DNA from: Methanosarcinales archaeon
GTDB lineage: Archaea; Halobacteriota; Methanosarcinia; Methanosarcinales; Methanoperedenaceae
Reading direction: 5' to 3'
DNA length: 64,000 nucleotides
Assembly: GCA_905339155.1 (NCBI GenBank)
Contig: CAJPFJ010000023.1
Coordinates: 1 to 64,000 of the forward strand
A program made the translations under genes and the position numbers. The notes beneath the pieces were generated by a model. The model saw nothing but the letters and a program-made list of their open reading frames with translations. It was not told the DNA's origin and did no database searches. Positions 1 through 64,000 of the stretch are shown here, one piece after another (the first letter of the stretch is position 1; every line of letters starts with the position of its first letter).

Positions 1-1
1 A

Positions 2-433
2 AAAATATTCAGTGAAATATATTATAGGTTCGTAAAGATATTATTTGGGATCAAGGTAAAAGATACCCAGGTCGGATTGAAAATATATAAAAGAACAGTT
101 CTAGAAGATATATGTCCAATGGTTTTGGTCAAAAAATATGCATTTGATATTGAGATATTGGCAAATGCATATAGATTGGGTTATAAGATCACAGATGCGC
201 CGATTGAGATCAACATGAACTTTGATAGCCATGTTAATAAAAAAGCTATCTGGAACATGTTCTGGGATACATGCGCCATTTTTTATAGAATGAAGATTAT
301 TCATTATTATGATAATAAGTTTGAGAATATCAACAACATAAGAATGGCGAAAGGACATGAAAACAGGAACAAATTTGGATTTGAAATGGATAGTAATATT
401 CTAAAACCAAAACATTCAAAAATATTACAGTAA
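2..433 (+). CDS. Glycosyltransferase family 2, C-terminal part (truncated by window start)
   Basis: The reading frame is open from base 2 with no start codon visible, so the gene begins before the window. The encoded end contains DTQVGLKIYKR followed by YAFDIEILANAYRLGY. This is the usual C-terminal half of dolichyl-phosphate-mannose-synthase-like GT2 enzymes, where it follows the catalytic site. The N-terminal nucleotide-binding half with the DXD motif is off the window, so the donor sugar cannot be judged. The stop codon touches the flippase start codon (TAA then ATG at 434), so the two are surely co-transcribed in a surface-glycan cluster. A TTG at 77 could be taken as a start but would cut the conserved motif. 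Confidence 0.8.
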   Translation, partial: KIFSEIYYRFVKILFGIKVKDTQVGLKIYKRTVLEDICPMVLVKKYAFDIEILANAYRLGYKITDAPIEINMNFDSHVNKKAIWNMFWDTCAIFYRMKIIHYYDNKFENINNIRMAKGHENRNKFGFEMDSNILKPKHSKILQ

Positions 434-1738
434 ATGAATTCAATAAGAAAAACCGTCGGATATCTTAAAAAAGATGAACTTTTAAAGAACGGGACAACAA
501 TGTTCATATCCGGGACAATAGCCGGTATTTTCAATTATATATACCAGGTCTATATAGGAAGAGCACTTGGGCCTGAAGAATATGGCATTTTTGGTGCTCT
601 TTTTGCTATATTTTATATGATAGCGATCATTTCACAGACATTAGGTACAAGTACCACACAATTCGTATCGAAGTTTGTTGGAGAAGGAAAAGCGATTGGC
701 TTTTTTATAAAAGGATCCTTGAAAAGGACAATTCTGTTTGGGTCTGCAATATCCATTATCTTTCTGTTTTTTAGCAGGGATCTTATGAGCATCTTAAAAT
801 TAACAAATATTTGGCCCATTATGGTCCTTATATTGATTCTTTCTCTTTCATGGATAAACCCAATAATAGACGGATCTCTCAGAGGAATGAAAAGATTTTC
901 TTCTCTTGCTGTTTCGAATGTATCTAACACATTTTTTAAACTGTTTTTTGGAATTGCTCTGGTGATGGCTGGATTTGGTGTCAGTGGAGCCTTATTTGGT
1001 GTGGCTATAGGTACGATCCTCGGACTAATTATATCTTTTATTTTTCTCAAACCATACATAAAGCCGAATAATCCTCATGAGCCTGATTTTAGATATTCAT
1101 CTTTTTATTCGTATTCCTTCCCTGTGATGGTTGCTATGATAAGCCTCTCTATCCCATCTAATCTGGATGTGATAATGGCTAAATATTTCTTTTCGCCTGC
1201 TGAAGCAGGACTGTATACTTCAGTATCAGTCCTGGGGAAAATAATATTTTTCTTCTCCGCAGCAGTAGGCATGGTTATGTTCCCCATGATCGCTGAAAAA
1301 TTTACAAAAAATGAGGATACAAAAGGGATTTTAAAGAAGAGTATTTTAGGTGCCGGGGCTCTTTCCGGAAGCCTGTTATTGATATATATTTTATTCCCCC
1401 AGATAGTGGTAAGAATATTTGGGGAAAAATATTTCAATGCCATAGATCTTGTTGCTCCTTATGGAATGGCCATGTTTTTCGTCGCCATTATTTCAATTGT
1501 AATGAGTTATCACCTGGCGATAAAAAATATGAGATATATTATCCTGTTTGCAGGATTTACGATTATTGAAGTTGCATTGTTGATGATATTTCATTCATCA
1601 ATGGCTGATATGATAAATGTGATGCTAATTGCTAATTTTGTATTTCTGACAGTGAGTGTGATATACACATTTAAAAATGATACAATAATGAATTCAGTAC
1701 AAAAGTCTAAAACAAATTTAATGCGCGGTATTTTATAG
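434..1738 (+). CDS. Polysaccharide flippase (MATE/Wzx-like, MVF superfamily)
   Basis: The 434-residue protein is almost entirely hydrophobic, with about 12-14 membrane segments. Its N-terminus has the motif TIAGIFNYIYQVYIGRALGP, typical of oligosaccharide flippases that move lipid-linked sugars across the membrane. Length fits the family. It starts directly after the upstream glycosyltransferase stop codon and precedes a GT4 enzyme, so it probably exports the glycan built by this cluster. The substrate cannot be read from the sequence. Confidence 0.85.
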   Translation: MNSIRKTVGYLKKDELLKNGTTMFISGTIAGIFNYIYQVYIGRALGPEEYGIFGALFAIFYMIAIISQTLGTSTTQFVSKFVGEGKAIGFFIKGSLKRTILFGSAISIIFLFFSRDLMSILKLTNIWPIMVLILILSLSWINPIIDGSLRGMKRFSSLAVSNVSNTFFKLFFGIALVMAGFGVSGALFGVAIGTILGLIISFIFLKPYIKPNNPHEPDFRYSSFYSYSFPVMVAMISLSIPSNLDVIMAKYFFSPAEAGLYTSVSVLGKIIFFFSAAVGMVMFPMIAEKFTKNEDTKGILKKSILGAGALSGSLLLIYILFPQIVVRIFGEKYFNAIDLVAPYGMAMFFVAIISIVMSYHLAIKNMRYIILFAGFTIIEVALLMIFHSSMADMINVMLIANFVFLTVSVIYTFKNDTIMNSVQKSKTNLMRGIL

Positions 1739-1824
1739 GATGAAGGTAATAATCACTATGATGAGAAAATTGAGATGAAAAATATAGCAGTTTTTTGGAG
1801 ATCAAAGCGCACGTTGGGTTAATT

Positions 1825-2904
1825 ATGAATATTCTAATCTTCAACTGGCGTGATATCAAGAATCCGGATGCTGGCGGCGCTGAAGTATTTACTCATGAGA
1901 ATGCCAGAAGATGGATAGATAAAGGACATAGTGTCACATGGTTCACGTCATCATTTCCCGACTGTAAAAACCAGGAGATTGCAGATGGAGTGAACATAAT
2001 AAGAGATGGAGGAAAATATACTGTCTATCTGAAAGCAAGGGAATATTATAAGAAATATTTTTCTGATCAAAGTTTTGATATCGTTATTGATGAAATAAAT
2101 ACAGTACCATTTTTTACTCCGGAATTCGTAAATAACGGGGAAAAAATTGTAGTTTTGATTCATCAACTTGCCAGAGAGTTCTGGTTCTACGAGACTAAAT
2201 TTCCTATTAACTATGCAGGCCGTTATTTCTTTGAAAACAGATGGCTTAAGAAATACAAAGATATTCCCACAATAACAGTTTCGGACTCAACAAAGAACGA
2301 CCTTATGACTCTTGGTTTTAATAACATATCTGTTGTTCCTGAGGGGATCAATTTCAAGCCCCTTGATTCAATTCCTGAAAAGGAAAAAGAACCGACTCTT
2401 ATTTTTGTCGGAAGACTCAAAAAAGCAAAACGTCCTGATCATGCAATCGAAGCTTTTAATATCATAAAGAAAAAGCTTAAAGGCGCAAAGCTCTGGGTCA
2501 TAGGCGATGGTTATTTCCGCAAGGAGCTTGAGAAAATGTCATGCAGCGGCGTGGAATTTTTCGGAGCTATCTCCCAGGAAAAAAAACTTAATCTCATGTC
2601 CCGCGCCCATGTCATTCTTGTCCCTGGCGTGCGGGAGGGCTGGGGTCTTGTTGTGACAGAGGCAAATGCAATGGGAACGCCTGCGATAGGTTATAATGTT
2701 CCAGGCCTGCGGGATTCGATAAGAGATGGTAAGACCGGGCTGCTATGCGAGCCGAATCCGGAAGCGATGGCGCAAAGAGCATTTGAGCTTTTGCAGGATA
2801 ATGTGTTGCGGGAGAGGCTTTCCAGTGATGCGCTCGGGTGGGCAGGGGAGTTCGGGTGGGATAGGAGCGCAGAAGAGTTTTTAAAGGCAGTGGCACACGC
2901 ATAG
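1825..2904 (+). CDS. Glycosyltransferase family 4 (GT-B fold)
   Basis: The 359-residue protein opens with MNILIFNWRDIKNPDAGGAE, a standard N-terminus for GT4 enzymes with the acceptor-site glycine loop. The Rossmann C-domain has LIFVGRLKKAKRPD and the nucleotide-sugar EX7E motif in REGWGLVVTEANAMG. The ATG at 1825 is preferred over the in-frame TTG at 1795 because homologous proteins begin at this point. The last 300 bases are clearly richer in GC than the rest of the cluster, which suggests a junction near the gene's end. It probably adds a sugar to the cell-surface glycan at the cytoplasmic face. Confidence 0.88.
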   Translation: MNILIFNWRDIKNPDAGGAEVFTHENARRWIDKGHSVTWFTSSFPDCKNQEIADGVNIIRDGGKYTVYLKAREYYKKYFSDQSFDIVIDEINTVPFFTPEFVNNGEKIVVLIHQLAREFWFYETKFPINYAGRYFFENRWLKKYKDIPTITVSDSTKNDLMTLGFNNISVVPEGINFKPLDSIPEKEKEPTLIFVGRLKKAKRPDHAIEAFNIIKKKLKGAKLWVIGDGYFRKELEKMSCSGVEFFGAISQEKKLNLMSRAHVILVPGVREGWGLVVTEANAMGTPAIGYNVPGLRDSIRDGKTGLLCEPNPEAMAQRAFELLQDNVLRERLSSDALGWAGEFGWDRSAEEFLKAVAHA

Positions 2905-3035
2905 GGATTTGTTGATGGAGTTACATTTTTGAGGGATCGAACATCAGAAAAAAATGGAGTTGTTGAGTAGAGCATGTACAATTTTCGTATCAGGGGCGAT
3001 AAGAGGAGGGGCCTGGTTATGACGGAGGATTTTGA

Positions 3036-4070
3036 TTGACTGATAAAGAGAGGATATTATATATAGATATTTTGAGAATAATATCTATATTAGCTGTCAT
3101 AACAATACATGTAAGTTCATCATTCTTCAAAAATATTAATGTTGATTGGATGGCAGCTAATCTTTATGATTCGTTTAGTCGGTGGTCTGTACCTATAATG
3201 GTTATGGTTAGTGGTTTTCTATTACTTGACCCTCAAAAAGAATACCCTATAAAGATTTTTTTTAAGAAGAGGGTTAATAAGATTCTAATCCCTTTGATCT
3301 TTTGGGGGATTGTATATACAATATGGAAATATAAAACAGGTATTATCGAAGGGCAATCTTTGCCTATAATGTTGATTTTGAAAAGTTTTATAGATGGAAC
3401 AGTCTTTTATCATTTGTGGTTTATTTACATGATTATTGGCTTATACATTTCTACACCGATTTTAAAAATATATATTAAACATGCCACCAGAAATGATATA
3501 AAATATTTTTTAATAGTGTGGTTTCTATCATCTAATATTATTGACATTTTTATGAAAAGAATACATATCGGATCATTGATAGATCTCCATCTTTTTACTG
3601 GTTTTGTGGGATATTATATATTAGGACATTATCTAAAAGACTTAGAATATGATAAAAAATGGACAATATCCTTACCATATGTTCTATTTATATCCGGTTT
3701 TTTAATTACATTTGTTGGTACATATATAATCAGTTTAAACAAAGGATTATTTGATGGAATATTTTATAATTATTTCGCACTAAATGTACTAATGATGTCC
3801 ATTGGTATATTTATTTTAGTTAAAGATATTGAATGGAGCAAGACAATCAAAAATATATATTTGAAAAATTTTATTTTAGACGTTGGCCCTCTAGCCTTCG
3901 GGATATACTTAATACATGCTCTAATTTTACAATGGTTAAATTCGTTAATTAAAATAAAGTTGAATCCTATAATAGATATACCTCTTACGGTAATTTTGGT
4001 TGCATCTATTAGTTATATATTAATAAAAATCATGAAAAAACTGCCTTTAATTGAGAAAGCAGTTCCATAA
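3036..4070 (+). CDS. Acyltransferase family 3 membrane protein (OafA/WecH-like)
   Basis: The N-terminus RILYIDILRIISILAVITIH contains the family signature with the catalytic histidine in the first membrane helix (TIHVSS). About ten hydrophobic segments follow over 344 residues, as usual for enzymes that O-acylate sugars at the membrane. The start is a TTG with a clear GGAGG eight bases upstream (3024-3028). The only nearby ATG (3019) runs into a stop. It opens a strongly AT-rich block. Inferred role: acetylation of the surface glycan or its lipid carrier. Confidence 0.85.
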   Translation: MTDKERILYIDILRIISILAVITIHVSSSFFKNINVDWMAANLYDSFSRWSVPIMVMVSGFLLLDPQKEYPIKIFFKKRVNKILIPLIFWGIVYTIWKYKTGIIEGQSLPIMLILKSFIDGTVFYHLWFIYMIIGLYISTPILKIYIKHATRNDIKYFLIVWFLSSNIIDIFMKRIHIGSLIDLHLFTGFVGYYILGHYLKDLEYDKKWTISLPYVLFISGFLITFVGTYIISLNKGLFDGIFYNYFALNVLMMSIGIFILVKDIEWSKTIKNIYLKNFILDVGPLAFGIYLIHALILQWLNSLIKIKLNPIIDIPLTVILVASISYILIKIMKKLPLIEKAVP

Positions 4071-4124
4071 AATAAGGAAGAATACGAATAATGTTTACCC
4101 ATATGAGGAAAAACTAAATCAATA

Positions 4125-5198
4125 ATGAAAAATAAAAACATTCTCCTGATAGGAAACTATGGAAATTACAATATTGGAGATGAGATACTCTTAAAAGTCA
4201 TTGTATTGGATTTATTAGAAAAAGACAATCAAACAAAAATATCAATACCTGTCCGTAATCCAAAATTCATAGATATTTATCATGCAGATATATCCCATTC
4301 GTTGAACAGTTTCAATGTATATGATATTAAAGAACTGTTAAATTGTCTAATCAGTTCGGATAAAGTGATTGTAGGAGGGGGGGGTATTTGGAGTGGATAT
4401 ACAGGAAGACTCGCTAAGTTGATACCTTTCTTCCTAATTATATCAAAAATTCTAGGAAAAGAAGTCATAGTTAAAAGTGTAGGTTTATATAATACCGCTC
4501 CAAGAATTGAAAAAATATTTGTCAATTTAAGTTTTTTTTTCGTAGATCAATGCAGTGTTAGAGATGAGGAATCATTTAATAATATTTGGAGTTTGAACAA
4601 GAAGGTAAAAATTGACAAAGACCTGGCTTTAGAATTACCAGCTATTCTTTTGAAACATGGACTACGCCAAAAATATGACGGTATACTAAAAGAGACACCT
4701 GAATATAATATTCTTAATCATATTAAAGCTCAAGATAAATATATAATAGGATTATCCATAAAACCTTTAAAAAATTTAGAAAAAACAAGAGAATTAATCG
4801 ACATCACCTCAAAATTTATTAATATTGAAACTATCAAATATAATCAAAGAGTACATTTTGTATTTTTTCCATTCGCAGGAACAAACTCACATATAGAAAA
4901 TGATGAGATGCTAACTGATGAAATTATAAAAAAAGTTGAGTTTAAAGAAAATATAACAGTGATTTCGCGAAATAATCCTATTATTTGGTATCTTCTTATA
5001 AGATTTGTCAATATTTTCATTGGAATGAGATTTCATTCCATAATTTTTGCTTTTGTTAATAATGTACCGCTTCTGGCAATACCATATGAAAATAAGGTCT
5101 GGAATTTTATTAAAGATGTAAAACTCGAAAATGTGGTAACTTTAGATGATCTTAATGAAAAATGCCTGATCAAGTTTTTAGAAGACAATATTAGATGA
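4125..5198 (+). CDS. Polysaccharide pyruvyl transferase family protein (CsaB-like)
   Basis: The protein starts with NILLIGNYGNYNIGDEILLK, the nucleotide-like N-terminal motif of the family. Near the end it has GMRFHSIIFAFVNNVPLLAI, which matches the conserved R-x-H region of pyruvyltransferases. At 357 residues it has the normal length and no membrane segment. Family members transfer pyruvate from phosphoenolpyruvate to sugars of surface polymers, producing ketals that can anchor S-layer proteins. It lies six bases before the next gene, so it is co-transcribed. Confidence 0.85.
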   Translation: MKNKNILLIGNYGNYNIGDEILLKVIVLDLLEKDNQTKISIPVRNPKFIDIYHADISHSLNSFNVYDIKELLNCLISSDKVIVGGGGIWSGYTGRLAKLIPFFLIISKILGKEVIVKSVGLYNTAPRIEKIFVNLSFFFVDQCSVRDEESFNNIWSLNKKVKIDKDLALELPAILLKHGLRQKYDGILKETPEYNILNHIKAQDKYIIGLSIKPLKNLEKTRELIDITSKFINIETIKYNQRVHFVFFPFAGTNSHIENDEMLTDEIIKKVEFKENITVISRNNPIIWYLLIRFVNIFIGMRFHSIIFAFVNNVPLLAIPYENKVWNFIKDVKLENVVTLDDLNEKCLIKFLEDNIR

Positions 5199-5204
5199 AT
5201 ATTC

Positions 5205-7376
5205 ATGAATAAATATATAAAATATATGGGACAATTTGCAGGAAAATATAAGCATATTATTGGTCTGATCATCATAAATATTATATTTTTATCTGGTATT
5301 ATTATTCCTGATGGAACTATAATTCAGAGAGATTTCAATTTTCCTTTATATAATGAGAATTTTATAACTTATTCTACTTACATGTGGAATGACCTCGCAT
5401 CTCAATCAAATATTGAACAGACTTTGAGATTGTTTATAAGGTTTCCATTCATACTTTTAGCTTATTTTGGAGTAGGAATCGATATCATATTAAAATTAAT
5501 GATACTGGTTACGTATACATTTATCAGTATTTCATTTTTCATTTTTATCAGCGAGATTTTTAAAATTTCAGGATTTGGTAACAGAAATGTTGCTATGATC
5601 GCCTCACTCTTTTTTGCTTATAATCCGGTCTCATTACAGTTTTCCGGAGGAATTTCATTACTTTTTTCTTTAGGGATTCTGCCTTTGCTTTTGTTTCTCA
5701 TACTGAGATATCAAGAAGTTAATAATATTAAATTTGTACTATTATTCTCAATATGTCTTCTGTTTTCTATAGGACACCCATTTATTTTTGTTATGAATAT
5801 AGTAATATCATTCTTATTCTCAATATCCATCATTAATTCAAATATATGGTCTTCAATAAAGAAATATTTTTTTATAACTATATTGTTTAGTTCATTATTT
5901 TTATGGTATATAATCCCATATATATCCATGGGTGTATCCAGTGTTGATATTGGGCATTCCTCAAATCTGGAAAGAAGAACATTCGAAACTGTATCAGATA
6001 ATACCATATATAAAATTTTATCTTTAGAAAGAGATAGGTTTATCTATGTAAATACTTTTCCAACTAATGAGCCGCATAATTTAATGCACATTTTGTCTCT
6101 GGGCGTCCTTCTGGCTATATCATTCTCGGTCTATTTATCTGGTTTCCGATTGTTTCCTATATTTATAAGAAGATTTATATTATTTGTAAGTATAGGATAT
6201 ATATTTACGTCATTATTATCTCTTGGAATAAAATCCCCGATTGGAGAATTATACTGGTATTTTGTTTCATCCACACCAATAGGATTCATAATAAGATCGC
6301 CCTTAAAATTCCAGCTTTATCAAGCTTTCTTTTTAATATTACTTTTTATTGTAAGCGTGTCAATTTTATTGAAAAAGTATAATAGCATATCCCGCAGTCA
6401 ATATCCATTAATTTTATTGATAGTGATTTTTTTAGGTGTCTCCTCTTACGGTATTATAGATGCCAATACGAACTCCTTAAAACCTATAAATATTCCATAT
6501 CAATTCTTTGAAATTAACAAGATTTTAGAGGAAAAAAATGATACATACAAGGTCATGTGGTATCCGAGATATAACGAAATAGACACAAATTGGAGTAAAG
6601 GACATAAAATAGCAGCTTTTGATATGAAATCTTCAAGAAAGCCAACTTTTAACACAGCGACAAATTATAACTTTATAAATTATTATTTATTTGATTTGCC
6701 TTATAAGTCAAAAATGTTTAAGACGAAAGAATATTATAACTTTTTATTATCTATAAGTGTAAAATATATAGTATTCCATAATGACAGGGGTTATTTGATA
6801 GACAATAATACATTAAAAGATATTAAAGCAAAATCGAATATGATATATAATAAGGATAATTGGTACTTATTTGAACTAAAAGGTAAACCTGCAAATATTA
6901 TTGATGCTCGCCGCAATATCAGTTTAACGGAATACGTTTTTAGGAATGCCTCCCCAACTGATGGAATAATTAACGTATCAGATATAGAACATATAAAAAA
7001 TAAAGACATTGTTACTAAAATCATATTAACAGAGTATAAAGGAGATACTCAAATAACAAATTATACTAAAATAAAACCCACATTATGGAAAGTGAACGTA
7101 AATACATCAAAGCCTTTCTTGTTATCATTTTCTGAAACATATGATAAGCTGTGGGAGGCGACAGTATATATAGATGGTAAAAAGATAGAAGTGATCGACC
7201 CAGTCCCTATATACTCAGTTATTAACGGATTTTGGATTAGTGAGACTGGAAATCTTGAAATTGTAATAAGATATAAACCCCAGGATTGGTTTGACATTGG
7301 CATACTAATTTCCCTGATAGTTTTAATTAGTTGTATTGGATACACATTATACGATTGGAGAATTAATAATAAATGA
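5205..7376 (+). CDS. Large multispanning membrane protein with extracytoplasmic C-terminal domain (GT-C/YfhO-like)
   Basis: The 723-residue protein has roughly ten to twelve hydrophobic helices in residues 15-420. A hydrophilic domain follows over about 430-690, then a last membrane helix (IGILISLIVLISCIGYTLY). This plan is shared with lipid-dependent glycosyltransferases of the GT-C superfamily and YfhO-like proteins, but no catalytic motif was recognised, so the reaction is unknown. The soluble part contains SFSETYDKLWEATVYIDGKK, a beta-rich stretch often seen at the end of such proteins. It overlaps the next gene by four bases (ATGA). The next two genes together have the same architecture. 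Confidence 0.7.
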   Translation: MNKYIKYMGQFAGKYKHIIGLIIINIIFLSGIIIPDGTIIQRDFNFPLYNENFITYSTYMWNDLASQSNIEQTLRLFIRFPFILLAYFGVGIDIILKLMILVTYTFISISFFIFISEIFKISGFGNRNVAMIASLFFAYNPVSLQFSGGISLLFSLGILPLLLFLILRYQEVNNIKFVLLFSICLLFSIGHPFIFVMNIVISFLFSISIINSNIWSSIKKYFFITILFSSLFLWYIIPYISMGVSSVDIGHSSNLERRTFETVSDNTIYKILSLERDRFIYVNTFPTNEPHNLMHILSLGVLLAISFSVYLSGFRLFPIFIRRFILFVSIGYIFTSLLSLGIKSPIGELYWYFVSSTPIGFIIRSPLKFQLYQAFFLILLFIVSVSILLKKYNSISRSQYPLILLIVIFLGVSSYGIIDANTNSLKPINIPYQFFEINKILEEKNDTYKVMWYPRYNEIDTNWSKGHKIAAFDMKSSRKPTFNTATNYNFINYYLFDLPYKSKMFKTKEYYNFLLSISVKYIVFHNDRGYLIDNNTLKDIKAKSNMIYNKDNWYLFELKGKPANIIDARRNISLTEYVFRNASPTDGIINVSDIEHIKNKDIVTKIILTEYKGDTQITNYTKIKPTLWKVNVNTSKPFLLSFSETYDKLWEATVYIDGKKIEVIDPVPIYSVINGFWISETGNLEIVIRYKPQDWFDIGILISLIVLISCIGYTLYDWRINNK

Positions 7377-8458
7377 AGAATTTGAATAAATATTCTTACA
7401 TTATTTACTTTTTAGTTCCTATATCGATTGTTATAATCCCTTTACTATTTGGCAAATATATTTTTGCATTTGATTCTATTCCAAAAAATCATTTTGATAC
7501 ATTTTATGGAGAAATGATTCCCATATATGGAGGCACTCTTTTTTTTGATTTTGTATATAGCAGAATAATATATTTTCAGAAAATCATACTTTTTCTAATA
7601 TTATTTTTGAGTGGATACTCGATAAGTCATTTTTGCCAGAAGATATCTATATCAACAGCCTCACAATTATATGCAAGTACCTTATACATATTTAATCCTT
7701 ATGTATATATTAGAATAGTTTCAGGTCATTGGCCAATGTTATTTTCCTATGCCGTACTTCCATTCTTACTAAAAACGTTTATGGATCTACTGGACAGAAA
7801 AGAAAAGAAAGAAATAATTAAATTTGTATTCCTTTTATCAATAATATCTTTCAATATTCATATACTGATAATATCGTTTATGATTATGGGCATAATATTT
7901 TTATTCTGGTATAACAAAAACAGGGACATTAGAATTTTTCAAATTATTATATTGTCCTTAATATTATTTATTCTTTTAAATTTATACTGGATCTTGCCTG
8001 TGTTGAGTGCACAAAATATTCAAATAGAGAACATCGGAGAGAGAGATTATGAAGTATTTACTCCAAAAGGAGGACTATTGGATATTGCATCTATGTATGG
8101 ATTCTGGAATGAAGGATATTTAACTCCAAAAGATTTTCTTCCTGGCTGGCAAATTCTTTATTTGATTATATTGTCACTAACAATATTAGGATTTATTTAT
8201 TATTATAAAGACCAGAAGATCGGCATCTATGTTAAAGCATTTGCCGTGATCGGAATACTGGGCTTCATTCTCGCAAGCGGGGTAAATGGACCCTTTGGAG
8301 ATGTAGTAAGATGGTTATTTGACAATACATTATTGAAAGGATTCAGGGATTCCCAGAAGTTCGTTGCCATGCTGGTTCTGGCGTATTCGGTGCTCGGGGG
8401 ATTGGGATTGAATAAGATCAAAAATGTTTATGATAAATATAATCCAAGAGAGGCCTGA
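7373..8458 (+). CDS. Multispanning membrane protein, N-terminal half of a divided GT-C/YfhO-like protein
   Basis: The 361 residues are nearly all hydrophobic helices and correspond in plan to residues 1-390 of the 723-residue neighbour. Both end at a K-K/D-KYN motif just before a further helix. The frame is closed by TGA at 8456-8458, and the following gene starts with ATG at 8459 in the same frame. Without that one TGA the two would read as a single protein of about 650 residues. Translation is coupled to the upstream gene by an ATGA overlap. Whether the product works with the next one as a two-chain protein, or is a disrupted gene, cannot be decided here. Confidence 0.7.
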   Translation: MKNLNKYSYIIYFLVPISIVIIPLLFGKYIFAFDSIPKNHFDTFYGEMIPIYGGTLFFDFVYSRIIYFQKIILFLILFLSGYSISHFCQKISISTASQLYASTLYIFNPYVYIRIVSGHWPMLFSYAVLPFLLKTFMDLLDRKEKKEIIKFVFLLSIISFNIHILIISFMIMGIIFLFWYNKNRDIRIFQIIILSLILFILLNLYWILPVLSAQNIQIENIGERDYEVFTPKGGLLDIASMYGFWNEGYLTPKDFLPGWQILYLIILSLTILGFIYYYKDQKIGIYVKAFAVIGILGFILASGVNGPFGDVVRWLFDNTLLKGFRDSQKFVAMLVLAYSVLGGLGLNKIKNVYDKYNPREA

Positions 8459-9334
8459 ATGAAAAGAAAAATAGTCAAATTTTCATTATTAACAATAATA
8501 ATCATATCGTTAATTACTCCTTTAATATACTCGTTCACATTCTTCAATGGATTTGCCGGGCAGATAAAGCCAACCGATTACCCTCCTGACTGGTATGAGA
8601 TCAATGATTTCTTAAATGAAGATAAACAGGATTTCAAAATTCTTTTTCTTCCCTGGCATCAGTATATGGACTTTGGATGGATAAATAATACCAACAAAAG
8701 AATAGCAAATCCTGCAAAATATTTCTTTGATAAAGAAGTAATAAGCGGGACAAATGCTGAAATTGGAGATGTTTATAGGGAAGTAAATACACCGGAACAG
8801 ATTTATATAGATTCTTTATTAGATAAAAGGGACGATATTACAGATATGGGGAAATTGATATCGATATTAAATGTCAAATATGTTATTTTGACCAGTGAAT
8901 CAGATTTTAAGAAATATTTTTTCTTATTTAATCAGACTGATCTGGAATTGGTGAAGCAGACTAAAAACTTATATGTCTTCAAAAATAAAAATGATGTTTC
9001 AAAGATTTATCAAACTGATGATATCGACAATATAGGCGCCCAAAAGGTTGGATTAAGTTATGAACAGCTAAATCCTGTGAAATATAGATTGGAGGATAAT
9101 AGAAGTAAAAAATATATAGTTTTTGCAGAGCCATTCTCCAAAGATTGGAAATTAGGTGGAAAAGCGCCTTTGCAGGCTTATGGGGTAGTAAATGCTTTTG
9201 AAAATAGTGGAAAAGAGATAATATTTGAAAGATTTTATAGAATCAATCTTCCAGCCTATGTTATTTCGATTCTGGCATTCATTGGATTAATATTGATCTA
9301 TCCGGGATTGGAAAAGCGAAAAAACAAATTGTGA
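8459..9334 (+). CDS. Membrane-anchored extracytoplasmic domain, C-terminal half of a divided GT-C/YfhO-like protein
   Basis: A first helix (residues 7-30) leads into a hydrophilic domain of about 220 residues and a final helix (AYVISILAFIGLILIYPG). This matches the last third of the 723-residue neighbour: DYPPDWYEINDFLNEDKQDF corresponds to the neighbour's stretch around NIPYQFFEINKILEEKNDTY. The start codon directly follows the stop of the upstream gene in the same frame. An AGAGG lies five bases before it, so it can be translated on its own. The function is unknown and presumably the same as for the intact paralogue. Confidence 0.65.
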   Translation: MKRKIVKFSLLTIIIISLITPLIYSFTFFNGFAGQIKPTDYPPDWYEINDFLNEDKQDFKILFLPWHQYMDFGWINNTNKRIANPAKYFFDKEVISGTNAEIGDVYREVNTPEQIYIDSLLDKRDDITDMGKLISILNVKYVILTSESDFKKYFFLFNQTDLELVKQTKNLYVFKNKNDVSKIYQTDDIDNIGAQKVGLSYEQLNPVKYRLEDNRSKKYIVFAEPFSKDWKLGGKAPLQAYGVVNAFENSGKEIIFERFYRINLPAYVISILAFIGLILIYPGLEKRKNKL

Positions 9335-9359
9335 AGTCGTTTCTATAATTATAATATTA

Positions 9360-9482
9360 TTATATTCCACCCTGTTTCCAGAAGTTCCACGATTCAATCG
9401 CTTCTTTTCGATTCTTCTCTCGTTTTTGTTCAACTGTATTTTCAAATATTTTTATTAGCTTTCCAAAAACATTTAATGTCAT
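9360..9482 (-). CDS. Possible 40-residue basic protein, unknown
   Basis: A short frame on the minus strand starts with ATG (CAT at 9480-9482) and has GAGGG four bases upstream. It ends with TAA at 9360-9362. The product is charged and rich in lysine, arginine and glutamate (EQKREKNRKEAIESWNFWKQ near the end), with no membrane segment. The frame could extend upstream through a GTG. It would be transcribed away from the two palindromes. There is no family match from memory, so this may be chance. Confidence 0.3.
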   Translation of the reverse strand: MTLNVFGKLIKIFENTVEQKREKNRKEAIESWNFWKQGGI

Positions 9483-9515
9483 ATTTCCCTCAAGTTGAAT
9501 ATAGTCTTCTAATTT

Positions 9516-9536
9516 ATTGTGCAACTTTATCACAAT
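9516..9536. promoter_or_regulatory. Operator-like imperfect palindrome, copy 1
   Basis: The left arm ATTGTGCAA and the right arm TATCACAAT are separated by CTT. It is nearly identical to the perfect copy 50 bases downstream. The two together look like a paired binding site for a dimeric repressor between the small leftward frame and the FKBP gene. Confidence 0.55.
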
Positions 9537-9565
9537 TACTAATACATACGTCTTAGTATTTAAAT

Positions 9566-9586
9566 ATTGTGCAAATATTGCACAAT
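9566..9586. promoter_or_regulatory. Operator-like perfect palindrome, copy 2
   Basis: Nine-base arms ATTGTGCAA and TTGCACAAT flank ATA, with perfect symmetry. The centre lies 50 bases from that of copy 1, close to five helical turns, so bound dimers would sit on the same face of the DNA. It lies about 110 bases upstream of the FKBP start codon. Confidence 0.6.
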
Positions 9587-9694
9587 TAGCACAATCTCCG
9601 TTAAAGGTAAAAGATTACTCGCCTGGCAAACAATTCAGTAAGTAAGTATTTTATACCTTTGATACATGAAGAATCCAAAAAAAGGACATGAATT

Positions 9695-10378
9695 ATGACT
9701 ATTGAAAAAGGCGATTTTATAAGAATTTCATATACCGGAAAAACAGATGAAGGCCGCGTTTTTGACACGACCGATGAAGATGTTGCAAAAGCAAACAGCA
9801 TTTTTAATGAAAAAGGAAAATACGGCGGAGATGTCGTTATAGTAGGTGGAAAGCATACAGTTGCAGGATTGGATGAGGATTTAGTAGGAAAGGAAGTTGG
9901 ATACGCCGGCAGCGTAACGATCCCCCCTGAGAAAGCCTTCGGCCCAAGGAATCCTGAACTTATAGAAAGCATACCAGCTACAAAGTTCACCAATAGGGTA
10001 CAGGTGGGAATGCCTGTGGAGATAGATGGCCGCCCCGGAATTGTAATAAGAGCGATCGGCAGGATGGTGCAGGTTGACTTTAACAGGTTCCTTGCAGGAC
10101 AGACTGTAACATATGACTATGAAATAAAAGAGAAAATTGACGATGACGAAGGTAAGGTAAAAGGTCTCCTCGGGTTATATGTCGGAAAAGATTTGCCCGT
10201 TGCGTTAAATGATGGCACGGCAACAGTTGAGATCGAACCTGAAATGACATATAACCAGAGATGGCTCATGTCAAAAAGACGGATCGCACGTGAAGTGATC
10301 GATAACACCGGAATCAAAGAAATAATTTATATTGAGAAATATAACAAGGAAATATTAGAGCCGACAGTTACAGAATAA
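9695..10378 (+). CDS. FKBP-type peptidyl-prolyl cis-trans isomerase (long archaeal type)
   Basis: The 227-residue protein begins with GDFIRISYTGKTDEGRVFDT, the typical FKBP start, followed by GGDVVIVGGKHTVAGLDEDL and an inserted-in-flap region. It has an extra C-terminal domain of about 80 residues, as in the long archaeal FKBPs that act as cytoplasmic folding helpers. There is no signal peptide. The ATG at 9695 has a weak AGGAC upstream. It is preceded by two palindromes, so expression may be controlled. It converges with the next gene, their ends touching at 10378/10379. Confidence 0.92.
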   Translation: MTIEKGDFIRISYTGKTDEGRVFDTTDEDVAKANSIFNEKGKYGGDVVIVGGKHTVAGLDEDLVGKEVGYAGSVTIPPEKAFGPRNPELIESIPATKFTNRVQVGMPVEIDGRPGIVIRAIGRMVQVDFNRFLAGQTVTYDYEIKEKIDDDEGKVKGLLGLYVGKDLPVALNDGTATVEIEPEMTYNQRWLMSKRRIAREVIDNTGIKEIIYIEKYNKEILEPTVTE

Positions 10379-11497
10379 TTATCCAGGAACAAGAGCTGGT
10401 TTAACAACTTCCCACAAGATCAATAATACGATTGCGATTTCAAGCAATATATTCAATTGCTCTGACGAAAGCTCTCTTGCGGTGATATATAGGTCTTGCA
10501 GCGAATCTATCTTATGCTGCACAACTTTTTCAAAGTCTCCTACTTTAAGAGTGTTCAGCATCTTCTGGTAGGCTGACTGGTAGTACCAGTCCAGTGTTAT
10601 TTTCTGGGGGTTCATGAGGTCTTCTATATCATCAAGTATAACAAGCCCGATCTCACTTACTTTCAACAGGGATTTTTCAAGCTTTCTTGGAACCTGTGTA
10701 AGGAAATAATACCTTGAACTGCTAAGTTTGTTAATTGCATCAAAGGCATTTGTGATCTCTGCGTCGATTTTGCGATCATAAACCTGAAATAACAGGAGAA
10801 GTGAGATGGCAAGTTCAAGCAGTTCGCGAAGGTCCTTTATATAATCCTCACATCCCAGTATTAAAACACCTTCTGTGGAAGCAAGGAAAAGATCTTCGTC
10901 ATAATATGACAGGTCATTGGAAAGCTTTTCAGTGATCTCTTTACTGTGAAGCCGACGGATGGATGTCTCTCCGGAAAGGAAGCGCGTAATTATTTCGCCA
11001 TAGTGTTCTTTCAGGCTTTTCTGGTCAAGCCTTGGAGTGAAATCCTTCAGTCTTAGAAGCGTATATCTTTTAAAATGCGGATAATATTCAATATTCATAT
11101 CAGGATTTAGCTTTTTTCGCATCTCATCGATCTTCCTTATGGCAAAAGACTGGATATCAAGACCTTCCACGATTATCGTATTTGAATGGAGAGCTATCAG
11201 GATATCATTGAACAATATCCTGTCCCTGATCTCTATTTCAATACGAAGGATCGAGGCGCCTGCTATAAAAGTATCTGCATATACATTTGTGCCGCATGTT
11301 ATTCTTTCACTGCCTGCCCCTATTACGGTAATACATTCGGATTGCTCCACTTCTATGGGTTTGTTCCATTTTTCCGCAATTACTTCGGAACCTATGAATC
11401 TCCTCAACTGGGCCTTATCCAGTTCTCCCCCATGCCCGAAAGCCACAAGAATAGTGAGTTTGCCATTTAAAATGGTCAAATCGCTGTCTGCATCCAT
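10379..11497 (-). CDS. DUF155/RMD1-like protein with C-terminal membrane helix
   Basis: The 372-residue protein is mostly hydrophilic and ends in one membrane helix (LLEIAIVLLILWEVVKPAL). The region before the helix, with repeated leucine-rich helices and SLQDLYITARELSSEQLNIL, resembles the C-terminus of the RMD1/DUF155 (YagE-like) family. That assignment is from pattern memory and only moderate. The family's biochemical role is not established. The ATG at 11497 lies about 27 bases after a TATA-like TTTATATAC, which suggests a leaderless transcript. Confidence 0.6.
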   Translation of the reverse strand: MDADSDLTILNGKLTILVAFGHGGELDKAQLRRFIGSEVIAEKWNKPIEVEQSECITVIGAGSERITCGTNVYADTFIAGASILRIEIEIRDRILFNDILIALHSNTIIVEGLDIQSFAIRKIDEMRKKLNPDMNIEYYPHFKRYTLLRLKDFTPRLDQKSLKEHYGEIITRFLSGETSIRRLHSKEITEKLSNDLSYYDEDLFLASTEGVLILGCEDYIKDLRELLELAISLLLLFQVYDRKIDAEITNAFDAINKLSSSRYYFLTQVPRKLEKSLLKVSEIGLVILDDIEDLMNPQKITLDWYYQSAYQKMLNTLKVGDFEKVVQHKIDSLQDLYITARELSSEQLNILLEIAIVLLILWEVVKPALVPG

Positions 11498-11545
11498 ATA
11501 TCTGAATTATGTGTTTGAAAAGTATATAAACTTGACTTTGCCAAT

Positions 11546-12115
11546 TCAATCAATTTCCACATATTCGATCCAATTTATCTTCCCTGGCCTGAACTCTTCA
11601 GGCGTTTTCCCCTGTTTAAGGGCTTCAATAATTGAAATAACTGATTTTACAACAGCCAGCAAGTTCATATTCGTGGTATTGATCTCAAAAACGTTCTTAT
11701 TTCGCTGTGTCGACTCCACTAATATTACATCCAGCGCCTCTGCATTAGCATTTTCTTTTACTTTTTTAAATGAGTACTTCTTCCTTTTTCCCAGGCGCTT
11801 TCTCAGGGCGACAGGATGCGCCCGCAGCACGATAACGGCATCAGCTGGCAAAAGATGTGAAAGATGGCCTTCCAATATGACATCCACACCTGGGTTTTTT
11901 TTTCCAATTTCCTGTTTCACTCGCTCTTCCAGTTTATCCATATCAGCTTCATAAGTGTCCCGGGCTTCGTCTTTTCCTGTGTAAAGCTTTTCACCAAGAA
12001 CGAGTCTATTCACATCTATTATGCTAAATTTCTTCCTGTATTGTGAATGTTCTTTAATTATTTCACAGACAGTTGTTTTTCCTGTACCAGGAGTACCAGT
12101 CAGGGCAATAATCAT
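11546..12115 (-). CDS. AK6-type adenylate kinase / Fap7-like NTPase
   Basis: The P-loop GTPGTGKTT lies at residues 7-15, followed by a short NMP-binding part and RKRLGKRKKYSFKKVKENANAEALD. This is the lid region of the AK6/Fap7 family, which is shorter than true adenylate kinases (189 residues here). Members phosphorylate AMP and also act in late maturation of the small ribosomal subunit. Its start overlaps the hisC stop by four bases, so it is the last gene of a leftward operon. Which role dominates in archaea is not visible from sequence. Confidence 0.88.
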   Translation of the reverse strand: MIIALTGTPGTGKTTVCEIIKEHSQYRKKFSIIDVNRLVLGEKLYTGKDEARDTYEADMDKLEERVKQEIGKKNPGVDVILEGHLSHLLPADAVIVLRAHPVALRKRLGKRKKYSFKKVKENANAEALDVILVESTQRNKNVFEINTTNMNLLAVVKSVISIIEALKQGKTPEEFRPGKINWIEYVEID

Positions 12116-13203
12116 AATATTTCACGAAACGCTTCAATGACTTTTTCGTTCTGTGTTTTGGTACCAACAGATATCCGTATCAGCGATTTACCTGCGCCCC
12201 TGAAGGATGTACAATCCCGGATTATTATACCTTTTTTTAATAAGGATTCTGAAACTTCTTTTGCGCTGCGGGGAGATATATCTATCATGAGAAAATTAGC
12301 TTCGCTTGGATATACTTTGCAAAGTGACCCAAGCGCTTTTGAAAGTTGCATACGCCCATTTTTTACAGTCTTGATGCTCTTTTTCAGATATTCCCTGTCC
12401 CCAAGGGCAGCTGACCCCGCGGCAGTAGATAACACATCCATTGAGAACGGTGTCATTACTTTCATATATTCCCTGGCTATCCATTCCGGAACGACAGCAT
12501 AACCCATACGCATGCCTGCAAGCCCGAAGGCTTTTGAAAAAGTGCGGCCAACAATAAGATTCTGGTATTCCCTGACAAGTCCGGTCATGCTGCTGTTGGC
12601 AAATTCAACATAAGCTTCATCTATGAACACGATGGCACCAGTTGAATCAAGGATTTTTCGGACATCCTTTTCAGTGATAGAATTCCCCGAGGGGTTGTTG
12701 GGAGAACAGAGAAATATCATTCTTGTATTCTTATTTACTTTGCCAAGGATCTTTTCCGGGGAAATATAAAAATCAGAATCTCGATCAACGAACACAGGTT
12801 TTCCACCATTTGCAAGAGTTGCTATCTCATAATAAGAAAACGTTGGTATCGGTATTATGGATTCGGTTCCTTGTGATATGAATAGCTTCATCATAGTATC
12901 AAAAATCCCATCCATACCATTCCCCGATACAACGATGTTAGTGGCTGGATACCCCGTATGATCTCCAATGGCTTTCCTTAATTCAAGCGGATCAGCCGGG
13001 GGATACAGGTGAACTCTTCCCGCATTCTTTTTTATGGCCGCCACAGCAAGAGGTGAGGCTCCCAGCGGGTTTTCATTTGAACCCAGTTTGATTATGGTAT
13101 CAGGGTCAAGCCCATATTTTATTGCTATTTCCTCGATGGATTTCCCGGGCACATACTCCTTGATATCCTTTATAGTTGGCCTGACCAGTTCTTTAAATCT
13201 CAT
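12112..13203 (-). CDS. hisC: Histidinol-phosphate aminotransferase
   Basis: A fold-type I PLP aminotransferase of 363 residues with FCSPNNPSGNSI, FIDEAYVEF and the PLP-lysine motif VGRTFSKAFGLAGMRMGY. The C-terminal IIIRDCTSFRGAGKSLIRIS is typical of HisC. It converts imidazole-acetol phosphate and glutamate to histidinol phosphate in histidine synthesis. It overlaps argD by 11 bases at its start and the AK6 gene by four at its end, so the three are one operon. Confidence 0.93.
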   Translation of the reverse strand: MRFKELVRPTIKDIKEYVPGKSIEEIAIKYGLDPDTIIKLGSNENPLGASPLAVAAIKKNAGRVHLYPPADPLELRKAIGDHTGYPATNIVVSGNGMDGIFDTMMKLFISQGTESIIPIPTFSYYEIATLANGGKPVFVDRDSDFYISPEKILGKVNKNTRMIFLCSPNNPSGNSITEKDVRKILDSTGAIVFIDEAYVEFANSSMTGLVREYQNLIVGRTFSKAFGLAGMRMGYAVVPEWIAREYMKVMTPFSMDVLSTAAGSAALGDREYLKKSIKTVKNGRMQLSKALGSLCKVYPSEANFLMIDISPRSAKEVSESLLKKGIIIRDCTSFRGAGKSLIRISVGTKTQNEKVIEAFREIL

Positions 13204-14350
13204 TCAGCACCGACACCACTGTATCAAGCTGTTGTTTTGTGATGGTAAGAGGCGGGACAAAACGAAGGACTGATTCTGATGTGCAATTAAGAAGAACACC
13301 ATTTTCCCGGGCTTTTGCGACAATATCCTTGCACTTTTTCGTAAGTTCCATGCCAACCATCAGTCCTTTGCATCGTATTTCCAGAACGTAATCCTTATTA
13401 AGTTCGCGAAGTTTTGAGGCAAGATAATTTCCCAGAACTTCCGACCTTTTCACAAGTTTTTCTTTTTTGATCACATCGATATTTGCAAGAGCCGCCGCAC
13501 AGGCCACAGAGCCGCCGCCAAACGTTGAAGCGTGATCGCCGCGAACGAAATTTGCTGCCACATCTTCACGGGCGAGCATTGCACCCATCGGGAAGCCTCC
13601 TCCCATTGCTTTTGCGGTTGTCATGATATCCGGGGTTATACCGGAATGCTCTTTTGCGAACCATTTCCCGGTTCTGCCAAAACCGGTCTGCACCTCATCA
13701 AGGATCAGTAAAACGCCATTATCATCACAAATCTCCCTTACTTCCCTAAGATACCCTTCAGACGGGATAATAACTCCACCTTCTCCCTGTATCGGTTCGA
13801 GTATTATGCCTGCGGTATTGCCTGTTATTGCCGACCTTATGGCATCAGCATCATTATAAGGGACAAAAACCGCCGGACCGAGCGGTTCAAATGGTTTCCT
13901 GTATTTTTCTTTATGCGTAACGCTCAATGCGCCGAAAGTGCGTCCATGAAATGCATGTTCTGTGGCTATAAACTCTTTTTTACCTGAAGTTTTACGGGCA
14001 AGTTTCAGGGCCCCTTCAACCGCTTCTGCGCCTGAATTGCAGTAAAATACACGGTCCAATCCTGAAATGCTGGCAAGTTCTTGCGCAAGTTGAGCCTGGT
14101 TCTCTGTATAATACAGGTTCGAAACATGAATTAACTGCTCTGCCTGCCGTTTTATTGCATCTACTACCGCAGGATGGCAGTGTCCAACGTTATTTACGGC
14201 TATTCCTGCTACACAATCAATGTATTCTTTTCCATTAACATCCGTGACCAGCGCGCCATGTGCACTCTTTATAGCTATGGGCTGGCGGGTATATGTCTGG
14301 AATATATATTTTTCATATTTACTGACTATTTCATTATAGTTAAGGGACAT
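13193..14350 (-). CDS. argD: Acetylornithine aminotransferase
   Basis: A class III PLP aminotransferase of 385 residues. Visible features are the N-terminal KSAHGALVTDVNGKEYID, GAEAVEGALKLARK, ILDEVQTGFGRTGKWFAKEH and the lysine motif TTAKAMGGGFP. Length and motifs match ArgD of arginine synthesis. In methanogens related enzymes may also serve other omega-amino substrates. It sits upstream of hisC with an 11-base overlap and 18 bases downstream of the KaiC-like gene. Confidence 0.9.
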   Translation of the reverse strand: MSLNYNEIVSKYEKYIFQTYTRQPIAIKSAHGALVTDVNGKEYIDCVAGIAVNNVGHCHPAVVDAIKRQAEQLIHVSNLYYTENQAQLAQELASISGLDRVFYCNSGAEAVEGALKLARKTSGKKEFIATEHAFHGRTFGALSVTHKEKYRKPFEPLGPAVFVPYNDADAIRSAITGNTAGIILEPIQGEGGVIIPSEGYLREVREICDDNGVLLILDEVQTGFGRTGKWFAKEHSGITPDIMTTAKAMGGGFPMGAMLAREDVAANFVRGDHASTFGGGSVACAAALANIDVIKKEKLVKRSEVLGNYLASKLRELNKDYVLEIRCKGLMVGMELTKKCKDIVAKARENGVLLNCTSESVLRFVPPLTITKQQLDTVVSVLNEI

Positions 14351-14368
14351 CTCTTTAATTCTCCAGGG

Positions 14369-15136
14369 TCATTTTTTTCTAGCAGCATCAAAAAGGCTTA
14401 TCTCATCGTTCATTACAGCCTCAGCCGGATAGACGACAATACCTCTTTCCCTGATCTCATATGGATGCAGGGTCTCATTATGCTTGACGCCTCTCATCTT
14501 TAATATTTCGATTGCCTTTACCCTGTTTCCCTCCACCCTGAACACATGAAGTCTTATGACGCCTGAGGAAAGATACTCTTCAACATTGAATGATTGCTCT
14601 CCTTGTATTTCACTTGACAAAAGTGTAGTGCACTCAAGATACTCAAGATTCTTGATAAACTCTGATATCGTATGCCTGACTTCTGACTGGTCCGGAGATA
14701 TTTTAAGAGATGTTATTGAATCAATAAATATTCTTTTTGCCTGGATCGCTTCAACTTCTATTTGTATTTGCTCAAATATATCGCCGATATTTTTCCTTGC
14801 AGCAGTAACATTGCCTGGTTTTTCCTGCAATGTTTTTACGAATCTCGTGTATGTGAAAGGATTTGCATAAATTATTTTCAGCTTTTTCTGGGATATGAGT
14901 TTCTCAATTTCCCAGCCAAATCTCCACATATCCCGGATTATCCTTGAAGGGGTCTCCTCCATGCAAACAAGTACCCCGGGCTCATTAAAAGTTCTTGCCC
15001 CCTCCACAAGATATTGAACTCCGAAGGTGGTTTTCCCGGAGCCCGGGCCCCCGGTCACAAGAATAACATCATTCTCAACATAACCTCCCTCGATCAATTC
15101 ATCAAGGCCAGGGATAGCAGTCTTTACTTTGCCCAT
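14369..15136 (-). CDS. KaiC-like RecA-superfamily ATPase
   Basis: A single KaiC domain of 255 residues. The Walker A is GGPGSGKTT, an acidic pair in VCMEETPSRI follows strand 2, and the Walker B is RIFIDSITSLK. The N-terminus TAIPGLDELIEGGYVENDV is standard for the family. Such single-domain proteins are very common in methanogens and are thought to be signalling ATPases rather than clock parts. The start has GAGG six bases upstream. It probably heads the argD-hisC-AK6 operon. Confidence 0.85.
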   Translation of the reverse strand: MGKVKTAIPGLDELIEGGYVENDVILVTGGPGSGKTTFGVQYLVEGARTFNEPGVLVCMEETPSRIIRDMWRFGWEIEKLISQKKLKIIYANPFTYTRFVKTLQEKPGNVTAARKNIGDIFEQIQIEVEAIQAKRIFIDSITSLKISPDQSEVRHTISEFIKNLEYLECTTLLSSEIQGEQSFNVEEYLSSGVIRLHVFRVEGNRVKAIEILKMRGVKHNETLHPYEIRERGIVVYPAEAVMNDEISLFDAARKK

Positions 15137-15204
15137 TCATTCCTCATTATTTAAGATGCAATGATTTAACAATATAAATATTTAACTGCAAAAATAACCA
15201 AAAA

Positions 15205-15501
15205 TCAGGGATGAGCAATAAACCGGTTTTTTTCAAACTCATTCAGAACAAGTTCTTTTGCCGGAATGTCCTCTTCCTTGCAGTTCTCTTCTTTCCAGGC
15301 CTCTATCGAACGAAAAATAAAGAACATCCCATCCTTTTTCTTTGAAGCCGCAAGATTCGGGTCCTCTTCTGCTTCGAAAAATGATTTGTATCCGTCTAAT
15401 ATGGTCATTCCAGTACATAAAGGTGTTAATATAATATGAATTTTACGGAACTGGCAAATCCATGTCCGGGAACTATCTCCAATGAAGCTCTGCTGATTCA
15501 T
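15205..15501 (-). CDS. Small hypothetical protein
   Basis: 98 residues, hydrophilic, not recognised. The second half (DGYKSFFEAEEDPNLAASKK onward) is acidic and helix-prone. A downstream ATG at 15408 would give a 67-residue version. The longer start at 15501 is kept because a TATA-like TTTATAATT lies about 25-30 bases before it, which would make a nearly leaderless transcript. No neighbour suggests a role. Confidence 0.45.
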   Translation of the reverse strand: MNQQSFIGDSSRTWICQFRKIHIILTPLCTGMTILDGYKSFFEAEEDPNLAASKKKDGMFFIFRSIEAWKEENCKEEDIPAKELVLNEFEKNRFIAHP

Positions 15502-15590
15502 GGAAAGTCCATGATTATAACAGCAATTATAAACATACTTATTATTTTACGTTAACGATAATTTTATATAGTAATCTGTTCAAACATCAC

Positions 15591-15609
15591 TGATTCCTCA
15601 AGGGAATCA
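15591..15609. repeat. Inverted repeat in leader of lipoprotein gene
   Basis: TGATTCC and GGAATCA form a seven-base stem around TCAAG, 150 bases before the lipoprotein start. It could be an operator or an RNA hairpin. Its 3' arm overlaps AGGG, which precedes a 26-codon frame at 15610-15690 (ATG to TAA). That frame may be a leader peptide or chance. The rest of 15502-15756 is AT-rich without other visible content. Confidence 0.35.
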
Positions 15610-15756
15610 ATGGAAAACAGTTCAATAAATTATGTGAATAATGGTGATGGTTTGTTATCTGACCCGGAGAATATCTCATCATTAAGATAATGATATATAC
15701 GATAAAGATGATAATGAAATCTCAGAATCACATATCAATTTATTCAGGAGGAAAAT

Positions 15757-16152
15757 ATGAGAACAGATAGGGACACAAAAACAGGTAATAATGTAAAAAT
15801 CTTCATAATTCTATCAATAATATTATTGATAGCATTTGCCGGATGTGCAGCGAAAGACCAGACCATCACAACTCCAGATGGAGAAGTAAAAGTATCGCAA
15901 GGCTCAGGTTCCGGACCTGCCTGGTGTAAAGCAGGAACAAAAATAACCTCAACAGGCGCCGATGGGCAGGGCTCATATGAAATAAAGGGAATTGTCAACT
16001 TTGAAGGCAAAGAAGTCTGCTTATCAGAGGTGACCAGTAACGAGGGAAAAATGGAGCAATATTTCAATGAAGATTCCAGCTATATGGTTATTATTTCTAA
16101 AGATAAATCAGGAAAAGAGATCGGCAGACAAGAATTGTCACAACCAAAGTAA
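15757..16152 (+). CDS. Predicted lipoprotein, unknown function
   Basis: The N-terminal helix IFIILSIILLIAFAGC ends in a lipobox (FAGC), so the mature protein of about 100 residues should be lipid-anchored outside the membrane. The rest is hydrophilic with two further cysteines (AWCKAG and EVCLSE) that could form a disulfide, and is probably a small beta fold. A strong AGGAGG lies just before the ATG. The next gene follows after 26 bases on the same strand, so the two are likely co-expressed. Confidence 0.75.
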   Translation: MRTDRDTKTGNNVKIFIILSIILLIAFAGCAAKDQTITTPDGEVKVSQGSGSGPAWCKAGTKITSTGADGQGSYEIKGIVNFEGKEVCLSEVTSNEGKMEQYFNEDSSYMVIISKDKSGKEIGRQELSQPK

Positions 16153-16178
16153 GGAACTAAATTAAAGGAGTAAAAAAT

Positions 16179-16622
16179 ATGGCATATTGTAAAAGTTGCG
16201 GAACGGAAATTGCTGAAAATGCAGAGTTCTGTGCGAAATGTGGAACACGAAACAATGCTCCAGTAGCAGGAAAGAATAAGACCTCAATGGGACTTGATGA
16301 GAATGTAGCAGGAGCGTTATGTTATGTTCTTGGCTTTATCACCGGGATAGTATTTCTGATAATGGAAAAGGATAACAAGTTTGTAAAGTTCCATGCTGTA
16401 CAATCAATAGCAACATTTTTGCCAGTTATGGTAATTGGATGGATAATCACGTCCATTTTGTGGTCGACACCAATGATGTGGTGGTTGGCTGGAATAATAT
16501 CCATGTTGATATCTTTGGTAGAACTGATTCTCTGGTTAGTGTTAATGATGAAGGCATACCAGGGAGAGAAGTTCAAATTGCCGATCGTTGGTGATATTGC
16601 CGAAAAACAGTCTGAAAAATAG
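16179..16622 (+). CDS. Zinc-ribbon membrane protein, DUF4870-like
   Basis: An N-terminal zinc ribbon (CKSCGTEIAENAEFCAKCG, four cysteines) is followed by a linker. A three-helix membrane domain comes next, with NKFVKFHAVQSI, a motif characteristic of DUF4870/Tic20-like small membrane proteins. Total length is 147 residues. The function of the family is not established. An AAGGAG precedes the start. It is probably in an operon with the lipoprotein upstream. Confidence 0.8.
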   Translation: MAYCKSCGTEIAENAEFCAKCGTRNNAPVAGKNKTSMGLDENVAGALCYVLGFITGIVFLIMEKDNKFVKFHAVQSIATFLPVMVIGWIITSILWSTPMMWWLAGIISMLISLVELILWLVLMMKAYQGEKFKLPIVGDIAEKQSEK

Positions 16623-16640
16623 TCTGAATTACACGTTTAG

Positions 16641-16671
16641 GTCTATTTTTTATTTTTTCTAATTTTTTCAA
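16641..16671 (+). terminator. T-rich archaeal terminator
   Basis: Three T-runs (about 16644-16649, 16653-16658 and 16663-16668) follow the zinc-ribbon gene by about 20 bases without a hairpin. This is the usual form of archaeal intrinsic terminators. Confidence 0.55.
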
Positions 16672-16725
16672 AACATCTGCGTAAACTTTTTCCTTATATT
16701 GTGTATTTTTCATGTTTTTTTGTTG

Positions 16726-16733
16726 TATAAAAG
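16726..16733 (+). promoter_or_regulatory. TATA box for aRF1 gene
   Basis: TATAAAAG is a close match to the archaeal box A. Transcription would start near 16755-16760, leaving a leader of about 55 bases before the aRF1 ATG. Confidence 0.55.
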
Positions 16734-16812
16734 ACTCAACATTTATCTATGATAGCAGATATTGAAGAATCACATCTTCCAGTAACAGTTACATGGATGG
16801 AGTTAATCCAAA

Positions 16813-18060
16813 ATGGTCGAATCGGACGCACATAAAAAATATGAATTCAAAAGAACGCTTGAAGCGCTTCGCGATAAACGCGGAAGGGGCACTGAGCTTA
16901 TCTCGCTTTATATCCCTCATGACAAACAGGTATCAGATATCACAAGCCAGCTCCGGGAGGAATTCGGGCAGGCTTCGAACATCAAGTCCAGGGTGACACG
17001 CCAGAATGTGCAGGGCGCCATTGAATCGCTGCTTTCAAGACTTAAACTCATACCAAAAGCGCCTGAGAACGGCGTTGTCATTTTCTGCGGCGCTGTGGAT
17101 ATAGGCGCAAATAAAACAGACATGCTGACCTTTATAATCGAGCCGCCAGAACCCATTGTCTCATACAAATATCACTGTGACTCCGCATTCCTCCTCACAC
17201 CGCTTGAGGATATGCTCCACGAGCAAAAGACCTATGGTCTCCTTGTTCTTGACAGGCGCGAAGCTACTGTGGGAGTTTTGAGAGGAAAACATATCGAAGA
17301 AATGGCACATCTTACATCTAATGTCCCTGGTAAACAGCGAAAAGGAGGCCAGAGTTCTCACAGGTTCCAGCAGCTTCGATTAATTGCCATCAATGAATTC
17401 TATACCCGCATAGGTGACGCTGCAAGCGATGTCTACCTCGGGATCAACCAGAAAGATTTCGAGGGTGTTTTCATAGGCGGGCCATCACCCACTAAAGAAG
17501 AATTCGAAGCCGGTGAATTCCTTCATCATGAGATACAGAAAAAGATACTTGGTCTTTTCGATGTGGCAAACACTGATGACTCGGGTTTGACAGAACTTTT
17601 CGATAAACTCGGCGATGCTTTGCAGAATGTGGAAGTTGTCCAGGAAAAAAAACATATGGAGCGTTTCCTGAAAGAACTTGTAAGTGAGATGGGACTTGCC
17701 TCATATGGCGAGGAACAGGTGCGGAAGAATCTCCAGATGGGTTCAGTAGAGACACTTTTGCTTTCGGATGAACTGAGAAAAGTGAGACTCACAATAAAAT
17801 GCGGCAATTGCGATTTTGAGGAAAAGAAGACACTCACCAAGAAAGTGGGGGATGTGGAATATCAGCCCGGCAACTGTACAAAGTGCGGGTCAAGTCTTCG
17901 GGTTGCAGAATCCGTAGATATCGTGGAGGAGTTATCAGGTATCGCTGACCAGATGGGGACGAACATCGCTTTCATTTCAAGTGATTTTGAAGAAGGTAAC
18001 CAGCTTTTGAATGCATTCGGCGGGATAGCGGCGATCTTGAGGTTTAAGACTGGCATCTAA
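16813..18060 (+). CDS. prf1: Peptide chain release factor aRF1
   Basis: The 415-residue protein carries GTELISLYIP, the stop-codon-reading motif NIKS (residues 56-59) and the peptidyl-hydrolysis motif GGQ (residues 178-180, context KGGQSSHRF). A zinc-binding pair of CxxC motifs lies near residues 334-372 (CGNC and CTKC). It recognises all three stop codons in the ribosomal A site and releases the peptide. It is the single archaeal class-I factor, homologous to eukaryotic eRF1. It converges with the small gene downstream, the ends overlapping by four bases. Confidence 0.96.
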   Translation: MVESDAHKKYEFKRTLEALRDKRGRGTELISLYIPHDKQVSDITSQLREEFGQASNIKSRVTRQNVQGAIESLLSRLKLIPKAPENGVVIFCGAVDIGANKTDMLTFIIEPPEPIVSYKYHCDSAFLLTPLEDMLHEQKTYGLLVLDRREATVGVLRGKHIEEMAHLTSNVPGKQRKGGQSSHRFQQLRLIAINEFYTRIGDAASDVYLGINQKDFEGVFIGGPSPTKEEFEAGEFLHHEIQKKILGLFDVANTDDSGLTELFDKLGDALQNVEVVQEKKHMERFLKELVSEMGLASYGEEQVRKNLQMGSVETLLLSDELRKVRLTIKCGNCDFEEKKTLTKKVGDVEYQPGNCTKCGSSLRVAESVDIVEELSGIADQMGTNIAFISSDFEEGNQLLNAFGGIAAILRFKTGI

Positions 18061-18260
18061 GATTTTTTCTTGTTGACAGAATATTTAATGATCATATCGA
18101 TCGAGAGACCATTTATGGATTCCTCAGCATCTCGCAGCGTTTCTGTAATGTTTTCATTATCCAGGATATGAAGTATTTGATCCCTTATCTTAAGATAACG
18201 GACGTACTCATCAACCGTAAGCTGCTTCTCGTTATTCGTTTCAATCGAAATCGAACTCAT
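18057..18260 (-). CDS. Small hypothetical protein downstream of ftsZ
   Basis: 67 residues, hydrophilic and predicted helical (VDEYVRYLKIRDQILHILDN), not recognised. It follows the FtsZ-like gene by 70 bases on the same strand and overlaps the end of the aRF1 gene by four. No clear ribosome binding site is seen. It may be co-transcribed with ftsZ, but its role cannot be inferred. Confidence 0.5.
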   Translation of the reverse strand: MSSISIETNNEKQLTVDEYVRYLKIRDQILHILDNENITETLRDAEESINGLSIDMIIKYSVNKKKS

Positions 18261-18330
18261 CCATTGAATAAATATGTGATAGATAAAAAATAGAAATTAT
18301 GTGATATGAAAACTCACATCACGTAAAATA

Positions 18331-19311
18331 TTATTCTCCTTCCATGAATGGGCTCTTGACGCCGGTCAAGACTGCCATTACACGTACCCTGCCTGTGAGC
18401 TGGTCATCGACTTTTGCGCCCCAGATAACTCTCTTTGTATTCGGGACTTTATCCATGATCAATTCGCCAGTTACTGCTACTTCTTCAAGTGTCAGGTCTT
18501 CGCCACCAACGATGTGGATTAATACACCATAGGTTGCTGACATATCGGAAATATCAAGCAATGGGACTGCAAGTGCCTGTGAAACTGCCTTTGCTACCCT
18601 GTCCTCACCGTCGCCTTCGCCAATTCCTATTGCGGATACTCCGCCTCGCTCCATCACTGCGCGAAGGTCTGCGTAATCAAGGTTGATCAAGCTTGGCTGT
18701 GTGATCGTCTCGGTAATGTTCTTGACAAATGCCCCTATGAGTGCGTTTGCTACAGCAAGTGCCTCTTTTAAGGGAAGGTTGCCTGCAACTTCTCTCAATT
18801 TTCCGTTATCGATGACAATCGTTGCGTCACAGCTTGCAGAGAGCGCTTTAATAGCTTCCCTGGCCTTCTCTCTCCTGAACTGTTCGATCTTGAATGGAAT
18901 TGTAACACATGCAATTGTGAGGGAGCCAAGCTCTCTTGTTAATTCGCCAACTACAGGTATTGCTCCCGTACCGGTTCCTCCTCCTAATCCTGCTACAAGG
19001 AAAACAAGGTTCGTTCCCTCAAGTTCAGCCCTGAGTTCTGTCAGGTTCTCTTTGGTTGCCTGGGCACCCATTTCCGGATATCCGCCGCACCCATGTCCCT
19101 TACATAATTTTTCACCAAGCAGAACCAGTTTATCAGCTTTGCTCATTGTGCTTAAGTGATTTACATCAGTATTAGCTGCGATGATCTTTCCGCCGGCCAT
19201 TCCTTTTTCTGCGATCCATGTCGTGATATTACACCCTGCGCCACCAAGCCCAACTACGGCCACTGATGGCTTTGACGCCTTTACAAACTCTGCTAACTTT
19301 TCGTTAACCAT
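18331..19311 (-). CDS. ftsZ: FtsZ-family GTPase, divergent
   Basis: The tubulin signature GGGTGTG is at residues 110-116, an N-terminal loop GLGGAGCN at 21-28, and the T7 catalytic loop NLDYADL at 210-216. GTP binding and polymer-driven hydrolysis therefore look intact. At 326 residues it is shorter than typical archaeal FtsZ1/FtsZ2, lacking the N-terminal extension and the C-terminal tail used for membrane recruitment. KGHGCGGYPEMG replaces the usual GLGAGGDPE. It may be a third FtsZ type rather than the main division protein. AGAGGT lies six bases upstream of the start and CTATATAC provides a TATA box. Confidence 0.85.
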   Translation of the reverse strand: MVNEKLAEFVKASKPSVAVVGLGGAGCNITTWIAEKGMAGGKIIAANTDVNHLSTMSKADKLVLLGEKLCKGHGCGGYPEMGAQATKENLTELRAELEGTNLVFLVAGLGGGTGTGAIPVVGELTRELGSLTIACVTIPFKIEQFRREKAREAIKALSASCDATIVIDNGKLREVAGNLPLKEALAVANALIGAFVKNITETITQPSLINLDYADLRAVMERGGVSAIGIGEGDGEDRVAKAVSQALAVPLLDISDMSATYGVLIHIVGGEDLTLEEVAVTGELIMDKVPNTKRVIWGAKVDDQLTGRVRVMAVLTGVKSPFMEGE

Positions 19312-19387
19312 ATAAATACCTCTTTCTTAATTGTCTCTTTCGAACCATATTATGGCTCTCTATACTGATTACACTGTTAAAGTATAT

Positions 19388-19442
19388 AGATTTGATTGAT
19401 AAAAAGGTGTGTAAAAAGAGAAAAAAGGTGTGAACTTTTTTA
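19388..19442 (-). terminator. Tandem T-tract terminator after cdhE
   Basis: Read on the minus strand, the region downstream of cdhE has three runs of five or six T, twice preceded by CACACC. It has no strong hairpin. This fits archaeal termination at oligo-T tracts. On the + strand the same bases appear as two copies of AAAAAGGTGTG. Confidence 0.55.
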
Positions 19443-20852
19443 TTATTTCGGTTTTGGAGGCCAATTTTTCTCCATCCAGCCGGGAATTCTTCCTGAGTCC
19501 GGGGGACCGATCTTCACATGAAGTCCAGTCGCATCTTCCACATCCCCCTGCAGCCTTGCAGCAAGACCCGGGAGAATAATAGTGCCATGGGACGTTTTAT
19601 CCTTGAAATTGAAATTGGCCTTCTCGAATGTATCTTTTATTTTTGCTGCCGTTAACTGCCCGCCAGCAACAGCTGCTTCAACTCCAATACCGTCGGTATC
19701 CACTGCTGCAAGATAACAGTTTATCTTATTAGAAGAAAGGTCGCTCTCCACAGTGTAGTAAGTAAGAGCGAAATTTGTTGTAACTATGACTGGTGAATCA
19801 TTTGTTGGAGTCCCAACCTCATTTACACCTGGTGCCACTTTCACTGGTGTTCGCGGATCGGTGTATATGGTATCCCGGATGTGAACTTCGGGCAGCATGG
19901 CATACGGCTCAAGGCTGTGAAGTATCATAATGTCACCGTACTTTACAGTAAATACCGAAGCAAGCACCGTTTCCCAGTAAGAAGCGGTAACCGTCTCCTT
20001 ATAAACAAGCCAGGCATTAAGAGGAACAGCCATGATCGGGTAAGCTATATCCTTTTGTCCTTCTTTTATTCCCGACCGGCGAAGTTTTATGAATCTTTCA
20101 AAAGTTTCTTTCAATTGTTTACCCTGAGGATAAGTGCCGGGATCAAGAACAATATCCTTTATGCCCATTTCCCCGAAGGTCAGGGCAAGGGATTTGAGCT
20201 TATCAAGATCTGGTGAGAATAATACAACTGGAACTTTATAATTCAAAGCAAGTTCTGAAACTTCACTCCAGTTTTTCTCATTTGCCGCATATATGAGCGG
20301 ATTCTTATCCTTAACGACTAAAAGTCCGGCTTTTAAAACCGCCGGATCAAATGAACAGAGTACGAGTGGAAGGTTTGTGAGCTCATTTACTTTTCTGACC
20401 GCCGCTGCAAATTTTAGAGCATCTCCGGAAACGCATCTTATGGCTACCATGTCAACTTTCAAGAACTTCCCTACATAGAATTTCTTGAAATTCTGGATCT
20501 TGTTCACTCTTTCTGCAAGTTCATTTTCAGGCATTGTATCCCAGACATCGTAAGCTAATGCTGTCGGGTCAAAGAAAGTCAACTGGTGACGGTAAAGAAT
20601 ATCATCCCCGCCAATCCTTTTTGCATGTTCCCCTGTACCGATAGTGATCTCGCGTATCTCCGGGGCAAGAAGGGTCAGCAATTCCAGGTATTTTTTCTTA
20701 AATTTTTCATTGAGTATGGGCGGGCAATCAGCAACTTTCTTTGACCTATCAATGAGATGTGATGCAAAAGCCATACACGTTGCCTCACCGCATTCGGCGC
20801 AATTTGTCTGTGGCAGGAATTTATAGACTTGAAGGGGACTATTTACTTTCAT
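19443..20852 (-). CDS. cdhE: Acetyl-CoA decarbonylase/synthase gamma subunit (corrinoid iron-sulfur protein, large)
   Basis: The N-terminal LPQTNCAECGEATCMAFASH holds the C-x2-C-x4-C part of a 4Fe-4S site whose last cysteine comes 16 residues later (ADCPP). A TIM-barrel and corrinoid-binding C-domain follow, for 469 residues in all. It carries the methyl group on a corrinoid between tetrahydro(methano)sarcinapterin and the acetyl-CoA-forming centre. The ATG at 20852 shares one base with the cdhD stop, so the subunits are translationally coupled. An upstream in-frame start inside cdhD was rejected because it would add residues not seen in the family. Confidence 0.95.
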   Translation of the reverse strand: MKVNSPLQVYKFLPQTNCAECGEATCMAFASHLIDRSKKVADCPPILNEKFKKKYLELLTLLAPEIREITIGTGEHAKRIGGDDILYRHQLTFFDPTALAYDVWDTMPENELAERVNKIQNFKKFYVGKFLKVDMVAIRCVSGDALKFAAAVRKVNELTNLPLVLCSFDPAVLKAGLLVVKDKNPLIYAANEKNWSEVSELALNYKVPVVLFSPDLDKLKSLALTFGEMGIKDIVLDPGTYPQGKQLKETFERFIKLRRSGIKEGQKDIAYPIMAVPLNAWLVYKETVTASYWETVLASVFTVKYGDIMILHSLEPYAMLPEVHIRDTIYTDPRTPVKVAPGVNEVGTPTNDSPVIVTTNFALTYYTVESDLSSNKINCYLAAVDTDGIGVEAAVAGGQLTAAKIKDTFEKANFNFKDKTSHGTIILPGLAARLQGDVEDATGLHVKIGPPDSGRIPGWMEKNWPPKPK

Positions 20853-22141
20853 TATACCACCGCCGTGATCCAATTATCAATATTTATGGGCTCTGTTTCT
20901 TTCAAACCATACAAAGTCTGTGTAATTTCCTTGAGGACCTGTACAGCTGTAGGGTGCATCATCATGAAAAGATCGTTCCCTGCAAGGGATAAGGTCAAAC
21001 CTGTGATTATTTCCCAGATAGGTCCTCGATACTCACGCGGTCCCCAGTCGGAATCTTCCTTCAAAGGTGACCCTGTCATCCATGCTTCACGCGCCCCCCA
21101 GGCATTTGTGGTACCGCTTGACATGGGGAAATTAAGTTCGGTATCCCCGGATAAGCCGGCAAGCCTTATCCTTTCCATATTCGTGTAAGCATAATCAAGC
21201 CCATATCCAAGAGCAGCAGTCGTCGGGTCCATCAATATATTTTCGCGCGCCACACCGCACTGTTTCATAAGCTTTCGGTTAAGTTCTTTCTGTGCGTTTA
21301 TCTCAAGTTGTGTCCATGAGAGCACAACATGGTTATATTTTTTAGCTGCCTCAGCGATCCTTGCATAATCAAGGTTCAAACTGGCTGAGGCAAGAATACA
21401 CCGTTCGCCTTGCGCGACCTCTGCTGCTTTCTCAAGAACGGCCGGGTCTTTTTCCGGGTTACCCGAACCGCCGATCACGATTGGCACATCCACTGCCTGA
21501 AGAACGTCTTCAACAGTTTTTGCAGCCTGGGCAGGAGATGTGTCCTTGATGTTAGGATCAGTACTGATCAGATGAATTGTGACCATATCCGCCCCGAAAT
21601 CCCGGACAACTTTCTTTGCCCATTCCGCAGGACTATTGATAACGTCCTCATAGTTGGATTTTACCGCTTTTGCCATGTTGATCGGCATGTCAAAAACGTC
21701 CATAGTAATATGATTGCGATGGGGCATGGGGCTGTCAAAATAATAAGGAAGGGCATTTTCTCCGCCAAGTGTTATTGTACTCTTCCTGCTTCCACCATCT
21801 GATGAAGTTGCCCCGAGCACTACTTCCTGAATAGGAGTTTTCCATTCCTCTATCTTTCCCACGTTGAATTTTGACTCGATCAACTTGCTTAACTTCTTTG
21901 GAGCTGCAACCTGTTGTCCTCCTAACACCTGGTCAACCGGATAACCCAGAATTCTTGAAATATTCATCAAGTGGAGAGCCACCTGGGCAGTTTCCTGGCC
22001 TAACGCATATGCCATCTGGGGATTCATACCCACTTGTCCGAGGTCTATCTCAACATCACCTTCTATTTTTACTCCTTCAAGGGCTTCAATATCGCCTCCA
22101 AGAAGGCTTCCAAGTTCAGAGAGTTTGATCTTTTTTGTCAT
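20852..22141 (-). CDS. cdhD: Acetyl-CoA decarbonylase/synthase delta subunit (corrinoid iron-sulfur protein, small)
   Basis: From [16 protein letters not shown] the 429-residue protein has the family N-terminus and then a TIM barrel with [30 protein letters not shown] and [17 protein letters not shown]. It pairs with CdhE in methyl transfer. The start at 22141 is used because residues before it are not family-like. A TATA-like TTATATATG about 55 bases upstream provides a promoter. The genes for CO dehydrogenase (cdhA, cdhB), acetyl-CoA synthase (cdhC) and the nickel-insertion factor are not next to it in this window. Confidence 0.95.
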
Positions 22142-22288
22142 TCTTACATCCCATTTCGCACTATTAATCATCTATGATAAAACTCGCTACATATATAATT
22201 TTATATTTCGGGATCACAACGCTGCAATTAATATACTAAAAAGATCTAATAATACCGCTGGAACTCACTCATCGATAAGAGGAGGAAT

Positions 22289-22972
22289 ATGGCAAAGCTT
22301 GGAAAAATAGAAAAACCGGACGTATCAACCTTTTCGGCAAAACGGAAATTATATCTTGTCCCTACCCTTCCTTTTGAAGATCTGGCTTCACAATATAATA
22401 TTGACATGGTTAAAGTGGAGCGGTTCTGGGGAGAGGTAAGGGAAAAAATAAATTATTTCATATCAACTTATGGAAAGATCAGCACAATCTATATGGAAGG
22501 AATAAATGAGGATGAAAAAGCAGGTCTTGAATATTTCGAAAAAACCGGAAAAGATAATAATCACTACAAGTTAATAAAAAGCCTTCTGGAAAGTGGCGCA
22601 GTTGTGAAGGGCATTGAAATATCCGGCCAGATGGAGCGGGCAAAGCTGCTTTTTGAGGAGTACTCAAAATCTTTAATACCTGAAGTACTGGAAATCCACA
22701 AAGGTTTTTATGGCAAAGATATCAATTTTGACAGATGGAGGGAATATCTGGTCAAAAAGATACAGGAAACACAGGATGAGATGGGAAAATCGGCAACCAG
22801 GATCCTTGAAGAATCCCCTGCTGATTCAAGCGGCCTACTCCTGATCACTGATGGAAGACCAATAGAATTCCCTGATGGTATTGATATTTTCCAGATCAGG
22901 CCACCAGCTTTTGATGAGATAGAACGCTATATCCGGGAAAAGGTAAATCCGATCAACCGGATGAGTCAATAG
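22289..22972 (+). CDS. Conserved hypothetical protein, unknown
   Basis: 227 residues, soluble, mixed helix and strand, with no recognised motif. It starts MAKLGKIEKPDVSTF after a strong GAGGAGG and contains KRKLYLVPTLPFEDLA and a C-terminal IDIFQIRPPAFDEIERYI. It is transcribed away from cdhD, and its last 20 bases overlap the end of the KaiC-like gene on the other strand. Nothing in the sequence allows a function to be named. Confidence 0.7.
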   Translation: MAKLGKIEKPDVSTFSAKRKLYLVPTLPFEDLASQYNIDMVKVERFWGEVREKINYFISTYGKISTIYMEGINEDEKAGLEYFEKTGKDNNHYKLIKSLLESGAVVKGIEISGQMERAKLLFEEYSKSLIPEVLEIHKGFYGKDINFDRWREYLVKKIQETQDEMGKSATRILEESPADSSGLLLITDGRPIEFPDGIDIFQIRPPAFDEIERYIREKVNPINRMSQ

Positions 22973-23663
22973 GAATAGTAATAATTATTCCTGTGGATGA
23001 GATTTCATAAGGCAATAGCTGGACAGGAGTCTTTGTATTTCTCATTTTCACTATATCCATCACCCTTTCCCTGAGTCCGGTGTAGGGATTTTCTCGTTTC
23101 AAAAGCTGGATAGCGCCATATGCTGAGTAAAGCGCAAGATCAACGAATTCCCTGGAAATTACTCCGCCAAGAAGTACTACTGTGGTAATGCCTTTTTGTG
23201 CCATGTTATAAACAAGAAGATTGAACCTGTCACGGAACTCGTATGAAGTAAGGTTTGATACATGGCTCCCGAGGCTGTCAATAATGAGAATATTTGTATC
23301 AACAGGGAGATTGTCCGAAAATTGTGTGAAGTCACCTTTAACAGCCTCCATACTGATGGATAATGCTTCCTTTATTTCCATCGCCCTGTATCCTGCCAGC
23401 TCCACAAATTTCAAAAAACCCCTGTTTTCAAAACTTTCAAAGTTCCACCCAAATGATCTACCCTGCTGCTTGAGCTCTGGCGCATCTTCCTCCGTGGAAA
23501 CATATAATATCTTCTTGCCTTCCAGGCAATTTGCATATGCGAATTGAAGCCCGAAAATAGTCTTTCCGCTTCCCGGATCACCCGTGATAATAATTGTCTT
23601 TCCTTCAGGGAAGCCTCCTATTATCTCATCCAGTTCCGAAATGCCCGTCTTTATTCTTTCCAT
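22953..23663 (-). CDS. KaiC-like RecA-superfamily ATPase, third gene of a signalling operon
   Basis: A single KaiC domain of 236 residues. Walker A is GDPGSGKTI, the catalytic glutamate pair lies in YVSTEEDAPELKQQ, and Walker B is ILIIDSLGSHVSN. The ATG at 23663 is chosen because GGAG lies eight bases before it. The ATG two codons upstream (23669) overlaps the response-regulator stop but has the same GGAG only two bases away. It directly follows the sensor kinase and response regulator, so it is likely an output or timing component of that system. Confidence 0.85.
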   Translation of the reverse strand: MERIKTGISELDEIIGGFPEGKTIIITGDPGSGKTIFGLQFAYANCLEGKKILYVSTEEDAPELKQQGRSFGWNFESFENRGFLKFVELAGYRAMEIKEALSISMEAVKGDFTQFSDNLPVDTNILIIDSLGSHVSNLTSYEFRDRFNLLVYNMAQKGITTVVLLGGVISREFVDLALYSAYGAIQLLKRENPYTGLRERVMDIVKMRNTKTPVQLLPYEISSTGIIITIPIDSSG

Positions 23664-23665
23664 GT

Positions 23666-25798
23666 TCATTTCTCCTTTATTTTTTCATCCCTGACTTGAA
23701 TTTCAAATCTGCACATCTTTGAACCGCTGGCGATACTTGCTTTTTGCTCCACATTACCCTTAAGCCCGGTCCATGTGAAACTGCGTTTTGCAAGACTCCT
23801 GCATATAAAACAAAATATCGGATTGCCGCGAGCTTCATTTCTCCAGGGACAATTATTGAACTCGAGCACTTCTTTTTTCCCATCTTTTGTTATCTTATTT
23901 TCAATCCCGAAATTTGAAAACAATCCTGAGAGCCAGGTCATATATGCTGTAACCAATTGCGCAGGATGAACATCCTTTTGTTTCATTTCCTCATTAAACC
24001 TGGGCTTAACATTAATCTCAAATCTTTCAGAAAAATTTTTAATAAGGATATCTCTTACCCCAGATGGGACACCACTTGCAAAAACAGGAAGTGCGCTCAC
24101 GATAAAGCCATGTAATTCTGCCTTGGCTTTTTCTTTCTGCACCTTTTCTGCCTCCTTACGCTCTGTGATATCTCTTGTTATATGGACAACACTGAGAACT
24201 TCTCCGATTTCATTCTTAATCGGATATGCCGAGACTTCCAGATATTGCATAATGCCATTCTTTGCACAATCCACATGTTCGCATATTGAAGGGGAGCCGG
24301 TCTTTCGTGTAACCTGAAGCGGGCAATTATCGGTTGAACAGGGATGATTACTTTTATGTGTTATTTCATAACAGTTCTTTCCGATAGCCTGTCCTTTCGT
24401 AAGGCCATAGCCTTTCAGGAAAGCCTCATTAATGTCGATTATCGTGAAATCTTTTACATCTATTATAGTAATTGGATCATTGATACTGTTAAGCACGGTT
24501 TCTGCAAATTCTTTTGACTGGCGAAGGAGTTCCTCAGCATGCTTACGCTCTGTTATATCCTTAAGCGTCCCCATGGTCGCTATCCTTCCCTGGTAATTTA
24601 TAATAGCCACGGTCATATTCAGGACCACACGCGTTTTCCTGTCCCTGTGAAGAGCGTTGAACTCGTATTCATACGGGACATTTTCACCAGCCTGTCTGCG
24701 TGTATAATAATCGAAAACTTTCGCCACATCTTCGGGCGCGATAAATTCCCTGAGATCCTTCCCTATTATTTCTTCCACTTCGTATCCGGCCATCCTCGCA
24801 AAAGCTTCATTTACGAATTGGAACTTGCCATCAATGACAATGAAAACACCGTCCTGGATATTTTCGATCAAAGTCCGGTATTTTTCTTCGGATTCCTGGA
24901 GTTTTTCTTCAGCTTCCTTACGTTCTGTGATATCCTCAACCATACTGATCGCAAATTGCGGAGCACCTTTTGCATCCCGGACAAGGGAAACGGTTATCCT
25001 GGCCCAGAACACCGTACCGTTCTTCCGGATGTAGCGTTTCTTTATCATGAATCGGTCTTTCTTCCCGAGGATCAATTCATTGAACCGGTCCATCTCCAGT
25101 TCTACATCATCAGGATGAGTGAAATCCGTGAACACCTTATTCTTGAGTTCTTCACGCATAAACCCAAGCATCTCCTGCAGAATATGGTTTGTTTCCAGGA
25201 TTCGACCTTTTGTGTCCATGCGTGCCATACCGATAGGCGCCTCTTCAAAAGTAACCTTGAATTGCGCTGAACTTTTTCTAAGCTCTTCTTCGATCCGTTT
25301 TCGCTCTTCAATTTCCTTTTCAAGCTCAGCTACTTTCTCCTCAAGCTTCTTGAAAATACGGCGGCTGTATTGTTCAAGATAATCTTCTTCTTTAATCGGG
25401 GTAGTATCCGATATTTTCAGTTTGCCGCTGGAAATATCAAGAAGAGCCTGTGTAATTTCCTTCACAAGTTCCCTGGGTTCAACAGGTTTGATTATGAATC
25501 TGGAGACTCCAAGCGCATTGGCCAGTTCCCTATCTTTTTCTTTAACATAAGATGCACTGTAGAATATGAACGGCAATTCTTTCGAAGACCTGCTTTTCCG
25601 GATCTCCCGAAGCAGCGTGAACCCATCCATCACCGGCATCATGATATCAGAAACCACAATGTCAGGTTTTTCAGATGATATGAGTTCCAATGCCTCGACC
25701 CCGTTCCCTGCTTCGACTACTTCATAATTGTTGGATGAGAGCATTTTAGACAGCATCAACCTGTCAAGCCTGTTATCATCCACTACCAGGACTTTCAT
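23666..25798 (-). CDS. Response regulator with three PAS domains and methanogen output domain
   Basis: A receiver domain comes first: VLVVDDNR, phospho-acceptor aspartate in IVVSDIMMPVMDG, lysine in FIIKPVEPRE. A coiled coil of about 40 residues follows, then three PAS domains each ended by a DITERK motif. The third is cysteine-rich (HPCSTDNCPLQ and EHVDCAKNG). The last 170 residues, with NNCPWRNEARGNPIFCFICR, resemble methanogen output domain 1 (MetOD1), a sensory or regulatory domain. ATG at 25798 (MKVLVV) is preferred to a TTG at 25810. No DNA-binding or kinase domain is present, so the output is probably protein-protein. Confidence 0.88.
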   Translation of the reverse strand: MKVLVVDDNRLDRLMLSKMLSSNNYEVVEAGNGVEALELISSEKPDIVVSDIMMPVMDGFTLLREIRKSRSSKELPFIFYSASYVKEKDRELANALGVSRFIIKPVEPRELVKEITQALLDISSGKLKISDTTPIKEEDYLEQYSRRIFKKLEEKVAELEKEIEERKRIEEELRKSSAQFKVTFEEAPIGMARMDTKGRILETNHILQEMLGFMREELKNKVFTDFTHPDDVELEMDRFNELILGKKDRFMIKKRYIRKNGTVFWARITVSLVRDAKGAPQFAISMVEDITERKEAEEKLQESEEKYRTLIENIQDGVFIVIDGKFQFVNEAFARMAGYEVEEIIGKDLREFIAPEDVAKVFDYYTRRQAGENVPYEYEFNALHRDRKTRVVLNMTVAIINYQGRIATMGTLKDITERKHAEELLRQSKEFAETVLNSINDPITIIDVKDFTIIDINEAFLKGYGLTKGQAIGKNCYEITHKSNHPCSTDNCPLQVTRKTGSPSICEHVDCAKNGIMQYLEVSAYPIKNEIGEVLSVVHITRDITERKEAEKVQKEKAKAELHGFIVSALPVFASGVPSGVRDILIKNFSERFEINVKPRFNEEMKQKDVHPAQLVTAYMTWLSGLFSNFGIENKITKDGKKEVLEFNNCPWRNEARGNPIFCFICRSLAKRSFTWTGLKGNVEQKASIASGSKMCRFEIQVRDEKIKEK

Positions 25799-25806
25799 GG
25801 GTATCT

Positions 25807-28800
25807 TCAAATTTTAACCTCCCGTGGTATGCGCAGGGAAAATATACTCCCCTTCTGGTACTCACTTTCCACATTGATCGTCCCCCCAAGCACTTCCCGG
25901 GTGAGCTTCCGGATAAGATATAAACCAAGCCCTGTTCCTGAAGTTTTGGCCGTGAGTGATGAATCAAGCCTCATAAATGCGGTAAAGAGTTTCGGAATAT
26001 CTTCTTTCTTTATCCCAATCCCTGTATCTTTAATTGATATTTCTATTTCATTATCAATAGACTTTGCTATTATTTTGATCTCACCTTTTTCTGTGAACTT
26101 CACTGCGTTTGAAAAAAGATTCATTAAGCACTGGAGCAGCCGCCTGCGGTCAGTGTTTAACTCTATGTCTATCACGTCAATATCCACCAAAAGCCCCTTC
26201 CCATTGAGTTCCTGTTCCAAAGTAGAAACTACTTCGACTATTACTTCTTTCAAATTGAACCTGGAAACATGTATCTCAAGTTTTCCTGCTTCTATCTTCG
26301 AAATGTCGATAACATCATTTATCAATGAAAGAAGATGCTTTCCTGAAGTATTGACTATCTGGATATGTTCTCTTTGCTCAGGTGTGAGTTCTCCTGACCA
26401 GCCTTCAAGAAGAATGCTGGTGAAGCCGATTATGGAGTTAAGAGGCGTCCTGAGCTCATGACTTGTACTGGCTATGAACATGGATTTCATAAGATCAAGT
26501 TCAATAAGGCGCTTGTTCGCTTTATCAAGCTCAGCCGCAGTTCTTTTCATATCATCCATGAGACTGAGGAGACCTGATTGGCTCTCCTTCAGGGCAAATG
26601 TTCTTTCCTCAACTTTTTTCTCAAGTGTTTTTGCATATTCTTTTGTTTCCTCGTGAAGCTGTGCGTTCAAGATCGAAAGTGCAACCTGCGAGGAAATAAG
26701 TTCAATGATCTTTAATTTTTTCACATCAGGTTTTTTATCAGTGCGGGTGAATACACATAGTATTCCCATGCACTTTCCTCCTGTGATAAGCGGGAATGCC
26801 GCATGATATCGTATGTCCTCTTTGCGTGTAGCTTCCCTGGTGGCAAATTTGATCACAGCTTCACGGTCAGGAAGGATAAGGGGCGCAAAGTCGCATGCTG
26901 CTGCCCCACACAGGCATTCACCTATCCTTATTTTATTTGTTGTAAGGTCAATAATAGTCTCTTCTGATATGCCCCTGTGTGCAGCTAACTGTAAAGTTTC
27001 ATCAGGATTTACAAGGCAAATAATTCCTCCTTCAAGCCCGATGACCTTGATGCACTCATCAAGGACGGTTTCAAGTATCTGATTTATATCAAGCGACCCG
27101 GTCGCGGTTGAGATTATTTTATTGATAATCCGAAGATCCACATTTGCGGAGTGCATTTCATCTTTCGCAAATTTTAGCTCAGTAATATCATTAAATGTGG
27201 TATAAACCTGGTAGGGTTTTGTTTCTGCATACCTGGTTTGAGGTATTGCGTTTACCTGAATCCACCTGTATTCTTTAACTTTCGGATTGAATACCCCCAT
27301 GACCACTTCTCTTACCTCTTTCCGGGACCGAAGAGCCATGATTGCCGGATGCTTCTGGCCGGGAAAGTCGGAACCGTCCTCATGGATCGCTTTCCACATA
27401 GGATCAATGGATGTCCGTCCCATCAAATGTTCATTGGATAAACCAAGTATCTTCTGGGCCGCAAAGTTCGCTGAAATTATTTTTCCGGATTCATCATGGT
27501 AAATTACTCCCTGCGCCATTGTTTCATACAGGGTTCGATATTTCTCTTCTGATAAGGTCAGCTCTTTTTCAGCGCGCTTTCTCTCGGTGATATTAATTAT
27601 GATCGCAAGGAAAAGCCGGGCTCCTTCCTGCTCTATCAATTGAAGATGCCCTTCTACAGGATAATGACCCCCGTTTGCCCTTCGATGATCAGTATAGAAC
27701 AAGAGTTTCTTTTTTTCATGCCGGATAAGAGGCTCAATGAGTTTAAGAAATGACGCTTTATCATATTCGGTTTCGATGTCAAGAAGTGTCATTGATCTTA
27801 ATTCTTCCTGAGAAAACCCTAAGTTCTTGCATGCCCCTGAATTCACATATATGAACCTGAGGGTTTCAGGATCAAACATATAAATTTCATTAAGGTTTTT
27901 ATCAAGAATGGAAGAGAGAGTCTTCTTTTCTTCTTCCCTTTTTCTGATATCTTCCACCAGGCGTGCATTTTCAAGTGCTATCGCTGCACTTGAAGCAAGT
28001 CCCTCCAGCATCTCGATGTCCACTTGATCGAACAGGCGGTGTTCTTTTGTGTTATGGACCTGGAATGAGCCCAGCAACTCACCTTTCCTGCCCACTATAG
28101 GAACGTTGGCGAGATTATTAAAACCAAGAGTTTTCCGGATCTCCTGGATAACATAAGGGTCATTTTGGGCATCATTGGAAATATAAGGCGATTTAGTCTC
28201 CGAAAACACCATTTTTTCGTTGATCATCAAACCAGTGGTTCCGGCTGTGGAATCTGTAACTTCCATTGCCGAAACTATAAGATTTTGCAGGATGACCGGA
28301 ATTTCAAGAACGGAATTTATTTTCTGTGCTGCCCTTGACAGGATGAGAAGCTGGCTGTTCCGCCGTGATAATTCAGTCGTCCTGTCCTCCACACGCATCT
28401 CAAGCTCATTATGTGCATTCTTGAGCTCATTTTCTGCCAATTTACGCCTGGTGACATCTCGCCAGATACTGATAATAAGACCCGGCTCTTCAATATCAAC
28501 CTGTTCAAGAAGAGAGGAATTAAGAGTAAAGTATCTCATCCCTGAATCTATCTTCATCTGGAACTCAACATCCCTGGCTATGCCATTTTTTTGGATCTGG
28601 CTTTCAAGTTCTTTCCAGATATCATTGGCGTTATTACTCTGCTTTTCAAGCCATACTAAAATGTTTGTTTCAATCACATCCTGCCTTTTACATGAAAAGT
28701 ATTTGCAGAATGTATCATTGACAAAAATGATGTTCCGGGTTGCATCGGTGATCACTATGCCATCTGGCGATGCTCGCAACAGTGCCTCGAAAAATCTTAC

Positions 28801-28863
28801 TGTGCGCTGTAATCTTAAAATGTTCTGTTTGTTATTTCCTTCCATCATATCATATATGCCCAT
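25807..28863 (-). CDS. Hybrid-sensing histidine kinase with PAS and GAF domains
   Basis: 1018 residues, with domains in this order: PAS at about 20-140, coiled coil, GAF at 165-305, PAS at 315-430, PAS at 435-565, GAF at 575-740, coiled coil, HisKA with phospho-histidine H802 in TSHELRTPLNS, and HATPase_c with N-box NLFSNAVKFTEKG and DTGIGI. There is no membrane segment, so it senses cytoplasmic signals. The second GAF has cysteines (GECLCGAAAC) that could hold a redox or haem cofactor. It is followed after eight bases by its likely partner response regulator. Confidence 0.92.
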   Translation of the reverse strand: MGIYDMMEGNNKQNILRLQRTVRFFEALLRASPDGIVITDATRNIIFVNDTFCKYFSCKRQDVIETNILVWLEKQSNNANDIWKELESQIQKNGIARDVEFQMKIDSGMRYFTLNSSLLEQVDIEEPGLIISIWRDVTRRKLAENELKNAHNELEMRVEDRTTELSRRNSQLLILSRAAQKINSVLEIPVILQNLIVSAMEVTDSTAGTTGLMINEKMVFSETKSPYISNDAQNDPYVIQEIRKTLGFNNLANVPIVGRKGELLGSFQVHNTKEHRLFDQVDIEMLEGLASSAAIALENARLVEDIRKREEEKKTLSSILDKNLNEIYMFDPETLRFIYVNSGACKNLGFSQEELRSMTLLDIETEYDKASFLKLIEPLIRHEKKKLLFYTDHRRANGGHYPVEGHLQLIEQEGARLFLAIIINITERKRAEKELTLSEEKYRTLYETMAQGVIYHDESGKIISANFAAQKILGLSNEHLMGRTSIDPMWKAIHEDGSDFPGQKHPAIMALRSRKEVREVVMGVFNPKVKEYRWIQVNAIPQTRYAETKPYQVYTTFNDITELKFAKDEMHSANVDLRIINKIISTATGSLDINQILETVLDECIKVIGLEGGIICLVNPDETLQLAAHRGISEETIIDLTTNKIRIGECLCGAAACDFAPLILPDREAVIKFATREATRKEDIRYHAAFPLITGGKCMGILCVFTRTDKKPDVKKLKIIELISSQVALSILNAQLHEETKEYAKTLEKKVEERTFALKESQSGLLSLMDDMKRTAAELDKANKRLIELDLMKSMFIASTSHELRTPLNSIIGFTSILLEGWSGELTPEQREHIQIVNTSGKHLLSLINDVIDISKIEAGKLEIHVSRFNLKEVIVEVVSTLEQELNGKGLLVDIDVIDIELNTDRRRLLQCLMNLFSNAVKFTEKGEIKIIAKSIDNEIEISIKDTGIGIKKEDIPKLFTAFMRLDSSLTAKTSGTGLGLYLIRKLTREVLGGTINVESEYQKGSIFSLRIPREVKI

Positions 28864-29000
28864 CGTTGACCGGATGTCCTTTCATGCCCCTCTTTCCAAT
28901 ATCTTTCCTTTTTCGACGCTTGCAATACTTATGATTATAATATGGTATATCTATTATATTAAAATGATGTTTTCACAACAAAAACAGTCCAACGGATAAC

Positions 29001-29010
29001 CTTAAATATC
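29001..29010 (+). promoter_or_regulatory. TATA-like box for candidate RNA
   Basis: CTTAAATATC lies about 50 bases before the structured element. It would place a transcription start near 29030 on the + strand. Confidence 0.35.
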
Positions 29011-29053
29011 TTTAAACCATATCATCTTCATAATTATGATGAATAGATAAATT

Positions 29054-29140
29054 GAGTCCGAGCCCGACCTCCTAACGGGTGCTCCTCTGTTCGCTATATT
29101 GGGGGTGTGAATCCCCCCTCGGACAAACCTCCTTTTATTG
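29054..29140 (+). ncRNA. Candidate small structured RNA with exposed anti-Shine-Dalgarno motifs
   Basis: GTCCGAG (29056-29062) pairs with CTCGGAC (29118-29124). Inside it, CCCG (29063-29066) pairs with CGGG (29076-29079) around the loop ACCTCCTAA. Five G (29101-29105) pair with five C (29113-29117) around TGTGAAT. The last hairpin stacks directly on the outer stem, as a tRNA T-arm does on the acceptor stem. There is no anticodon arm, and the T-loop lacks its canonical bases. CCTCCT occurs again just after the stem (29128-29133), and CTCCT in the junction (29082-29086). A T-rich stretch follows. This is GC-rich in an AT-rich spacer, which argues for selection. Confidence 0.45.
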
Positions 29141-29153
29141 AAATATTATGAAA

Positions 29154-29993
29154 TCACTTAATTTGGGGATTCTTCCCGCAATATACTTCTGCCTTATCCC
29201 ATATCGTGAAAAATTTATTCCTCAGCTCTTTGGCAAGTTTTTCATCCCTTATATTGACCACGGCGAAAAGTTCATCGGGATTCAGGGGATTCAGCATCTG
29301 GAGCAATACATTTTCCCCATCTATTATATCAAAAGGCGTAGCTGGAATCGTAGCAAGGCGGCAATTGAATTCTTTTCCAATATGCATCATAAGTTTCTTT
29401 ATGATCAGTAAATCTTCAATCTTATTGAAATCCACACTATTGTTAAGAATTATTTTAACCTCAACGCCTTTTTTTATGGAATCGTAAAGAGCCCCCATAA
29501 TTTCAACATAATTCTCTTTCAAAAGCACATTTTTTATTCTCTCTGAAGTCATTCTTGAAGCCATAAAGAACAGCAATTCTTTCTGGGAGCCGGAGATGAT
29601 CTCCCGGATAAGCTCCTGGGATTCATTTCCTATGGCTACGGTCCAGAATCCTTTCTCTGTCTTCCTGGCAACAACTCCTGAAAGTTCATTTTTAAGATCA
29701 TCGGAAAGAGCTTCAATTTCCTCTGAAGCCTGCTTTAATTCTTCCTGTTTTGTAGAGCAAAGACGCGTTAGCGCAGCTGCAGGGTCAACACATGCATACC
29801 GCCGCGGTCTTGTATCCTGTGCCCGGACAAGATGAACTTCTTCGAGGCTTGAAAGTACACTATAGATGCGTCCCATTGGTATTTTTGCATTAAGCGCAAT
29901 CTCATCAGCCTCAGCGTCCCCGAGTTTTAGAAGAGCAATATAAGCCTGTGATTCATAGCTTGTAAGCCCCAGTTTTTTTAATCTCTCTATCAC
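29154..29993 (-). CDS. TrmB-family transcriptional regulator
   Basis: An N-terminal winged helix has the TrmB signature RLKKLGLTSYESQAYIALLK, followed by MGRIYSVLSSLEEVHLV and a coiled-coil linker (residues about 75-110). The effector-binding C-domain of about 165 residues has a phospholipase-D-like core. The GTG at 29993 is chosen: a TATA box ATATTTAAA (30015-30023) lies 26 bases upstream, the right distance for a leaderless transcript. The only longer start is a TTG inside a palindrome. It is divergent from the RND exporter genes and probably controls them. Its inducer is unknown. Confidence 0.88.
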   Translation of the reverse strand: MIERLKKLGLTSYESQAYIALLKLGDAEADEIALNAKIPMGRIYSVLSSLEEVHLVRAQDTRPRRYACVDPAAALTRLCSTKQEELKQASEEIEALSDDLKNELSGVVARKTEKGFWTVAIGNESQELIREIISGSQKELLFFMASRMTSERIKNVLLKENYVEIMGALYDSIKKGVEVKIILNNSVDFNKIEDLLIIKKLMMHIGKEFNCRLATIPATPFDIIDGENVLLQMLNPLNPDELFAVVNIRDEKLAKELRNKFFTIWDKAEVYCGKNPQIK

Positions 29994-30032
29994 AGGGGAT
30001 AATTTTACATATTCATATTTAAAGGTTTTGAG

Positions 30033-30058
30033 TTTAAACAACTCTAAGGTTGTTTAAA
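30033..30058. promoter_or_regulatory. 26-bp perfect palindrome, probable TrmB operator
   Basis: Ten-base arms TTTAAACAAC and GTTGTTTAAA surround TCTAAG. The site lies just upstream of the TATA box of the TrmB gene (30015-30023) and just before the TATA-like TTTTAAATA (30067-30075) of the divergent RND operon. One bound dimer could therefore control both. TrmB regulators commonly bind symmetrical sites of this kind. Confidence 0.7.
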
Positions 30059-30113
30059 ACACAACATTTTAAATACTTGCATTTACAAAGAAGCTTGAGA
30101 TCCAGGAGACTCA

Positions 30114-31295
30114 ATGGCTGATTTCCTTCAAACCAATTTAACAAGACTTGCACAAATACAAAAAAAGCACACCAGGGTATTGGCAATAGCAGTGATCCTC
30201 ATAACAATATTCCTTGGTATCGGCCTTAAGGACCTTTCCATAAATTCGGACTTCAGGGAGGAAATGCCAAAAGAACTCCCGATCTTTAAAATCAATGATC
30301 GCATTACGGATAAATTCGGTGGGCAGGATTCTGTGGTCATCGCGGTAGAACTCGATAATACCGTGGATTCAAAAAATGCGGTAAGGGATATACGTGATCC
30401 AAGGGTGATACAGGCCATGATCCTGCTGGATGAAGATTTAAGGGGCGAGACAAGCGTAACAAGTGTCAGTTCGCCTGCGAGTTTTTTCAGGGGGCAAAAA
30501 GAAGTAACACCTGAAAATATTACAAAAACCCTTCGCAGCAATCCAGTGGCAGATGGATTATTCAGTAAGAATTATAATATGGCGCTCATGTTCGTGGGCG
30601 CCGATATAGGCACAGGGGAAGAGCAGATACAGGATTTTGATAATCTTATACAGGAGCATATCAAGAATACTCCAAAACCCACAGGTGTGAAATTTGGTAT
30701 AACCGGGGCGCCCATTATCCGTATGACCATTTTTGACCTGTTAAAAAGGGATGCTGTTTTAACACTCATGGTTTCCGCCACCATAATTCTGCTTTTACTT
30801 TTTATAATGCAGCGCTCATTTACTCATGGTTTATTGGTATTTGCACCGCTGTCCCTTGGTTTGATATGGACGATGGGAACACTTGGATGGCTGGGAATAC
30901 CGCTTTCTATAGCGACAGTCGGTCTTTCCTCCATGATCCTGGGGCTGGGGGTGGAATACGGCGTATTCGTATTGAGCAGATATAAAGAAGAAAGAGCCAA
31001 GAACATAAACCAGCTTGATTCCATGAAGACCACCGTATATGCAATCGGCACTGCCGTTATAGGCTCCGGGCTGACAACCATCGTAGGCTTTGGTGTTCTT
31101 TCATTTGCCAGCGTTCCGATGATCCAGCATCTTGGCCAGACACTTGCCCTGGGTATAGCATATTGTCTGCTTGCCGCTCTTTTTGTAAATCCTGTTTTCA
31201 TTCTCCTGGAAGAGGACTATGAATACTGGAATACACACAGGAAGCTTGAGAAACTTGCAATAAAGAAAGAAGTGCATGCGCACAGGGGTAGGTAA
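30114..31295 (+). CDS. RND exporter, N-terminal half protein (HAE3/MMPL-like)
   Basis: 393 residues: one membrane helix, an extracytoplasmic domain (about residues 45-215), then five helices. These include ATVGLSSMILGLGVEYGVFV, which has the conserved GxxxEYG-type motif of RND helix 4. This is exactly half of a usual 700-800-residue RND permease. The partner half starts two bases after its stop but in another frame. Single-chain proteins are the rule in the archaeal HAE3 group, so this is a two-chain form. AGGAG precedes the ATG. Candidate substrates are hydrophobic molecules or lipids. Confidence 0.85.
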   Translation: MADFLQTNLTRLAQIQKKHTRVLAIAVILITIFLGIGLKDLSINSDFREEMPKELPIFKINDRITDKFGGQDSVVIAVELDNTVDSKNAVRDIRDPRVIQAMILLDEDLRGETSVTSVSSPASFFRGQKEVTPENITKTLRSNPVADGLFSKNYNMALMFVGADIGTGEEQIQDFDNLIQEHIKNTPKPTGVKFGITGAPIIRMTIFDLLKRDAVLTLMVSATIILLLLFIMQRSFTHGLLVFAPLSLGLIWTMGTLGWLGIPLSIATVGLSSMILGLGVEYGVFVLSRYKEERAKNINQLDSMKTTVYAIGTAVIGSGLTTIVGFGVLSFASVPMIQHLGQTLALGIAYCLLAALFVNPVFILLEEDYEYWNTHRKLEKLAIKKEVHAHRGR

Positions 31296-31296
31296 A

Positions 31297-32481
31297 ATGA
31301 TCAAACCCATTGAAAAATATTCCGGGGTTATTACCAGACATCCTTTCGCTGTGGTTGTGATCATGCTTCTTGTATCGGTATATGCTATACAGATGATCGG
31401 CACTATAGAAACAAAAAAATCCGACATAAAATCAATGCTCCCCAGGGATGTGGATTCAATAGCTACACTGAACAGCATTGAAAATGAATTCGGAAGCACC
31501 AACTCTGTCTTATTTGCCGTGGAGATAGATCCTTCTTATATGGGCTCTGATGAAGTGCGTGATGTCCGCGACCAGCGGGTTTTGCTCTACATGAACCAGC
31601 TATCCGAGCTTGCTATCTATACTGAAAAGGTTATTGAGGTAACAAGTGCGACGACTGTCCTTAAGAATATCAACCAGGGGAGACTCCCGCAGTCAGCAAG
31701 GGAAGTACAGGAACTTGCAGGTAAGAACGGTCTGCTTGACAATTATATCAGCAGGGATTATACTATTGCTTTAGTGAAGATACAGACAACCGATGATGTT
31801 GATCTTAAGTTACTTGAAATCGAGCTTGGTAAGATAATCAATGAACTCCCCCGCCCCCCGGGCATCAAAACGACCGTGGGGGGCCTGGCGATGGAAGGGG
31901 TTGTAATGGAGAAGAATATCGGGCCTGATATGGCAAAGACTTCCCTTTATTCTCTTATCGGAATACTGATAATCATTCTTGTGATCTTTCGTTCCATTAA
32001 ATACGGGTTCACTCCTATGTCAACTATAATCTTCGGAACGGTCTGGGCAATGGGTTTTGTGGGATTTATCGGGATGGGCATGAGTTCCGAGACATCGGGA
32101 GTTTTATCCATGATAATGGGTATTGGAATTGACTTCGGGATACAGGTTGTAACCCGATACAGATTTGAGATGGCTTATATCCCGGGTTTGAAAAAAGATC
32201 ATCCGAATATTGATCTTGGTCCGAAGGATGCCATGGCGGTGACCCTGAATAACGTAATAGTTCCCATGTTTACCACAACACTTGCCGCTCTTATCGGATT
32301 CCAGGCAATGTCTCTGGGGAAATTAACGTTCCTCGGGGATATGGGAACGATCATGAGCTATGGGGTTGCAGCCAGCATGGTTGCAGCCATAACAATAGTT
32401 CCGGCACTTATTATAATAATAGATACAGTTGATTTAAAAAAATATATAAAATTATTTAACAGATTTGAGGTACGAAAATGA
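31297..32481 (+). CDS. RND exporter, C-terminal half protein (HAE3/MMPL-like)
   Basis: 394 residues with the same plan as the upstream half: one helix, a loop domain with DVDSIATLNSIENEFGSTNS, then five helices with SGVLSMIMGIGIDFGIQVVT as the intramembrane acidic motif. The start is ATG 31297 (MIKPIEKYSG). An earlier ATG at 31276 lies inside the upstream gene. The two halves are clearly related to each other, as expected from the ancient internal duplication of RND proteins. It overlaps the next gene by four bases (ATGA). Confidence 0.85.
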   Translation: MIKPIEKYSGVITRHPFAVVVIMLLVSVYAIQMIGTIETKKSDIKSMLPRDVDSIATLNSIENEFGSTNSVLFAVEIDPSYMGSDEVRDVRDQRVLLYMNQLSELAIYTEKVIEVTSATTVLKNINQGRLPQSAREVQELAGKNGLLDNYISRDYTIALVKIQTTDDVDLKLLEIELGKIINELPRPPGIKTTVGGLAMEGVVMEKNIGPDMAKTSLYSLIGILIIILVIFRSIKYGFTPMSTIIFGTVWAMGFVGFIGMGMSSETSGVLSMIMGIGIDFGIQVVTRYRFEMAYIPGLKKDHPNIDLGPKDAMAVTLNNVIVPMFTTTLAALIGFQAMSLGKLTFLGDMGTIMSYGVAASMVAAITIVPALIIIIDTVDLKKYIKLFNRFEVRK

Positions 32482-33725
32482 ATAGAATGTTAAAGCAGAT
32501 CACTTTGATCGGAATAGTTTTCGGGTTGTTGCTGATGATAGCAAATCCTGTTTCATCCGCTCCGCTTACAGGTGCGCAGGGAAGCAGGATACAGGCAAAT
32601 TTCATGAACCAGGATCCTGACCCCGCAGATGCGGGAAAGGATGTTGATCTGAGGTGGCAGATCACAAACACCATCCCTGGGACAGTAGAGGTTTTGAAAT
32701 TCCGTCTTGATGCCGATTACCCTTTCTTATTTGAAGCCGGGGATTCTCCTGATAAAGATCTTGGAACATCTGTCGGAACAAATGATAACAAATTATATTA
32801 TGTCCTGCATTATAAGCTCAGGATAGCGGATAACGCTCTTAAGGGAACGTATAACCTCACCCTGAACTGGAATACGGGAGAAGGCTGGACAAAGAAAGAG
32901 TTCCCTATCTATATCGACCCAAAGAGGGCAGATTTCGTAGTGGGGGCGCTTATGACATCGCCTGAAAAGATCATTGCCGATACTAAGGAAGCAAAATTAT
33001 CCGTAAATATTGATAATATCGGAAAAGGCGATGCCCAGAACGTTAAAGTGAAATTATTGTTGCCATCGGGTTTTAAGCCCACATATAGTTATTCGGATGA
33101 GGATAGCCCAGGTATTATTTTAAAGGGGGCAAGCAAGACAACGAATTTCTATGTGGATGTCGATGAAAATGTCAAGGAAGGGGAATACAAAGCACAGCTT
33201 GAGATCACATACAAAGATGAGAATGATGAGAACAACACATACAGCACAAAGACACTTGACCTTCTCATACCCATCAAACCCGCTCCTTACCTGATCGTTG
33301 AATCAATAACTACAAATCCAGAGAACCTTGTACCCGGATCTAAAGCTGAATTAAGGATCAAGGTCAAAAATACAGGAAATGAGAAAGCTGAATCCGTATC
33401 CCTTCGGGTTTTCAAGGATGCTTCGCAACCTTTTGAATTTGATGAGAAATCAGATTTTATAGGGAAACTTGAAAAGAACGACAGTGGCGATGCCGTGCTG
33501 AGGATGACCATCGATAAGAGTGCTGCGGCCAAGAAATATCTCCTTGACGTTGAATTAAGAGGCATCGATGAAAAGAACAACGTGGTAATATTCAGGCGCA
33601 CAGTCCCGATAACTGTTAATCCGGCGGCTCCAACCTTACCTGCAACCGGGATTTTCGGCGCTTTGATCGCTGTTATTGGGGCGGCGGAGTATTATTTCAG
33701 AAAAAGGAAAAATCAAAATCAGTGA
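32478..33725 (+). CDS. Exported COG1361/CARDB-like protein with C-terminal anchor, RND-associated
   Basis: A signal peptide (residues 1-27, cut near SSA) is followed by two or three beta-sandwich repeats of the CARDB type: KLSVNIDNIGKGDAQNVKVK and AELRIKVKNTGNEKAESVSL. A C-terminal membrane helix (LPATGIFGALIAVIGAAEYYF) and basic tail end the 415-residue protein. COG1361 proteins are described as S-layer-like and often accompany archaeal exporters. Coupled translation with the RND halves suggests it is their external partner. The stop codon lies in the terminator stem. Confidence 0.85.
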   Translation: MNRMLKQITLIGIVFGLLLMIANPVSSAPLTGAQGSRIQANFMNQDPDPADAGKDVDLRWQITNTIPGTVEVLKFRLDADYPFLFEAGDSPDKDLGTSVGTNDNKLYYVLHYKLRIADNALKGTYNLTLNWNTGEGWTKKEFPIYIDPKRADFVVGALMTSPEKIIADTKEAKLSVNIDNIGKGDAQNVKVKLLLPSGFKPTYSYSDEDSPGIILKGASKTTNFYVDVDENVKEGEYKAQLEITYKDENDENNTYSTKTLDLLIPIKPAPYLIVESITTNPENLVPGSKAELRIKVKNTGNEKAESVSLRVFKDASQPFEFDEKSDFIGKLEKNDSGDAVLRMTIDKSAAAKKYLLDVELRGIDEKNNVVIFRRTVPITVNPAAPTLPATGIFGALIAVIGAAEYYFRKRKNQNQ

Positions 33726-33749
33726 AGGCAGCTTTTTGCCTTCATTTTT
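33723..33749 (+). terminator. Hairpin terminator
   Basis: TGAAGGCA (33723-33730) pairs with TGCCTTCA (33737-33744) around GCTTTT and is followed by TTTTT. It ends the RND operon and lies against the stop codon of the convergent CDF gene, so it may serve both strands. Confidence 0.7.
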
Positions 33750-34636
33750 CATAGTATTGCTGCTGCATCCATGTGAATGAAACAATAACCCCCCTTTATA
33801 GATTCATGTACCCGCATTCGTACTTCTTCTGCTATACGGGCTGCCTCTTCAATAGGGGTCCCTTTTAGCACGTCGATATGCATTCCCAGATGAATAGTAT
33901 CAGGTCCGATATACTCCGCGCGTATTTCATGCACTCCTATTACACCTTCTACCGAAAGGGCTTGATTCTCAACATTTTTTAATAATTCGGGTCCTGGTGA
34001 ACGTCCCAGCAAGAAGCTTAAGTTCTCCTTGAACAGCCCTATGGCATTGTAAGCTATTATGGTAGCAACTACTATAGAGGCAATAGGGTCAGCAATGTAT
34101 TCTCCTTGAATAATGAATATTGTGCCTATAAGCGCAGCAATCAGGCCCAGTTCGTCATTGAATAACTCAGTAAGCTGTGCTCTGGCAGCAGCTCCATGCT
34201 TTTTTTGCCTGAACATGTTTATCAGGGGAATTCCTGCGATAAACATCGATATGATAAGCACTCCCAGAGCCAGGTTCAGATTCTGATAGCTCACTGCTTC
34301 AGGCGCAAAGAGTTTTGGGATTGCTTCCCTGTATAGTTCGAAACTGGTGAAGGAAATAAATAGAGTTGCAGCCACAAGGGCAGCCACATTCTGCGCCCGG
34401 CCGTAACCGAACATGTGTACCACATCGGCTTGCCTGCGCGAATATATTAATGCCAAAAGCAGGAAGCTTGACACGAAGATGTCGCTAAGGGTGTGCAGCG
34501 CTTCAGCAAAAATGGCCATAACCCCTGTCATAAAATATACTGCCAGTTTCATGACAAAAATCAGGACATAGACTCCAACTACTATTTTCAATGCACGAAT
34601 ATCGCTTTCCTGCGAGGAGTCAGTTGCGTAACTCAT
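33749..34636 (-). CDS. Cation diffusion facilitator family transporter
   Basis: Six membrane helices and a C-terminal cytoplasmic domain in 295 residues. Helix 2 keeps the metal motif H48-x3-D52 (EALHTLSD). In helix 5 the usual D-x2-H-x3-D is replaced by E157-x2-N160-x3-G164 (TELFNDELG), so the central metal site is changed. Helix 6 has ADPIASIVVA. The C-domain GVIGVHEIRAEYIGPDTIHL is typical of CDF. Zinc, iron or manganese cannot be told apart, and the altered site could mean another substrate. It follows the ABM gene by seven bases. Confidence 0.85.
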   Translation of the reverse strand: MSYATDSSQESDIRALKIVVGVYVLIFVMKLAVYFMTGVMAIFAEALHTLSDIFVSSFLLLALIYSRRQADVVHMFGYGRAQNVAALVAATLFISFTSFELYREAIPKLFAPEAVSYQNLNLALGVLIISMFIAGIPLINMFRQKKHGAAARAQLTELFNDELGLIAALIGTIFIIQGEYIADPIASIVVATIIAYNAIGLFKENLSFLLGRSPGPELLKNVENQALSVEGVIGVHEIRAEYIGPDTIHLGMHIDVLKGTPIEEAARIAEEVRMRVHESIKGGYCFIHMDAAAIL

Positions 34637-34643
34637 TTGGGCA

Positions 34644-34949
34644 TCATTTGTCTTCTGAAGTTATTATTACTTCATAGAAACCGGGTGTTGGCGATCCTTC
34701 CAGCAATGGCTCAACCTTTTCCCATGCAGTTTGACGCTCATCGCTTAAGTGCATGGTCATAAAGGTTTCTTCGCTTTCATGTTCAACGATCGCAGCATAG
34801 TTTTTCTTACCCCTGGTTGGTTTTAATAAGCGCCTTGATATAAATCCATCAAATTTCTCATATATTGTATTTGACCAAGTAAACCATTTCTTAAATTCTT
34901 CATCCTGTCCATTTCTAATAGGTGGGAATTGAACAATATTAACGAACAT
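34644..34949 (-). CDS. ABM (antibiotic biosynthesis monooxygenase)-like ferredoxin-fold protein
   Basis: 101 residues with the pattern of a dimeric alpha-beta barrel: FVNIVQFPPIRNGQDEEFKK, FDGFISRRLLKP and NYAAIVEHESEETFMTMH. Proteins of this fold include small monooxygenases, haem-degrading enzymes and proteins of unknown role. No specific catalytic histidine set is seen. It is likely co-transcribed with the CDF transporter. Its enzymatic role is not assigned. Confidence 0.75.
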   Translation of the reverse strand: MFVNIVQFPPIRNGQDEEFKKWFTWSNTIYEKFDGFISRRLLKPTRGKKNYAAIVEHESEETFMTMHLSDERQTAWEKVEPLLEGSPTPGFYEVIITSEDK

Positions 34950-35023
34950 AACTTCACATCCTGGATTTTAATGAATTAATCATACCCCGTTTTTCCCAAA
35001 TATAGATAGTATTTTTAAGGATA

Positions 35024-35752
35024 TTAATCTTTTGTAATTTGTAAATTTCCTGACCCCGATATCCCTTCCTTTTCCGCAAGCTCTCCATCCTTGAGCCAGA
35101 TCACCCTGCTCACATACTTTCTGTCCTCAGGCTCATGTGTCACCATCAGGATGGTAAGATTGATCTCCCGGTTCAACTTCTGGAATAATTCAAGTATCTG
35201 TCTGGATGAGGAACTGTCCAGATTTGCGGTAGGTTCGTCTGCAAACAGGATATCAGGATCATTGATAAGCGCTCTTGCGATCGCAACACGCTGCTGCTCG
35301 CCCCCTGACATCTCTCGCGGGCGATGATGTAAACGCGAGCCAAGCCCCACCTGTTCGAGCGCTTTTGTACCTGTTTTCAAATAATCGTCCTTTTTCTTTC
35401 CTCGCGCCATTGCCGGAAGGAAAACATTTTCAAGAGCTGTAAGCTCAGGCAGGAGCGCATATTCCTGGAATACATAACCGAATCTTTCAAGACGGAATTT
35501 TGCTTTCCGGGATTCAGATAATTTTAAAATATCAATTCCACCGATATTGATCTCACCCGATGTGGGAATATCGAGCAATCCGAGCTGATGTAGTAATGTG
35601 GACTTACCGCTCCCGCTTTTTCCCATTATTGCAGCAAACTCTCCATGTCTTATGTTGAACGTGACATTTTTAAGAGCCGGGACGTGCACTTCACCCATTG
35701 TATAAATCCGGGTAAGATTTCTTATTTCAAGAAGAATTTCATTTTCAAGCAA
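35024..35752 (-). CDS. ABC transporter ATP-binding protein (MacB/LolD type)
   Basis: Walker A GKSGSGKST, Q-loop FQEYALLPELTALENV, signature MSGGEQQRVAIARAL, Walker B ILFADEPTANLD and the switch histidine in MVTHEPE are all present in 242 residues. The insertion pattern is that of the MacB/LolD exporter class, which pairs with an FtsX-like permease. The permease gene is two bases upstream. It energises export or mechanical work on extracytoplasmic proteins. Confidence 0.93.
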   Translation of the reverse strand: MLENEILLEIRNLTRIYTMGEVHVPALKNVTFNIRHGEFAAIMGKSGSGKSTLLHQLGLLDIPTSGEINIGGIDILKLSESRKAKFRLERFGYVFQEYALLPELTALENVFLPAMARGKKKDDYLKTGTKALEQVGLGSRLHHRPREMSGGEQQRVAIARALINDPDILFADEPTANLDSSSSRQILELFQKLNREINLTILMVTHEPEDRKYVSRVIWLKDGELAEKEGISGSGNLQITKD

Positions 35753-35754
35753 GG

Positions 35755-36957
35755 TTAATCACCCCATATCGCTTCTAATATCGTTTCCCGGACTGCCATC
35801 CATGATGGTATCAATCCCGCTGCCAATGCGGCAGCTATCAGGCTTATAGTATTTATCGAGACTTTTTCAGGTACTATCAATAATGAAACATACCCAACCG
35901 GGAATTTCAGTGGATGTTCGATAAACCATGGTTTCAGTATGAAAAACATTATAAATAAACCAATGATCGTCCCGCTTATCGCATAGAACATCGCCTGGAA
36001 GATATAAGATTGAATGATAATATTTTCCTTTATTCCGATTGCCCTGAGTATTCCGATCTGCCTTCTTTTGCTTATTGTATTGACATAAATTATTATAAAA
36101 ATGGTAACACTTGCCACGAATAGTCCGATCACGGCGATCAATAAAGCGATCATATCAAAACTTTTAGTTATGTTTTTTACCATTTCAGCATAGACTGTCC
36201 AGGGTTTTATTTCTTCCTTAATACCCAGTTCCAGGAATTTTTTTATGTAGCTTTCTTCATTTCCAATTTCGCGGGTCTTTATCAGGATAAGTGATGCCTT
36301 ATCATTGAGACCGAGCATGGATTCCATCTCGTTCTGGCTTATGTATGCGAGGTTATTCGACTGCTGGAAATTTACATCAAATACGCCTTTTACACGGTAA
36401 CTCCGTTTAACACCGTTATTGAAAAGTACATCGACAGATTCCCCGATCTTGACTCCACCAAGTGAAAGATGTTCCAGGTCGCCACCATAGCCTCCAGGTA
36501 TCTCTTTTCCAAGTATGATCTCATCAGTGTCCAGCTTGCTCAGGTATTCGCCATCGATCATAAATTCATGTATCGTAGTGACTGTTTTTTCATCATCCGG
36601 ATTGATCGAACGAACAGCCCATGCCCCGCTTTTATCTTTATAGGAAAATGCGGCGCCTATTACGTATTGCGAGGAAGTGCCAGTTACACCCGGAACGCTG
36701 TTTATCTTTTGTTCCAGTGAATGAATGTCGTTGATATATTTTTCATCTTTTTTTGGTTCGAGCGCAATGTTCCCATAGAGAGTATTAATTACCTGGTTGT
36801 TCACCGTGTTTCCCAATCCAAGAAAAATGGAGGCTGTAAATACTAAATTCACAAAGATAAGGGACATAATAAAGATTGTCAAAATCAGAGTGCCTTTATT
36901 ACCTTTTGTAATTGATTTATATGCCAGGAATAATGATAGATTCAAATCAGTTAACAT
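35755..36957 (-). CDS. ABC transporter permease (MacB/FtsX type)
   Basis: 400 residues: an N-terminal membrane helix, an extracytoplasmic domain of about 230 residues (MacB_PCD-like, with VPGVTGTSSQYVIGAAFSYK), then three helices in the last 130 residues (NTISKRRQIGILRAIGIKEN before helix 3). This is the four-helix FtsX plan. With the downstream ATPase it forms an exporter, and the upstream COG1361-type protein is its probable external partner. Confidence 0.9.
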   Translation of the reverse strand: MLTDLNLSLFLAYKSITKGNKGTLILTIFIMSLIFVNLVFTASIFLGLGNTVNNQVINTLYGNIALEPKKDEKYINDIHSLEQKINSVPGVTGTSSQYVIGAAFSYKDKSGAWAVRSINPDDEKTVTTIHEFMIDGEYLSKLDTDEIILGKEIPGGYGGDLEHLSLGGVKIGESVDVLFNNGVKRSYRVKGVFDVNFQQSNNLAYISQNEMESMLGLNDKASLILIKTREIGNEESYIKKFLELGIKEEIKPWTVYAEMVKNITKSFDMIALLIAVIGLFVASVTIFIIIYVNTISKRRQIGILRAIGIKENIIIQSYIFQAMFYAISGTIIGLFIMFFILKPWFIEHPLKFPVGYVSLLIVPEKVSINTISLIAAALAAGLIPSWMAVRETILEAIWGD

Positions 36958-36988
36958 GTACCGCCTTGCCTAACGTATCTGTTGTTGG

Positions 36989-38164
36989 TCATTTCTTCTT
37001 ACTTTTCATGCGGGAAAAGTAAAATATAATTCCAGCCGCAAGTATTACCGCAATAACCGGTATTATCATTCCATTTTTATTTGTATCGCGCACATTTAAA
37101 GTAAGTGCCTGTTTAACTGTATGCCTTCCAAGATCATCTTCAAACTCGATATTGGCATCATACGGGATATCGCCGCTTTCTGCTGCATTGAATGTAAATA
37201 CACCAGGAGCATCATCATCAGGTTTTATCTTTCCAAGAAAGGCAGTTTTTGTTCCACCAAATGGTATGTTGAGGCTTACTTTTGCGGATCTGGCATCTCC
37301 ATTTCCTGAATTTTCTATGCGCATAGTCATTGTAACAGGATCGCCTTTAACCGGATTTTGAGGCTCTGTTTTGATATTTCCAATTGAAAGTTGAGCATTA
37401 CCAAGTATATTCACACCTACAAAACTCTGGGAACTCTGGTTTTTTCCGGTTTCATCCTTATAGTCCATCTTTATCGGGATCGAGTACGAAGAAATTACAG
37501 TTTTATCTTTAACAAGGAGACGAAAGCTTAACTGGATATACTCATCCGGCCGGAGTAATTTTATGATCTTTGTGTCGGCATCTGCAGGAACGAATGGCAG
37601 GCCGGATGTTGATGCACCGATCTCTACTTCACGCGCTATACCCGACCCAGCATTTGAGAGTAAAAATGTAATGTTGAACATATCCTTAGGGCTTATGAAT
37701 TCAGGTTCGATCGTAATATTGGATATTGCAAGCTGGGGCGTTCCCTGCACATTGATCTTAAATGTTTTATTAATTTCACGCGGCTGATCATTGCTCAACC
37801 AGCGCGCCATGAACTCAATTTCATAAATACCTGAAAAAGCTCGAGGATCAATATGAAGAAGATAAGTTTCAGCCACAGTGCCGTATTCAATAATAGTCCC
37901 TTCATTGATAACCCTATCATTTTCATTTTTAAGGATGATCGATGGATCAGGATTTAAGGTTAGAATAACGGTATTTGCCTCGACGTTCCCATTTGCAAGT
38001 GTGACCGAAAGCATAAGATCCTGGCCAGGTTCGACAGGTTGGGGCGAGAGTTTACCTAACACCAGATCAAGTTCGGCATTGGCAGGAGCTATCAACAAAA
38101 GGATTACAGCGACTGCGAACAGGATTGATCTTTTAATACAGGATATATTTGATTTATTATTCAT
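36989..38164 (-). CDS. Exported COG1361/CARDB-like protein with C-terminal anchor, ABC-associated
   Basis: A signal peptide ([18 protein letters not shown]) is followed by three beta-sandwich segments, each with the N-x-G-x-G/A pattern of CARDB domains ([35 protein letters not shown]), and a C-terminal helix and KSKKK tail. It is 391 residues long and resembles in plan the protein linked to the RND halves, although the transporters are unrelated. Its start overlaps the stop of a TetR remnant (ATGA). An AAGGAG 12 bases upstream is inside that remnant. It is the first intact gene of the ABC operon. Confidence 0.85.
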
Positions 38165-38280
38165 AGTATGATGATTCTCCTTGCTAATTCTGCAATTTTT
38201 CTAGTCCTTGCACCCTCAAATCCATCCTCAGCGAACACTTTCATAGCTGCATTCAAGATTCTTTGCTCAGTTATATTCAT
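38161..38280 (-). pseudogene. Truncated TetR-family repressor (N-terminal DNA-binding fragment)
   Basis: The 39-codon frame encodes [20 protein letters not shown] followed by [10 protein letters not shown], a plain TetR helix-turn-helix start. It then runs into RRIIIL and a stop just where the recognition helix and the 150-residue ligand domain should follow. The stop overlaps the start of the exported COG1361-type gene. A TATA box ACATATATATG (about 38304-38313) would place the transcript start at about 38283, close to the ATG at 38280. An earlier ATG at 38292 is also in frame. The remnant and its operator suggest that a once-regulated exporter operon lost its repressor by deletion. Confidence 0.7.
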
Positions 38281-38282
38281 CA

Positions 38283-38306
38283 ATGCAAGCATGTACTTGC
38301 TTGCAT
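38283..38306. promoter_or_regulatory. 24-bp perfect palindrome, probable TetR operator
   Basis: Nine-base arms ATGCAAGCA and TGCTTGCAT are separated by TGTACT. The site overlaps the edge of the TATA box and the predicted transcript start of the TetR remnant and ABC exporter operon, where a repressor would act. Confidence 0.7.
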
Positions 38307-38328
38307 ATATATGTTTCGCAACTATATT

Positions 38329-39681
38329 TCAAGTACTGTTTACCTTTATTATGCTTATTAAAATAAGATCATACGCGATCAACAATCCTCCCGCAAAGGC
38401 GATCAACCCGCCAATTAATCGCCATTCAAAATACGGTAATAGAGTATTCTGGACGCTCATAAAACTCAAACCCTCGACCCTTTGCTGGTATACCTGGATG
38501 ATACCTGCGATCAACAATGCGATTATCATATTCATAAAACCAATAACAAGAAGCCAGAATCCAATTTTTCCCCTGTACTGTGAAAAATTCCATCTTCCTG
38601 ATATTTCCGGGATTGCAAGATACGCAATTCCAATAACGAGTAATAGATATGTGCCGGGAGTAGCAAAATGAGCATGTGAAGACGTAATCTGGGTTCCGTG
38701 CGTGAAGAAATTGATCTGCGGCAAAGTATGGATAAAGCCCCACAATCCTGCTCCGACAAAGTTCCCGATCGTAGCTCCAATTATCATGTAAAGCACAACT
38801 TTGTTCGGGATAGGTTTTTTGTTCTCTTTCAGGTCTATATATGCCGACCAGACCATAAGGAAAAGAGGAACAGGTTCAAGCGCGCTAAAAAGTCCGCCAA
38901 GAAAAATCCAGAAGTCAGGAGTCCCGATCCAGTAATAATGATGACCCTGCCCGATTATTCCTGTAAGAAGAATGAGTGCCACTTCAATTGCCAGGTATTT
39001 TTCAATTATTTCACGGCGCACCTGCGTCATTGCCAGGAGAATAAGCGCTATTACCCCTGCTGCTATCAATTCAAATGAAGCCTCAACCCAGTAATGAACT
39101 ACCCACCACCTGAAATATTCAGCAGCTACAATGCTGTCAAACCATATTTCACCAGGAACATACATTAATATCGAGCCTATTGCGCCGGCAGCAAGGACAA
39201 GAATGGGTGAACTTAATTTGTTCTTGCTTTCAAGGATCGTAGCGAGCACATTGTAAACAACGCTTAAAAGTCCAACTGTGAGAAGGATATCCCATAATCT
39301 TCCAGCTTCCAGGTATTCTCTTCCTTCTACCAGCCACCAATTTCTTCCTGTGAAGAAAATCTCAGAGAAGATGATTCCGATTCCAATAAGAAGAAGGAAC
39401 CAGAACTGAATATCGATCAAATGCGGATGCAATATGTCTCGCCCGGCCTCAACCGGAAGCAGATAATACAGGCCGCCAATAAATCCAAGAAGCAGCCAGA
39501 GTACCATTAAATTGAGATGCAGCGCTTTTAAAATATCAAATGTCAAAGGCAAATTTGTTGAAGAGTCTCTTGCAAGGAACATAACGCTCATCACAAGACC
39601 AAGCAGCATCTGGACAATAAATAGCAGGATAGCGGCAATGAAGTATTTCCTTGTTTTTATTTTTGATGGATATTCACTCAT
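38329..39681 (-). CDS. norB: Nitric oxide reductase large subunit, cNOR type
   Basis: 450 residues, twelve membrane helices, haem-copper oxidase superfamily. Every metal ligand of cNOR is present: haem b H55 and H338, haem b3 H336, FeB H196, H247 and H248, with glutamates E200, E204 and E269. Most sit at a constant offset of 11 from the Pseudomonas aeruginosa numbering as I recall it. Motifs are HYWVEASFELI, GHHYYWIG, FSALEPVPLF and SSHAHFA. It reduces NO to N2O. Start ATG 39681 lies four bases after norC; longer in-frame starts fall inside norC. There is no quinol-type N-terminal extension, so electrons should come from NorC. Confidence 0.93.
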   Translation of the reverse strand: MSEYPSKIKTRKYFIAAILLFIVQMLLGLVMSVMFLARDSSTNLPLTFDILKALHLNLMVLWLLLGFIGGLYYLLPVEAGRDILHPHLIDIQFWFLLLIGIGIIFSEIFFTGRNWWLVEGREYLEAGRLWDILLTVGLLSVVYNVLATILESKNKLSSPILVLAAGAIGSILMYVPGEIWFDSIVAAEYFRWWVVHYWVEASFELIAAGVIALILLAMTQVRREIIEKYLAIEVALILLTGIIGQGHHYYWIGTPDFWIFLGGLFSALEPVPLFLMVWSAYIDLKENKKPIPNKVVLYMIIGATIGNFVGAGLWGFIHTLPQINFFTHGTQITSSHAHFATPGTYLLLVIGIAYLAIPEISGRWNFSQYRGKIGFWLLVIGFMNMIIALLIAGIIQVYQQRVEGLSFMSVQNTLLPYFEWRLIGGLIAFAGGLLIAYDLILISIIKVNST

Positions 39682-39685
39682 TATC

Positions 39686-40267
39686 TCAAGCCTCCCCGTC
39701 ATTTTTCTTATTCTCATAAGCAAGAATAATCGCAAATATCAGCAAGTTTATAAATACAATCCCTGACAATGCCTGCCAGATATCCGAAATAGCCAGTTTT
39801 TTTGCAGACGTACTGTCCGGATTACCGTCCCTCTCCCATGAACCAGCGCCAGGCCAGCCGTTGGTATCAAGCATATTTGTATATTTCAAAAAAGCGGTTA
39901 TCCTGTAAGCGTCATCTTCTTTCATGCCTCGATCAAGCATGTGCGGCATACCCTTTGCGGGTGCACCTGAAAGAATAAAATTGGAAAGCGCTGCATCATT
40001 TTCTCCTATTCTTTTATGAACCGTCGTCAGGTCAGGTGCGAAATATGCCCCATTCCCTACGATGGTATGGCAGCCCATGCACTGGTATTGCTCGAAGGCT
40101 TTCTTTCCTTCAACTGCATTGTATTCTTTTTGATCAAAATTCACACTTACAGATAAAGAATCGGGATTCCTATTGGCAAAATCCGTGTAGAATGAGATTA
40201 TGCTAAACGGGATCATAAGAATTGCAGGGATAAGAAGCCCGATCAATATGAGCCGATTATTGTTCAT
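39686..40267 (-). CDS. norC: Nitric oxide reductase cytochrome c subunit
   Basis: 193 residues with an N-terminal membrane anchor (residues 6-27), one haem c site C63-M-G-C66-H67, and the family end MLDTNGWPGAG. MPHM supplies a candidate axial methionine. Unlike usual NorC of about 150 residues, a second membrane helix follows at the C-terminus (about 164-186, IVFINLLIFAIILAYE). It carries electrons to NorB. It overlaps the di-haem cytochrome gene by four bases, and norB follows after four bases. Confidence 0.9.
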   Translation of the reverse strand: MNNNRLILIGLLIPAILMIPFSIISFYTDFANRNPDSLSVSVNFDQKEYNAVEGKKAFEQYQCMGCHTIVGNGAYFAPDLTTVHKRIGENDAALSNFILSGAPAKGMPHMLDRGMKEDDAYRITAFLKYTNMLDTNGWPGAGSWERDGNPDSTSAKKLAISDIWQALSGIVFINLLIFAIILAYENKKNDGEA

Positions 40268-41019
40268 CTTTCTTTAAGCCCCCTTATAAAAAGATATAAT
40301 ATAAAAATCGCCAATCCTGCTGAAACAAAAATTATTGCAACGCCGCCTGTTGTATTATGCCATTCCTTTCCAGGGGATTGAGGTCTGGTTGGCGCGGGAA
40401 TAGGCGCTGTGAGCTCATAATCACTGAACTGGAATGTGAATACATATTTTACGGCATCCCAGCGTTCATTTTCTGTCAGGTCGCTCTTCCATGAGCGCAT
40501 GGCTGTCCCGGAGACGCCCTGGGTTAAACGATCAAAAAAAATGGATGGCTGCTTTACTGCCATCTGGCTCAAATTCGTAAAATCAAAAGCTCCGGGCAGA
40601 CCATCTCCTTTAATACCATGGCATCCCGCACAGTTCTTCCCAAAGACCATTTTCCCTTTTTCTGCTGACTGCCTGTCGATCCAGAAAGTCCAGAGATATG
40701 CTATGACATCCCATCGGTCTTTCTTTGGAAGTCTGCTAAAAGATGGCATAGCGCTTCCTGAAATCCCATTTGTTATCGAATCAAAAAATACTGATGAATT
40801 GGATTTGATCATCTTTTCGCTGCTTGTGAAATTGAAAGGAGAAGTTGATCCATCACCTTTTTCACCATGGCATCCTGCGCAGTTCGAGAGATATATTTTT
40901 TTTCCGGATTCAATCGAAGATCGCTCATCTGGATAGTAGATAGCTGAGGCACTTGCCGAAGATATCATTATACATAAACTTATTAAAATAAAATATATTT
41001 TCCAATTGATTGAACCCAT
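40264..41019 (-). CDS. Membrane-anchored di-haem cytochrome c
   Basis: A signal peptide (cut near SASA) leads two tandem cytochrome c domains of about 80 residues, each with CAGCH (C47-C50-H51 and C130-C133-H134) and a later methionine (M91 in SAMPSF, M174 in GTAMRSW). The domains are alike: FFDSITNGISGSAM against FFDRLTQGVSGTAM, so the gene arose by internal duplication. A C-terminal helix (GVAIIFVSAGLAIFILYLF) anchors it outside the membrane. It heads the nor operon and is the likely electron donor or relay to NorC. Confidence 0.88.
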   Translation of the reverse strand: MGSINWKIYFILISLCIMISSASASAIYYPDERSSIESGKKIYLSNCAGCHGEKGDGSTSPFNFTSSEKMIKSNSSVFFDSITNGISGSAMPSFSRLPKKDRWDVIAYLWTFWIDRQSAEKGKMVFGKNCAGCHGIKGDGLPGAFDFTNLSQMAVKQPSIFFDRLTQGVSGTAMRSWKSDLTENERWDAVKYVFTFQFSDYELTAPIPAPTRPQSPGKEWHNTTGGVAIIFVSAGLAIFILYLFIRGLKER

Positions 41020-41061
41020 AAGAACCCCTGCACAATCCTCTATGCAATAGATTATTATGAG

Positions 41062-41075
41062 AAGTATTAATACTT
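41062..41075. promoter_or_regulatory. 14-bp palindrome in divergent promoter region of nor operon
   Basis: AAGTATTAATACTT is perfectly symmetrical and contains a TATA-like core. It lies about 45 bases from each divergent start codon (cytochrome at 41019, Rsm22-like gene at 41122). It may be a TATA element shared by both directions or an operator. Confidence 0.4.
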
Positions 41076-41121
41076 TCTACTCTATCTGGTGTTTGTTTGG
41101 CCAGAATAAATTGAGAAACCA

Positions 41122-42600
41122 ATGACTCATGAAATCTTATCCCTTGCAAAATATCTTGCCGCCTCCAGAAGCGAGTTTTCGCTTTCGGAGATGAACCAGT
41201 ACCTTAGCAAGAGATATGATGAAAAAGATCTTCATGCTATCCTTAAACCGCATTTCTATGATCTGGACATTTTTTGCAGCAGAGATCATAAATGTACAAA
41301 GCTTGTGAAAAGCCCGCTGCCTGCCGATGAAATCGTAATAAGGGAGCTTGAGGCACAGCTGAAGAATCCGGGATTGCCTCTTCGCATGGAAAGATTGATC
41401 GAAGCCTATATAGAAAAATCCTGTGGCAAGAACTGGAACAAAGGCGAAACTGCGACGTATATCCGCGAGAATATCATGAAGCAAAAAGAGGAATACTGGA
41501 AAGGGAAAGAAGAATCCCATTACCCCGGAATAAGGATTATATCCTATCTGCTCTATCATTTTCCGGTATATTTCTGCCAGTACCAGTACCTTTTGCTTGA
41601 ATTATTCAAGGGTGGAGTGCTTATGAACAAAATGAGGATTATTGACGTTGGATCAGGTCCTGGAACGGTAACACTCAGTACACTTGATTTCTTAAGGAAA
41701 CTCCAGGATATTTATTCCAGGAATAAAATGGATATTAAACTCAATATCAGGATAGGTTCAATAGAACATGAGCATGAAAACATTAAGTGTTATAAAGAAC
41801 TCACCTCTGGCTTCCTCTCAAGCGGCGGCTCAAATATAACAATTGAAGAGCCTGTACAATCTCCTGTTGAAACAGCGCCTGTTCCCGATGATTGTGATCT
41901 TATCATATTCTCAAATGTCTTAGCCGAGTTAAGATCTCTACCTCATGAACGCGCCGATGTTGTTGAAAGAATTGCTTCATCGAGCAAAAATCCTACTCTG
42001 ATCATCATAGAACCGGCTGATCTTGATAATTCAAAGGCGCTTCGCCTTAGCCAGCATTCTTTGATAAAAAAAGGATATAATGTCTATAGTCCCTGCTCTT
42101 TCATATGGGGAAGATTATGCAGCGGTTTTAATTGCTGGAGTTTCCAGGAACCAGGGAATATCAGGGTGCCCGGTTTCATGGAAAAGATCGCAGATACTGT
42201 GGATTCTTACAGATATTTGAACACGGATATGAAATTTTCATCCGTCATATTAAGGAGAGATGGACTTACAAAACACGCTTATCGTGCAAAGGGAAAATTC
42301 ATGGCTCTAATAAATCTTAAAAAACATATCAAGAAACACATAAATGTTGCAGTATCGGTCATGTCCGGAAATCTTGGCGATGAGAATACTTTTGTGTTCA
42401 AGATATGCGACGGCACTAATTCAACCCCATGCTATGCGGTAATGCCTGTATACCATATGAATGAAATCAATAGGGCGCTTATTGATACGGGTTACGGGGA
42501 TATTGTTGAGATATCCGGCGCTCTCGTACGCGAGAACCTGGAACAATTATCTTTTAATCTTTTTGTCACCCGGAATACAATCGTCAATATTGTGGGTTAG
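41122..42600 (+). CDS. Rsm22/METTL17-like ribosome-associated methyltransferase with C-terminal OB domain
   Basis: The SAM-binding motif IIDVGSGPGT is at residues 173-182. The cysteine cluster SPCSFIWGRLCSGFNCWSF (C325, C333, C338) matches the region of mitochondrial Rsm22/METTL17 that binds a 4Fe-4S cluster. Here the usual PCPH is changed to PCSF. An N-terminal helical part of about 130 residues precedes it. The last 90 residues (ENTFVFKICDGTNSTPCYAV and following) look like an added OB fold for nucleic acid binding. It probably assists small-subunit ribosome assembly; methyltransfer itself is uncertain in this family. Confidence 0.78.
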   Translation: MTHEILSLAKYLAASRSEFSLSEMNQYLSKRYDEKDLHAILKPHFYDLDIFCSRDHKCTKLVKSPLPADEIVIRELEAQLKNPGLPLRMERLIEAYIEKSCGKNWNKGETATYIRENIMKQKEEYWKGKEESHYPGIRIISYLLYHFPVYFCQYQYLLLELFKGGVLMNKMRIIDVGSGPGTVTLSTLDFLRKLQDIYSRNKMDIKLNIRIGSIEHEHENIKCYKELTSGFLSSGGSNITIEEPVQSPVETAPVPDDCDLIIFSNVLAELRSLPHERADVVERIASSSKNPTLIIIEPADLDNSKALRLSQHSLIKKGYNVYSPCSFIWGRLCSGFNCWSFQEPGNIRVPGFMEKIADTVDSYRYLNTDMKFSSVILRRDGLTKHAYRAKGKFMALINLKKHIKKHINVAVSVMSGNLGDENTFVFKICDGTNSTPCYAVMPVYHMNEINRALIDTGYGDIVEISGALVRENLEQLSFNLFVTRNTIVNIVG

Positions 42601-42605
42601 TCCTT

Positions 42606-43001
42606 TTACCGAAGCATTTTTAATATCTTTAATCCCTGTTCGATGCATTCCATTTTATCCTTTATCCTTTCGAGTTCCGCCTCGTTTTCAAGACTTGCTG
42701 CAAGCTCACGAATTTTATTTGTGATTATGTCGTTGATCTGTGATATATCGACTGACTGTGGCGACATCTGGAGAGATTGGCTCTTCTTTTGCTGTTCCAT
42801 CTGTTTTTGTTCCGTTTTTCCTGTTTCCTGCGGCTCAATAATTTGCCTTTTTTCCTGGAAATCACATACCGGACAAACAACTTTTCCATGATACCGAAAC
42901 ATTGGAGCTCCACACTCATGGTGTGTTGCCAGCATTGTCCCTCCTTTTTCAAGGAGTTTTGTTATTTTTTGGATATTATCATCTGAATTTTTGCCAACCA
43001 T
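42606..43001 (-). CDS. Zinc-ribbon protein of the ZNRD2/SSSCA1 (autoantigen p27) family
   Basis: The core ITKLLEKGGTMLATHHECGA followed by PMFRYHGKVVCPVC matches the family signature. The first zinc-binding pair has a histidine where most members have cysteine (HHEC). A variable glutamine-rich linker and a helical C-terminus (LENEAELERIKDKMECIEQG) follow. ATG 43001 is chosen because GGTGA lies four bases upstream; a TTG at 43028 is the alternative. The archaeal role is unknown. Confidence 0.82.
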   Translation of the reverse strand: MVGKNSDDNIQKITKLLEKGGTMLATHHECGAPMFRYHGKVVCPVCDFQEKRQIIEPQETGKTEQKQMEQQKKSQSLQMSPQSVDISQINDIITNKIRELAASLENEAELERIKDKMECIEQGLKILKMLR

Positions 43002-43078
43002 AATGTCACCGAAAGTCTTTTCAAGCAATAATTTTAATTACAGCTTTTGTTTCATATTTATACCACGTGGTGATAACT

Positions 43079-43348
43079 GTGTCGGAAAATCCTAGTGAAA
43101 TCATAAAACAATGTACTGATGTGCTTGAAAGGATAATCAATGATGATTCTGTCCCAAGAAACATCAGACGTCTGGCAGATAACATGAAAACTGTTCTCTC
43201 TAATGAAAAACAACCATTGTCAAAAAGAGCCGCTATGGTAATGTCAAATCTTGATGATATGGGGAATGATCCAAATATTCCAATACATACAAGAACTTTA
43301 ATATGGGGATTATCAAGTAAGTTGGAATCAATTCCTGTTGATCGATAA
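43079..43348 (+). CDS. UPF0147 family protein
   Basis: The helical 89-residue protein contains DDSVPRNIRRLADNMKTVLS and SNLDDMGNDPNIPIHTRTLI, the conserved core of UPF0147, found throughout the Euryarchaeota. The GTG at 43079 is chosen because GGTGAT, complementary to the 16S rRNA tail, ends four bases before it. The GTG at 43067 has nothing comparable. The function is not known. Confidence 0.85.
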   Translation: MSENPSEIIKQCTDVLERIINDDSVPRNIRRLADNMKTVLSNEKQPLSKRAAMVMSNLDDMGNDPNIPIHTRTLIWGLSSKLESIPVDR

Positions 43349-43389
43349 GTCAATCTTTATAATTTATGATATTTTTTTGAATTCTACCT

Positions 43390-43412
43390 ACCCTATTGTT
43401 TCCACTGGAGAT
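43390..43412 (-). repeat. ORB element 1 (inverted)
   Basis: On the minus strand it reads CTCCAGTGGAAAC, then AATA and GGGT. It has the most complete dyad core together with ORB 3 and faces the AT-rich segment from the left. Confidence 0.85.
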
Positions 43413-43590
43413 TTAAGAAATTAGGATAGGCTGTTTCGCTTTTTGGTTATCCGGTTTATAATATTTTTAATTATATAACTGATGTAAGTATATTTTGGAA
43501 AAACAGAAATATTTATATATAGTTAGGTCATAACTGAGTCACATCCGTTTTTTAAATTTTAAAAAAAATACTCGCAATCAGTTTTTTAAA

Positions 43591-43613
43591 ATCTCCACAC
43601 GAAATAAGGGGGT
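43591..43613 (+). repeat. ORB element 2
   Basis: CTCCACACGAAAT, then AAG and GGGGT. The dyad half differs (CAC for GTG) but spacing and G-run agree with the other copies. Confidence 0.75.
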
Positions 43614-43624
43614 GGGTTTACATG

Positions 43625-43647
43625 TTCTCCAGTGGAAACACTGGGGT
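43625..43647 (+). repeat. ORB element 3
   Basis: CTCCAGTGGAAAC, then ACT and GGGGT. This is the same 13-base core as ORB 1 in the opposite orientation. Confidence 0.88.
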
Positions 43648-43753
43648 GTTCTGGATAAAATTTTATCTGTCTCGTTGACATTATGATTTTCATTATTGGT
43701 GAAACGATACACTACGGCATCTTTTTTGTATACATGTCTTTGCATGTATTAGC

Positions 43754-43776
43754 AATTCCAATCGAAATAAAGGGGT
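43754..43776 (+). repeat. ORB element 4
   Basis: TTCCAATCGAAAT, then AAA and GGGGT. It is the weakest core, 58 bases before the orc1/cdc6 start codon, so it may also regulate that gene. Confidence 0.7.
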
Positions 43777-43833
43777 CTTCACCATTAATCTTAATACGTA
43801 TCCTTCCATTGGAGTAATCTAGGAGGTCAAAGG

Positions 43834-45075
43834 ATGGAGACAAAAACGTCATCAACAAATGGTATTTTCGAAGACATGTTGATGCGTGCAATGATTTTCG
43901 AAAACAGAGAGGTACTGAGGTCTACATATACTCCGGATTATCTTCCGCACAGGAACGATCAAGTAAAAGGATTGGCTACAATATTGGTATCAGCCCTGAG
44001 GGGAGAAACCCCTTCTAATATCCTGATATACGGAAAGACCGGAACAGGTAAAACTGCTGTAGCAAAACATGTAGGCAGGGAACTTGAGAAAACAAGTGAA
44101 ACTCATGGCATACCATGTGTTGTAGTCTATATCAACTGTGAAGTGGTGGATACGCAATACCGTTTGCTGGCATCCATTGCGCGGCATTTCGAGAAGGACA
44201 TTCCTATGACAGGCTGGCCCACCGACCAGGTTTATACTGAATTAAAAAGCGCTCTGGACAGTGATAAACGCATAGCGATAATAATACTTGATGAAGTTGA
44301 TAAGCTTGTATGCAAAGGAGACGATGTGCTTTACAATCTTACAAGGATAAATTCGGACTTGAAAAAATCAAAAGTCAGTCTTATCGGTGTTACAAACGAT
44401 CTGAAATTTACGGAATTCCTCGATCCCAGGGTTAAAAGTTCACTGGGTGAAGAAGAGATAATTTTTCCCCCATACGATGCAAACCAGATAAGGGATATTC
44501 TTAACCAGAGAGCGCAGATGGCATTTAAACCCGAGGTACTGGAAGAGACTGTCATTCCACTTTGTGCAGCTTACGCAGCCCAGGAGCATGGAGATGCAAG
44601 GCGTGCACTTGACCTTTTGCGGGTATCAGGAGAGATCGCAGAACGAATAAAATCGAACAAGGTCCTGGAGGCACATGTCAAACAGGCCCAGGAGAAAATA
44701 GAAATAGACAGAATAGTGGAAGTAGTAAGGACATTGCCAAGTCAGTCCAAGCTTGTTCTCTTGAGTGTTGTCCTTCTTGGATATAATGGTGACAGTAATC
44801 TCACAACAGGCGAAGCATATAATATTTACAAGCAGATGTGCAGGTTGATAGGAATAGAAATCTTGACCCAGAGAAGGGTTACGGATTTGATATCTGAGCT
44901 TGATATGATGGGTATCCTGAATGCAACTGTTGTAAGTAAAGGAAGGTACGGAAGAACCAAAGAGATTTCTTTGAGCGTCCCCTCCGAAAGTACAAAAAGG
45001 GTACTATTTGAGGATTACAGGTTAAAACCACTGGAAGATTTCAGGCCGCCCAACCAGACAAAGCTGTATGCCTGA
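43834..45075 (+). CDS. orc1/cdc6: Orc1/Cdc6 replication initiator
   Basis: 413 residues with an AAA+ module: Walker A GKTGTGKT (67-74), Walker B IILDEVDK (DEVD 153-156), sensor 1 LIGVTNDL and sensor 2 HGDARRALDLLR. A C-terminal winged helix (residues about 300-400, TQRRVTDLISELDMMGI) binds ORB DNA. A perfect GGAGGT lies before the ATG. It should bind the adjacent ORBs and load the MCM helicase. A DNA region of 485 bases upstream is the likely origin. Confidence 0.95.
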   Translation: METKTSSTNGIFEDMLMRAMIFENREVLRSTYTPDYLPHRNDQVKGLATILVSALRGETPSNILIYGKTGTGKTAVAKHVGRELEKTSETHGIPCVVVYINCEVVDTQYRLLASIARHFEKDIPMTGWPTDQVYTELKSALDSDKRIAIIILDEVDKLVCKGDDVLYNLTRINSDLKKSKVSLIGVTNDLKFTEFLDPRVKSSLGEEEIIFPPYDANQIRDILNQRAQMAFKPEVLEETVIPLCAAYAAQEHGDARRALDLLRVSGEIAERIKSNKVLEAHVKQAQEKIEIDRIVEVVRTLPSQSKLVLLSVVLLGYNGDSNLTTGEAYNIYKQMCRLIGIEILTQRRVTDLISELDMMGILNATVVSKGRYGRTKEISLSVPSESTKRVLFEDYRLKPLEDFRPPNQTKLYA

Positions 45076-45088
45076 TTCTCACTTGTTA

Positions 45089-45670
45089 TTATTTAAAGCA
45101 AGCAAAATTCCCTCTTGGAATTAGCGAAATACAACCCAACAATGGCAATCGGCCAAATTTTGCTTTTCCGATCACCCATTCTTTTTTAATGGGAAGGCCC
45201 GGACTTATGCTTCCCTGCTGGTCATATGCGGCATTTGTTTTTGTGTTATCCCCTTTTGTAATGTAACCTGAATATGGGGCAGCAGGTCCTCCAGGCCACA
45301 TATTTTCGCCTTTGTTGACATAATACATAGCACGATGGATAATTGGGGTGCCTCCTTCTATTCCACGTGGTTTGTATAAGATGACATCGCCATATTCATC
45401 AAAAGACGAATAATTCAACTTTTTTCCTTCTTCATTTGTGATTATTTCCGTTCTGTCGATACTTTCAACAAAGATGATATCGCCGATCTGGATATGAGGG
45501 ATCATGCTCCCGCTTTCTACCGCTACCATGGGTGTATATAGCCCCAATGCGATCTTTGAAACCGAAGCAAAAATAACTACAACTGCAAGTACAAAGATTA
45601 GATCGTGCAAAAGCCCTGCCCAGAAACTATTACTTTCTTTAAAATTTTTTAATCTGTTTTTTAAATCCAT
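45089..45670 (-). CDS. Signal peptidase I, archaeal type (copy A)
   Basis: 193 residues with one N-terminal membrane helix and the catalytic Ser-Met in VAVESGSMIPHIQIGD. Histidine in [11 protein letters not shown] replaces the bacterial lysine, and aspartate lies in YITKGDNTKTNA: this is the archaeal/ER-type triad. A short C-terminal hydrophobic stretch (FGRLPLLGCISLIPRG) follows. It cuts signal peptides on the outer face. A paralogue lies 71 bases upstream on the same strand. Confidence 0.92.
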   Translation of the reverse strand: MDLKNRLKNFKESNSFWAGLLHDLIFVLAVVVIFASVSKIALGLYTPMVAVESGSMIPHIQIGDIIFVESIDRTEIITNEEGKKLNYSSFDEYGDVILYKPRGIEGGTPIIHRAMYYVNKGENMWPGGPAAPYSGYITKGDNTKTNAAYDQQGSISPGLPIKKEWVIGKAKFGRLPLLGCISLIPRGNFACFK

Positions 45671-45741
45671 AAATATCTTGAGATAATATCAGTTATCATA
45701 TTAAGGCTTGTCCTTTATCCAGATTTAAAATCAAAGATAAA

Positions 45742-46326
45742 CTACTGATTAAAACATGCCAGATTTCCTCTCAGGGTGAGTGAAACGCACCCCACTAAAG
45801 GTAATGGTCTAAACAGGGCAACTCCAATAACCCATTCTTTCTTGACAGGCTGCAAATAACTTATGCTTCCCTGCTGGTCGTATAGTGCATTTGTTTTGTT
45901 ATTATCCCCTTTTGTAATATAACCCGCATAGGGAGCAGAAGGCCCATCCGGCCACATAGGTTCGCCTTGATTGACATAATACATGGCACGATGAATAATA
46001 GGAATTCTTGCATCATTTCCTGATTGTCTATATAAAATAACATCACCGTAGTAACCAAAAGATAAATACCCTGTTTTTTCACCTTCATTAGATGTTATAA
46101 TTTCCGAGCGGTCAAGACTTTCAATAAAAATTATATCCCCTACATTCAGGTGTGGAGCCATGCTTTTACTTTCCACTGCTACCATCGGGGAAAAAAGACC
46201 AAGGGCAAGGTAAGAGATCGAGGAAAAAATCGCAACAACTACAAGCACAAATAAAAAATCCCGAAAAAGTCCCACCCAGAAATTCTCACTTTCCTTTATT
46301 TTTGTTATCGTTTCTATTATCCCCAT
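45742..46326 (-). CDS. Signal peptidase I, archaeal type (copy B)
   Basis: 194 residues, about 70 percent like copy A by eye, with [27 protein letters not shown] and [12 protein letters not shown]. The residue before the catalytic serine is lysine in place of glycine. The true start is taken as ATG 46326 ([17 protein letters not shown]), because the open frame upstream reads into the divergent hisS promoter and encodes unrelated residues. A recent tandem duplication is likely; the copies may differ in substrate preference. Confidence 0.9.
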
Positions 46327-46465
46327 GATCCTATCTGTAATACAATTAGATATATTAATTGTTACTATTTTTTCAATTCTTAATGTATCATTCTCGAAAA
46401 TGTTACGGAAACCATACAGGTTTATTAATATCAAAGCTGTATTCGAGACAAAAGGAAGATTATTA

Positions 46466-47704
46466 ATGGAGCTCCAGAAACCCAGAGGAACGCGTGATTT
46501 CCTGCCAGAAGAAATGGCAAAGCGAAGATATATTGAAAATAAGTTGCGCGAGGTTGCTACACATTGGGGATATGGGGAGATAAAAACCCCGACATTTGAG
46601 CATATTGAGCTTTTCACGCAAAAATCAGGTGATGGGATACTTGGTGAAATTTATAATTTCAAGGACAAGGGCGACCGCGAGATAGCGCTTCGCCCTGAAC
46701 TGACCGCTCCTGTTGTCAGGATGTATGTGGAAACTCTCCAGAGGTCGCCAAAGCCACTGAAATTCTTTTATTTTGATAACTGTTTCAGGTATGAGCGCCC
46801 CCAGAAAGGACGTTTCCGTGAGTTTTTCCAGTTCGGGGTCGAGATAATAGGAAGCGCACGTCCGGAGTCGGATGCAGAAATAATAGCGCTTGCGGTTGAA
46901 ATGCTAAAAAGCGCAGGAGTCAGGGGAGATCTCCATGTCGGAAATCTCGGAATTGTACGGGCTCTTTTAAAAGATATCCGGCCTGAACACCAGGGCAAGA
47001 TCATGCGGCTTGTGGATAAGAAGGATGATAAAGGGCTTGAGGAGTTTCTCGATGAGATCAATGCACCTGATGATATGAGAGGAAAATTGTTCCGATTGAT
47101 AGGATTACATGGTGAAAACGCGGTGCATGAAGCGAATGAGCTTGTGGGGGACATCGATGCGATATCACAATTCAAAGCGCTTCTTGATCTCCTGGATGTC
47201 TATGGCCTGGAATACCAGGTTGACCTTGGCATTGCAAGAGGTCTTGATTATTATACCGGCATGGTGTTTGAGATTTATTGTGAAGGTCTTGGCGCCCAGA
47301 ACCAGGTGTGCGGCGGTGGTTCATACAGACTTGCATCTTTATTCGGCGGCGAGGACGCACCATCAACCGGATATGCTATCGGGTTTGACAGGATAATGGA
47401 GATTTGTGAGGTAAATCCCCAGGTGCCCGGGCGCATTGTGGTAGTCTCGTTCGAGGACACGCGCAAGGAAGCAATAGTTATTGCAAATAAGCTCAGAGAG
47501 CATCTCCCGACATACTTAGACGTCATGGGGCGCAAGTTCAAAGACCAGATTTCCTATGCCAATACGATTGGCGCAAGTCATGTGGTTATCGTGGGGAGAA
47601 ACGAGCTTGATTCAGGGAAGGTGGCTCTTAAGGACATGAAGACCGGGGAGCAGGAGCTTATTACGGTCGAGGAAGTGGCGCAAAGGCTGGGTGAAAGCAG
47701 TTAG
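46466..47704 (+). CDS. hisS: Histidyl-tRNA synthetase
   Basis: Class II synthetase of 412 residues starting [20 protein letters not shown]. Motif 2 is [20 protein letters not shown], the histidine-binding signature is [15 protein letters not shown], motif 3 is [13 protein letters not shown], and a C-terminal anticodon-binding domain closes the protein. It charges tRNA-His. The open frame extends 141 bases upstream to 46325, but that part is hydrophobic and not family-like, so the ATG at 46466 with AGGAAG upstream is used. Confidence 0.95.
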
Positions 47705-47889
47705 TAATTCCCCGGGAAATCAGGCACGCCTATCCGGGATCAAAGCTGCTGTTCAGGAAGATCTCGCATAAGGATATACTGACTACGCGTTTCACGAACA
47801 TGCAATTATTGAAAACCATGCAGTACAACAAGGCATGACCCATAGGAATAATTTAATATCTCAAAATAGTATCATAAACATGAGAAAAC

Positions 47890-48351
47890 ATGATTTTAAA
47901 CTTCCAGCTTACAAACGTGGAATCCAAAGTTTATTCGACCGCTGATGATATTCGAAAGTACAAGAATATCAATATAAATTATGATGTAAATCTTAAAAAT
48001 CCATCATTAGTTGCCCAGAATACTCCCTTTGGAGAAAAATCAGTATTAAGGGTTGAGTACACTTTTGCAATCAATTATCTTAGCCCCAATATCGGTCACA
48101 TCAGGTTTGAGGGTGTAACGGATTATTACAGCGACGAGGATTTAAAAGCCCTGAAGGAAAAATGGGACTCAGGAAAAGCGCCGGGGGACATCCAGAACGA
48201 GCTGGCAAACACAATGGTTGCAAATCTTGCTCCTCTTGCGTTACTGCTCTCAAAGTCGCTTGGTCTTCCGCCATCGATGCCTATTCCGGTAATTAATTTC
48301 CAGCAGCAAGCACAAAAGAAAAAGGAAGAGCCAACTTTTTATCACGGCTAA
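47890..48351 (+). CDS. SecB-like archaeal conserved protein (MJ0357 type)
   Basis: 153 residues with FAINYLSPNIGHIRFEGVTDY, which resembles the SecB-like fold family reported for archaeal MJ0357 proteins, and a hydrophobic stretch LAPLALLLSKSLGLPPSMPI near the end. SecB-type proteins act as export or general chaperones; the archaeal role is inferred. It is convergent with the next gene, overlapping by four bases. 185 bases of spacer before it hold no recognised element. Confidence 0.6.
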   Translation: MILNFQLTNVESKVYSTADDIRKYKNININYDVNLKNPSLVAQNTPFGEKSVLRVEYTFAINYLSPNIGHIRFEGVTDYYSDEDLKALKEKWDSGKAPGDIQNELANTMVANLAPLALLLSKSLGLPPSMPIPVINFQQQAQKKKEEPTFYHG

Positions 48352-48665
48352 TAATTATCCATCGTGGCTTTAACGCTATTTTTATACTCATCTTTTAGCG
48401 AATAGACATTATGGTCACCTTTTACATCTATTCTTAAAACGCCAAGCCTTGTATTCATAAGACCGACCATTGCTGAAATCCCCCTGTAATTGACATCAAA
48501 TCCCTGTTGCTTAAGAAGATCAAATACATTCTGGGTTGTGTAAGGTTTCTCATCGAGAAACAATTTCAAGACTGATTTCCTGATGCCAGTTTCATCTCTT
48601 GCCAGGTATTTTGCAAGTCTTGTTTTCAGGGCATCATTTTCTTTTCCGGTCAGTGAAACCACCAA
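48348..48665 (-). CDS. DUF2551 winged-helix protein
   Basis: 105 residues with a winged-helix pattern (TTQNVFDLLKQQGFDVNYRG, then ISAMVGLMNTRLGVLRID and a beta wing HNVYSL). The sequence matches DUF2551, small proteins of methanogens. It is probably a DNA-binding regulator; its targets are not known. There is no ligand domain. Confidence 0.75.
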   Translation of the reverse strand: MVVSLTGKENDALKTRLAKYLARDETGIRKSVLKLFLDEKPYTTQNVFDLLKQQGFDVNYRGISAMVGLMNTRLGVLRIDVKGDHNVYSLKDEYKNSVKATMDNY

Positions 48666-48706
48666 TTCCCATTATTCGATTTTTAGAGTTTATACCTTTC
48701 CATGTA

Positions 48707-49732
48707 TCAAAGCGGAGTCATTTCCACGACCAAACCGTTTTTCATGGGATATCTCTCGATGACTGACACTTTGCATCCGATTTTTTTAAATTCACCTGCA
48801 AGATTCCGGGCTATCCACCAGGCAGTATCAACAGTACCATGTTTATCCGCAAACATTTCCTTATGTACTCCCAACTCTTCCAATAGGTGCACACAATCTC
48901 CCTGGATAACTCCATAGACGAGAGTACCGTCATCTGTTATTTCATCAAAATACCTGGCGGATTTTTTGGCTATACGCTTAAATCTTTCCCGCAGCTGCAC
49001 TGCGTCCTTGAATCTTGAGGAACAAAAATGCAGCTTTTCAAAGTCCAGAGATTCTGCCACTTCTTTACTTCCAAGTGCGGCACAGGAGGTATCATTAACA
49101 GGTAGATATCCCAGTTTCTTAAGTTCAGCCAGATTTGTTTCTGAAAATTCAAGCTCATTTACGTTCAAAAAACCATCGACTTCTTTTAATAAGGAAATTA
49201 CTCCGCTAAAGTCGAAGGTTATTGCCGGGATCTCTATCCCTGTTAAAATACCCATTTTATGCGCTTCAATAATAGAGACCCTGTAATATGTGCGGCCAAT
49301 ATTTTGAAGTATATTCCGGGGAGGATGAAACCTGATTTCATCAAGACCGGCTCTTCTTAACGATTCAAGTACCTCTTTGTTCGGGGCAAGAGCTGTATAT
49401 AAATGAATATGATGTGATTTACCAAATTTATTTTTCAGTAAATTAATATAATGAACAACCCGGTCTAACCTCAATAGCGGCTCTCCGCCTGTAATGCCTG
49501 TCCCCAGGGCATCCATTGAAATGGCCTCTTCTATCAGGTCTTCATCCCTGTTAACAAGCCTTTCATTTGCAAATATTTTATCCTTTCCACGTCGTTCATT
49601 TGAAACAGGACAATAAAAGCAATTCTTCCCGCATACGCCTGTAACAAAGAGAACCATTTTGGCTCCCTTATAACATAATCGGCAGCCTTCAGGAAGGAAA
49701 TTAAAAAAAGAACCACTGTTATCTTTTTCCAT
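48707..49732 (-). CDS. Radical SAM protein, COG2108 type
   Basis: The 4Fe-4S motif C-x3-C-x2-C is CGKNCFYC, early in the protein, after GCRLCYKGAKMVLFVTG, which adds two more cysteines. GITGGEPLLRLDRV is the SAM-binding GGE motif. The family is an archaeal group related to pyruvate formate-lyase activating enzyme and has no known reaction. The 341-residue length is usual. The prenyl synthase gene ends three bases upstream, so both share an operon. Confidence 0.82.
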   Translation of the reverse strand: MEKDNSGSFFNFLPEGCRLCYKGAKMVLFVTGVCGKNCFYCPVSNERRGKDKIFANERLVNRDEDLIEEAISMDALGTGITGGEPLLRLDRVVHYINLLKNKFGKSHHIHLYTALAPNKEVLESLRRAGLDEIRFHPPRNILQNIGRTYYRVSIIEAHKMGILTGIEIPAITFDFSGVISLLKEVDGFLNVNELEFSETNLAELKKLGYLPVNDTSCAALGSKEVAESLDFEKLHFCSSRFKDAVQLRERFKRIAKKSARYFDEITDDGTLVYGVIQGDCVHLLEELGVHKEMFADKHGTVDTAWWIARNLAGEFKKIGCKVSVIERYPMKNGLVVEMTPL

Positions 49733-49735
49733 AGG

Positions 49736-50650
49736 TTACTTATTGCGGGCTATTATATAATCACCCAATTCATTAAGCTTTGTTTTGGCATAGCTGTTAT
49801 CAAAGTTCTCGATCTGGCGTTTTGCATGATCTATCTCTTCTATTGCTACGTTCCTGGCATTTTCAATCGACAGAGAGACAAGATGTATAAATTCTCCATT
49901 ATTGCATTTCATCATTCTTTCGATTGATATCCCTGAATTAATTGCATCAAGAAGTACAATAGATGGCCGTCCCATGAAAAGGTCTTTCTTTACAGGCTTA
50001 CCTAAGTCATCTTCCCTTGAAATACAATCCAGTATGTCATCACGTATCTGGAAAGCAAGACCAATGTGATTTCCGAATTCCTTGAGTTTTTTTATCTGTG
50101 TTTCATTTCCTCCGCCAACAAGAGCCCCAACTTCTGCAGCTGAACTGAAAAGTGACCCTGTTTTCCTGAAAGCAAGGTCAAGATAGCTTTTTTTATCCTT
50201 TGCAAATTCCACAAGCTCCATTGCTTCGCCCTCTCCCATATAGAACAGTGAATCCGCAATAGCATGGATAAGCCTCGGATCACGCGCTGCGATCCTGAGT
50301 GAAAGCGCTGCAAGGATCTGTACGGTCAGCAAAGCCATATCGTTGCCCCACAGAGTATGTACCGTGGATCGGCCGCGCCTTTTTTCAGATTTGTCTATCA
50401 CATCATCCAGCACCAGCGATGAGGAATGTATCAATTCAATAGACGCTGCTGCAAAGCAGGCTTTTTCGGCTGTACCGCCAACTGCTTCACTTGCAAGTGT
50501 CACAAGAGCCGGCCTGATTCGTTTTCCTTTTGATAATATAGCATAACTGACAGCGGCGGCAAGTTCAGGAGGCTTTATATCCATAAGCAGGTTTGGCATC
50601 TCTGCGTCCACCAATCTTGCGCGCTGTGCCAGAAGTTGCTCTATGTCCAT
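49736..50650 (-). CDS. idsA: Polyprenyl diphosphate synthase (geranylgeranyl/farnesyl type)
   Basis: 304 residues with the first aspartate-rich motif in LVLDDVIDKSEKRRG (DDxxD) and the second in FQIRDDILDC. KGKRIRPALVTLAS is also typical. It builds C15/C20 isoprenyl diphosphates for archaeal lipids. Chain length is set by residues before the first motif (IELIHSSS) but cannot be stated surely. It precedes the radical SAM gene by three bases. Confidence 0.92.
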   Translation of the reverse strand: MDIEQLLAQRARLVDAEMPNLLMDIKPPELAAAVSYAILSKGKRIRPALVTLASEAVGGTAEKACFAAASIELIHSSSLVLDDVIDKSEKRRGRSTVHTLWGNDMALLTVQILAALSLRIAARDPRLIHAIADSLFYMGEGEAMELVEFAKDKKSYLDLAFRKTGSLFSSAAEVGALVGGGNETQIKKLKEFGNHIGLAFQIRDDILDCISREDDLGKPVKKDLFMGRPSIVLLDAINSGISIERMMKCNNGEFIHLVSLSIENARNVAIEEIDHAKRQIENFDNSYAKTKLNELGDYIIARNK

Positions 50651-50785
50651 TATTCACACCCTTAACCTGAATATATCAAAAGGATTTCTATTTAGTAGCA
50701 TGTTTCTTTATAATTTACACTAATCATAAATAGATTTTATCTTTTATTTTGAAAATATCAATTGATTTATAATGATAATTCCCTC

Positions 50786-51943
50786 TCATATATCCAGCTT
50801 TCGCATTCTATTAACGGCTTCATTGATCCTGTCCACCGGTTGCGTCAGGGCAAACCGTACATACCCTTCGCCAAATTCACCGAACCCGATGCCGGGTGTT
50901 GCCACAATCCCCGCTTTTTCAAGAAGCATCTTTGAAAAGTCAGTAGCTTTTCCATTTACATGAGCCCACACATAGAAAGTAGCTTTGGGCGGTTTTACAT
51001 CAAGCCCCAGTTCCTTAAGGCCTGTAAGGAGAGCATCGCGCCTTTCCTTATAAATTTTATTCATATCACGCACACAATCCTGGGGACCGGCAAGAGCTGC
51101 GATCCCTGCTTCCTGGATGGCTTCAAATGCTCCGGAATCCACATTCGTTTTAACCTTTCCAAGACCCTCCAGTATCTCGCGGTTCCCAACTGCAAAACCA
51201 AGTCTCCAGCCTGTCATATTATATGTTTTTGAGAGAGAATGCATCTCGATCCCTACATCTTTTGCACCTCTCGCATTCAGGAAACTTGGCGCTTTATAGC
51301 CATCGTAAGTCATTTCCGAATATGCATCATCGTGTACCACTATGACTTTATTTTCATTTGCAAAATCCACAACTTCTTCAAAGAATTTTATGGACGCAGT
51401 CGCAGAAGTAGGGTTATTGGGGTAATTCAGGAACATGAGCTTTGACTTTTTTGCTACATCGTTTGGTACTGCCTCAAGGTCGGGAAGAAACTCATTCTCG
51501 GCAAGTAGCGGCATCTTAAATGGCTTAGCGCTTGCAAGGATAGAACCGATATTATAAACAGGATACCCGGGATCAGGAACAAGAGACACATCACCGGGGT
51601 TCAGGAACGCCAGCGGGATGTGGGCTATTCCTTCCTTTGAACCGATAAGTGTGAGAACCTCGTCCTCAGGGTTTAAGTTAACGTTCATTGTTCTCCTGTA
51701 CCAATCTGCCGCTGCTGTCCTGAAAGATAACATACCTTCATAAGAAGGATACCTGTGCCTGTCCGGATTGTCCAGAGATTTTTTCATCGCATCAACAATA
51801 TGTGGTGGGGTAGGCATGTCCGGGTCGCCGATTCCAAGGTTAATGACATCAATGCCTTTTCTTATGATCTCGGATTTTGCTTTATCGATAGCGGCAAACA
51901 AATAAGGTGGTAATGAATTGATCCTATCAGCATACTTAATCAT
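50786..51943 (-). CDS. dapL: LL-diaminopimelate aminotransferase
   Basis: Class I PLP aminotransferase of 385 residues with [45 protein letters not shown] and the PLP-lysine motif [16 protein letters not shown]. Motifs and length match DapL, which makes LL-diaminopimelate directly from tetrahydrodipicolinate for lysine synthesis. Other class I aminotransferases are close, so specificity is likely rather than certain. Confidence 0.85.
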
Positions 51944-52102
51944 GGAGCTTTTTGATGTTGTTTAGGTATATAAGATATGAGTTTTTGATTTTTTTGACTA
52001 ATAAACAAAGCAAAAGCGAAGGATTTTTATCCCCTAATGAATTTATTCATCCCGGAATAATCTGATATAGGTGATTTCGATTATGGATAAAGAGGATTAA
52101 AC

Positions 52103-53323
52103 ATGAAGAAGGGTGGATTTAAGAATAAATTATTAATTGAATTGATGATAACTTTTGTAATTATTGTAAATATTTCTACTGTTGGAGCATCTAACTATGA
52201 TACAGGTTCTTATCCCGGGAATAGTTTTATTGATCCGTCAGTTCAAATAAATGTGAGTGATTTCTCTATTGGTTCTGAGAGCTATATCGGTCCATTCACT
52301 TCGTTCACCGGAGAGTATGCCCATATAGGCAGTTACAGCGATTTCCAGGATGGTGTCAGCAATTCCGGAACGATAAACATAAAAGATGACGCTGTTGTCG
52401 CCCATGGCGCTCATCTGGAAGGGGATATCGAGATCGGGAGTCATGCTTTTATCGGATTTAACTCATATATAAAGGATGCAAAAATTGGTGATGAGGCCTA
52501 TATCGGAATTGGAAGTAAAATTATAGGTATTGACATCCCCCCCGGAAAATCTGTTCCCCAGGCAGCTATTATCGATAGTGCAGACGATATCCAAAAGCTT
52601 GAAGAAGTTACAAAAGAGCAGGAAGAATTCGTTCAGGAAGTAATAGGCGTCAATAGAGTTCTTGCGATAGGGTACACCAGGTTATTCGATAATAGTGGAG
52701 AATCGGCCTTTGGTAAAGTCGGCCCTAATGGCGACGGGGATATACTATTAGATGGAAAGGACATCCTTTCCAGAAGCGGAAGTAATGAACCCGTTATTGG
52801 AGCAGGATCTGTTATTGAGTCAGCCCGAATAATCGGGAAAGTTTTCCTGGGTGAGAATAGTAAAGTCGAGAGTGGAACATCTATCAGGGCAGATGAAGGG
52901 ATTCCCATAACAATTGGAAAGAATGCGATGATAGGCATGAACAATACATTCCATTCCTTGAATGATCAAGAGATCATTATTGGAAATGATCTGAATCTCG
53001 GAAGCGATTCAGTATTACATGGACAGCTCGTTCTGGGTGATAATGTCCGCATAGGGAACAACGCGGTAGTCTTTAAGTCCACGATAGGAAATAACGTGGA
53101 TGTAGGTGACAATGCAATTGTTGTGGGTGTGAAAGTCCCGGATGGAACTGTGATACCTCCAGGATTAGTTGTTGCAACTAAAAAAGATGTGAGGATGTTG
53201 AATCCGAATGATGTTGCAGCAGGCACCAAATGGGCATCAATAATAAATCTATTCTCTGTAGCTATGATCCCTATAGTTCTTGGACTTGTCGTATCAGTGA
53301 TCTTAAGAAAAAAAGAGCATTAA
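52103..53323 (+). CDS. Exported double gamma-carbonic-anhydrase-like protein, membrane anchored
   Basis: 406 residues: signal peptide (1-29), two left-handed beta-helix domains (about 38-155 and 228-360) and a C-terminal helix (383-401) with a basic tail. Both domains follow Methanosarcina thermophila Cam. In domain 2, R262 and E265 (SIRADEG), H284 and H306 match Cam R59, E62, H81 and H122, but the H117 position is S301. Domain 1 keeps H101 (AHGAH) at the H117 position and lacks the others. Since each Cam site uses H117 from a neighbouring subunit, one composite metal site is possible. GAGG lies before the ATG. Activity is not proven. Confidence 0.8.
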   Translation: MKKGGFKNKLLIELMITFVIIVNISTVGASNYDTGSYPGNSFIDPSVQINVSDFSIGSESYIGPFTSFTGEYAHIGSYSDFQDGVSNSGTINIKDDAVVAHGAHLEGDIEIGSHAFIGFNSYIKDAKIGDEAYIGIGSKIIGIDIPPGKSVPQAAIIDSADDIQKLEEVTKEQEEFVQEVIGVNRVLAIGYTRLFDNSGESAFGKVGPNGDGDILLDGKDILSRSGSNEPVIGAGSVIESARIIGKVFLGENSKVESGTSIRADEGIPITIGKNAMIGMNNTFHSLNDQEIIIGNDLNLGSDSVLHGQLVLGDNVRIGNNAVVFKSTIGNNVDVGDNAIVVGVKVPDGTVIPPGLVVATKKDVRMLNPNDVAAGTKWASIINLFSVAMIPIVLGLVVSVILRKKEH

Positions 53324-53335
53324 GAGGATTAAATC

Positions 53336-53698
53336 TCAATCCTCTTCATCATCTTCTTCGTCTTCTTTTCCTGCTTCAAGCAACAATTCGCCATATATTA
53401 ATTTTTCAATTATCTGGGAAACAAAAAGACGCTTATGATATTTTTCGATATCTTCATTCAGATGAAGCTGTGCATCGATCTGGACCCTTAGCAATACGAA
53501 CCTGAATTTTTCAAGGTCGTCGATCTCCAGGAATTTTATGGTCTCCAGAAAATATGGTAATTTATCAGGGTCATCCACGACTTGCGCTATAATCATAATA
53601 TTCTCATGGATTTTTTCGATATCCACATCAATTTGACCTGTAAGAAGTTCTAATGTCTTCAATGAATATTTCTTATCCTTGAAAAAAATAACATCCAT
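53336..53698 (-). CDS. Hypothetical protein with acidic tail
   Basis: 120 residues, helical, not recognised. It starts MDVIFFKDKKYSLKTLELLT and ends in a run of aspartate and glutamate (EDEEDDEED), as in some archaeal proteins that bind basic partners. ATG 53698 is preferred to a TTG three codons upstream. It sits divergently 53 bases from the tRNA methyltransferase gene. Confidence 0.6.
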   Translation of the reverse strand: MDVIFFKDKKYSLKTLELLTGQIDVDIEKIHENIMIIAQVVDDPDKLPYFLETIKFLEIDDLEKFRFVLLRVQIDAQLHLNEDIEKYHKRLFVSQIIEKLIYGELLLEAGKEDEEDDEED

Positions 53699-53751
53699 AA
53701 TAACCAAGTATTCTATATCTAATTAGTCCTATATTACCCCAGCGGAGAAAA

Positions 53752-54495
53752 ATGGACACACCCGTAATCTTAAAAATATTCCATAAAGGAAAGATGAAAG
53801 AGTATTTTGTTAAGCCTGAGGGCGAAATGCATACTGACCTCGGTTTAATAAAACTTGATGAACTTAAAGCGAAAAACTTTGGAGATAAAATAAGTTCCCA
53901 TATGGGTGCAGAATTTGTCATCCAGAAACCCCGTGCAAATGATTTTTTTAATCATGCCAAACGTAGCGGAGCTCCCATGATGCCAAAGGATATAGGCGTA
54001 ATTATTTCAAACACGGGTCTGGGCTCTTCAGATAGTGTCCTGGATGCGGGAACTGGTTCCGGGATACTTGCAATATATCTTGGCGGTATAGCAAAAAAGG
54101 TCGTAACATATGAAGTGAGAGATGATTTCGTAGAAATAGCCCGGGATAATATTGCTCTTACAGGACTTTCAAACATAGAATGCCGACATGGGGATATTGT
54201 CGAGGAGATCCGTAAATTAGAGGAGAGATTTGATGTTATAACACTTGATACTATTGCCGCTTCCCGGGTGATCCCATATATCCCGGATGTTATTTATCCA
54301 GGTGGTTTTCTTGTCACATATTCACCTTTTTTTGAGCAGGCAAAAGAGATCAGGGAAGCCATTGGGAAAACGAATTATATAGATGTCATGACGATAGAGA
54401 CTTTGGAACGCGAGATATCCTTTACAGACAGAGGAACACGGCCCGCAACCGCCAGAGTAGGGCATACAGGTTTTATTACAATAGCCAGATATTGA
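53752..54495 (+). CDS. trmI: tRNA (adenine-N1)-methyltransferase, TrmI family
   Basis: 247 residues: an N-terminal beta domain (MKEYFVKPEGEMHTDLGLIK), then a Rossmann methyltransferase with VLDAGTGSGILAIYLG (SAM motif I), VVTYEVRDDFVEIARDN and DVITLDTI. The family methylates adenines 57/58 in the T-loop of tRNA, which stabilises the fold. There are no membrane segments. It is a housekeeping gene on its own promoter. Confidence 0.88.
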   Translation: MDTPVILKIFHKGKMKEYFVKPEGEMHTDLGLIKLDELKAKNFGDKISSHMGAEFVIQKPRANDFFNHAKRSGAPMMPKDIGVIISNTGLGSSDSVLDAGTGSGILAIYLGGIAKKVVTYEVRDDFVEIARDNIALTGLSNIECRHGDIVEEIRKLEERFDVITLDTIAASRVIPYIPDVIYPGGFLVTYSPFFEQAKEIREAIGKTNYIDVMTIETLEREISFTDRGTRPATARVGHTGFITIARY

Positions 54496-54570
54496 ACTAA
54501 AAATAAACAATGATCAACCTTAAAAATCCATAATAGTAAATCTTAATACCTATGTTATTGTTTCATACAA

Positions 54571-55728
54571 ATGATGAGACTTATCTTTATCTTCTTATTT
54601 TTGATATTAGGAGCAACTATAGCGGCAGCAGAGTCTGTGCAGCCTGCGCAGCCTTCACAGTCTATAATTACAGTTAATATTAACGAGAGTGGAGATGCAG
54701 TATGGACCATGGAAAAGTTTTTTCCTCTTGCACAATCAGATTTTAGCCAATGGGAAAGTGCCATAAAGACGGGCCAGAACATGTCCAATTATCGAAATAT
54801 TCCGGATTATGAGATTATTATAAAATCATTTCAGGATTCGGCAATCAATTTCTCAAACCGCACGATGGAAGTTGAAAATTTTAATATTACATACGATACC
54901 AGGAAAACACTTTCAGATGGGCTCGGGATAATAAGATATACTTTCATATGGAAAAATTTTTCTTACAATGATTCAGAAAAAATTTATATAGGAGATGCCT
55001 TCCCCGGCGGAGTGCTGCTTCTTTCGCCTGATAACCAGCTAATAATCAGAATACCTGAAGGATATAATGTAACAAATGCGACACCTGTTTATGATAAAAA
55101 GAATGGGAACCTTTTGATATATGATGGAACTCTTTATAGCAATTTCAGCAATGGGGAACCCTTTATTGTATTATCTCCTTTAAATATAACGAACGTAACA
55201 AGTACCGGGAATGAAAATGAATCATGGCTGGCAAAATGGCCAATCCTGGAGATAGTCATAATTTTCCTCTCTATTATAGCTGTGGTGGCTTTTATTAATT
55301 TATGGAAGAAAAGGCGTTCAGGAATGGTATCCACAACAGAAATGGTATCGCAAATGCCAAAAGAGATGCTTCATGAAATTTCTGAAATCCCGGGAGTATG
55401 GACAAAAATAGTACAATCTGTCCAGGATGAATTTGGAAATGAATCTATTGAAGAATTAGAGAAGGCTGCAAGAGAACAAAGACTAAAAAACATGGGGCTT
55501 GATCCCAGTATTCCCCTTTCCGAACTGGCAAAAGAAGATCTGGAGGATGAAGAGATGGTAAAACAATTCCTTCTCAGGTCAGGTGGGCAGGCGTATCAAA
55601 CAGATATTGTTGACCACAGCGGACTATCAAAATCCAAGATAAGCATGGTTCTCTCCAAGATGAAAGATGATGGAACGATAATAAAAATAAGAAAGGGTAA
55701 GGAGAACCTGATAAGGCTGGTTCAATAG
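54571..55728 (+). CDS. Membrane-bound one-component regulator (extracytoplasmic sensor, winged helix)
   Basis: A signal helix (1-20) leads an external domain of about 200 residues rich in N-x-S/T sequons (NISFS-like repeats such as NRTMEVENFN), then one membrane helix (LEIVIIFLSIIAVVAFINLW), a cytoplasmic linker, and a MarR-like winged helix at the end (TDIVDHSGLSKSKISMVLSK). The plan resembles archaeal DUF7345/DUF7343-type proteins. It probably senses something outside and regulates transcription directly. The signal is unknown. Confidence 0.75.
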   Translation: MMRLIFIFLFLILGATIAAAESVQPAQPSQSIITVNINESGDAVWTMEKFFPLAQSDFSQWESAIKTGQNMSNYRNIPDYEIIIKSFQDSAINFSNRTMEVENFNITYDTRKTLSDGLGIIRYTFIWKNFSYNDSEKIYIGDAFPGGVLLLSPDNQLIIRIPEGYNVTNATPVYDKKNGNLLIYDGTLYSNFSNGEPFIVLSPLNITNVTSTGNENESWLAKWPILEIVIIFLSIIAVVAFINLWKKRRSGMVSTTEMVSQMPKEMLHEISEIPGVWTKIVQSVQDEFGNESIEELEKAAREQRLKNMGLDPSIPLSELAKEDLEDEEMVKQFLLRSGGQAYQTDIVDHSGLSKSKISMVLSKMKDDGTIIKIRKGKENLIRLVQ

Positions 55729-55754
55729 ATCATAGATCAAGGAAAATAGGAATT

Positions 55755-56165
55755 ATGAAAATATTTTTTGCCGGTTCCATAAGGGGAGGGCGGGGTATGC
55801 TGCCGACGTATATCCAGATAATAGAAATGCTCAAAAAGCAGGGACATACGGTCGTGAGCGAACACGTAGCATCTGAACTTCTTGAAAAGATCGAAGAAAA
55901 AATAACTGATGAAGAAATTTTCAATAATGATATTGGGTATATTGACGAGTGCGATTGTCTTGTGGCTGAAGTAACGACTCCCTCGATTGGTGTTGGTTAC
56001 GAGATAGGTTATGCGATATCAAAAGGCAAACTTGTTCTTTGCATTCACAGGGAGGATGCAAATGTTTCAGCCATGGTGCGAGGAAACAGGCGGATCATAT
56101 CGGTTCCATATATGAACATAGAAGATCTGGATAATACTATCGAATTGCATTTGCCAAACAGTTAA
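55755..56165 (+). CDS. Nucleoside 2-deoxyribosyltransferase-like hydrolase (DNPH1/RCL type)
   Basis: 136 residues beginning KIFFAGSIRGGRG, the substrate loop of the DNPH1/RCL group. The proposed catalytic glutamate lies in VAEVTTPSIGVGYEIGYA. Related enzymes hydrolyse 2'-deoxynucleoside 5'-monophosphates, cleaning nucleotide pools. Which nucleotide is used here is unclear. It follows the membrane regulator by 26 bases and converges with rfcL, overlapping by four. Confidence 0.8.
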   Translation: MKIFFAGSIRGGRGMLPTYIQIIEMLKKQGHTVVSEHVASELLEKIEEKITDEEIFNNDIGYIDECDCLVAEVTTPSIGVGYEIGYAISKGKLVLCIHREDANVSAMVRGNRRIISVPYMNIEDLDNTIELHLPNS

Positions 56166-57586
56166 AAATCAAACAATGAACTCTGGGCTTTACTTTCTTT
56201 CTTTATAGGTATATCAGGTTCTATATTCCCAGGTTCTTCATTTTCCAGTTCAGGATTTCGATTTTCCCTTGCCACGAATCCTCCAAATAGCTCAACCTCA
56301 TGCTCCGTTTCTTTTCCAATCAATAATTGGGCACTGTCATATATTTTCTGGATTTTCTTTGTAACAGACTTTGATTCGATAAGAAAAGCAATTTCTTCAG
56401 GTTCAAGTTCGAGCAAGGCAGTGACATGAGGAGCATATTCATCATCTTTCATCAGGAGCCTGAAAAAAGGGAACAACCGGGAGCGTGTAAAATTCATAGA
56501 AACATGGCAGTGTGTTCCGATTTTTTTTGCAGTAGAATCCCGAACCAGCCTCATACCTTTTGTCTGCCCGAGCTTTCTCCATAACGAGGGCGGCTGGTAT
56601 TTTACAAAACCACGGTAGCGATGGGGTCGTGCAACCATGATCCCGGCAGTCATCAGTATTCCGGCATATCTCCACATATTGTAATTCTGTCTTCTCTTCA
56701 CCCTGCCAAGAAAAATGGACGCCCTTCCAAGATAATGATATCCCTGCGCAAGGTCACCTGGTGAAGTGTATTCAAGAGGAAGATTCTCATCCATCCACTG
56801 TATCAGATCATCCGGGTTCTCATCAAGATGAAAAGCTGCATCATGAACCTGTCGAATATTTGTGCTTTTGAAGATTTTTGCAAGAAACTTGAAGATATTT
56901 TCCTTACTATCCCGTTCACCGGTAATTATATCATCGACCCCGATCGAGGTTCTTCCCTGGGCGATAGCCTGGAGGTCATTTATCGCGCTTCTAATATCCC
57001 CGTTCGCATTCTCGGCAATTTTCTCAATAACTCCCAAACCACATTTTATTCCTTCGGTCTCAACAATTCTTTTTAACGCCGGGATCATGGAACGCGACAT
57101 CACGGAATTGAATTGTATGGGTTTGCAGGCACTTCTAAGGCCGGGAGACATATCATAGAGTTCATTCGCTATGAGAATGATCGGATGGCTTGTTTTCTTG
57201 ATCAGTTCCACAATTGCCCTTTCGCCTCCCCGGTCAGCTGTGCCATGGATATTGTCTGCTTCGTCCATGATGATTAGCCGTTTTATTCCGGTTCCATCGA
57301 GCGTTCCCATCCTGGAAGCAGATCCTGCAACCCTGTCTATGATATCCTTTGTGCGCTGGTCGCTTGCATTTAGCTCTATGACTTCCCATCCCATATCCCT
57401 GGAAAGAGCATGAGCTGCTGTAGTTTTACCTATTCCTGCCCTTCCATATAACACAACTGCCCTGTTTTCGGGAATACCGTGCATCCAGGACTGCGCCCAA
57501 CATTTAAGCTCGTTCATCGGCTTGTTGTGTCCAACAATGGCAGATAAGGTATGTGGGCGGTATTTTTCAGTCCAGTCAAGGGTCAT
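56162..57586 (-). CDS. rfcL: Replication factor C large subunit
   Basis: 474 residues with WTEKYRPHTLSAIVGH, Walker A GRAGIGKTT (48-56), Walker B LIIMDEADNI and a conserved sensor in NGDIRSAINDL. The protein ends in QSSLFDF, a PIP box that binds the PCNA clamp. With the small subunit it loads PCNA in DNA replication. There is no intein. It is divergent from the transporter gene. Confidence 0.95.
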   Translation of the reverse strand: MTLDWTEKYRPHTLSAIVGHNKPMNELKCWAQSWMHGIPENRAVVLYGRAGIGKTTAAHALSRDMGWEVIELNASDQRTKDIIDRVAGSASRMGTLDGTGIKRLIIMDEADNIHGTADRGGERAIVELIKKTSHPIILIANELYDMSPGLRSACKPIQFNSVMSRSMIPALKRIVETEGIKCGLGVIEKIAENANGDIRSAINDLQAIAQGRTSIGVDDIITGERDSKENIFKFLAKIFKSTNIRQVHDAAFHLDENPDDLIQWMDENLPLEYTSPGDLAQGYHYLGRASIFLGRVKRRQNYNMWRYAGILMTAGIMVARPHRYRGFVKYQPPSLWRKLGQTKGMRLVRDSTAKKIGTHCHVSMNFTRSRLFPFFRLLMKDDEYAPHVTALLELEPEEIAFLIESKSVTKKIQKIYDSAQLLIGKETEHEVELFGGFVARENRNPELENEEPGNIEPDIPIKKESKAQSSLFDF

Positions 57587-57638
57587 GGTTTACCTGTAGT
57601 TCAACTTATATCGCTTAAATACATATCTCTTCATCAGA

Positions 57639-58721
57639 ATGAGACTTAATGTTATCCAGCTTTTTATTAATTCTTCCATAATGATGTCAAATCTATTTAT
57701 CCCGATCTTTGCAAGTGAATTACATGCAACAGGTTCTCAAATAGGGATAATAGGAGCATGTTATGGGCTTATGCTTTTTATTTCAACGTATATTTTCAGC
57801 AGGGCGGCTGATACCTATCCTCCAAAGACGCTTTTATATATCGGTTTTGCAAGTTCATCCATAACTTTTTTTATCCAGATGTTTGCATATGACCCTGTCA
57901 GCCTTGCGATTTTGCGCGCTCTTGCAGGATTTAGCGCCGGTATTTATCCCGCAGTTCTCTTATTGTATGTTTATAACCTGAAGCGAAGCATAGGGAAATT
58001 CAGTTCATTCATGCCGCTTGGCTGGGCACTTGGTAATCTGATAGCAGGAGTTATAGCTGTATACTCAGAGATTTTCACTGTGGCATCTGTCTTGTTTGCT
58101 GCATCATTCCTTATTACAATAACACTTCCTGCAACTCAGGCCGGTACAAAAAAGAAAACAGATTTTTTCTCAGTTGAACTCCTTAAAAAAAACTGGAATA
58201 TTTATTTTCCATTTTTCATGCGACAAATCGGGGCAAATGGCGTATGGTTGATTTTCCCGCTATATCTTGCCAGTCTTCATGCCAATAAATTCTGGATAGG
58301 AATAATATATATGTTGAATCCTGCACTTCAATTCTTTATCATGAGGCGGCTTGACAGGTATGATAATAAGTTCCTTGTCCATGCAGGCGATTTCCTTTCT
58401 GCGGCAGCTTTCATTGCTTTGATACCATTAACAATTTTTTACCAGGCTGTTCCTGGTCTTGCACTGATCGCTTTTTCATATTCATTTCTTTATGTCGGCT
58501 CGATGAACGAGCTAATAAATAATAATGAAGAAAAAGGAGCAGCTGCCGGGTTGCTTAATTCATCCATAGCTCTTGCCTCGATCATAGGCTCATTCATGGG
58601 TGGGCTTGTCTATCAGTATTATGGTTTCAGGGCTGTTATGGCAACAGGTGCTTTATTTGCTATAATTGGTTATCTTGTCATGTTATTTAACGATAGGTCT
58701 CACATACCCCAAAAAAGTTAA
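57639..58721 (+). CDS. Major facilitator superfamily transporter
   Basis: About eleven or twelve hydrophobic helices in 360 residues, rather short for MFS. The loop 2-3 motif is [20 protein letters not shown], a variant of GxxxDRxGRR. [20 protein letters not shown] marks helix 5. No substrate can be inferred. Its 3' end overlaps the convergent guaA gene by 35 bases, so the last dozen codons lie antisense to the guaA end. Confidence 0.85.
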
Positions 58722-59253
58722 TAAGAAGCTCATTTCCTTTTTCAGTATGAGAGACTTCAGGATGCCACTGGACTCCAAATAAGGGCTTTGTTTTATGTTT
58801 CATGGCTTCTATTTCACATATCCGCGAACGGGCAAGCCGCATGAAACCAGGGGGGAGCATAGATACTTCATCTGCATGGGAAGCCCATACTTTCGTTCTG
58901 GGACCAAGTCCATTTAATATCTCGTTTTCTTCAATGATCTCTATTTCAATGGCCGCATATCCACCTGCTGCGCCTGTTCTCACAGACCCGCCATAAGTCT
59001 GTGCCATAACCTGGTGGCCCAGGCAAATACCAAGTATGGGAAGATCAAGCTCCAGAACAAACGAGCTGCAATTTCCCGCGCGCGTAAGTGTGGGACCGCC
59101 GCTGAGTATCAATCCGTCAGGTTTTTTTTCAAGTATATCATCTATGGAAGAAGTATTTTTCATCAGCTCTACTTCCTGGTCAAGATCGCGTACGGCACGA
59201 TGTATCAGGTGGCAGGTCTGGCCATAGTTATTGATAACGATGATTTTCACCAT
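58687..59253 (-). CDS. guaA: GMP synthase glutaminase subunit A
   Basis: 188 residues of a class I amidotransferase: nucleophile cysteine in [12 protein letters not shown], catalytic His-Glu in [12 protein letters not shown], and [14 protein letters not shown]. As in other Euryarchaeota it is separate from the ATP-pyrophosphatase subunit, which is not in this window. It supplies ammonia for XMP amination. ATG 59253 ([12 protein letters not shown]) is chosen over an upstream TTG or GTG, since the preceding residues are not family-like. Confidence 0.93.
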
Positions 59254-59335
59254 TTCGCATGAAATTGTTGTTTGGGTTATTAAATATGGTGGAACAACCA
59301 CAATCTATTTTTAGTTTGATTAAATATGTATTATT

Positions 59336-59479
59336 ATGGATTTACGCCAATGCAAGAAAGATTGTGAGGTATGCACACCATGCGAAGATTGCAGCGCGCC
59401 ACAATTCAATGTGAATGTGATGTGCGGAAGCTGCCTGCGCTGTGAGACCCCACATGTCGAAATGTACGAGTGGAAATAA
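59336..59479 (+). CDS. Cysteine-rich 47-residue protein (probable metal or Fe-S binder)
   Basis: ATG at 59336, stop TAA at 59477-59479. Eight of 47 residues are cysteine: C6, C10, C13, C16, C19 and C30, C33, C36, giving C-x3-C-x2-C-x2-C-x2-C and C-x2-C-x2-C. There is also one histidine (H40). The spacing resembles ferredoxin-like cluster motifs but the protein is far too short for a standard 2[4Fe-4S] ferredoxin. The neighbours are guaA (divergent) and purP (111 bases downstream). A clear ribosome binding site is missing, so it may be leaderless. The even spread of cysteines makes a chance frame unlikely. Confidence 0.7.
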   Translation: MDLRQCKKDCEVCTPCEDCSAPQFNVNVMCGSCLRCETPHVEMYEWK

Positions 59480-59590
59480 TTAAGCCTCATAATAGATTTT
59501 TTTCAAGAGACACATCAGAGTAATCCATATTTATCCACAAGATTAATTAACCCGGTAAAATATATAACTGTTGCACTATACAGGTGCATA

Positions 59591-60661
59591 ATGGTAGAAA
59601 AGAAGGAGATACTTGGGATTCTAGGTGGCTATGATAAAGATAATCTAGCTATCGCTACTGTTTGTTCACACAGCAGCCTTCAGATTTTTGACGGTGCAAG
59701 AAAAGAGGGTTTCAAGACCATCGGGATAAGCGTCGGCTCGCCCCCAAAATTCTATGATGCTTTCCCGAAAGGAAAGCCTGATGAATTTTTCATTGTAAAA
59801 GATTATAAGGAAATCCTTTCAAAAACAAAAGAGCTTGCAGCAAAGAATGCGATAATAATCCCGCATGGTTCTTTCGTGGAATATCTTGGCCATGGAAATT
59901 TCCAGACGTTGCGCCTTCCCACATACGGTAACAGAAGCGTATTGGAATGGGAATCGGACCGGGACATGAGCCGTAAATGGCTGGAATCAGCGGGCATAAA
60001 AATGCCGCGACAGATAAAGAATCCGGAAGATATCGATTCTCCCATGATGGTCAAATATTATGGCGCAAAAGGCGGAATGGGATTTTTTGTAGTCAAGAAT
60101 TATTCGGATTTCCAGAAACGGATAAATCCCGCAGAAAAATACACAATACAGGAATTCGTTCTGGGAACACGTTATTACATGCATTATTTCTATTCACCAA
60201 TTAAGCATGACGGCTATAAGCTGAGTATTGGGTCACTTGAACTCCTGGGCATTGACAGGCGCGTTGAATCAAATGCGGATGAGATATTCAGGATCGGTTC
60301 TCCTACTGAGCTTGCCGAAGCCGGTATATATCCGACTTTTGTAGTGACGGGAAACCTGCCTCTTATGATACGGGAATCGCTTCTCCCCAAGATCTTTGAG
60401 ATGGGGGAGAAGGTAGTTGAAAGATCGCTTGAGTTGTTCGGGGGCATGATCGGGCCATTCTGTCTTGAAACTGTTGTAACAGACACGCTTGAATTGAAGG
60501 TTTTTGAGATATCAGCCCGCATAGTTGCGGGGACAAATCTTTTCATTTCCGGTTCGCCATATTCGGATCTCATAGAAGAAAACCTATCGATGGGGCGGCG
60601 TATCGCTCGTGAGATAAAAGTTGCACAGGATACGGATTCACTCTCAGAAGTACTATCATGA
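59591..60661 (+). CDS. purP: Formate-dependent FAICAR synthetase (5-formaminoimidazole-4-carboxamide ribonucleotide synthetase)
   Basis: 356 residues of the PurP family. The ATP-grasp core has MVKYYGAKGGMGFFVVKN, YTIQEFVLGTRYYMHYFYSP and FEISARIVAGTNLF. The N-terminus has SLQIFDGARKEGFKTIGI. It formylates AICAR with formate and ATP in archaeal purine synthesis, replacing the folate-dependent PurH step. It overlaps the flavoprotein gene by four bases (ATGA). Confidence 0.95.
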   Translation: MVEKKEILGILGGYDKDNLAIATVCSHSSLQIFDGARKEGFKTIGISVGSPPKFYDAFPKGKPDEFFIVKDYKEILSKTKELAAKNAIIIPHGSFVEYLGHGNFQTLRLPTYGNRSVLEWESDRDMSRKWLESAGIKMPRQIKNPEDIDSPMMVKYYGAKGGMGFFVVKNYSDFQKRINPAEKYTIQEFVLGTRYYMHYFYSPIKHDGYKLSIGSLELLGIDRRVESNADEIFRIGSPTELAEAGIYPTFVVTGNLPLMIRESLLPKIFEMGEKVVERSLELFGGMIGPFCLETVVTDTLELKVFEISARIVAGTNLFISGSPYSDLIEENLSMGRRIAREIKVAQDTDSLSEVLS

Positions 60662-62043
60662 TGCAGAAAAAAGAATATGATGTCATTATCGTAGGCGCAG
60701 GACCTGCGGGGATGTTCGCAGCGTATGAGCTTGCCGAAAAGCTGGATGTTCTTGTCATAGACATGGGCCGTGATATTAAAGAGCGGGAATGCAAAATGAA
60801 GCGCCGCGGAATCTGCACTCATTGCGACCCATGCGACATTATGTGCGGTGTCGGCGGTGCGGGAACATATTCTGATGGGACCCTGAACCTTCGGCCGGAC
60901 ATCGGGGGTGATCTTGCCGAGCAAACAGGGGATCCTGAATATGCATGGCAACTTGTTGATTATGTAGATAAAGTCTTCCTAAAATACGGAGCGCCTGACC
61001 ATCTTTATATTCCGAAAGGCGACGAGGTTGAGCAGTTAAAGCGAAGGGCAGCGTCTGTCGGGGCGCGATTCATTGAAATTATCCAGAGGCATATCGGGTC
61101 TGATAATGCGCCCATAGTTATCGCAAATTTTGAAAAGGATATGAAAGATAAAGGCGTTCTGTTCCTGCTTAATACGAAAGTAGAGGATCTGGTCATCGAA
61201 GAAAATACTTGCACAGGCGTTGTATTAAAAGACGGCACAAAAATAAGCTCCCGATTTACCATCATTGCGCCTGGAAGAGTTGGCGCAAAATGGATAGATG
61301 AGATCCTCCATAAACACAAAATCGAGGCAAAATATGCTCCCATCGATGTGGGAGTAAGAGTTGAAGTCCCTTCTATAATAATGGATCCGATAACATTCAT
61401 AAATCATGACCCAAAATTCCATATCCAGACAAAGACCTATGATGATTTTGTAAGGACTTTCTGTACTAATGAGAGAGGTTTTGTTGTAAAAGAGGAATAT
61501 GAGGATTTTATAGCCACTAATGGCCATTCCATGACGAATGAGCAATCAGAGAATACGAATTTCGCTTTTATCGTAAGGGTTGAACTCACTGAACCCATCG
61601 AGAATACCGTACGCTATGGAAGGTCTATCGCAAAGCTTGCAACAACTATCGGCGGCGGGAAACCTGTGATCCAGAGGATGGGAGATCTGCGTCGTGGAAG
61701 GCGAACCACTGAGAAAAGGCTTAAAAAGAACCAGGTTATAAATTCCCTTAAAGATGTAACGCCAGGGGATATTTCAATGGCCCTGCCACACCGCATCGTT
61801 ACCGATATCAGGGAGGGTCTTGATGTATTAAATGAGATTATTCCGGGAGTTGCCTCGGATTCAACACTTTTATATGCTCCTGAGATAAAGTTCTATTCGA
61901 TGCAGGTGATTGTTGACAGAGATATGGAATCAAGCGTAAAGAATCTTTTTGCGGCCGGGGATGGTGCCGGGCTTTCAAGGGATATTGTGAATGCTGCGGC
62001 AACGGGTGTGATTGCCGGAAGAGGAATATTGAAGAAAGTCTGA
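60658..62043 (+). CDS. FAD-dependent dehydrogenase, COG2509 type
   Basis: 461 residues with the dinucleotide fold VIIVGAGPAGMFAAYELAEK and a cysteine cluster GICTHCDPCDIMCGVGGAG (C-x2-C-x2-C-x3-C). A second nucleotide part has LFAAGDGAGLSRDIVNAA. The family is a group of uncharacterised flavin dehydrogenases related to geranylgeranyl reductase and NAD(P)/FAD oxidoreductases. The four cysteines could bind an Fe-S cluster, but this is not shown. It is coupled to purP by overlap. Confidence 0.85.
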   Translation: MMQKKEYDVIIVGAGPAGMFAAYELAEKLDVLVIDMGRDIKERECKMKRRGICTHCDPCDIMCGVGGAGTYSDGTLNLRPDIGGDLAEQTGDPEYAWQLVDYVDKVFLKYGAPDHLYIPKGDEVEQLKRRAASVGARFIEIIQRHIGSDNAPIVIANFEKDMKDKGVLFLLNTKVEDLVIEENTCTGVVLKDGTKISSRFTIIAPGRVGAKWIDEILHKHKIEAKYAPIDVGVRVEVPSIIMDPITFINHDPKFHIQTKTYDDFVRTFCTNERGFVVKEEYEDFIATNGHSMTNEQSENTNFAFIVRVELTEPIENTVRYGRSIAKLATTIGGGKPVIQRMGDLRRGRRTTEKRLKKNQVINSLKDVTPGDISMALPHRIVTDIREGLDVLNEIIPGVASDSTLLYAPEIKFYSMQVIVDRDMESSVKNLFAAGDGAGLSRDIVNAAATGVIAGRGILKKV

Positions 62044-62066
62044 ATTAACGTACCCGGTTATGCGAG

Positions 62067-63200
62067 TTATTTCTCAATGATCGTCTCCTCTATCTTTATC
62101 CCGAAATGCCTCGCTGTCGCCTCAAAATATACCATAACCTCATCGCCTTCCTTAAGCGCGGTCACAGGCACAGGCTTCCCGTCGCTTCCTACAAGCTTTA
62201 TGGTTTCAGCATTCTGAAGCAGTGTCTTTATCCTTTTCCCTTCAACCTCTGCTTCCACAAGCATCAGCGGGCGGCGCTCTATCTTAACCCTTCCCACGAC
62301 GGCAGAACGGGTTTCACCTTGCGAATCCACTATCAGGACATCATCACCCGATACAAGCTCAGAGAGATAGCGCGTCTTTTCACCGACCCTGATATAAGCA
62401 TGCACAGCTCCTGCATTTACCCTGAACGGGCGCGCTGCTACATACGGGCTCTCCTCGGATTCCGAATGCACAAGGAACAATCCGTTGCTTTGCGAACCAA
62501 TGAGCATTCCTTCACCCAGTACCATCAGGGAGGCGCTATCCACACATACCCTATCGCCCATTCCGACGGGTTTCACTCTGGTAACAGTGGCCTTAACGAG
62601 AGGGATATTTTCCATTCCTGATCCGTCCCTGACCGCTGTAACTTTCTTTATCTCGGAAAGATCATCTGTATCAAGAAGTACGCCGTCTGAGCCATGCTCA
62701 AGTGTTTCAAGGGCAAGTTTTGCTTCTTCTGCGTTCCGTACACCTGCTATTATCTCAACATCCAGCTTCTGCAAACCTGCGATCAGGTTCTCAAGAGGGA
62801 TGACCTTCCAGTCGGTTCCGATCACGACCAGATAATCGCATGATTTCCCAAGCTCGACCGCGAATTGCTCATATTTCTTGTTCTTGATAACTACATAGCC
62901 TGCAACGGTTTTTCCTTCCCCTGTCAAATGTTGTGCTTCTGCGATATCCTCTGAGTTTGCAAAGTCTGGGGGGAGTTTGGTTGTTCCATCGCCTTCGCTC
63001 TCTTTTCCAACGACCACTATGTCAGCATCTTCAGATGGCGCAGCGACCTTTATATTTCCCAGTTCCCTGACTTTCAGAATATCCTCAGCATTCAAGAATA
63101 CAATGTCAGCCCCTGATTCAAGGCCGGTGGTAACACGCGGCTTATTTTCATCCCATGTGCTTTCGTCTGCTTTTATCCATACCGACTTGACTTTTTTCAC
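62067..63200 (-). CDS. aroB': 3-dehydroquinate synthase II (archaeal AroB')
   Basis: 377 residues of the archaeal family: [20 protein letters not shown] at the start, then [38 protein letters not shown] and [14 protein letters not shown]. It converts ADH (2-amino-3,7-dideoxy-D-threo-hept-6-ulosonate) to 3-dehydroquinate by oxidative deamination and cyclisation with NAD, feeding aromatic amino acids. It overlaps the ADH synthase stop by four bases, so the two form an operon. Confidence 0.95.
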
Positions 63201-63994
63201 CGCACAGCCTCCATGGCATCTTCCACGCTCAGGCCTTTATGAACGACAAGTGTCAGTGCACGAGTCATAGCTGTGGGATTTTCGTGCTGGAATACATTAC
63301 GCCCTATCGCAACCCCGCGTCCGCCTGCATCAATTGCTCCGCGAACCATTTCGAGGAACTCTTCATCAGTATTGGTCTTTGGGCCTCCTGCCATAACGAC
63401 TGGCGCTGGGCAGCCTTCCACTACAGCCCTGAAAGTATCAATATCGCCCGTGTAATTGGTCTTTATGATATCTGCACCCAATTCAGCGCCTGCTCTTGCT
63501 ACATGGGCAACAAGTTCAGCGTCATTTGAGTTTTTTATATCTTTCCCGCGTGGGTACATCATCGCGATCAGGGGCATCCCCCAGGCATCGCACTGTTCTG
63601 CGACCGAGCCAAGTTTTTGCAGCTGGTCGGCTTCTGTTTCAGAACCAATGTTAATATGAACGCTTACCGCATCCGCTCCCATTTTGATTGCTTCTTCCAC
63701 TGTGCATACCTGAACCTTGTCATTGGGGTCAGGCCCAAGTGATGTTGATGCGCTCATGTGTATGATCAGGCCGATATCCCGGCCATAGCCGCGATGGCCA
63801 TGTTTTGCCATCCCTTTTTGTAAAAGGACTGCGTTTGCGCCGCCATCTGCAACTTTATTCACCATTTCTGCAAGATTAACAATTCCCCTTACAGGCCCCA
63901 TGGAAATCCCGTGGTCCATCGGAATTATTACCATATTCCTGCTTTCCCTGTCCATGATCCGTTCAAGTCTTATTTTCTTACCAATTTCTGACAA
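63197..63994 (-). CDS. aroA': 2-Amino-3,7-dideoxy-D-threo-hept-6-ulosonate synthase (archaeal AroA')
   Basis: A class I aldolase-like TIM barrel of 265 residues with [20 protein letters not shown], Schiff-base lysine in [10 protein letters not shown] and [20 protein letters not shown]. It joins aspartate semialdehyde with 6-deoxy-5-ketofructose 1-phosphate to give the precursor used by DHQ synthase II. The whole gene is inside the window, with only six bases before it, so its promoter is not visible. Confidence 0.95.
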
Positions 63995-64000
63995 TATATT

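Follow-up and report, generated by a model that had tools for sequence, protein, structure and literature searches.

Can a methane-metabolizing archaeon reduce nitric oxide (NO) to nitrous oxide (N2O), and to what end? The question is raised by three genes on the minus strand of the 64,000-nucleotide stretch of archaeal DNA analysed here (the window). An earlier note on the sequence had described them as a leftward operon of a cNOR-type NO reductase, joined by 4-base overlaps or gaps, that would serve NO respiration or detoxification and would have been gained by transfer.

Organization of the nor operon

The genes of the operon follow one another on the minus strand in the order di-haem cytochrome c, norC, norB. 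The cytochrome gene (40264-41019) and norC (39686-40267) overlap by 4 bases (ATGA), and a gap of 4 bases separates norC from norB (38329-39681), which confirms the three-gene arrangement, its coordinates and its spacing. The start of norB is an ATG at 39681 that is conserved among close relatives. A mechanical open reading frame call placed the start at a TTG at 39735; this was dropped, as the close relatives share the ATG.

After norB, the region 38161-38306 contains what is left of a gene for a TetR-type regulator, a truncated 5' piece (38161-38280, minus strand), with a perfect inverted repeat of 9 bases ahead of it (38283-38306). At the same place one relative (L021) has a full-length TetR gene, situated between norB and a CARDB gene, as well as an M24 peptidase gene. 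A CDF (cation-efflux) gene and a small ABM-like gene, often together with an M24 peptidase gene, recur beside the nor cassette throughout the genus (33749-34949 in the window; L020-L029 and L071).

NorB is a cNOR catalytic subunit

NorB is a 12-helix catalytic subunit of 450 residues with sites for haem b, haem b3 and FeB, and it matches the Pfam COX1 family with an E-value of 4e-71. The best matches in the Protein Data Bank (PDB) are the cNORs from P. aeruginosa (3o0r_B, 5e-84) and R. denitrificans (4xyd, 5e-82), and qNORs and cbb3 oxidases follow far behind. The identity to the crystallized cNORs is 36-37%. In the alignment all 11 key positions, which cover the haem, FeB, Ca2+ and glutamate classes, are kept: His-60, His-207, His-258, His-259, His-347, His-349, Glu-135, Glu-138, Glu-211, Glu-215 and Glu-280 in Pseudomonas numbering correspond to His-55, His-196, His-247, His-248, His-336, His-338, Glu-122, Glu-125, Glu-200, Glu-204 and Glu-269 of the window NorB. 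The six histidines are those of haem b, haem b3 and FeB, and Glu-200, Glu-204 and Glu-269 are the active-site and proton-path glutamates. NorB has no fused N-terminal domain, and haem c resides in a separate mono-haem NorC encoded upstream, the two-subunit plan of the P. aeruginosa (3o0r), R. denitrificans (4xyd) and Thermus NorCB enzymes.

A NorB tree of 37 rows was rooted on qNORs, with the bacterial cNORs drawn from plasmids and the PDB. The cNORs form one clade apart from the qNORs (support 100/100), and the window NorB lies inside it. Within the clade, the bacterial cNORs (100/99), Methanoperedens (69/100) and Archaeoglobi (100/100) are each recovered. The Archaeoglobi branch first, followed by Methanoperedens together with the bacteria, but this order is not firm (90/62, with long branches flagged), and the AU test (p = 0.48) does not reject a tree that constrains Methanoperedens and Archaeoglobi NorB to one group. 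The Methanoperedens NorB branches deeply, next to the Archaeoglobi and the bacterial cNORs. The clade and the residues together support the earlier reading of a cNOR-type NO-to-N2O reductase with every haem and FeB ligand and the catalytic glutamates in place. Within the genus, the dN/dS of norB is about 0.12-0.15, which indicates that the nor genes are under purifying selection.

NorC carries a second membrane helix

NorC (193 residues) matches 3o0r_C with an E-value of 1e-12. It contains a single CxxCH motif at residues 63-67 (40067-40081, minus strand) followed by GNGAYFAPDL, in which Gly-73 and Tyr-75 occupy the positions of the Ca2+ contacts in bacterial NorC. Besides the N-terminal membrane helix, there is an extra hydrophobic helix at the C terminus, at about residues 160-184 (39716-39790, minus strand). 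The earlier note had seen both the single haem motif and the extra helix, and the helix, a passing remark there, is the more informative observation. It is conserved in Methanoperedens and common to the Archaeoglobi, with Trp-164, Phe-172, Phe-178 and Tyr-184 invariant in both groups, and a profile alignment of the two groups of NorC spans it (E = 6e-22). It is also carried by the NorC of genome G206, which we take to be Ferroglobus from its gene content.

The bacterial NorCs sampled, taken from plasmids and from PDB entries (Thermus, Thiothrix, Amphritea, Azospirillum, Sphaerotilus and Paracoccus), have no such helix; their chains end about 13 residues or less after the TN.WP motif begins. 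Of the 232 plasmid records that match NorC, not one does so over 80% of the query at a single location. A single-helix anchor, customary for the NorC of cNORs without defining them, has been described for the Paracoccus enzyme (PMC9976466); the window NorC has the second, C-terminal helix in addition.

In qNORs a membrane helix, TMHII, comes after the cytochrome c-like domain and the equivalent TN.WP motif; cNORs are described as lacking this helix, which keeps the dimer of qNOR together (PMC6713497). The C-terminal helix of the archaeal NorC would stand in the position of TMHII. This equivalence is a positional argument, because the archaeal NorC profile aligns with qNOR in its N-terminal part only, as far as the region of the haem motif, and ends before the C-terminal helix; the bacterial NorC profile was the sole one aligned to qNOR through to the TN.WP anchor. 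The AlphaFold model of NorC is of low confidence (pLDDT 63). In contrast to the window enzyme, qNOR is one fused chain that lacks haem c and has a quinol site. A qNOR identity for the window operon was rejected on the separate NorC with its CxxCH and the lack of a single fused chain.

FeB insertion and the missing NorQ

Insertion of FeB in P. denitrificans is carried out by NorQ and NorD and requires the NorB residues Asp-220 and Glu-222, and cNOR made without NorQD has no FeB and is inactive, whereas qNOR needs neither NorQ nor NorD (PMC9976466). These maturation genes are typical of proteobacterial cNOR, without defining it. Neither this genome nor any of 14 further archaeal genomes with norB has a match to NorQ (PF08406). 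A genuine NorQ scores about 107 bits as a positive control, and the Amphritea NorQ used as a direct query found no match. The position of Paracoccus Asp-220, which is aspartate in all seven of the proteobacterial cNORs, is arginine or lysine in all Methanoperedens and proline in Archaeoglobi and Thermus; Glu-222 is mostly kept in Methanoperedens.

The economical explanation is that FeB is inserted independently of NorQ in these enzymes. Alternatively, because the P. denitrificans cNOR lacks FeB when NorQD is missing, the absence of NorQ could mean that the archaeal enzyme is inactive, unless there is another route for FeB.

A wider proposal would combine NorQ-independent insertion with the NorC helix. 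The archaeal NorCBs of Methanoperedens and Archaeoglobi may represent an unfused, haem c-bearing qNOR architecture, in which the NorC helix is the counterpart of TMHII (2 + 12 = 14 helices in Methanoperedens), the complex perhaps forms a TMHII-type dimer, and FeB, like that of qNOR, is inserted without NorQD. In that case they would represent stem lineages of the step between cNOR and qNOR, and the helix would have been lost in bacterial cNORs. We put this forward tentatively, with the odds leaning against it.

The di-haem cytochrome and the proposed electron path

The first gene of the cassette encodes a cytochrome c of 251 residues with a signal peptide, two class-I haem domains that are duplicates of each other, and a C-terminal membrane anchor, as the earlier note had recognized. 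The first CxxCH is at residues 47-51 (40867-40881, minus strand) and the second at residues 130-134 (40618-40632, minus strand); Met-91 and Met-174, both invariant, are the respective candidate sixth ligands. In 12 out of 12 genomes this gene comes first, and the constant order of cytochrome, norC and norB implies that the cytochrome belongs to the system. In Mnv1 (nitroreducens; L023:4521-5343) it is split over two overlapping frames, by either a frameshift or a sequencing error.

The nearest solved relative is 6h5l_B (profile search, 3e-22; fold search, 6e-7 with a low overall TM-score), the di-haem chain of the Kuenenia Kustc0457/Kustc0458 complex. There it partners an octahaem HAO-like protein that is a candidate nitrite-to-NO reductase (PMC6423088), whereas the window cytochrome is membrane-anchored and accompanies NorCB. 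Bacterial cNOR operons differ from that of the window in having no such upstream anchored cytochrome.

The archaeal counterparts are closer. The Archaeoglobi operons (L066, L067 and L068), of which Ferp_1340-1341 of Ferroglobus was reported in 2011 (PMC3236036), share with the window the NorC helix with its W/F/F/Y residues, the lack of NorQ, all of the catalytic residues and an anchored cytochrome c. Their cytochrome, however, is mono-haem, has a PGF-type C-terminal anchor and is situated two genes after norB. Between the two, directly after norB, lies a gene for a UbiA-family prenyltransferase, presumably haem O synthase-like. Their NorB is about 90 residues longer and 36% identical, and their NorC has a second N-terminal helix. 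A tethered cytochrome donor may thus be common to both archaeal operons.

Gene order and membrane anchoring are what make the di-haem cytochrome a candidate electron donor to NorC. In the proposed path, electrons from the membrane chain would reach the anchored cytochrome and pass to the haem c of NorC, and from there by way of haem b to the haem b3/FeB site of NorB. At this site two molecules of NO would be converted to N2O, with protons entering from the outside via Glu-280.

A probable role in NO detoxification

From the gene order, the cofactor ligands, the glutamates, the place in the cNOR clade and the conservation of the cassette as a unit, all read directly in the sequence, we infer an active enzyme, its electron path and its role. 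The operon probably encodes an NO-to-N2O reductase for NO detoxification or overflow that is fed through the anchored di-haem cytochrome, a reading to which we assign a probability of about 0.8. The enzyme would work beside nitrate and nitrite reduction rather than as the main respiration, and its NO would come from by-products of nitrite reduction or from neighbours. Detoxification is ranked before respiration because this genome contains no NirS, has no NirK above the cut-off and encodes NrfA. The NrfA gene and a NarG-type nitrate reductase gene are located on contig C10, beside a qNOR of 753 residues.

A 2022 study reports that both cNOR and qNOR of Ca. Methanoperedens are transcribed (PMC8906906). 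A 2024 study reports an increase of norB and norC under salt stress, when nitrite accumulates, which its authors read as a response to nitrosative stress (PMC11337218). Ferroglobus, another archaeon with NorBC, produces N2O (PMC3236036), which also counts in favour of the reading. The literature searched contains no report of N2O formation by Ca. Methanoperedens itself. To our knowledge, no enzyme of this clade has been purified. The second NorC helix counts against the detoxification reading, since it departs from the bacterial cNOR plan, and the second NOR of the genome, the qNOR, could carry the NO load.

The strongest alternative is a respiratory NO reductase, in which the reduction of NO, coupled to methane oxidation, would sustain growth as part of an incomplete denitrification chain. 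A complete NorBC with a dedicated donor cytochrome would suit such a role, partner organisms may supply NO, and Ferroglobus, which lacks both NirS and NirK, converts nitrate to N2O by way of NO (PMC3236036), so that an unrecognized NO source is possible. Against it are the inventory of nitrite reductases given above and the NrfA route to ammonium. Furthermore, cNORs are considered non-electrogenic, and most genomes of the genus have no norB, although nitrate-dependent growth is the norm in Ca. Methanoperedens. We consider respiration unlikely. Of the two roles named in the earlier note, detoxification fits better and respiration is weakened.

Host, distribution and origin of the cassette

Among the genomes of the named collections, the closest relatives of the window belong to Ca. 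Methanoperedens (BLZ2, nitroreducens Mnv1, MnB_21 and others), and most of the nor-carrying relatives fall in the same genus. The window also contains the CODH/ACS delta (20852-22171) and gamma (19443-20873) subunit genes, and FtsZ and Orc1/Cdc6 genes are on the same contig. The methane-metabolizing host proposed in the earlier note is therefore identified as Ca. Methanoperedens, by its relatives and its placement in the genus.

Genes for NorBC are mostly bacterial, and their spread here is patchy: norB occurs in 13 of the 186 genomes of the order, once as a fragment. Full-length NorB is encoded in 12 genomes. Ten of these, counting the present one, belong to the genus; the eleventh is from a different genus of the family, and the twelfth is placed in another family. 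The cassette keeps its order in every one of them. The genome from the other family (ANME-2 cluster archaeon B4-08, G018; L025/L074) has the intact cassette on a contig of 13 kb, through transfer or misbinning. In G007 (C163; L017/L071), a NorB fragment (69% identical) at the end of a contig continues the reading frame of a CDF gene, a junction that is likely an assembly chimera or a deletion.

Such a distribution would suit a recent acquisition of the operon from a bacterium, but the sequences argue otherwise. NorB identities of 73-94% among Methanoperedens indicate that the cassette is old within the genus. Bacterial NorB homologues are 36-38% identical, and plasmid-borne ones among the matches listed do not rise above about 38%. 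NorB forms a deep branch of its own, with no bacterial donor identifiable in a tree whose bacterial sequences come from plasmids and the PDB, and the NorC architecture is common to Archaeoglobi and not to the bacteria of that sample. Recent acquisition is accordingly rated as distinctly improbable. The transfer proposed in the earlier note is supported in part, by the patchy distribution, and no donor can be named.

Glutamate variants and the NO dismutase alternative

Glu-280 is replaced by glutamine in BLZ2 (codon CAG; L006/L020) and in G046 (CAA; L008/L072), whereas it is glutamate in every other sequence examined. The use of two codons in two assemblies argues against a sequencing error. 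The FeB histidines are intact in L020, and the two carriers pair weakly in the gene tree (54% support). This glutamate is on the proposed route of periplasmic protons in cNOR (PMC6713497).

Another NorB (FeB_1/G045; L026:7995-10568, equal to L012/L087) is fused in frame to about 400 extra membrane-protein residues, giving a total of 857; the extension has no Pfam match and no homologue in the 186 genomes of the order. On contigs C5, C9, C10 and C22 of this genome there are four short open reading frames (about 133-149 residues) that match only one end of the COX1 family and are, judged by this match, small haem-copper-oxidase-like membrane proteins.

The Glu-280 variants bear on whether NorB could be an NO dismutase or an oxygen reductase and not a NOR, which we regard as very improbable. 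Oxidases belong to the same superfamily, and NorB has a weak similarity to ccoN, but its score of 49.9 bits compares with a cut-off of 583, and with its firm place in the cNOR clade a cbb3-type oxygen reductase (CcoN) was rejected. In NO dismutases, a FeB histidine is changed to asparagine, whereas in the window NorB none of the three FeB histidines and none of the glutamates is replaced, and a dismutase identity was rejected on these grounds. The glutamine of the two relatives recalls the putative NO dismutases, in which a glutamate near the catalytic centre is likewise glutamine (PMC3413370).

Assembly context

The nor segment might be bacterial contamination attached to archaeal sequence, a concern for bacterial-type genes in a 3.34-Mb draft genome with an estimated contamination of 5.4% (window on contig C23). 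This is excluded for practical purposes by the archaeal neighbours of the segment, its GC content equal to that of the contig, the low identity of its bacterial homologues and the synteny with other assemblies, where L021 keeps the order Rsm22-like gene, nor cassette, CARDB, FtsX, ABC, ABM-like and CDF genes and L020 keeps it from the cassette onward.

Elsewhere in the window, positions 4001-8000 have a GC content of 27%, compared with about 41% in the remainder. This region contains a gene for a protein of 723 residues without a Pfam match (5205-7376), with a polysaccharide synthesis gene nearby, and is possibly an acquired island.

Relation to reported enzymes and implications

The presence of a cNOR in Ca. 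Methanoperedens is already published, and the operon itself is not new, which reduces the novelty implied by the earlier note. A cNOR (norBC) and a qNOR (norZ) were reported in 2022 in a Ca. Methanoperedens nitroreducens metagenome-assembled genome (MAG) and called previously undescribed by its authors (PMC8906906), and norB is variable among Ca. Methanoperedens MAGs (PMC11264602). The reported enzymes come from the same genus and form the same pair of cNOR and qNOR, and our L020 is the BLZ2 genome. The available text of PMC8906906 and PMC11337218 covers presence and expression; the C-terminal helix of NorC, the di-haem cytochrome, the missing NorQ and the change of Glu-280 to glutamine are not discussed there. 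In the literature searched we did not find a description of the C-terminal NorC helix, conserved in Methanoperedens, common to Archaeoglobi and absent in the sampled bacteria; of the lack of NorQ in the tested norB-bearing archaeal genomes together with the loss of one NorQD-contact residue; of two relatives with glutamine in place of Glu-280; or of a deep NorB branch for which the plasmid and PDB sample offers no identifiable bacterial donor.

The NorC helix at the place of TMHII and the missing NorQ provide a handle, at the level of sequence, on the kinship of cNOR and qNOR and on FeB insertion without NorQD, and the Glu-280 variants are natural mutants of the proposed proton relay. Ca. Methanoperedens are important for the consumption of methane where nitrate is plentiful and oxygen is absent, and N2O is itself a potent greenhouse gas. 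An NO reductase that is conserved in some members of the genus is relevant to whether they release N2O during methane removal, and the detoxification reading predicts that the archaeon itself would release N2O.

Follow-up and report, generated by a model that had tools for sequence, protein, structure and literature searches.

The window, a stretch of 64,000 nucleotides, is contig 23 of a genome of Ca. Methanoperedens (3.34 Mb, 97% complete). It contains an intact open reading frame encoding two fused domains, D1 and D2, that are related to gamma-class carbonic anhydrases (gamma-CAs), and the features of this gene are listed in Table 1. Homology to Cam, the gamma-CA of Methanosarcina thermophila (PDB 1THJ, 1QRG), extends over the left-handed beta-helix. 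Relatives in the PDB were Cam (phmmer E 7e-19, on D2), CcmM and CamH-type enzymes, and the NCBIfam CcmM and Cam carb_anhyd profiles matched at 1e-34 to 1e-36, scores that lie below the equivalog cut-offs of these profiles. As judged from the signal or anchor sequence and the positive-inside rule, both domains would be extracytoplasmic and tethered to the membrane.

Table 1. Features of the split double gamma-CA gene in the window (numbering of the 406-residue product; faces A and B as defined in the text)
Feature	Residues	Positions	Strand	Evidence
Split-site double gamma-carbonic anhydrase, 406 aa		52103..53323	+	Intact ORF; profiles; phmmer; orthologs
N-terminal signal peptide/anchor (MKK..K, then hydrophobic stretch)	1-30	52103..52192	+	Sequence; kept in orthologs
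D1, left-handed beta-helix repeats; face B only	~40-165	52220..52597	+	Hexapep profile; face scores
D1 Cam Q75, D76 equivalents	Q82-D83	52346..52351	+	Alignment; identical in 6/6 D1
D1 Cam H117 metal ligand equivalent	H101	52403..52405	+	Alignment; identical in 6/6 D1
D1 C-terminal helix; N184 (Cam N202) and Y191 invariant	~171-203	52613..52711	+	Alignment; D2 without counterpart
Linker and D2 N-terminal strand; I214, I221, L222, G226 invariant	204-229	52712..52789	+	Sequence
D2, left-handed beta-helix; face A only, no C-terminal helix	~230-362	52790..53188	+	phmmer to Cam (229-364); face scores
D2 Cam R59, D61, E62 equivalents	R262, D264, E265	52886..52897	+	Invariant 7/7
D2 Cam H81 metal ligand equivalent	H284	52952..52954	+	Invariant 7/7
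D2 Cam H117 position, ligand lost	S301	53003..53005	+	Serine 7/7
D2 Cam H122 metal ligand equivalent	H306	53018..53020	+	Invariant 7/7
C-terminal transmembrane helix, then RKKEH	380-401	53240..53305	+	Sequence; kept in orthologs

In trimeric Cam, each zinc or iron is held by H81 and H122 of one subunit and by H117 of the next. A structure-based table allows two interface faces to be defined in Cam numbering, namely face A (R59, D61, H81, H122 and the N-terminus) and face B (Q75, D76, H117, the N202 position and the C-terminal helix) (PMC8000050). We placed E62 on face A because its counterpart, V89, sits on the subunit that provides the H81 and H122 ligands (PMC9873573). R59 of face A forms an inter-subunit salt bridge with D76 of face B, and the face assignment draws on the R45(A)-D61(B) pair of the published structure (PMC8000050); Q75, along with N73 and N202, belongs to a hydrogen-bond network, and E62 and E84 take part in proton transfer (PMC4519908). 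In gamma-CA trimers the N-terminus of each chain is found near the C-terminus of the adjacent one, and the contacts of Tyr4 with the neighbour's Leu164 and of Arg45 with the neighbour's Asp61 bring the termini and the salt bridge together at one interface; enzymes of this class have been described to function solely as trimers whose sites are formed between subunits (PMC8000050). In the plant CA2/CAL2 site, H107 and H135 come from one subunit and H130 from the other, and Q101 (the counterpart of Q75) and Y207 (the tyrosine of the helix) are both found on the H130, or H117-type, subunit (PMC9873573).

D1 and D2 were aligned with Cam, the orthologs and single-domain gamma-CAs. D2 retained R262, D264, E265, H284 and H306 at the positions of Cam R59, D61, E62, H81 and H122, and carried G278, M279 and S301 at those of Q75, D76 and H117, with the C-terminal helix absent. 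D1 retained Q82, D83, H101 and N184 (Cam Q75, D76, H117 and N202) together with the whole C-terminal helix, and the positions of R59, D61, E62, H81 and H122 were occupied by T69, E71, Y72, a gap (the S86-S88 region) and E106, respectively. H105 of D1 is variable (H or D) and is no ligand candidate. The three histidines equivalent to H81, H117 and H122 are therefore not found within one domain, since H101 lies in D1 and both H284 and H306 lie in D2. At the level of sequence, neither ligands nor second-shell residues are missing when face B of D1 is combined with face A of D2, and the two sets complement each other across an interface; read in this way, each domain is one half of an interface, and the D1 and D2 halves are exactly complementary, a complete two-face split. 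Both partners of the R59-D76 inter-subunit salt bridge are kept, as R262 in D2 and D83 in D1. The acidic proton-shuttle loop of Cam (E84/E89) was present in neither domain of the alignment, which places the protein outside the Cam subclass, and this loop is missing from many archaeal gamma-CAs too. The first-pass annotation had correctly matched H101 to H117 and H284/H306 to H81/H122, had noted the R59 and E62 equivalents (R262 and E265) and a serine (S301) at the H117 position of D2, and had described D1 accurately as keeping the H117 equivalent and lacking the other Cam ligands. The alignment adds to this the retention of Q82, D83, N184 and the C-terminal helix in D1, and the loss of the helix and of the residues at the Q75 and D76 positions in D2.

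Mean log-odds against 27 single-domain gamma-CAs were then calculated for the two faces (15 positions on face A, 16 on face B), with gaps set to -2. Scores for D1 were -1.23 on face A and +1.43 on face B, and those for D2 were +2.43 and -1.31. The single-domain enzymes, which are somewhat favoured by being part of the profile, all scored at least +1.9 on both faces. When positions were divided at random, the observed contrast was reached in 1 of 100,000 divisions, which is an indication rather than an exact probability as the positions are not fully independent. Removal of the nine catalytic, ligand or salt-bridge positions raised this number to 327 of 100,000, to be read as an indication for the same reason. 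The partition between D1 and D2 is not due to chance.

Five further genomes of the genus contain an ortholog, and a genome from another genus of the family has one as a contig-end fragment (85-55% identity); with the window's own included, the sample comprises 7 D2 and 6 D1 sequences. The partition was identical in all of these sequences, down to 55% identity. Conservation of H101 (6/6 D1) and H306 (7/7 D2), on which the first-pass annotation had made its proposal depend, was thus observed. The retained faces hardly vary among the orthologs, with 12 of 15 positions invariant on face A of D2 (entropy 0.14) and 11 of 16 on face B of D1 (entropy 0.25). The lost faces evolve faster than the remainder of their domains: a single position out of 13 was invariant on face B of D2, where the entropy was 1.18 compared to 0.57 at non-interface positions, and face A of D1 had 6 invariant positions out of 14 and an entropy of 0.63, compared to 0.39. 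This variation is faster than buried interfaces should show, and therefore face A of D1 and face B of D2 are probably open to solvent.

A scan for the same fusion through 185 genomes from the order and 392 from the phylum gave no case beyond Methanoperedenaceae at the thresholds applied, and a search of wider genome contigs yielded three Methanoperedens-related loci and weak single-domain matches. The split double gamma-CA is so far confined to Methanoperedenaceae. An aminotransferase gene upstream and a methyltransferase gene downstream are common to the window genome and four relatives, and this shared neighbourhood indicates that the gene is old and has been kept. In a phylogeny that also included single domains, D1 formed one clade and D2 another, each on a long branch, a topology compatible with the two being sisters, as expected from internal duplication, as well as with the fusion of two genes. 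A literature search within a limited library returned nothing relevant on gamma-CA in Methanoperedens or on fused gamma-CAs. At 54571-55728 (+), the window also encodes a membrane protein with DUF7345 and DUF7343 domains, possibly a membrane-bound regulator, whose place downstream of the CA gene is conserved in four relatives.

The best explanation for these observations, to which we assign a probability of about 0.6, is that the two fused domains form a membrane-tethered extracytoplasmic gamma-CA with a divided active site and one composite metal site, probably as an open pair. D2 would act as the subunit that supplies the H81, H122, R59 and E62 equivalents from face A, and D1 as the neighbour that supplies the equivalents of H117, Q75, D76 and N202, along with the C-terminal helix, from face B. 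Face A of D2 would dock onto face B of D1, most likely within one chain, since the C-terminus of D1, in the role of face B, runs into the N-terminus of D2, in the role of face A, at the same interface. One metal, either Zn or Fe, would be bound by H284, H306 and H101, a salt bridge between R262 and D83 would close the interface, and CO2 and bicarbonate would be interconverted outside the membrane. In sequence terms, the composite D1-D2 site proposed in the first-pass annotation is well supported, the evidence being residue conservation, the two-face analysis and the order of fusion; the role that this annotation envisaged, interconversion of CO2 and bicarbonate on the outside of the cell membrane, is plausible. 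AlphaFold2 models generated from 21-row and 10-row alignments had pLDDT values of 63 and 57 and a pTM of about 0.5, and neither model was used. A Foldseek search with the first model retrieved unrelated beta-solenoids only, and no hexapeptide fold.

The composite site could instead be formed between chains, with D1 of one chain on D2 of another, in a dimer or higher assembly that may include three-domain rings as in complex I. The residue partition and the face scores would fit such an arrangement equally well, and gamma-CAs are naturally oligomeric (PMC4519908, PMC8000050). We nevertheless consider it unlikely, given that the order of fusion makes the C-terminus of D1 adjoin the N-terminus of D2 at the retained interface, and that the linker of ~26 residues is plausibly enough for contact within a chain. 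A closed ring of three domains is further disfavoured because it needs face A of D1 or face B of D2 as an interface, and both are relaxed, evolving faster than the rest. With these two faces no longer serving as interfaces, the two domains probably form an open unit and not a closed trimer.

A non-catalytic relative, that is, a structural or ligand-binding protein in which the remaining residues simply hold the D1-D2 interface, appears less probable again. Some gamma-CAs are inactive although they have three histidines, which counts against a catalytic reading, and the Cam acidic loop is missing here. Plant CA-like subunits and some CamH proteins are also without measurable activity (PMC7447434, PMC8000050). 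However, the three metal ligands and the equivalents of E62 and N202 are each invariant in one domain and replaced, by serine or other residues, in the other, and the three histidines are not obviously needed for a purely structural role. Stacked homotrimers, (D1)3 above (D2)3, with incomplete sites and a split that reflects coincidental decay, would follow the rule among gamma-CAs but are highly improbable, as each interface would join one retained and one lost face, both lost faces are relaxed, and the decay is exactly complementary.

The proposed enzyme resembles Cam in fold family, in the metal ligands and in R59, D61, E62, Q75, D76 and N202, and Cam is likewise an exported archaeal protein, export being predicted here from the sequence. 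Cam differs in forming a homotrimer of single-domain subunits, with an acidic loop and three complete sites that are identical; the split double gamma-CA lacks the loop and has one divided set of residues over two fused domains. Its closest precedent would be the one-site CA1/CA2/CAL2 heterotrimer of plant mitochondrial complex I, of which it looks like a fused version. In the plant heterotrimer, three histidines remain, and zinc is bound, only at the CA1-CA2 interface (PMC9873573, PMC7447434), so that a single composite Zn site, putative in the archaeal protein, is located at one interface and ligands are lost elsewhere. The plant subunits are separate polypeptides that form a closed trimer on the matrix side, whereas the archaeal protein is one fused chain that is probably outside the membrane, and the two are likely to be of independent origin.

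In one genome (G016), the split double gamma-CA gene is present 18 nt downstream of fpoO and on the same strand. The fpo operon of this genome (L082:162-6736 and L119:10664-14871), which encodes an archaeal homolog of complex I and in which ten genes were identified by profile or order, ends in fpoL-M-N-O, fpoO being its last gene. In a close relative (G012) fpoO is followed by a ccmE-like gene without a CA gene between them, and the CA gene is not beside fpoO in the window genome or in four other same-genus orthologs. A general association of the gene with the fpo operon was rejected, as the linkage was seen in one species only. Cam has been proposed to supply protons near transporters, a proposal that is not established (PMC7399021). 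We tentatively suggest, while regarding it as rather doubtful, that the chain escaped trimerisation to become an open beta-helix pair with one composite site outside the membrane, and that at least one species co-transcribes it with Fpo, on whose proton-release side it may sit, paralleling plant complex I.

An inventory of CAs in the window genome covered the beta and gamma classes, and a beta-class gene was not found. A Cam-like single-domain gene on contig 24 (L010:1356-1720) is broken: its reading frame changes and it lacks the central part of the active site. The other hexapeptide proteins examined were, by appearance, sugar nucleotidyltransferases or acetyltransferases. The split double gamma-CA is the only intact gamma-CA found in this genome, and would be the candidate CA in a methane-oxidising organism, which produces CO2 and translocates protons across its membrane. 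If the proposed reading is true, it would show how the halves of a site at an interface are divided between duplicated domains until each chain is left with a single asymmetric site. The protein would also offer a small one-site gamma-CA for mechanistic work, probably with one CO2/bicarbonate centre per chain compared to three in an ordinary trimeric gamma-CA.

Fused domains in a single chain are known from the beta-carbonic anhydrase of Porphyridium, which has two repeats per chain, a fused pair imitating an oligomer; it differs from the split protein in being of the beta class and in having one site per repeat, not one shared. Tandem Cam proteins from related archaea, a double (L055) and a triple (L078), resemble the split protein in having fused gamma-CA domains in one exported chain, but carry a full ligand set in each complete domain. 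The L055 open reading frame (L055:3-1313, minus strand, genome G042) is at least double and apparently cut by the contig end, and a partly double Cam open reading frame, also apparently cut by a contig end, begins at position 1279 of L117 (G076); the complete domains of both have full ligands. The triple one (L078:2036-4222, minus strand), from a relative of another family (G050), encodes 729 aa that comprise a twin-arginine-like signal, three Cam domains, all of them complete, and an anchor at the C-terminus, and may represent a single-chain gamma-CA trimer.
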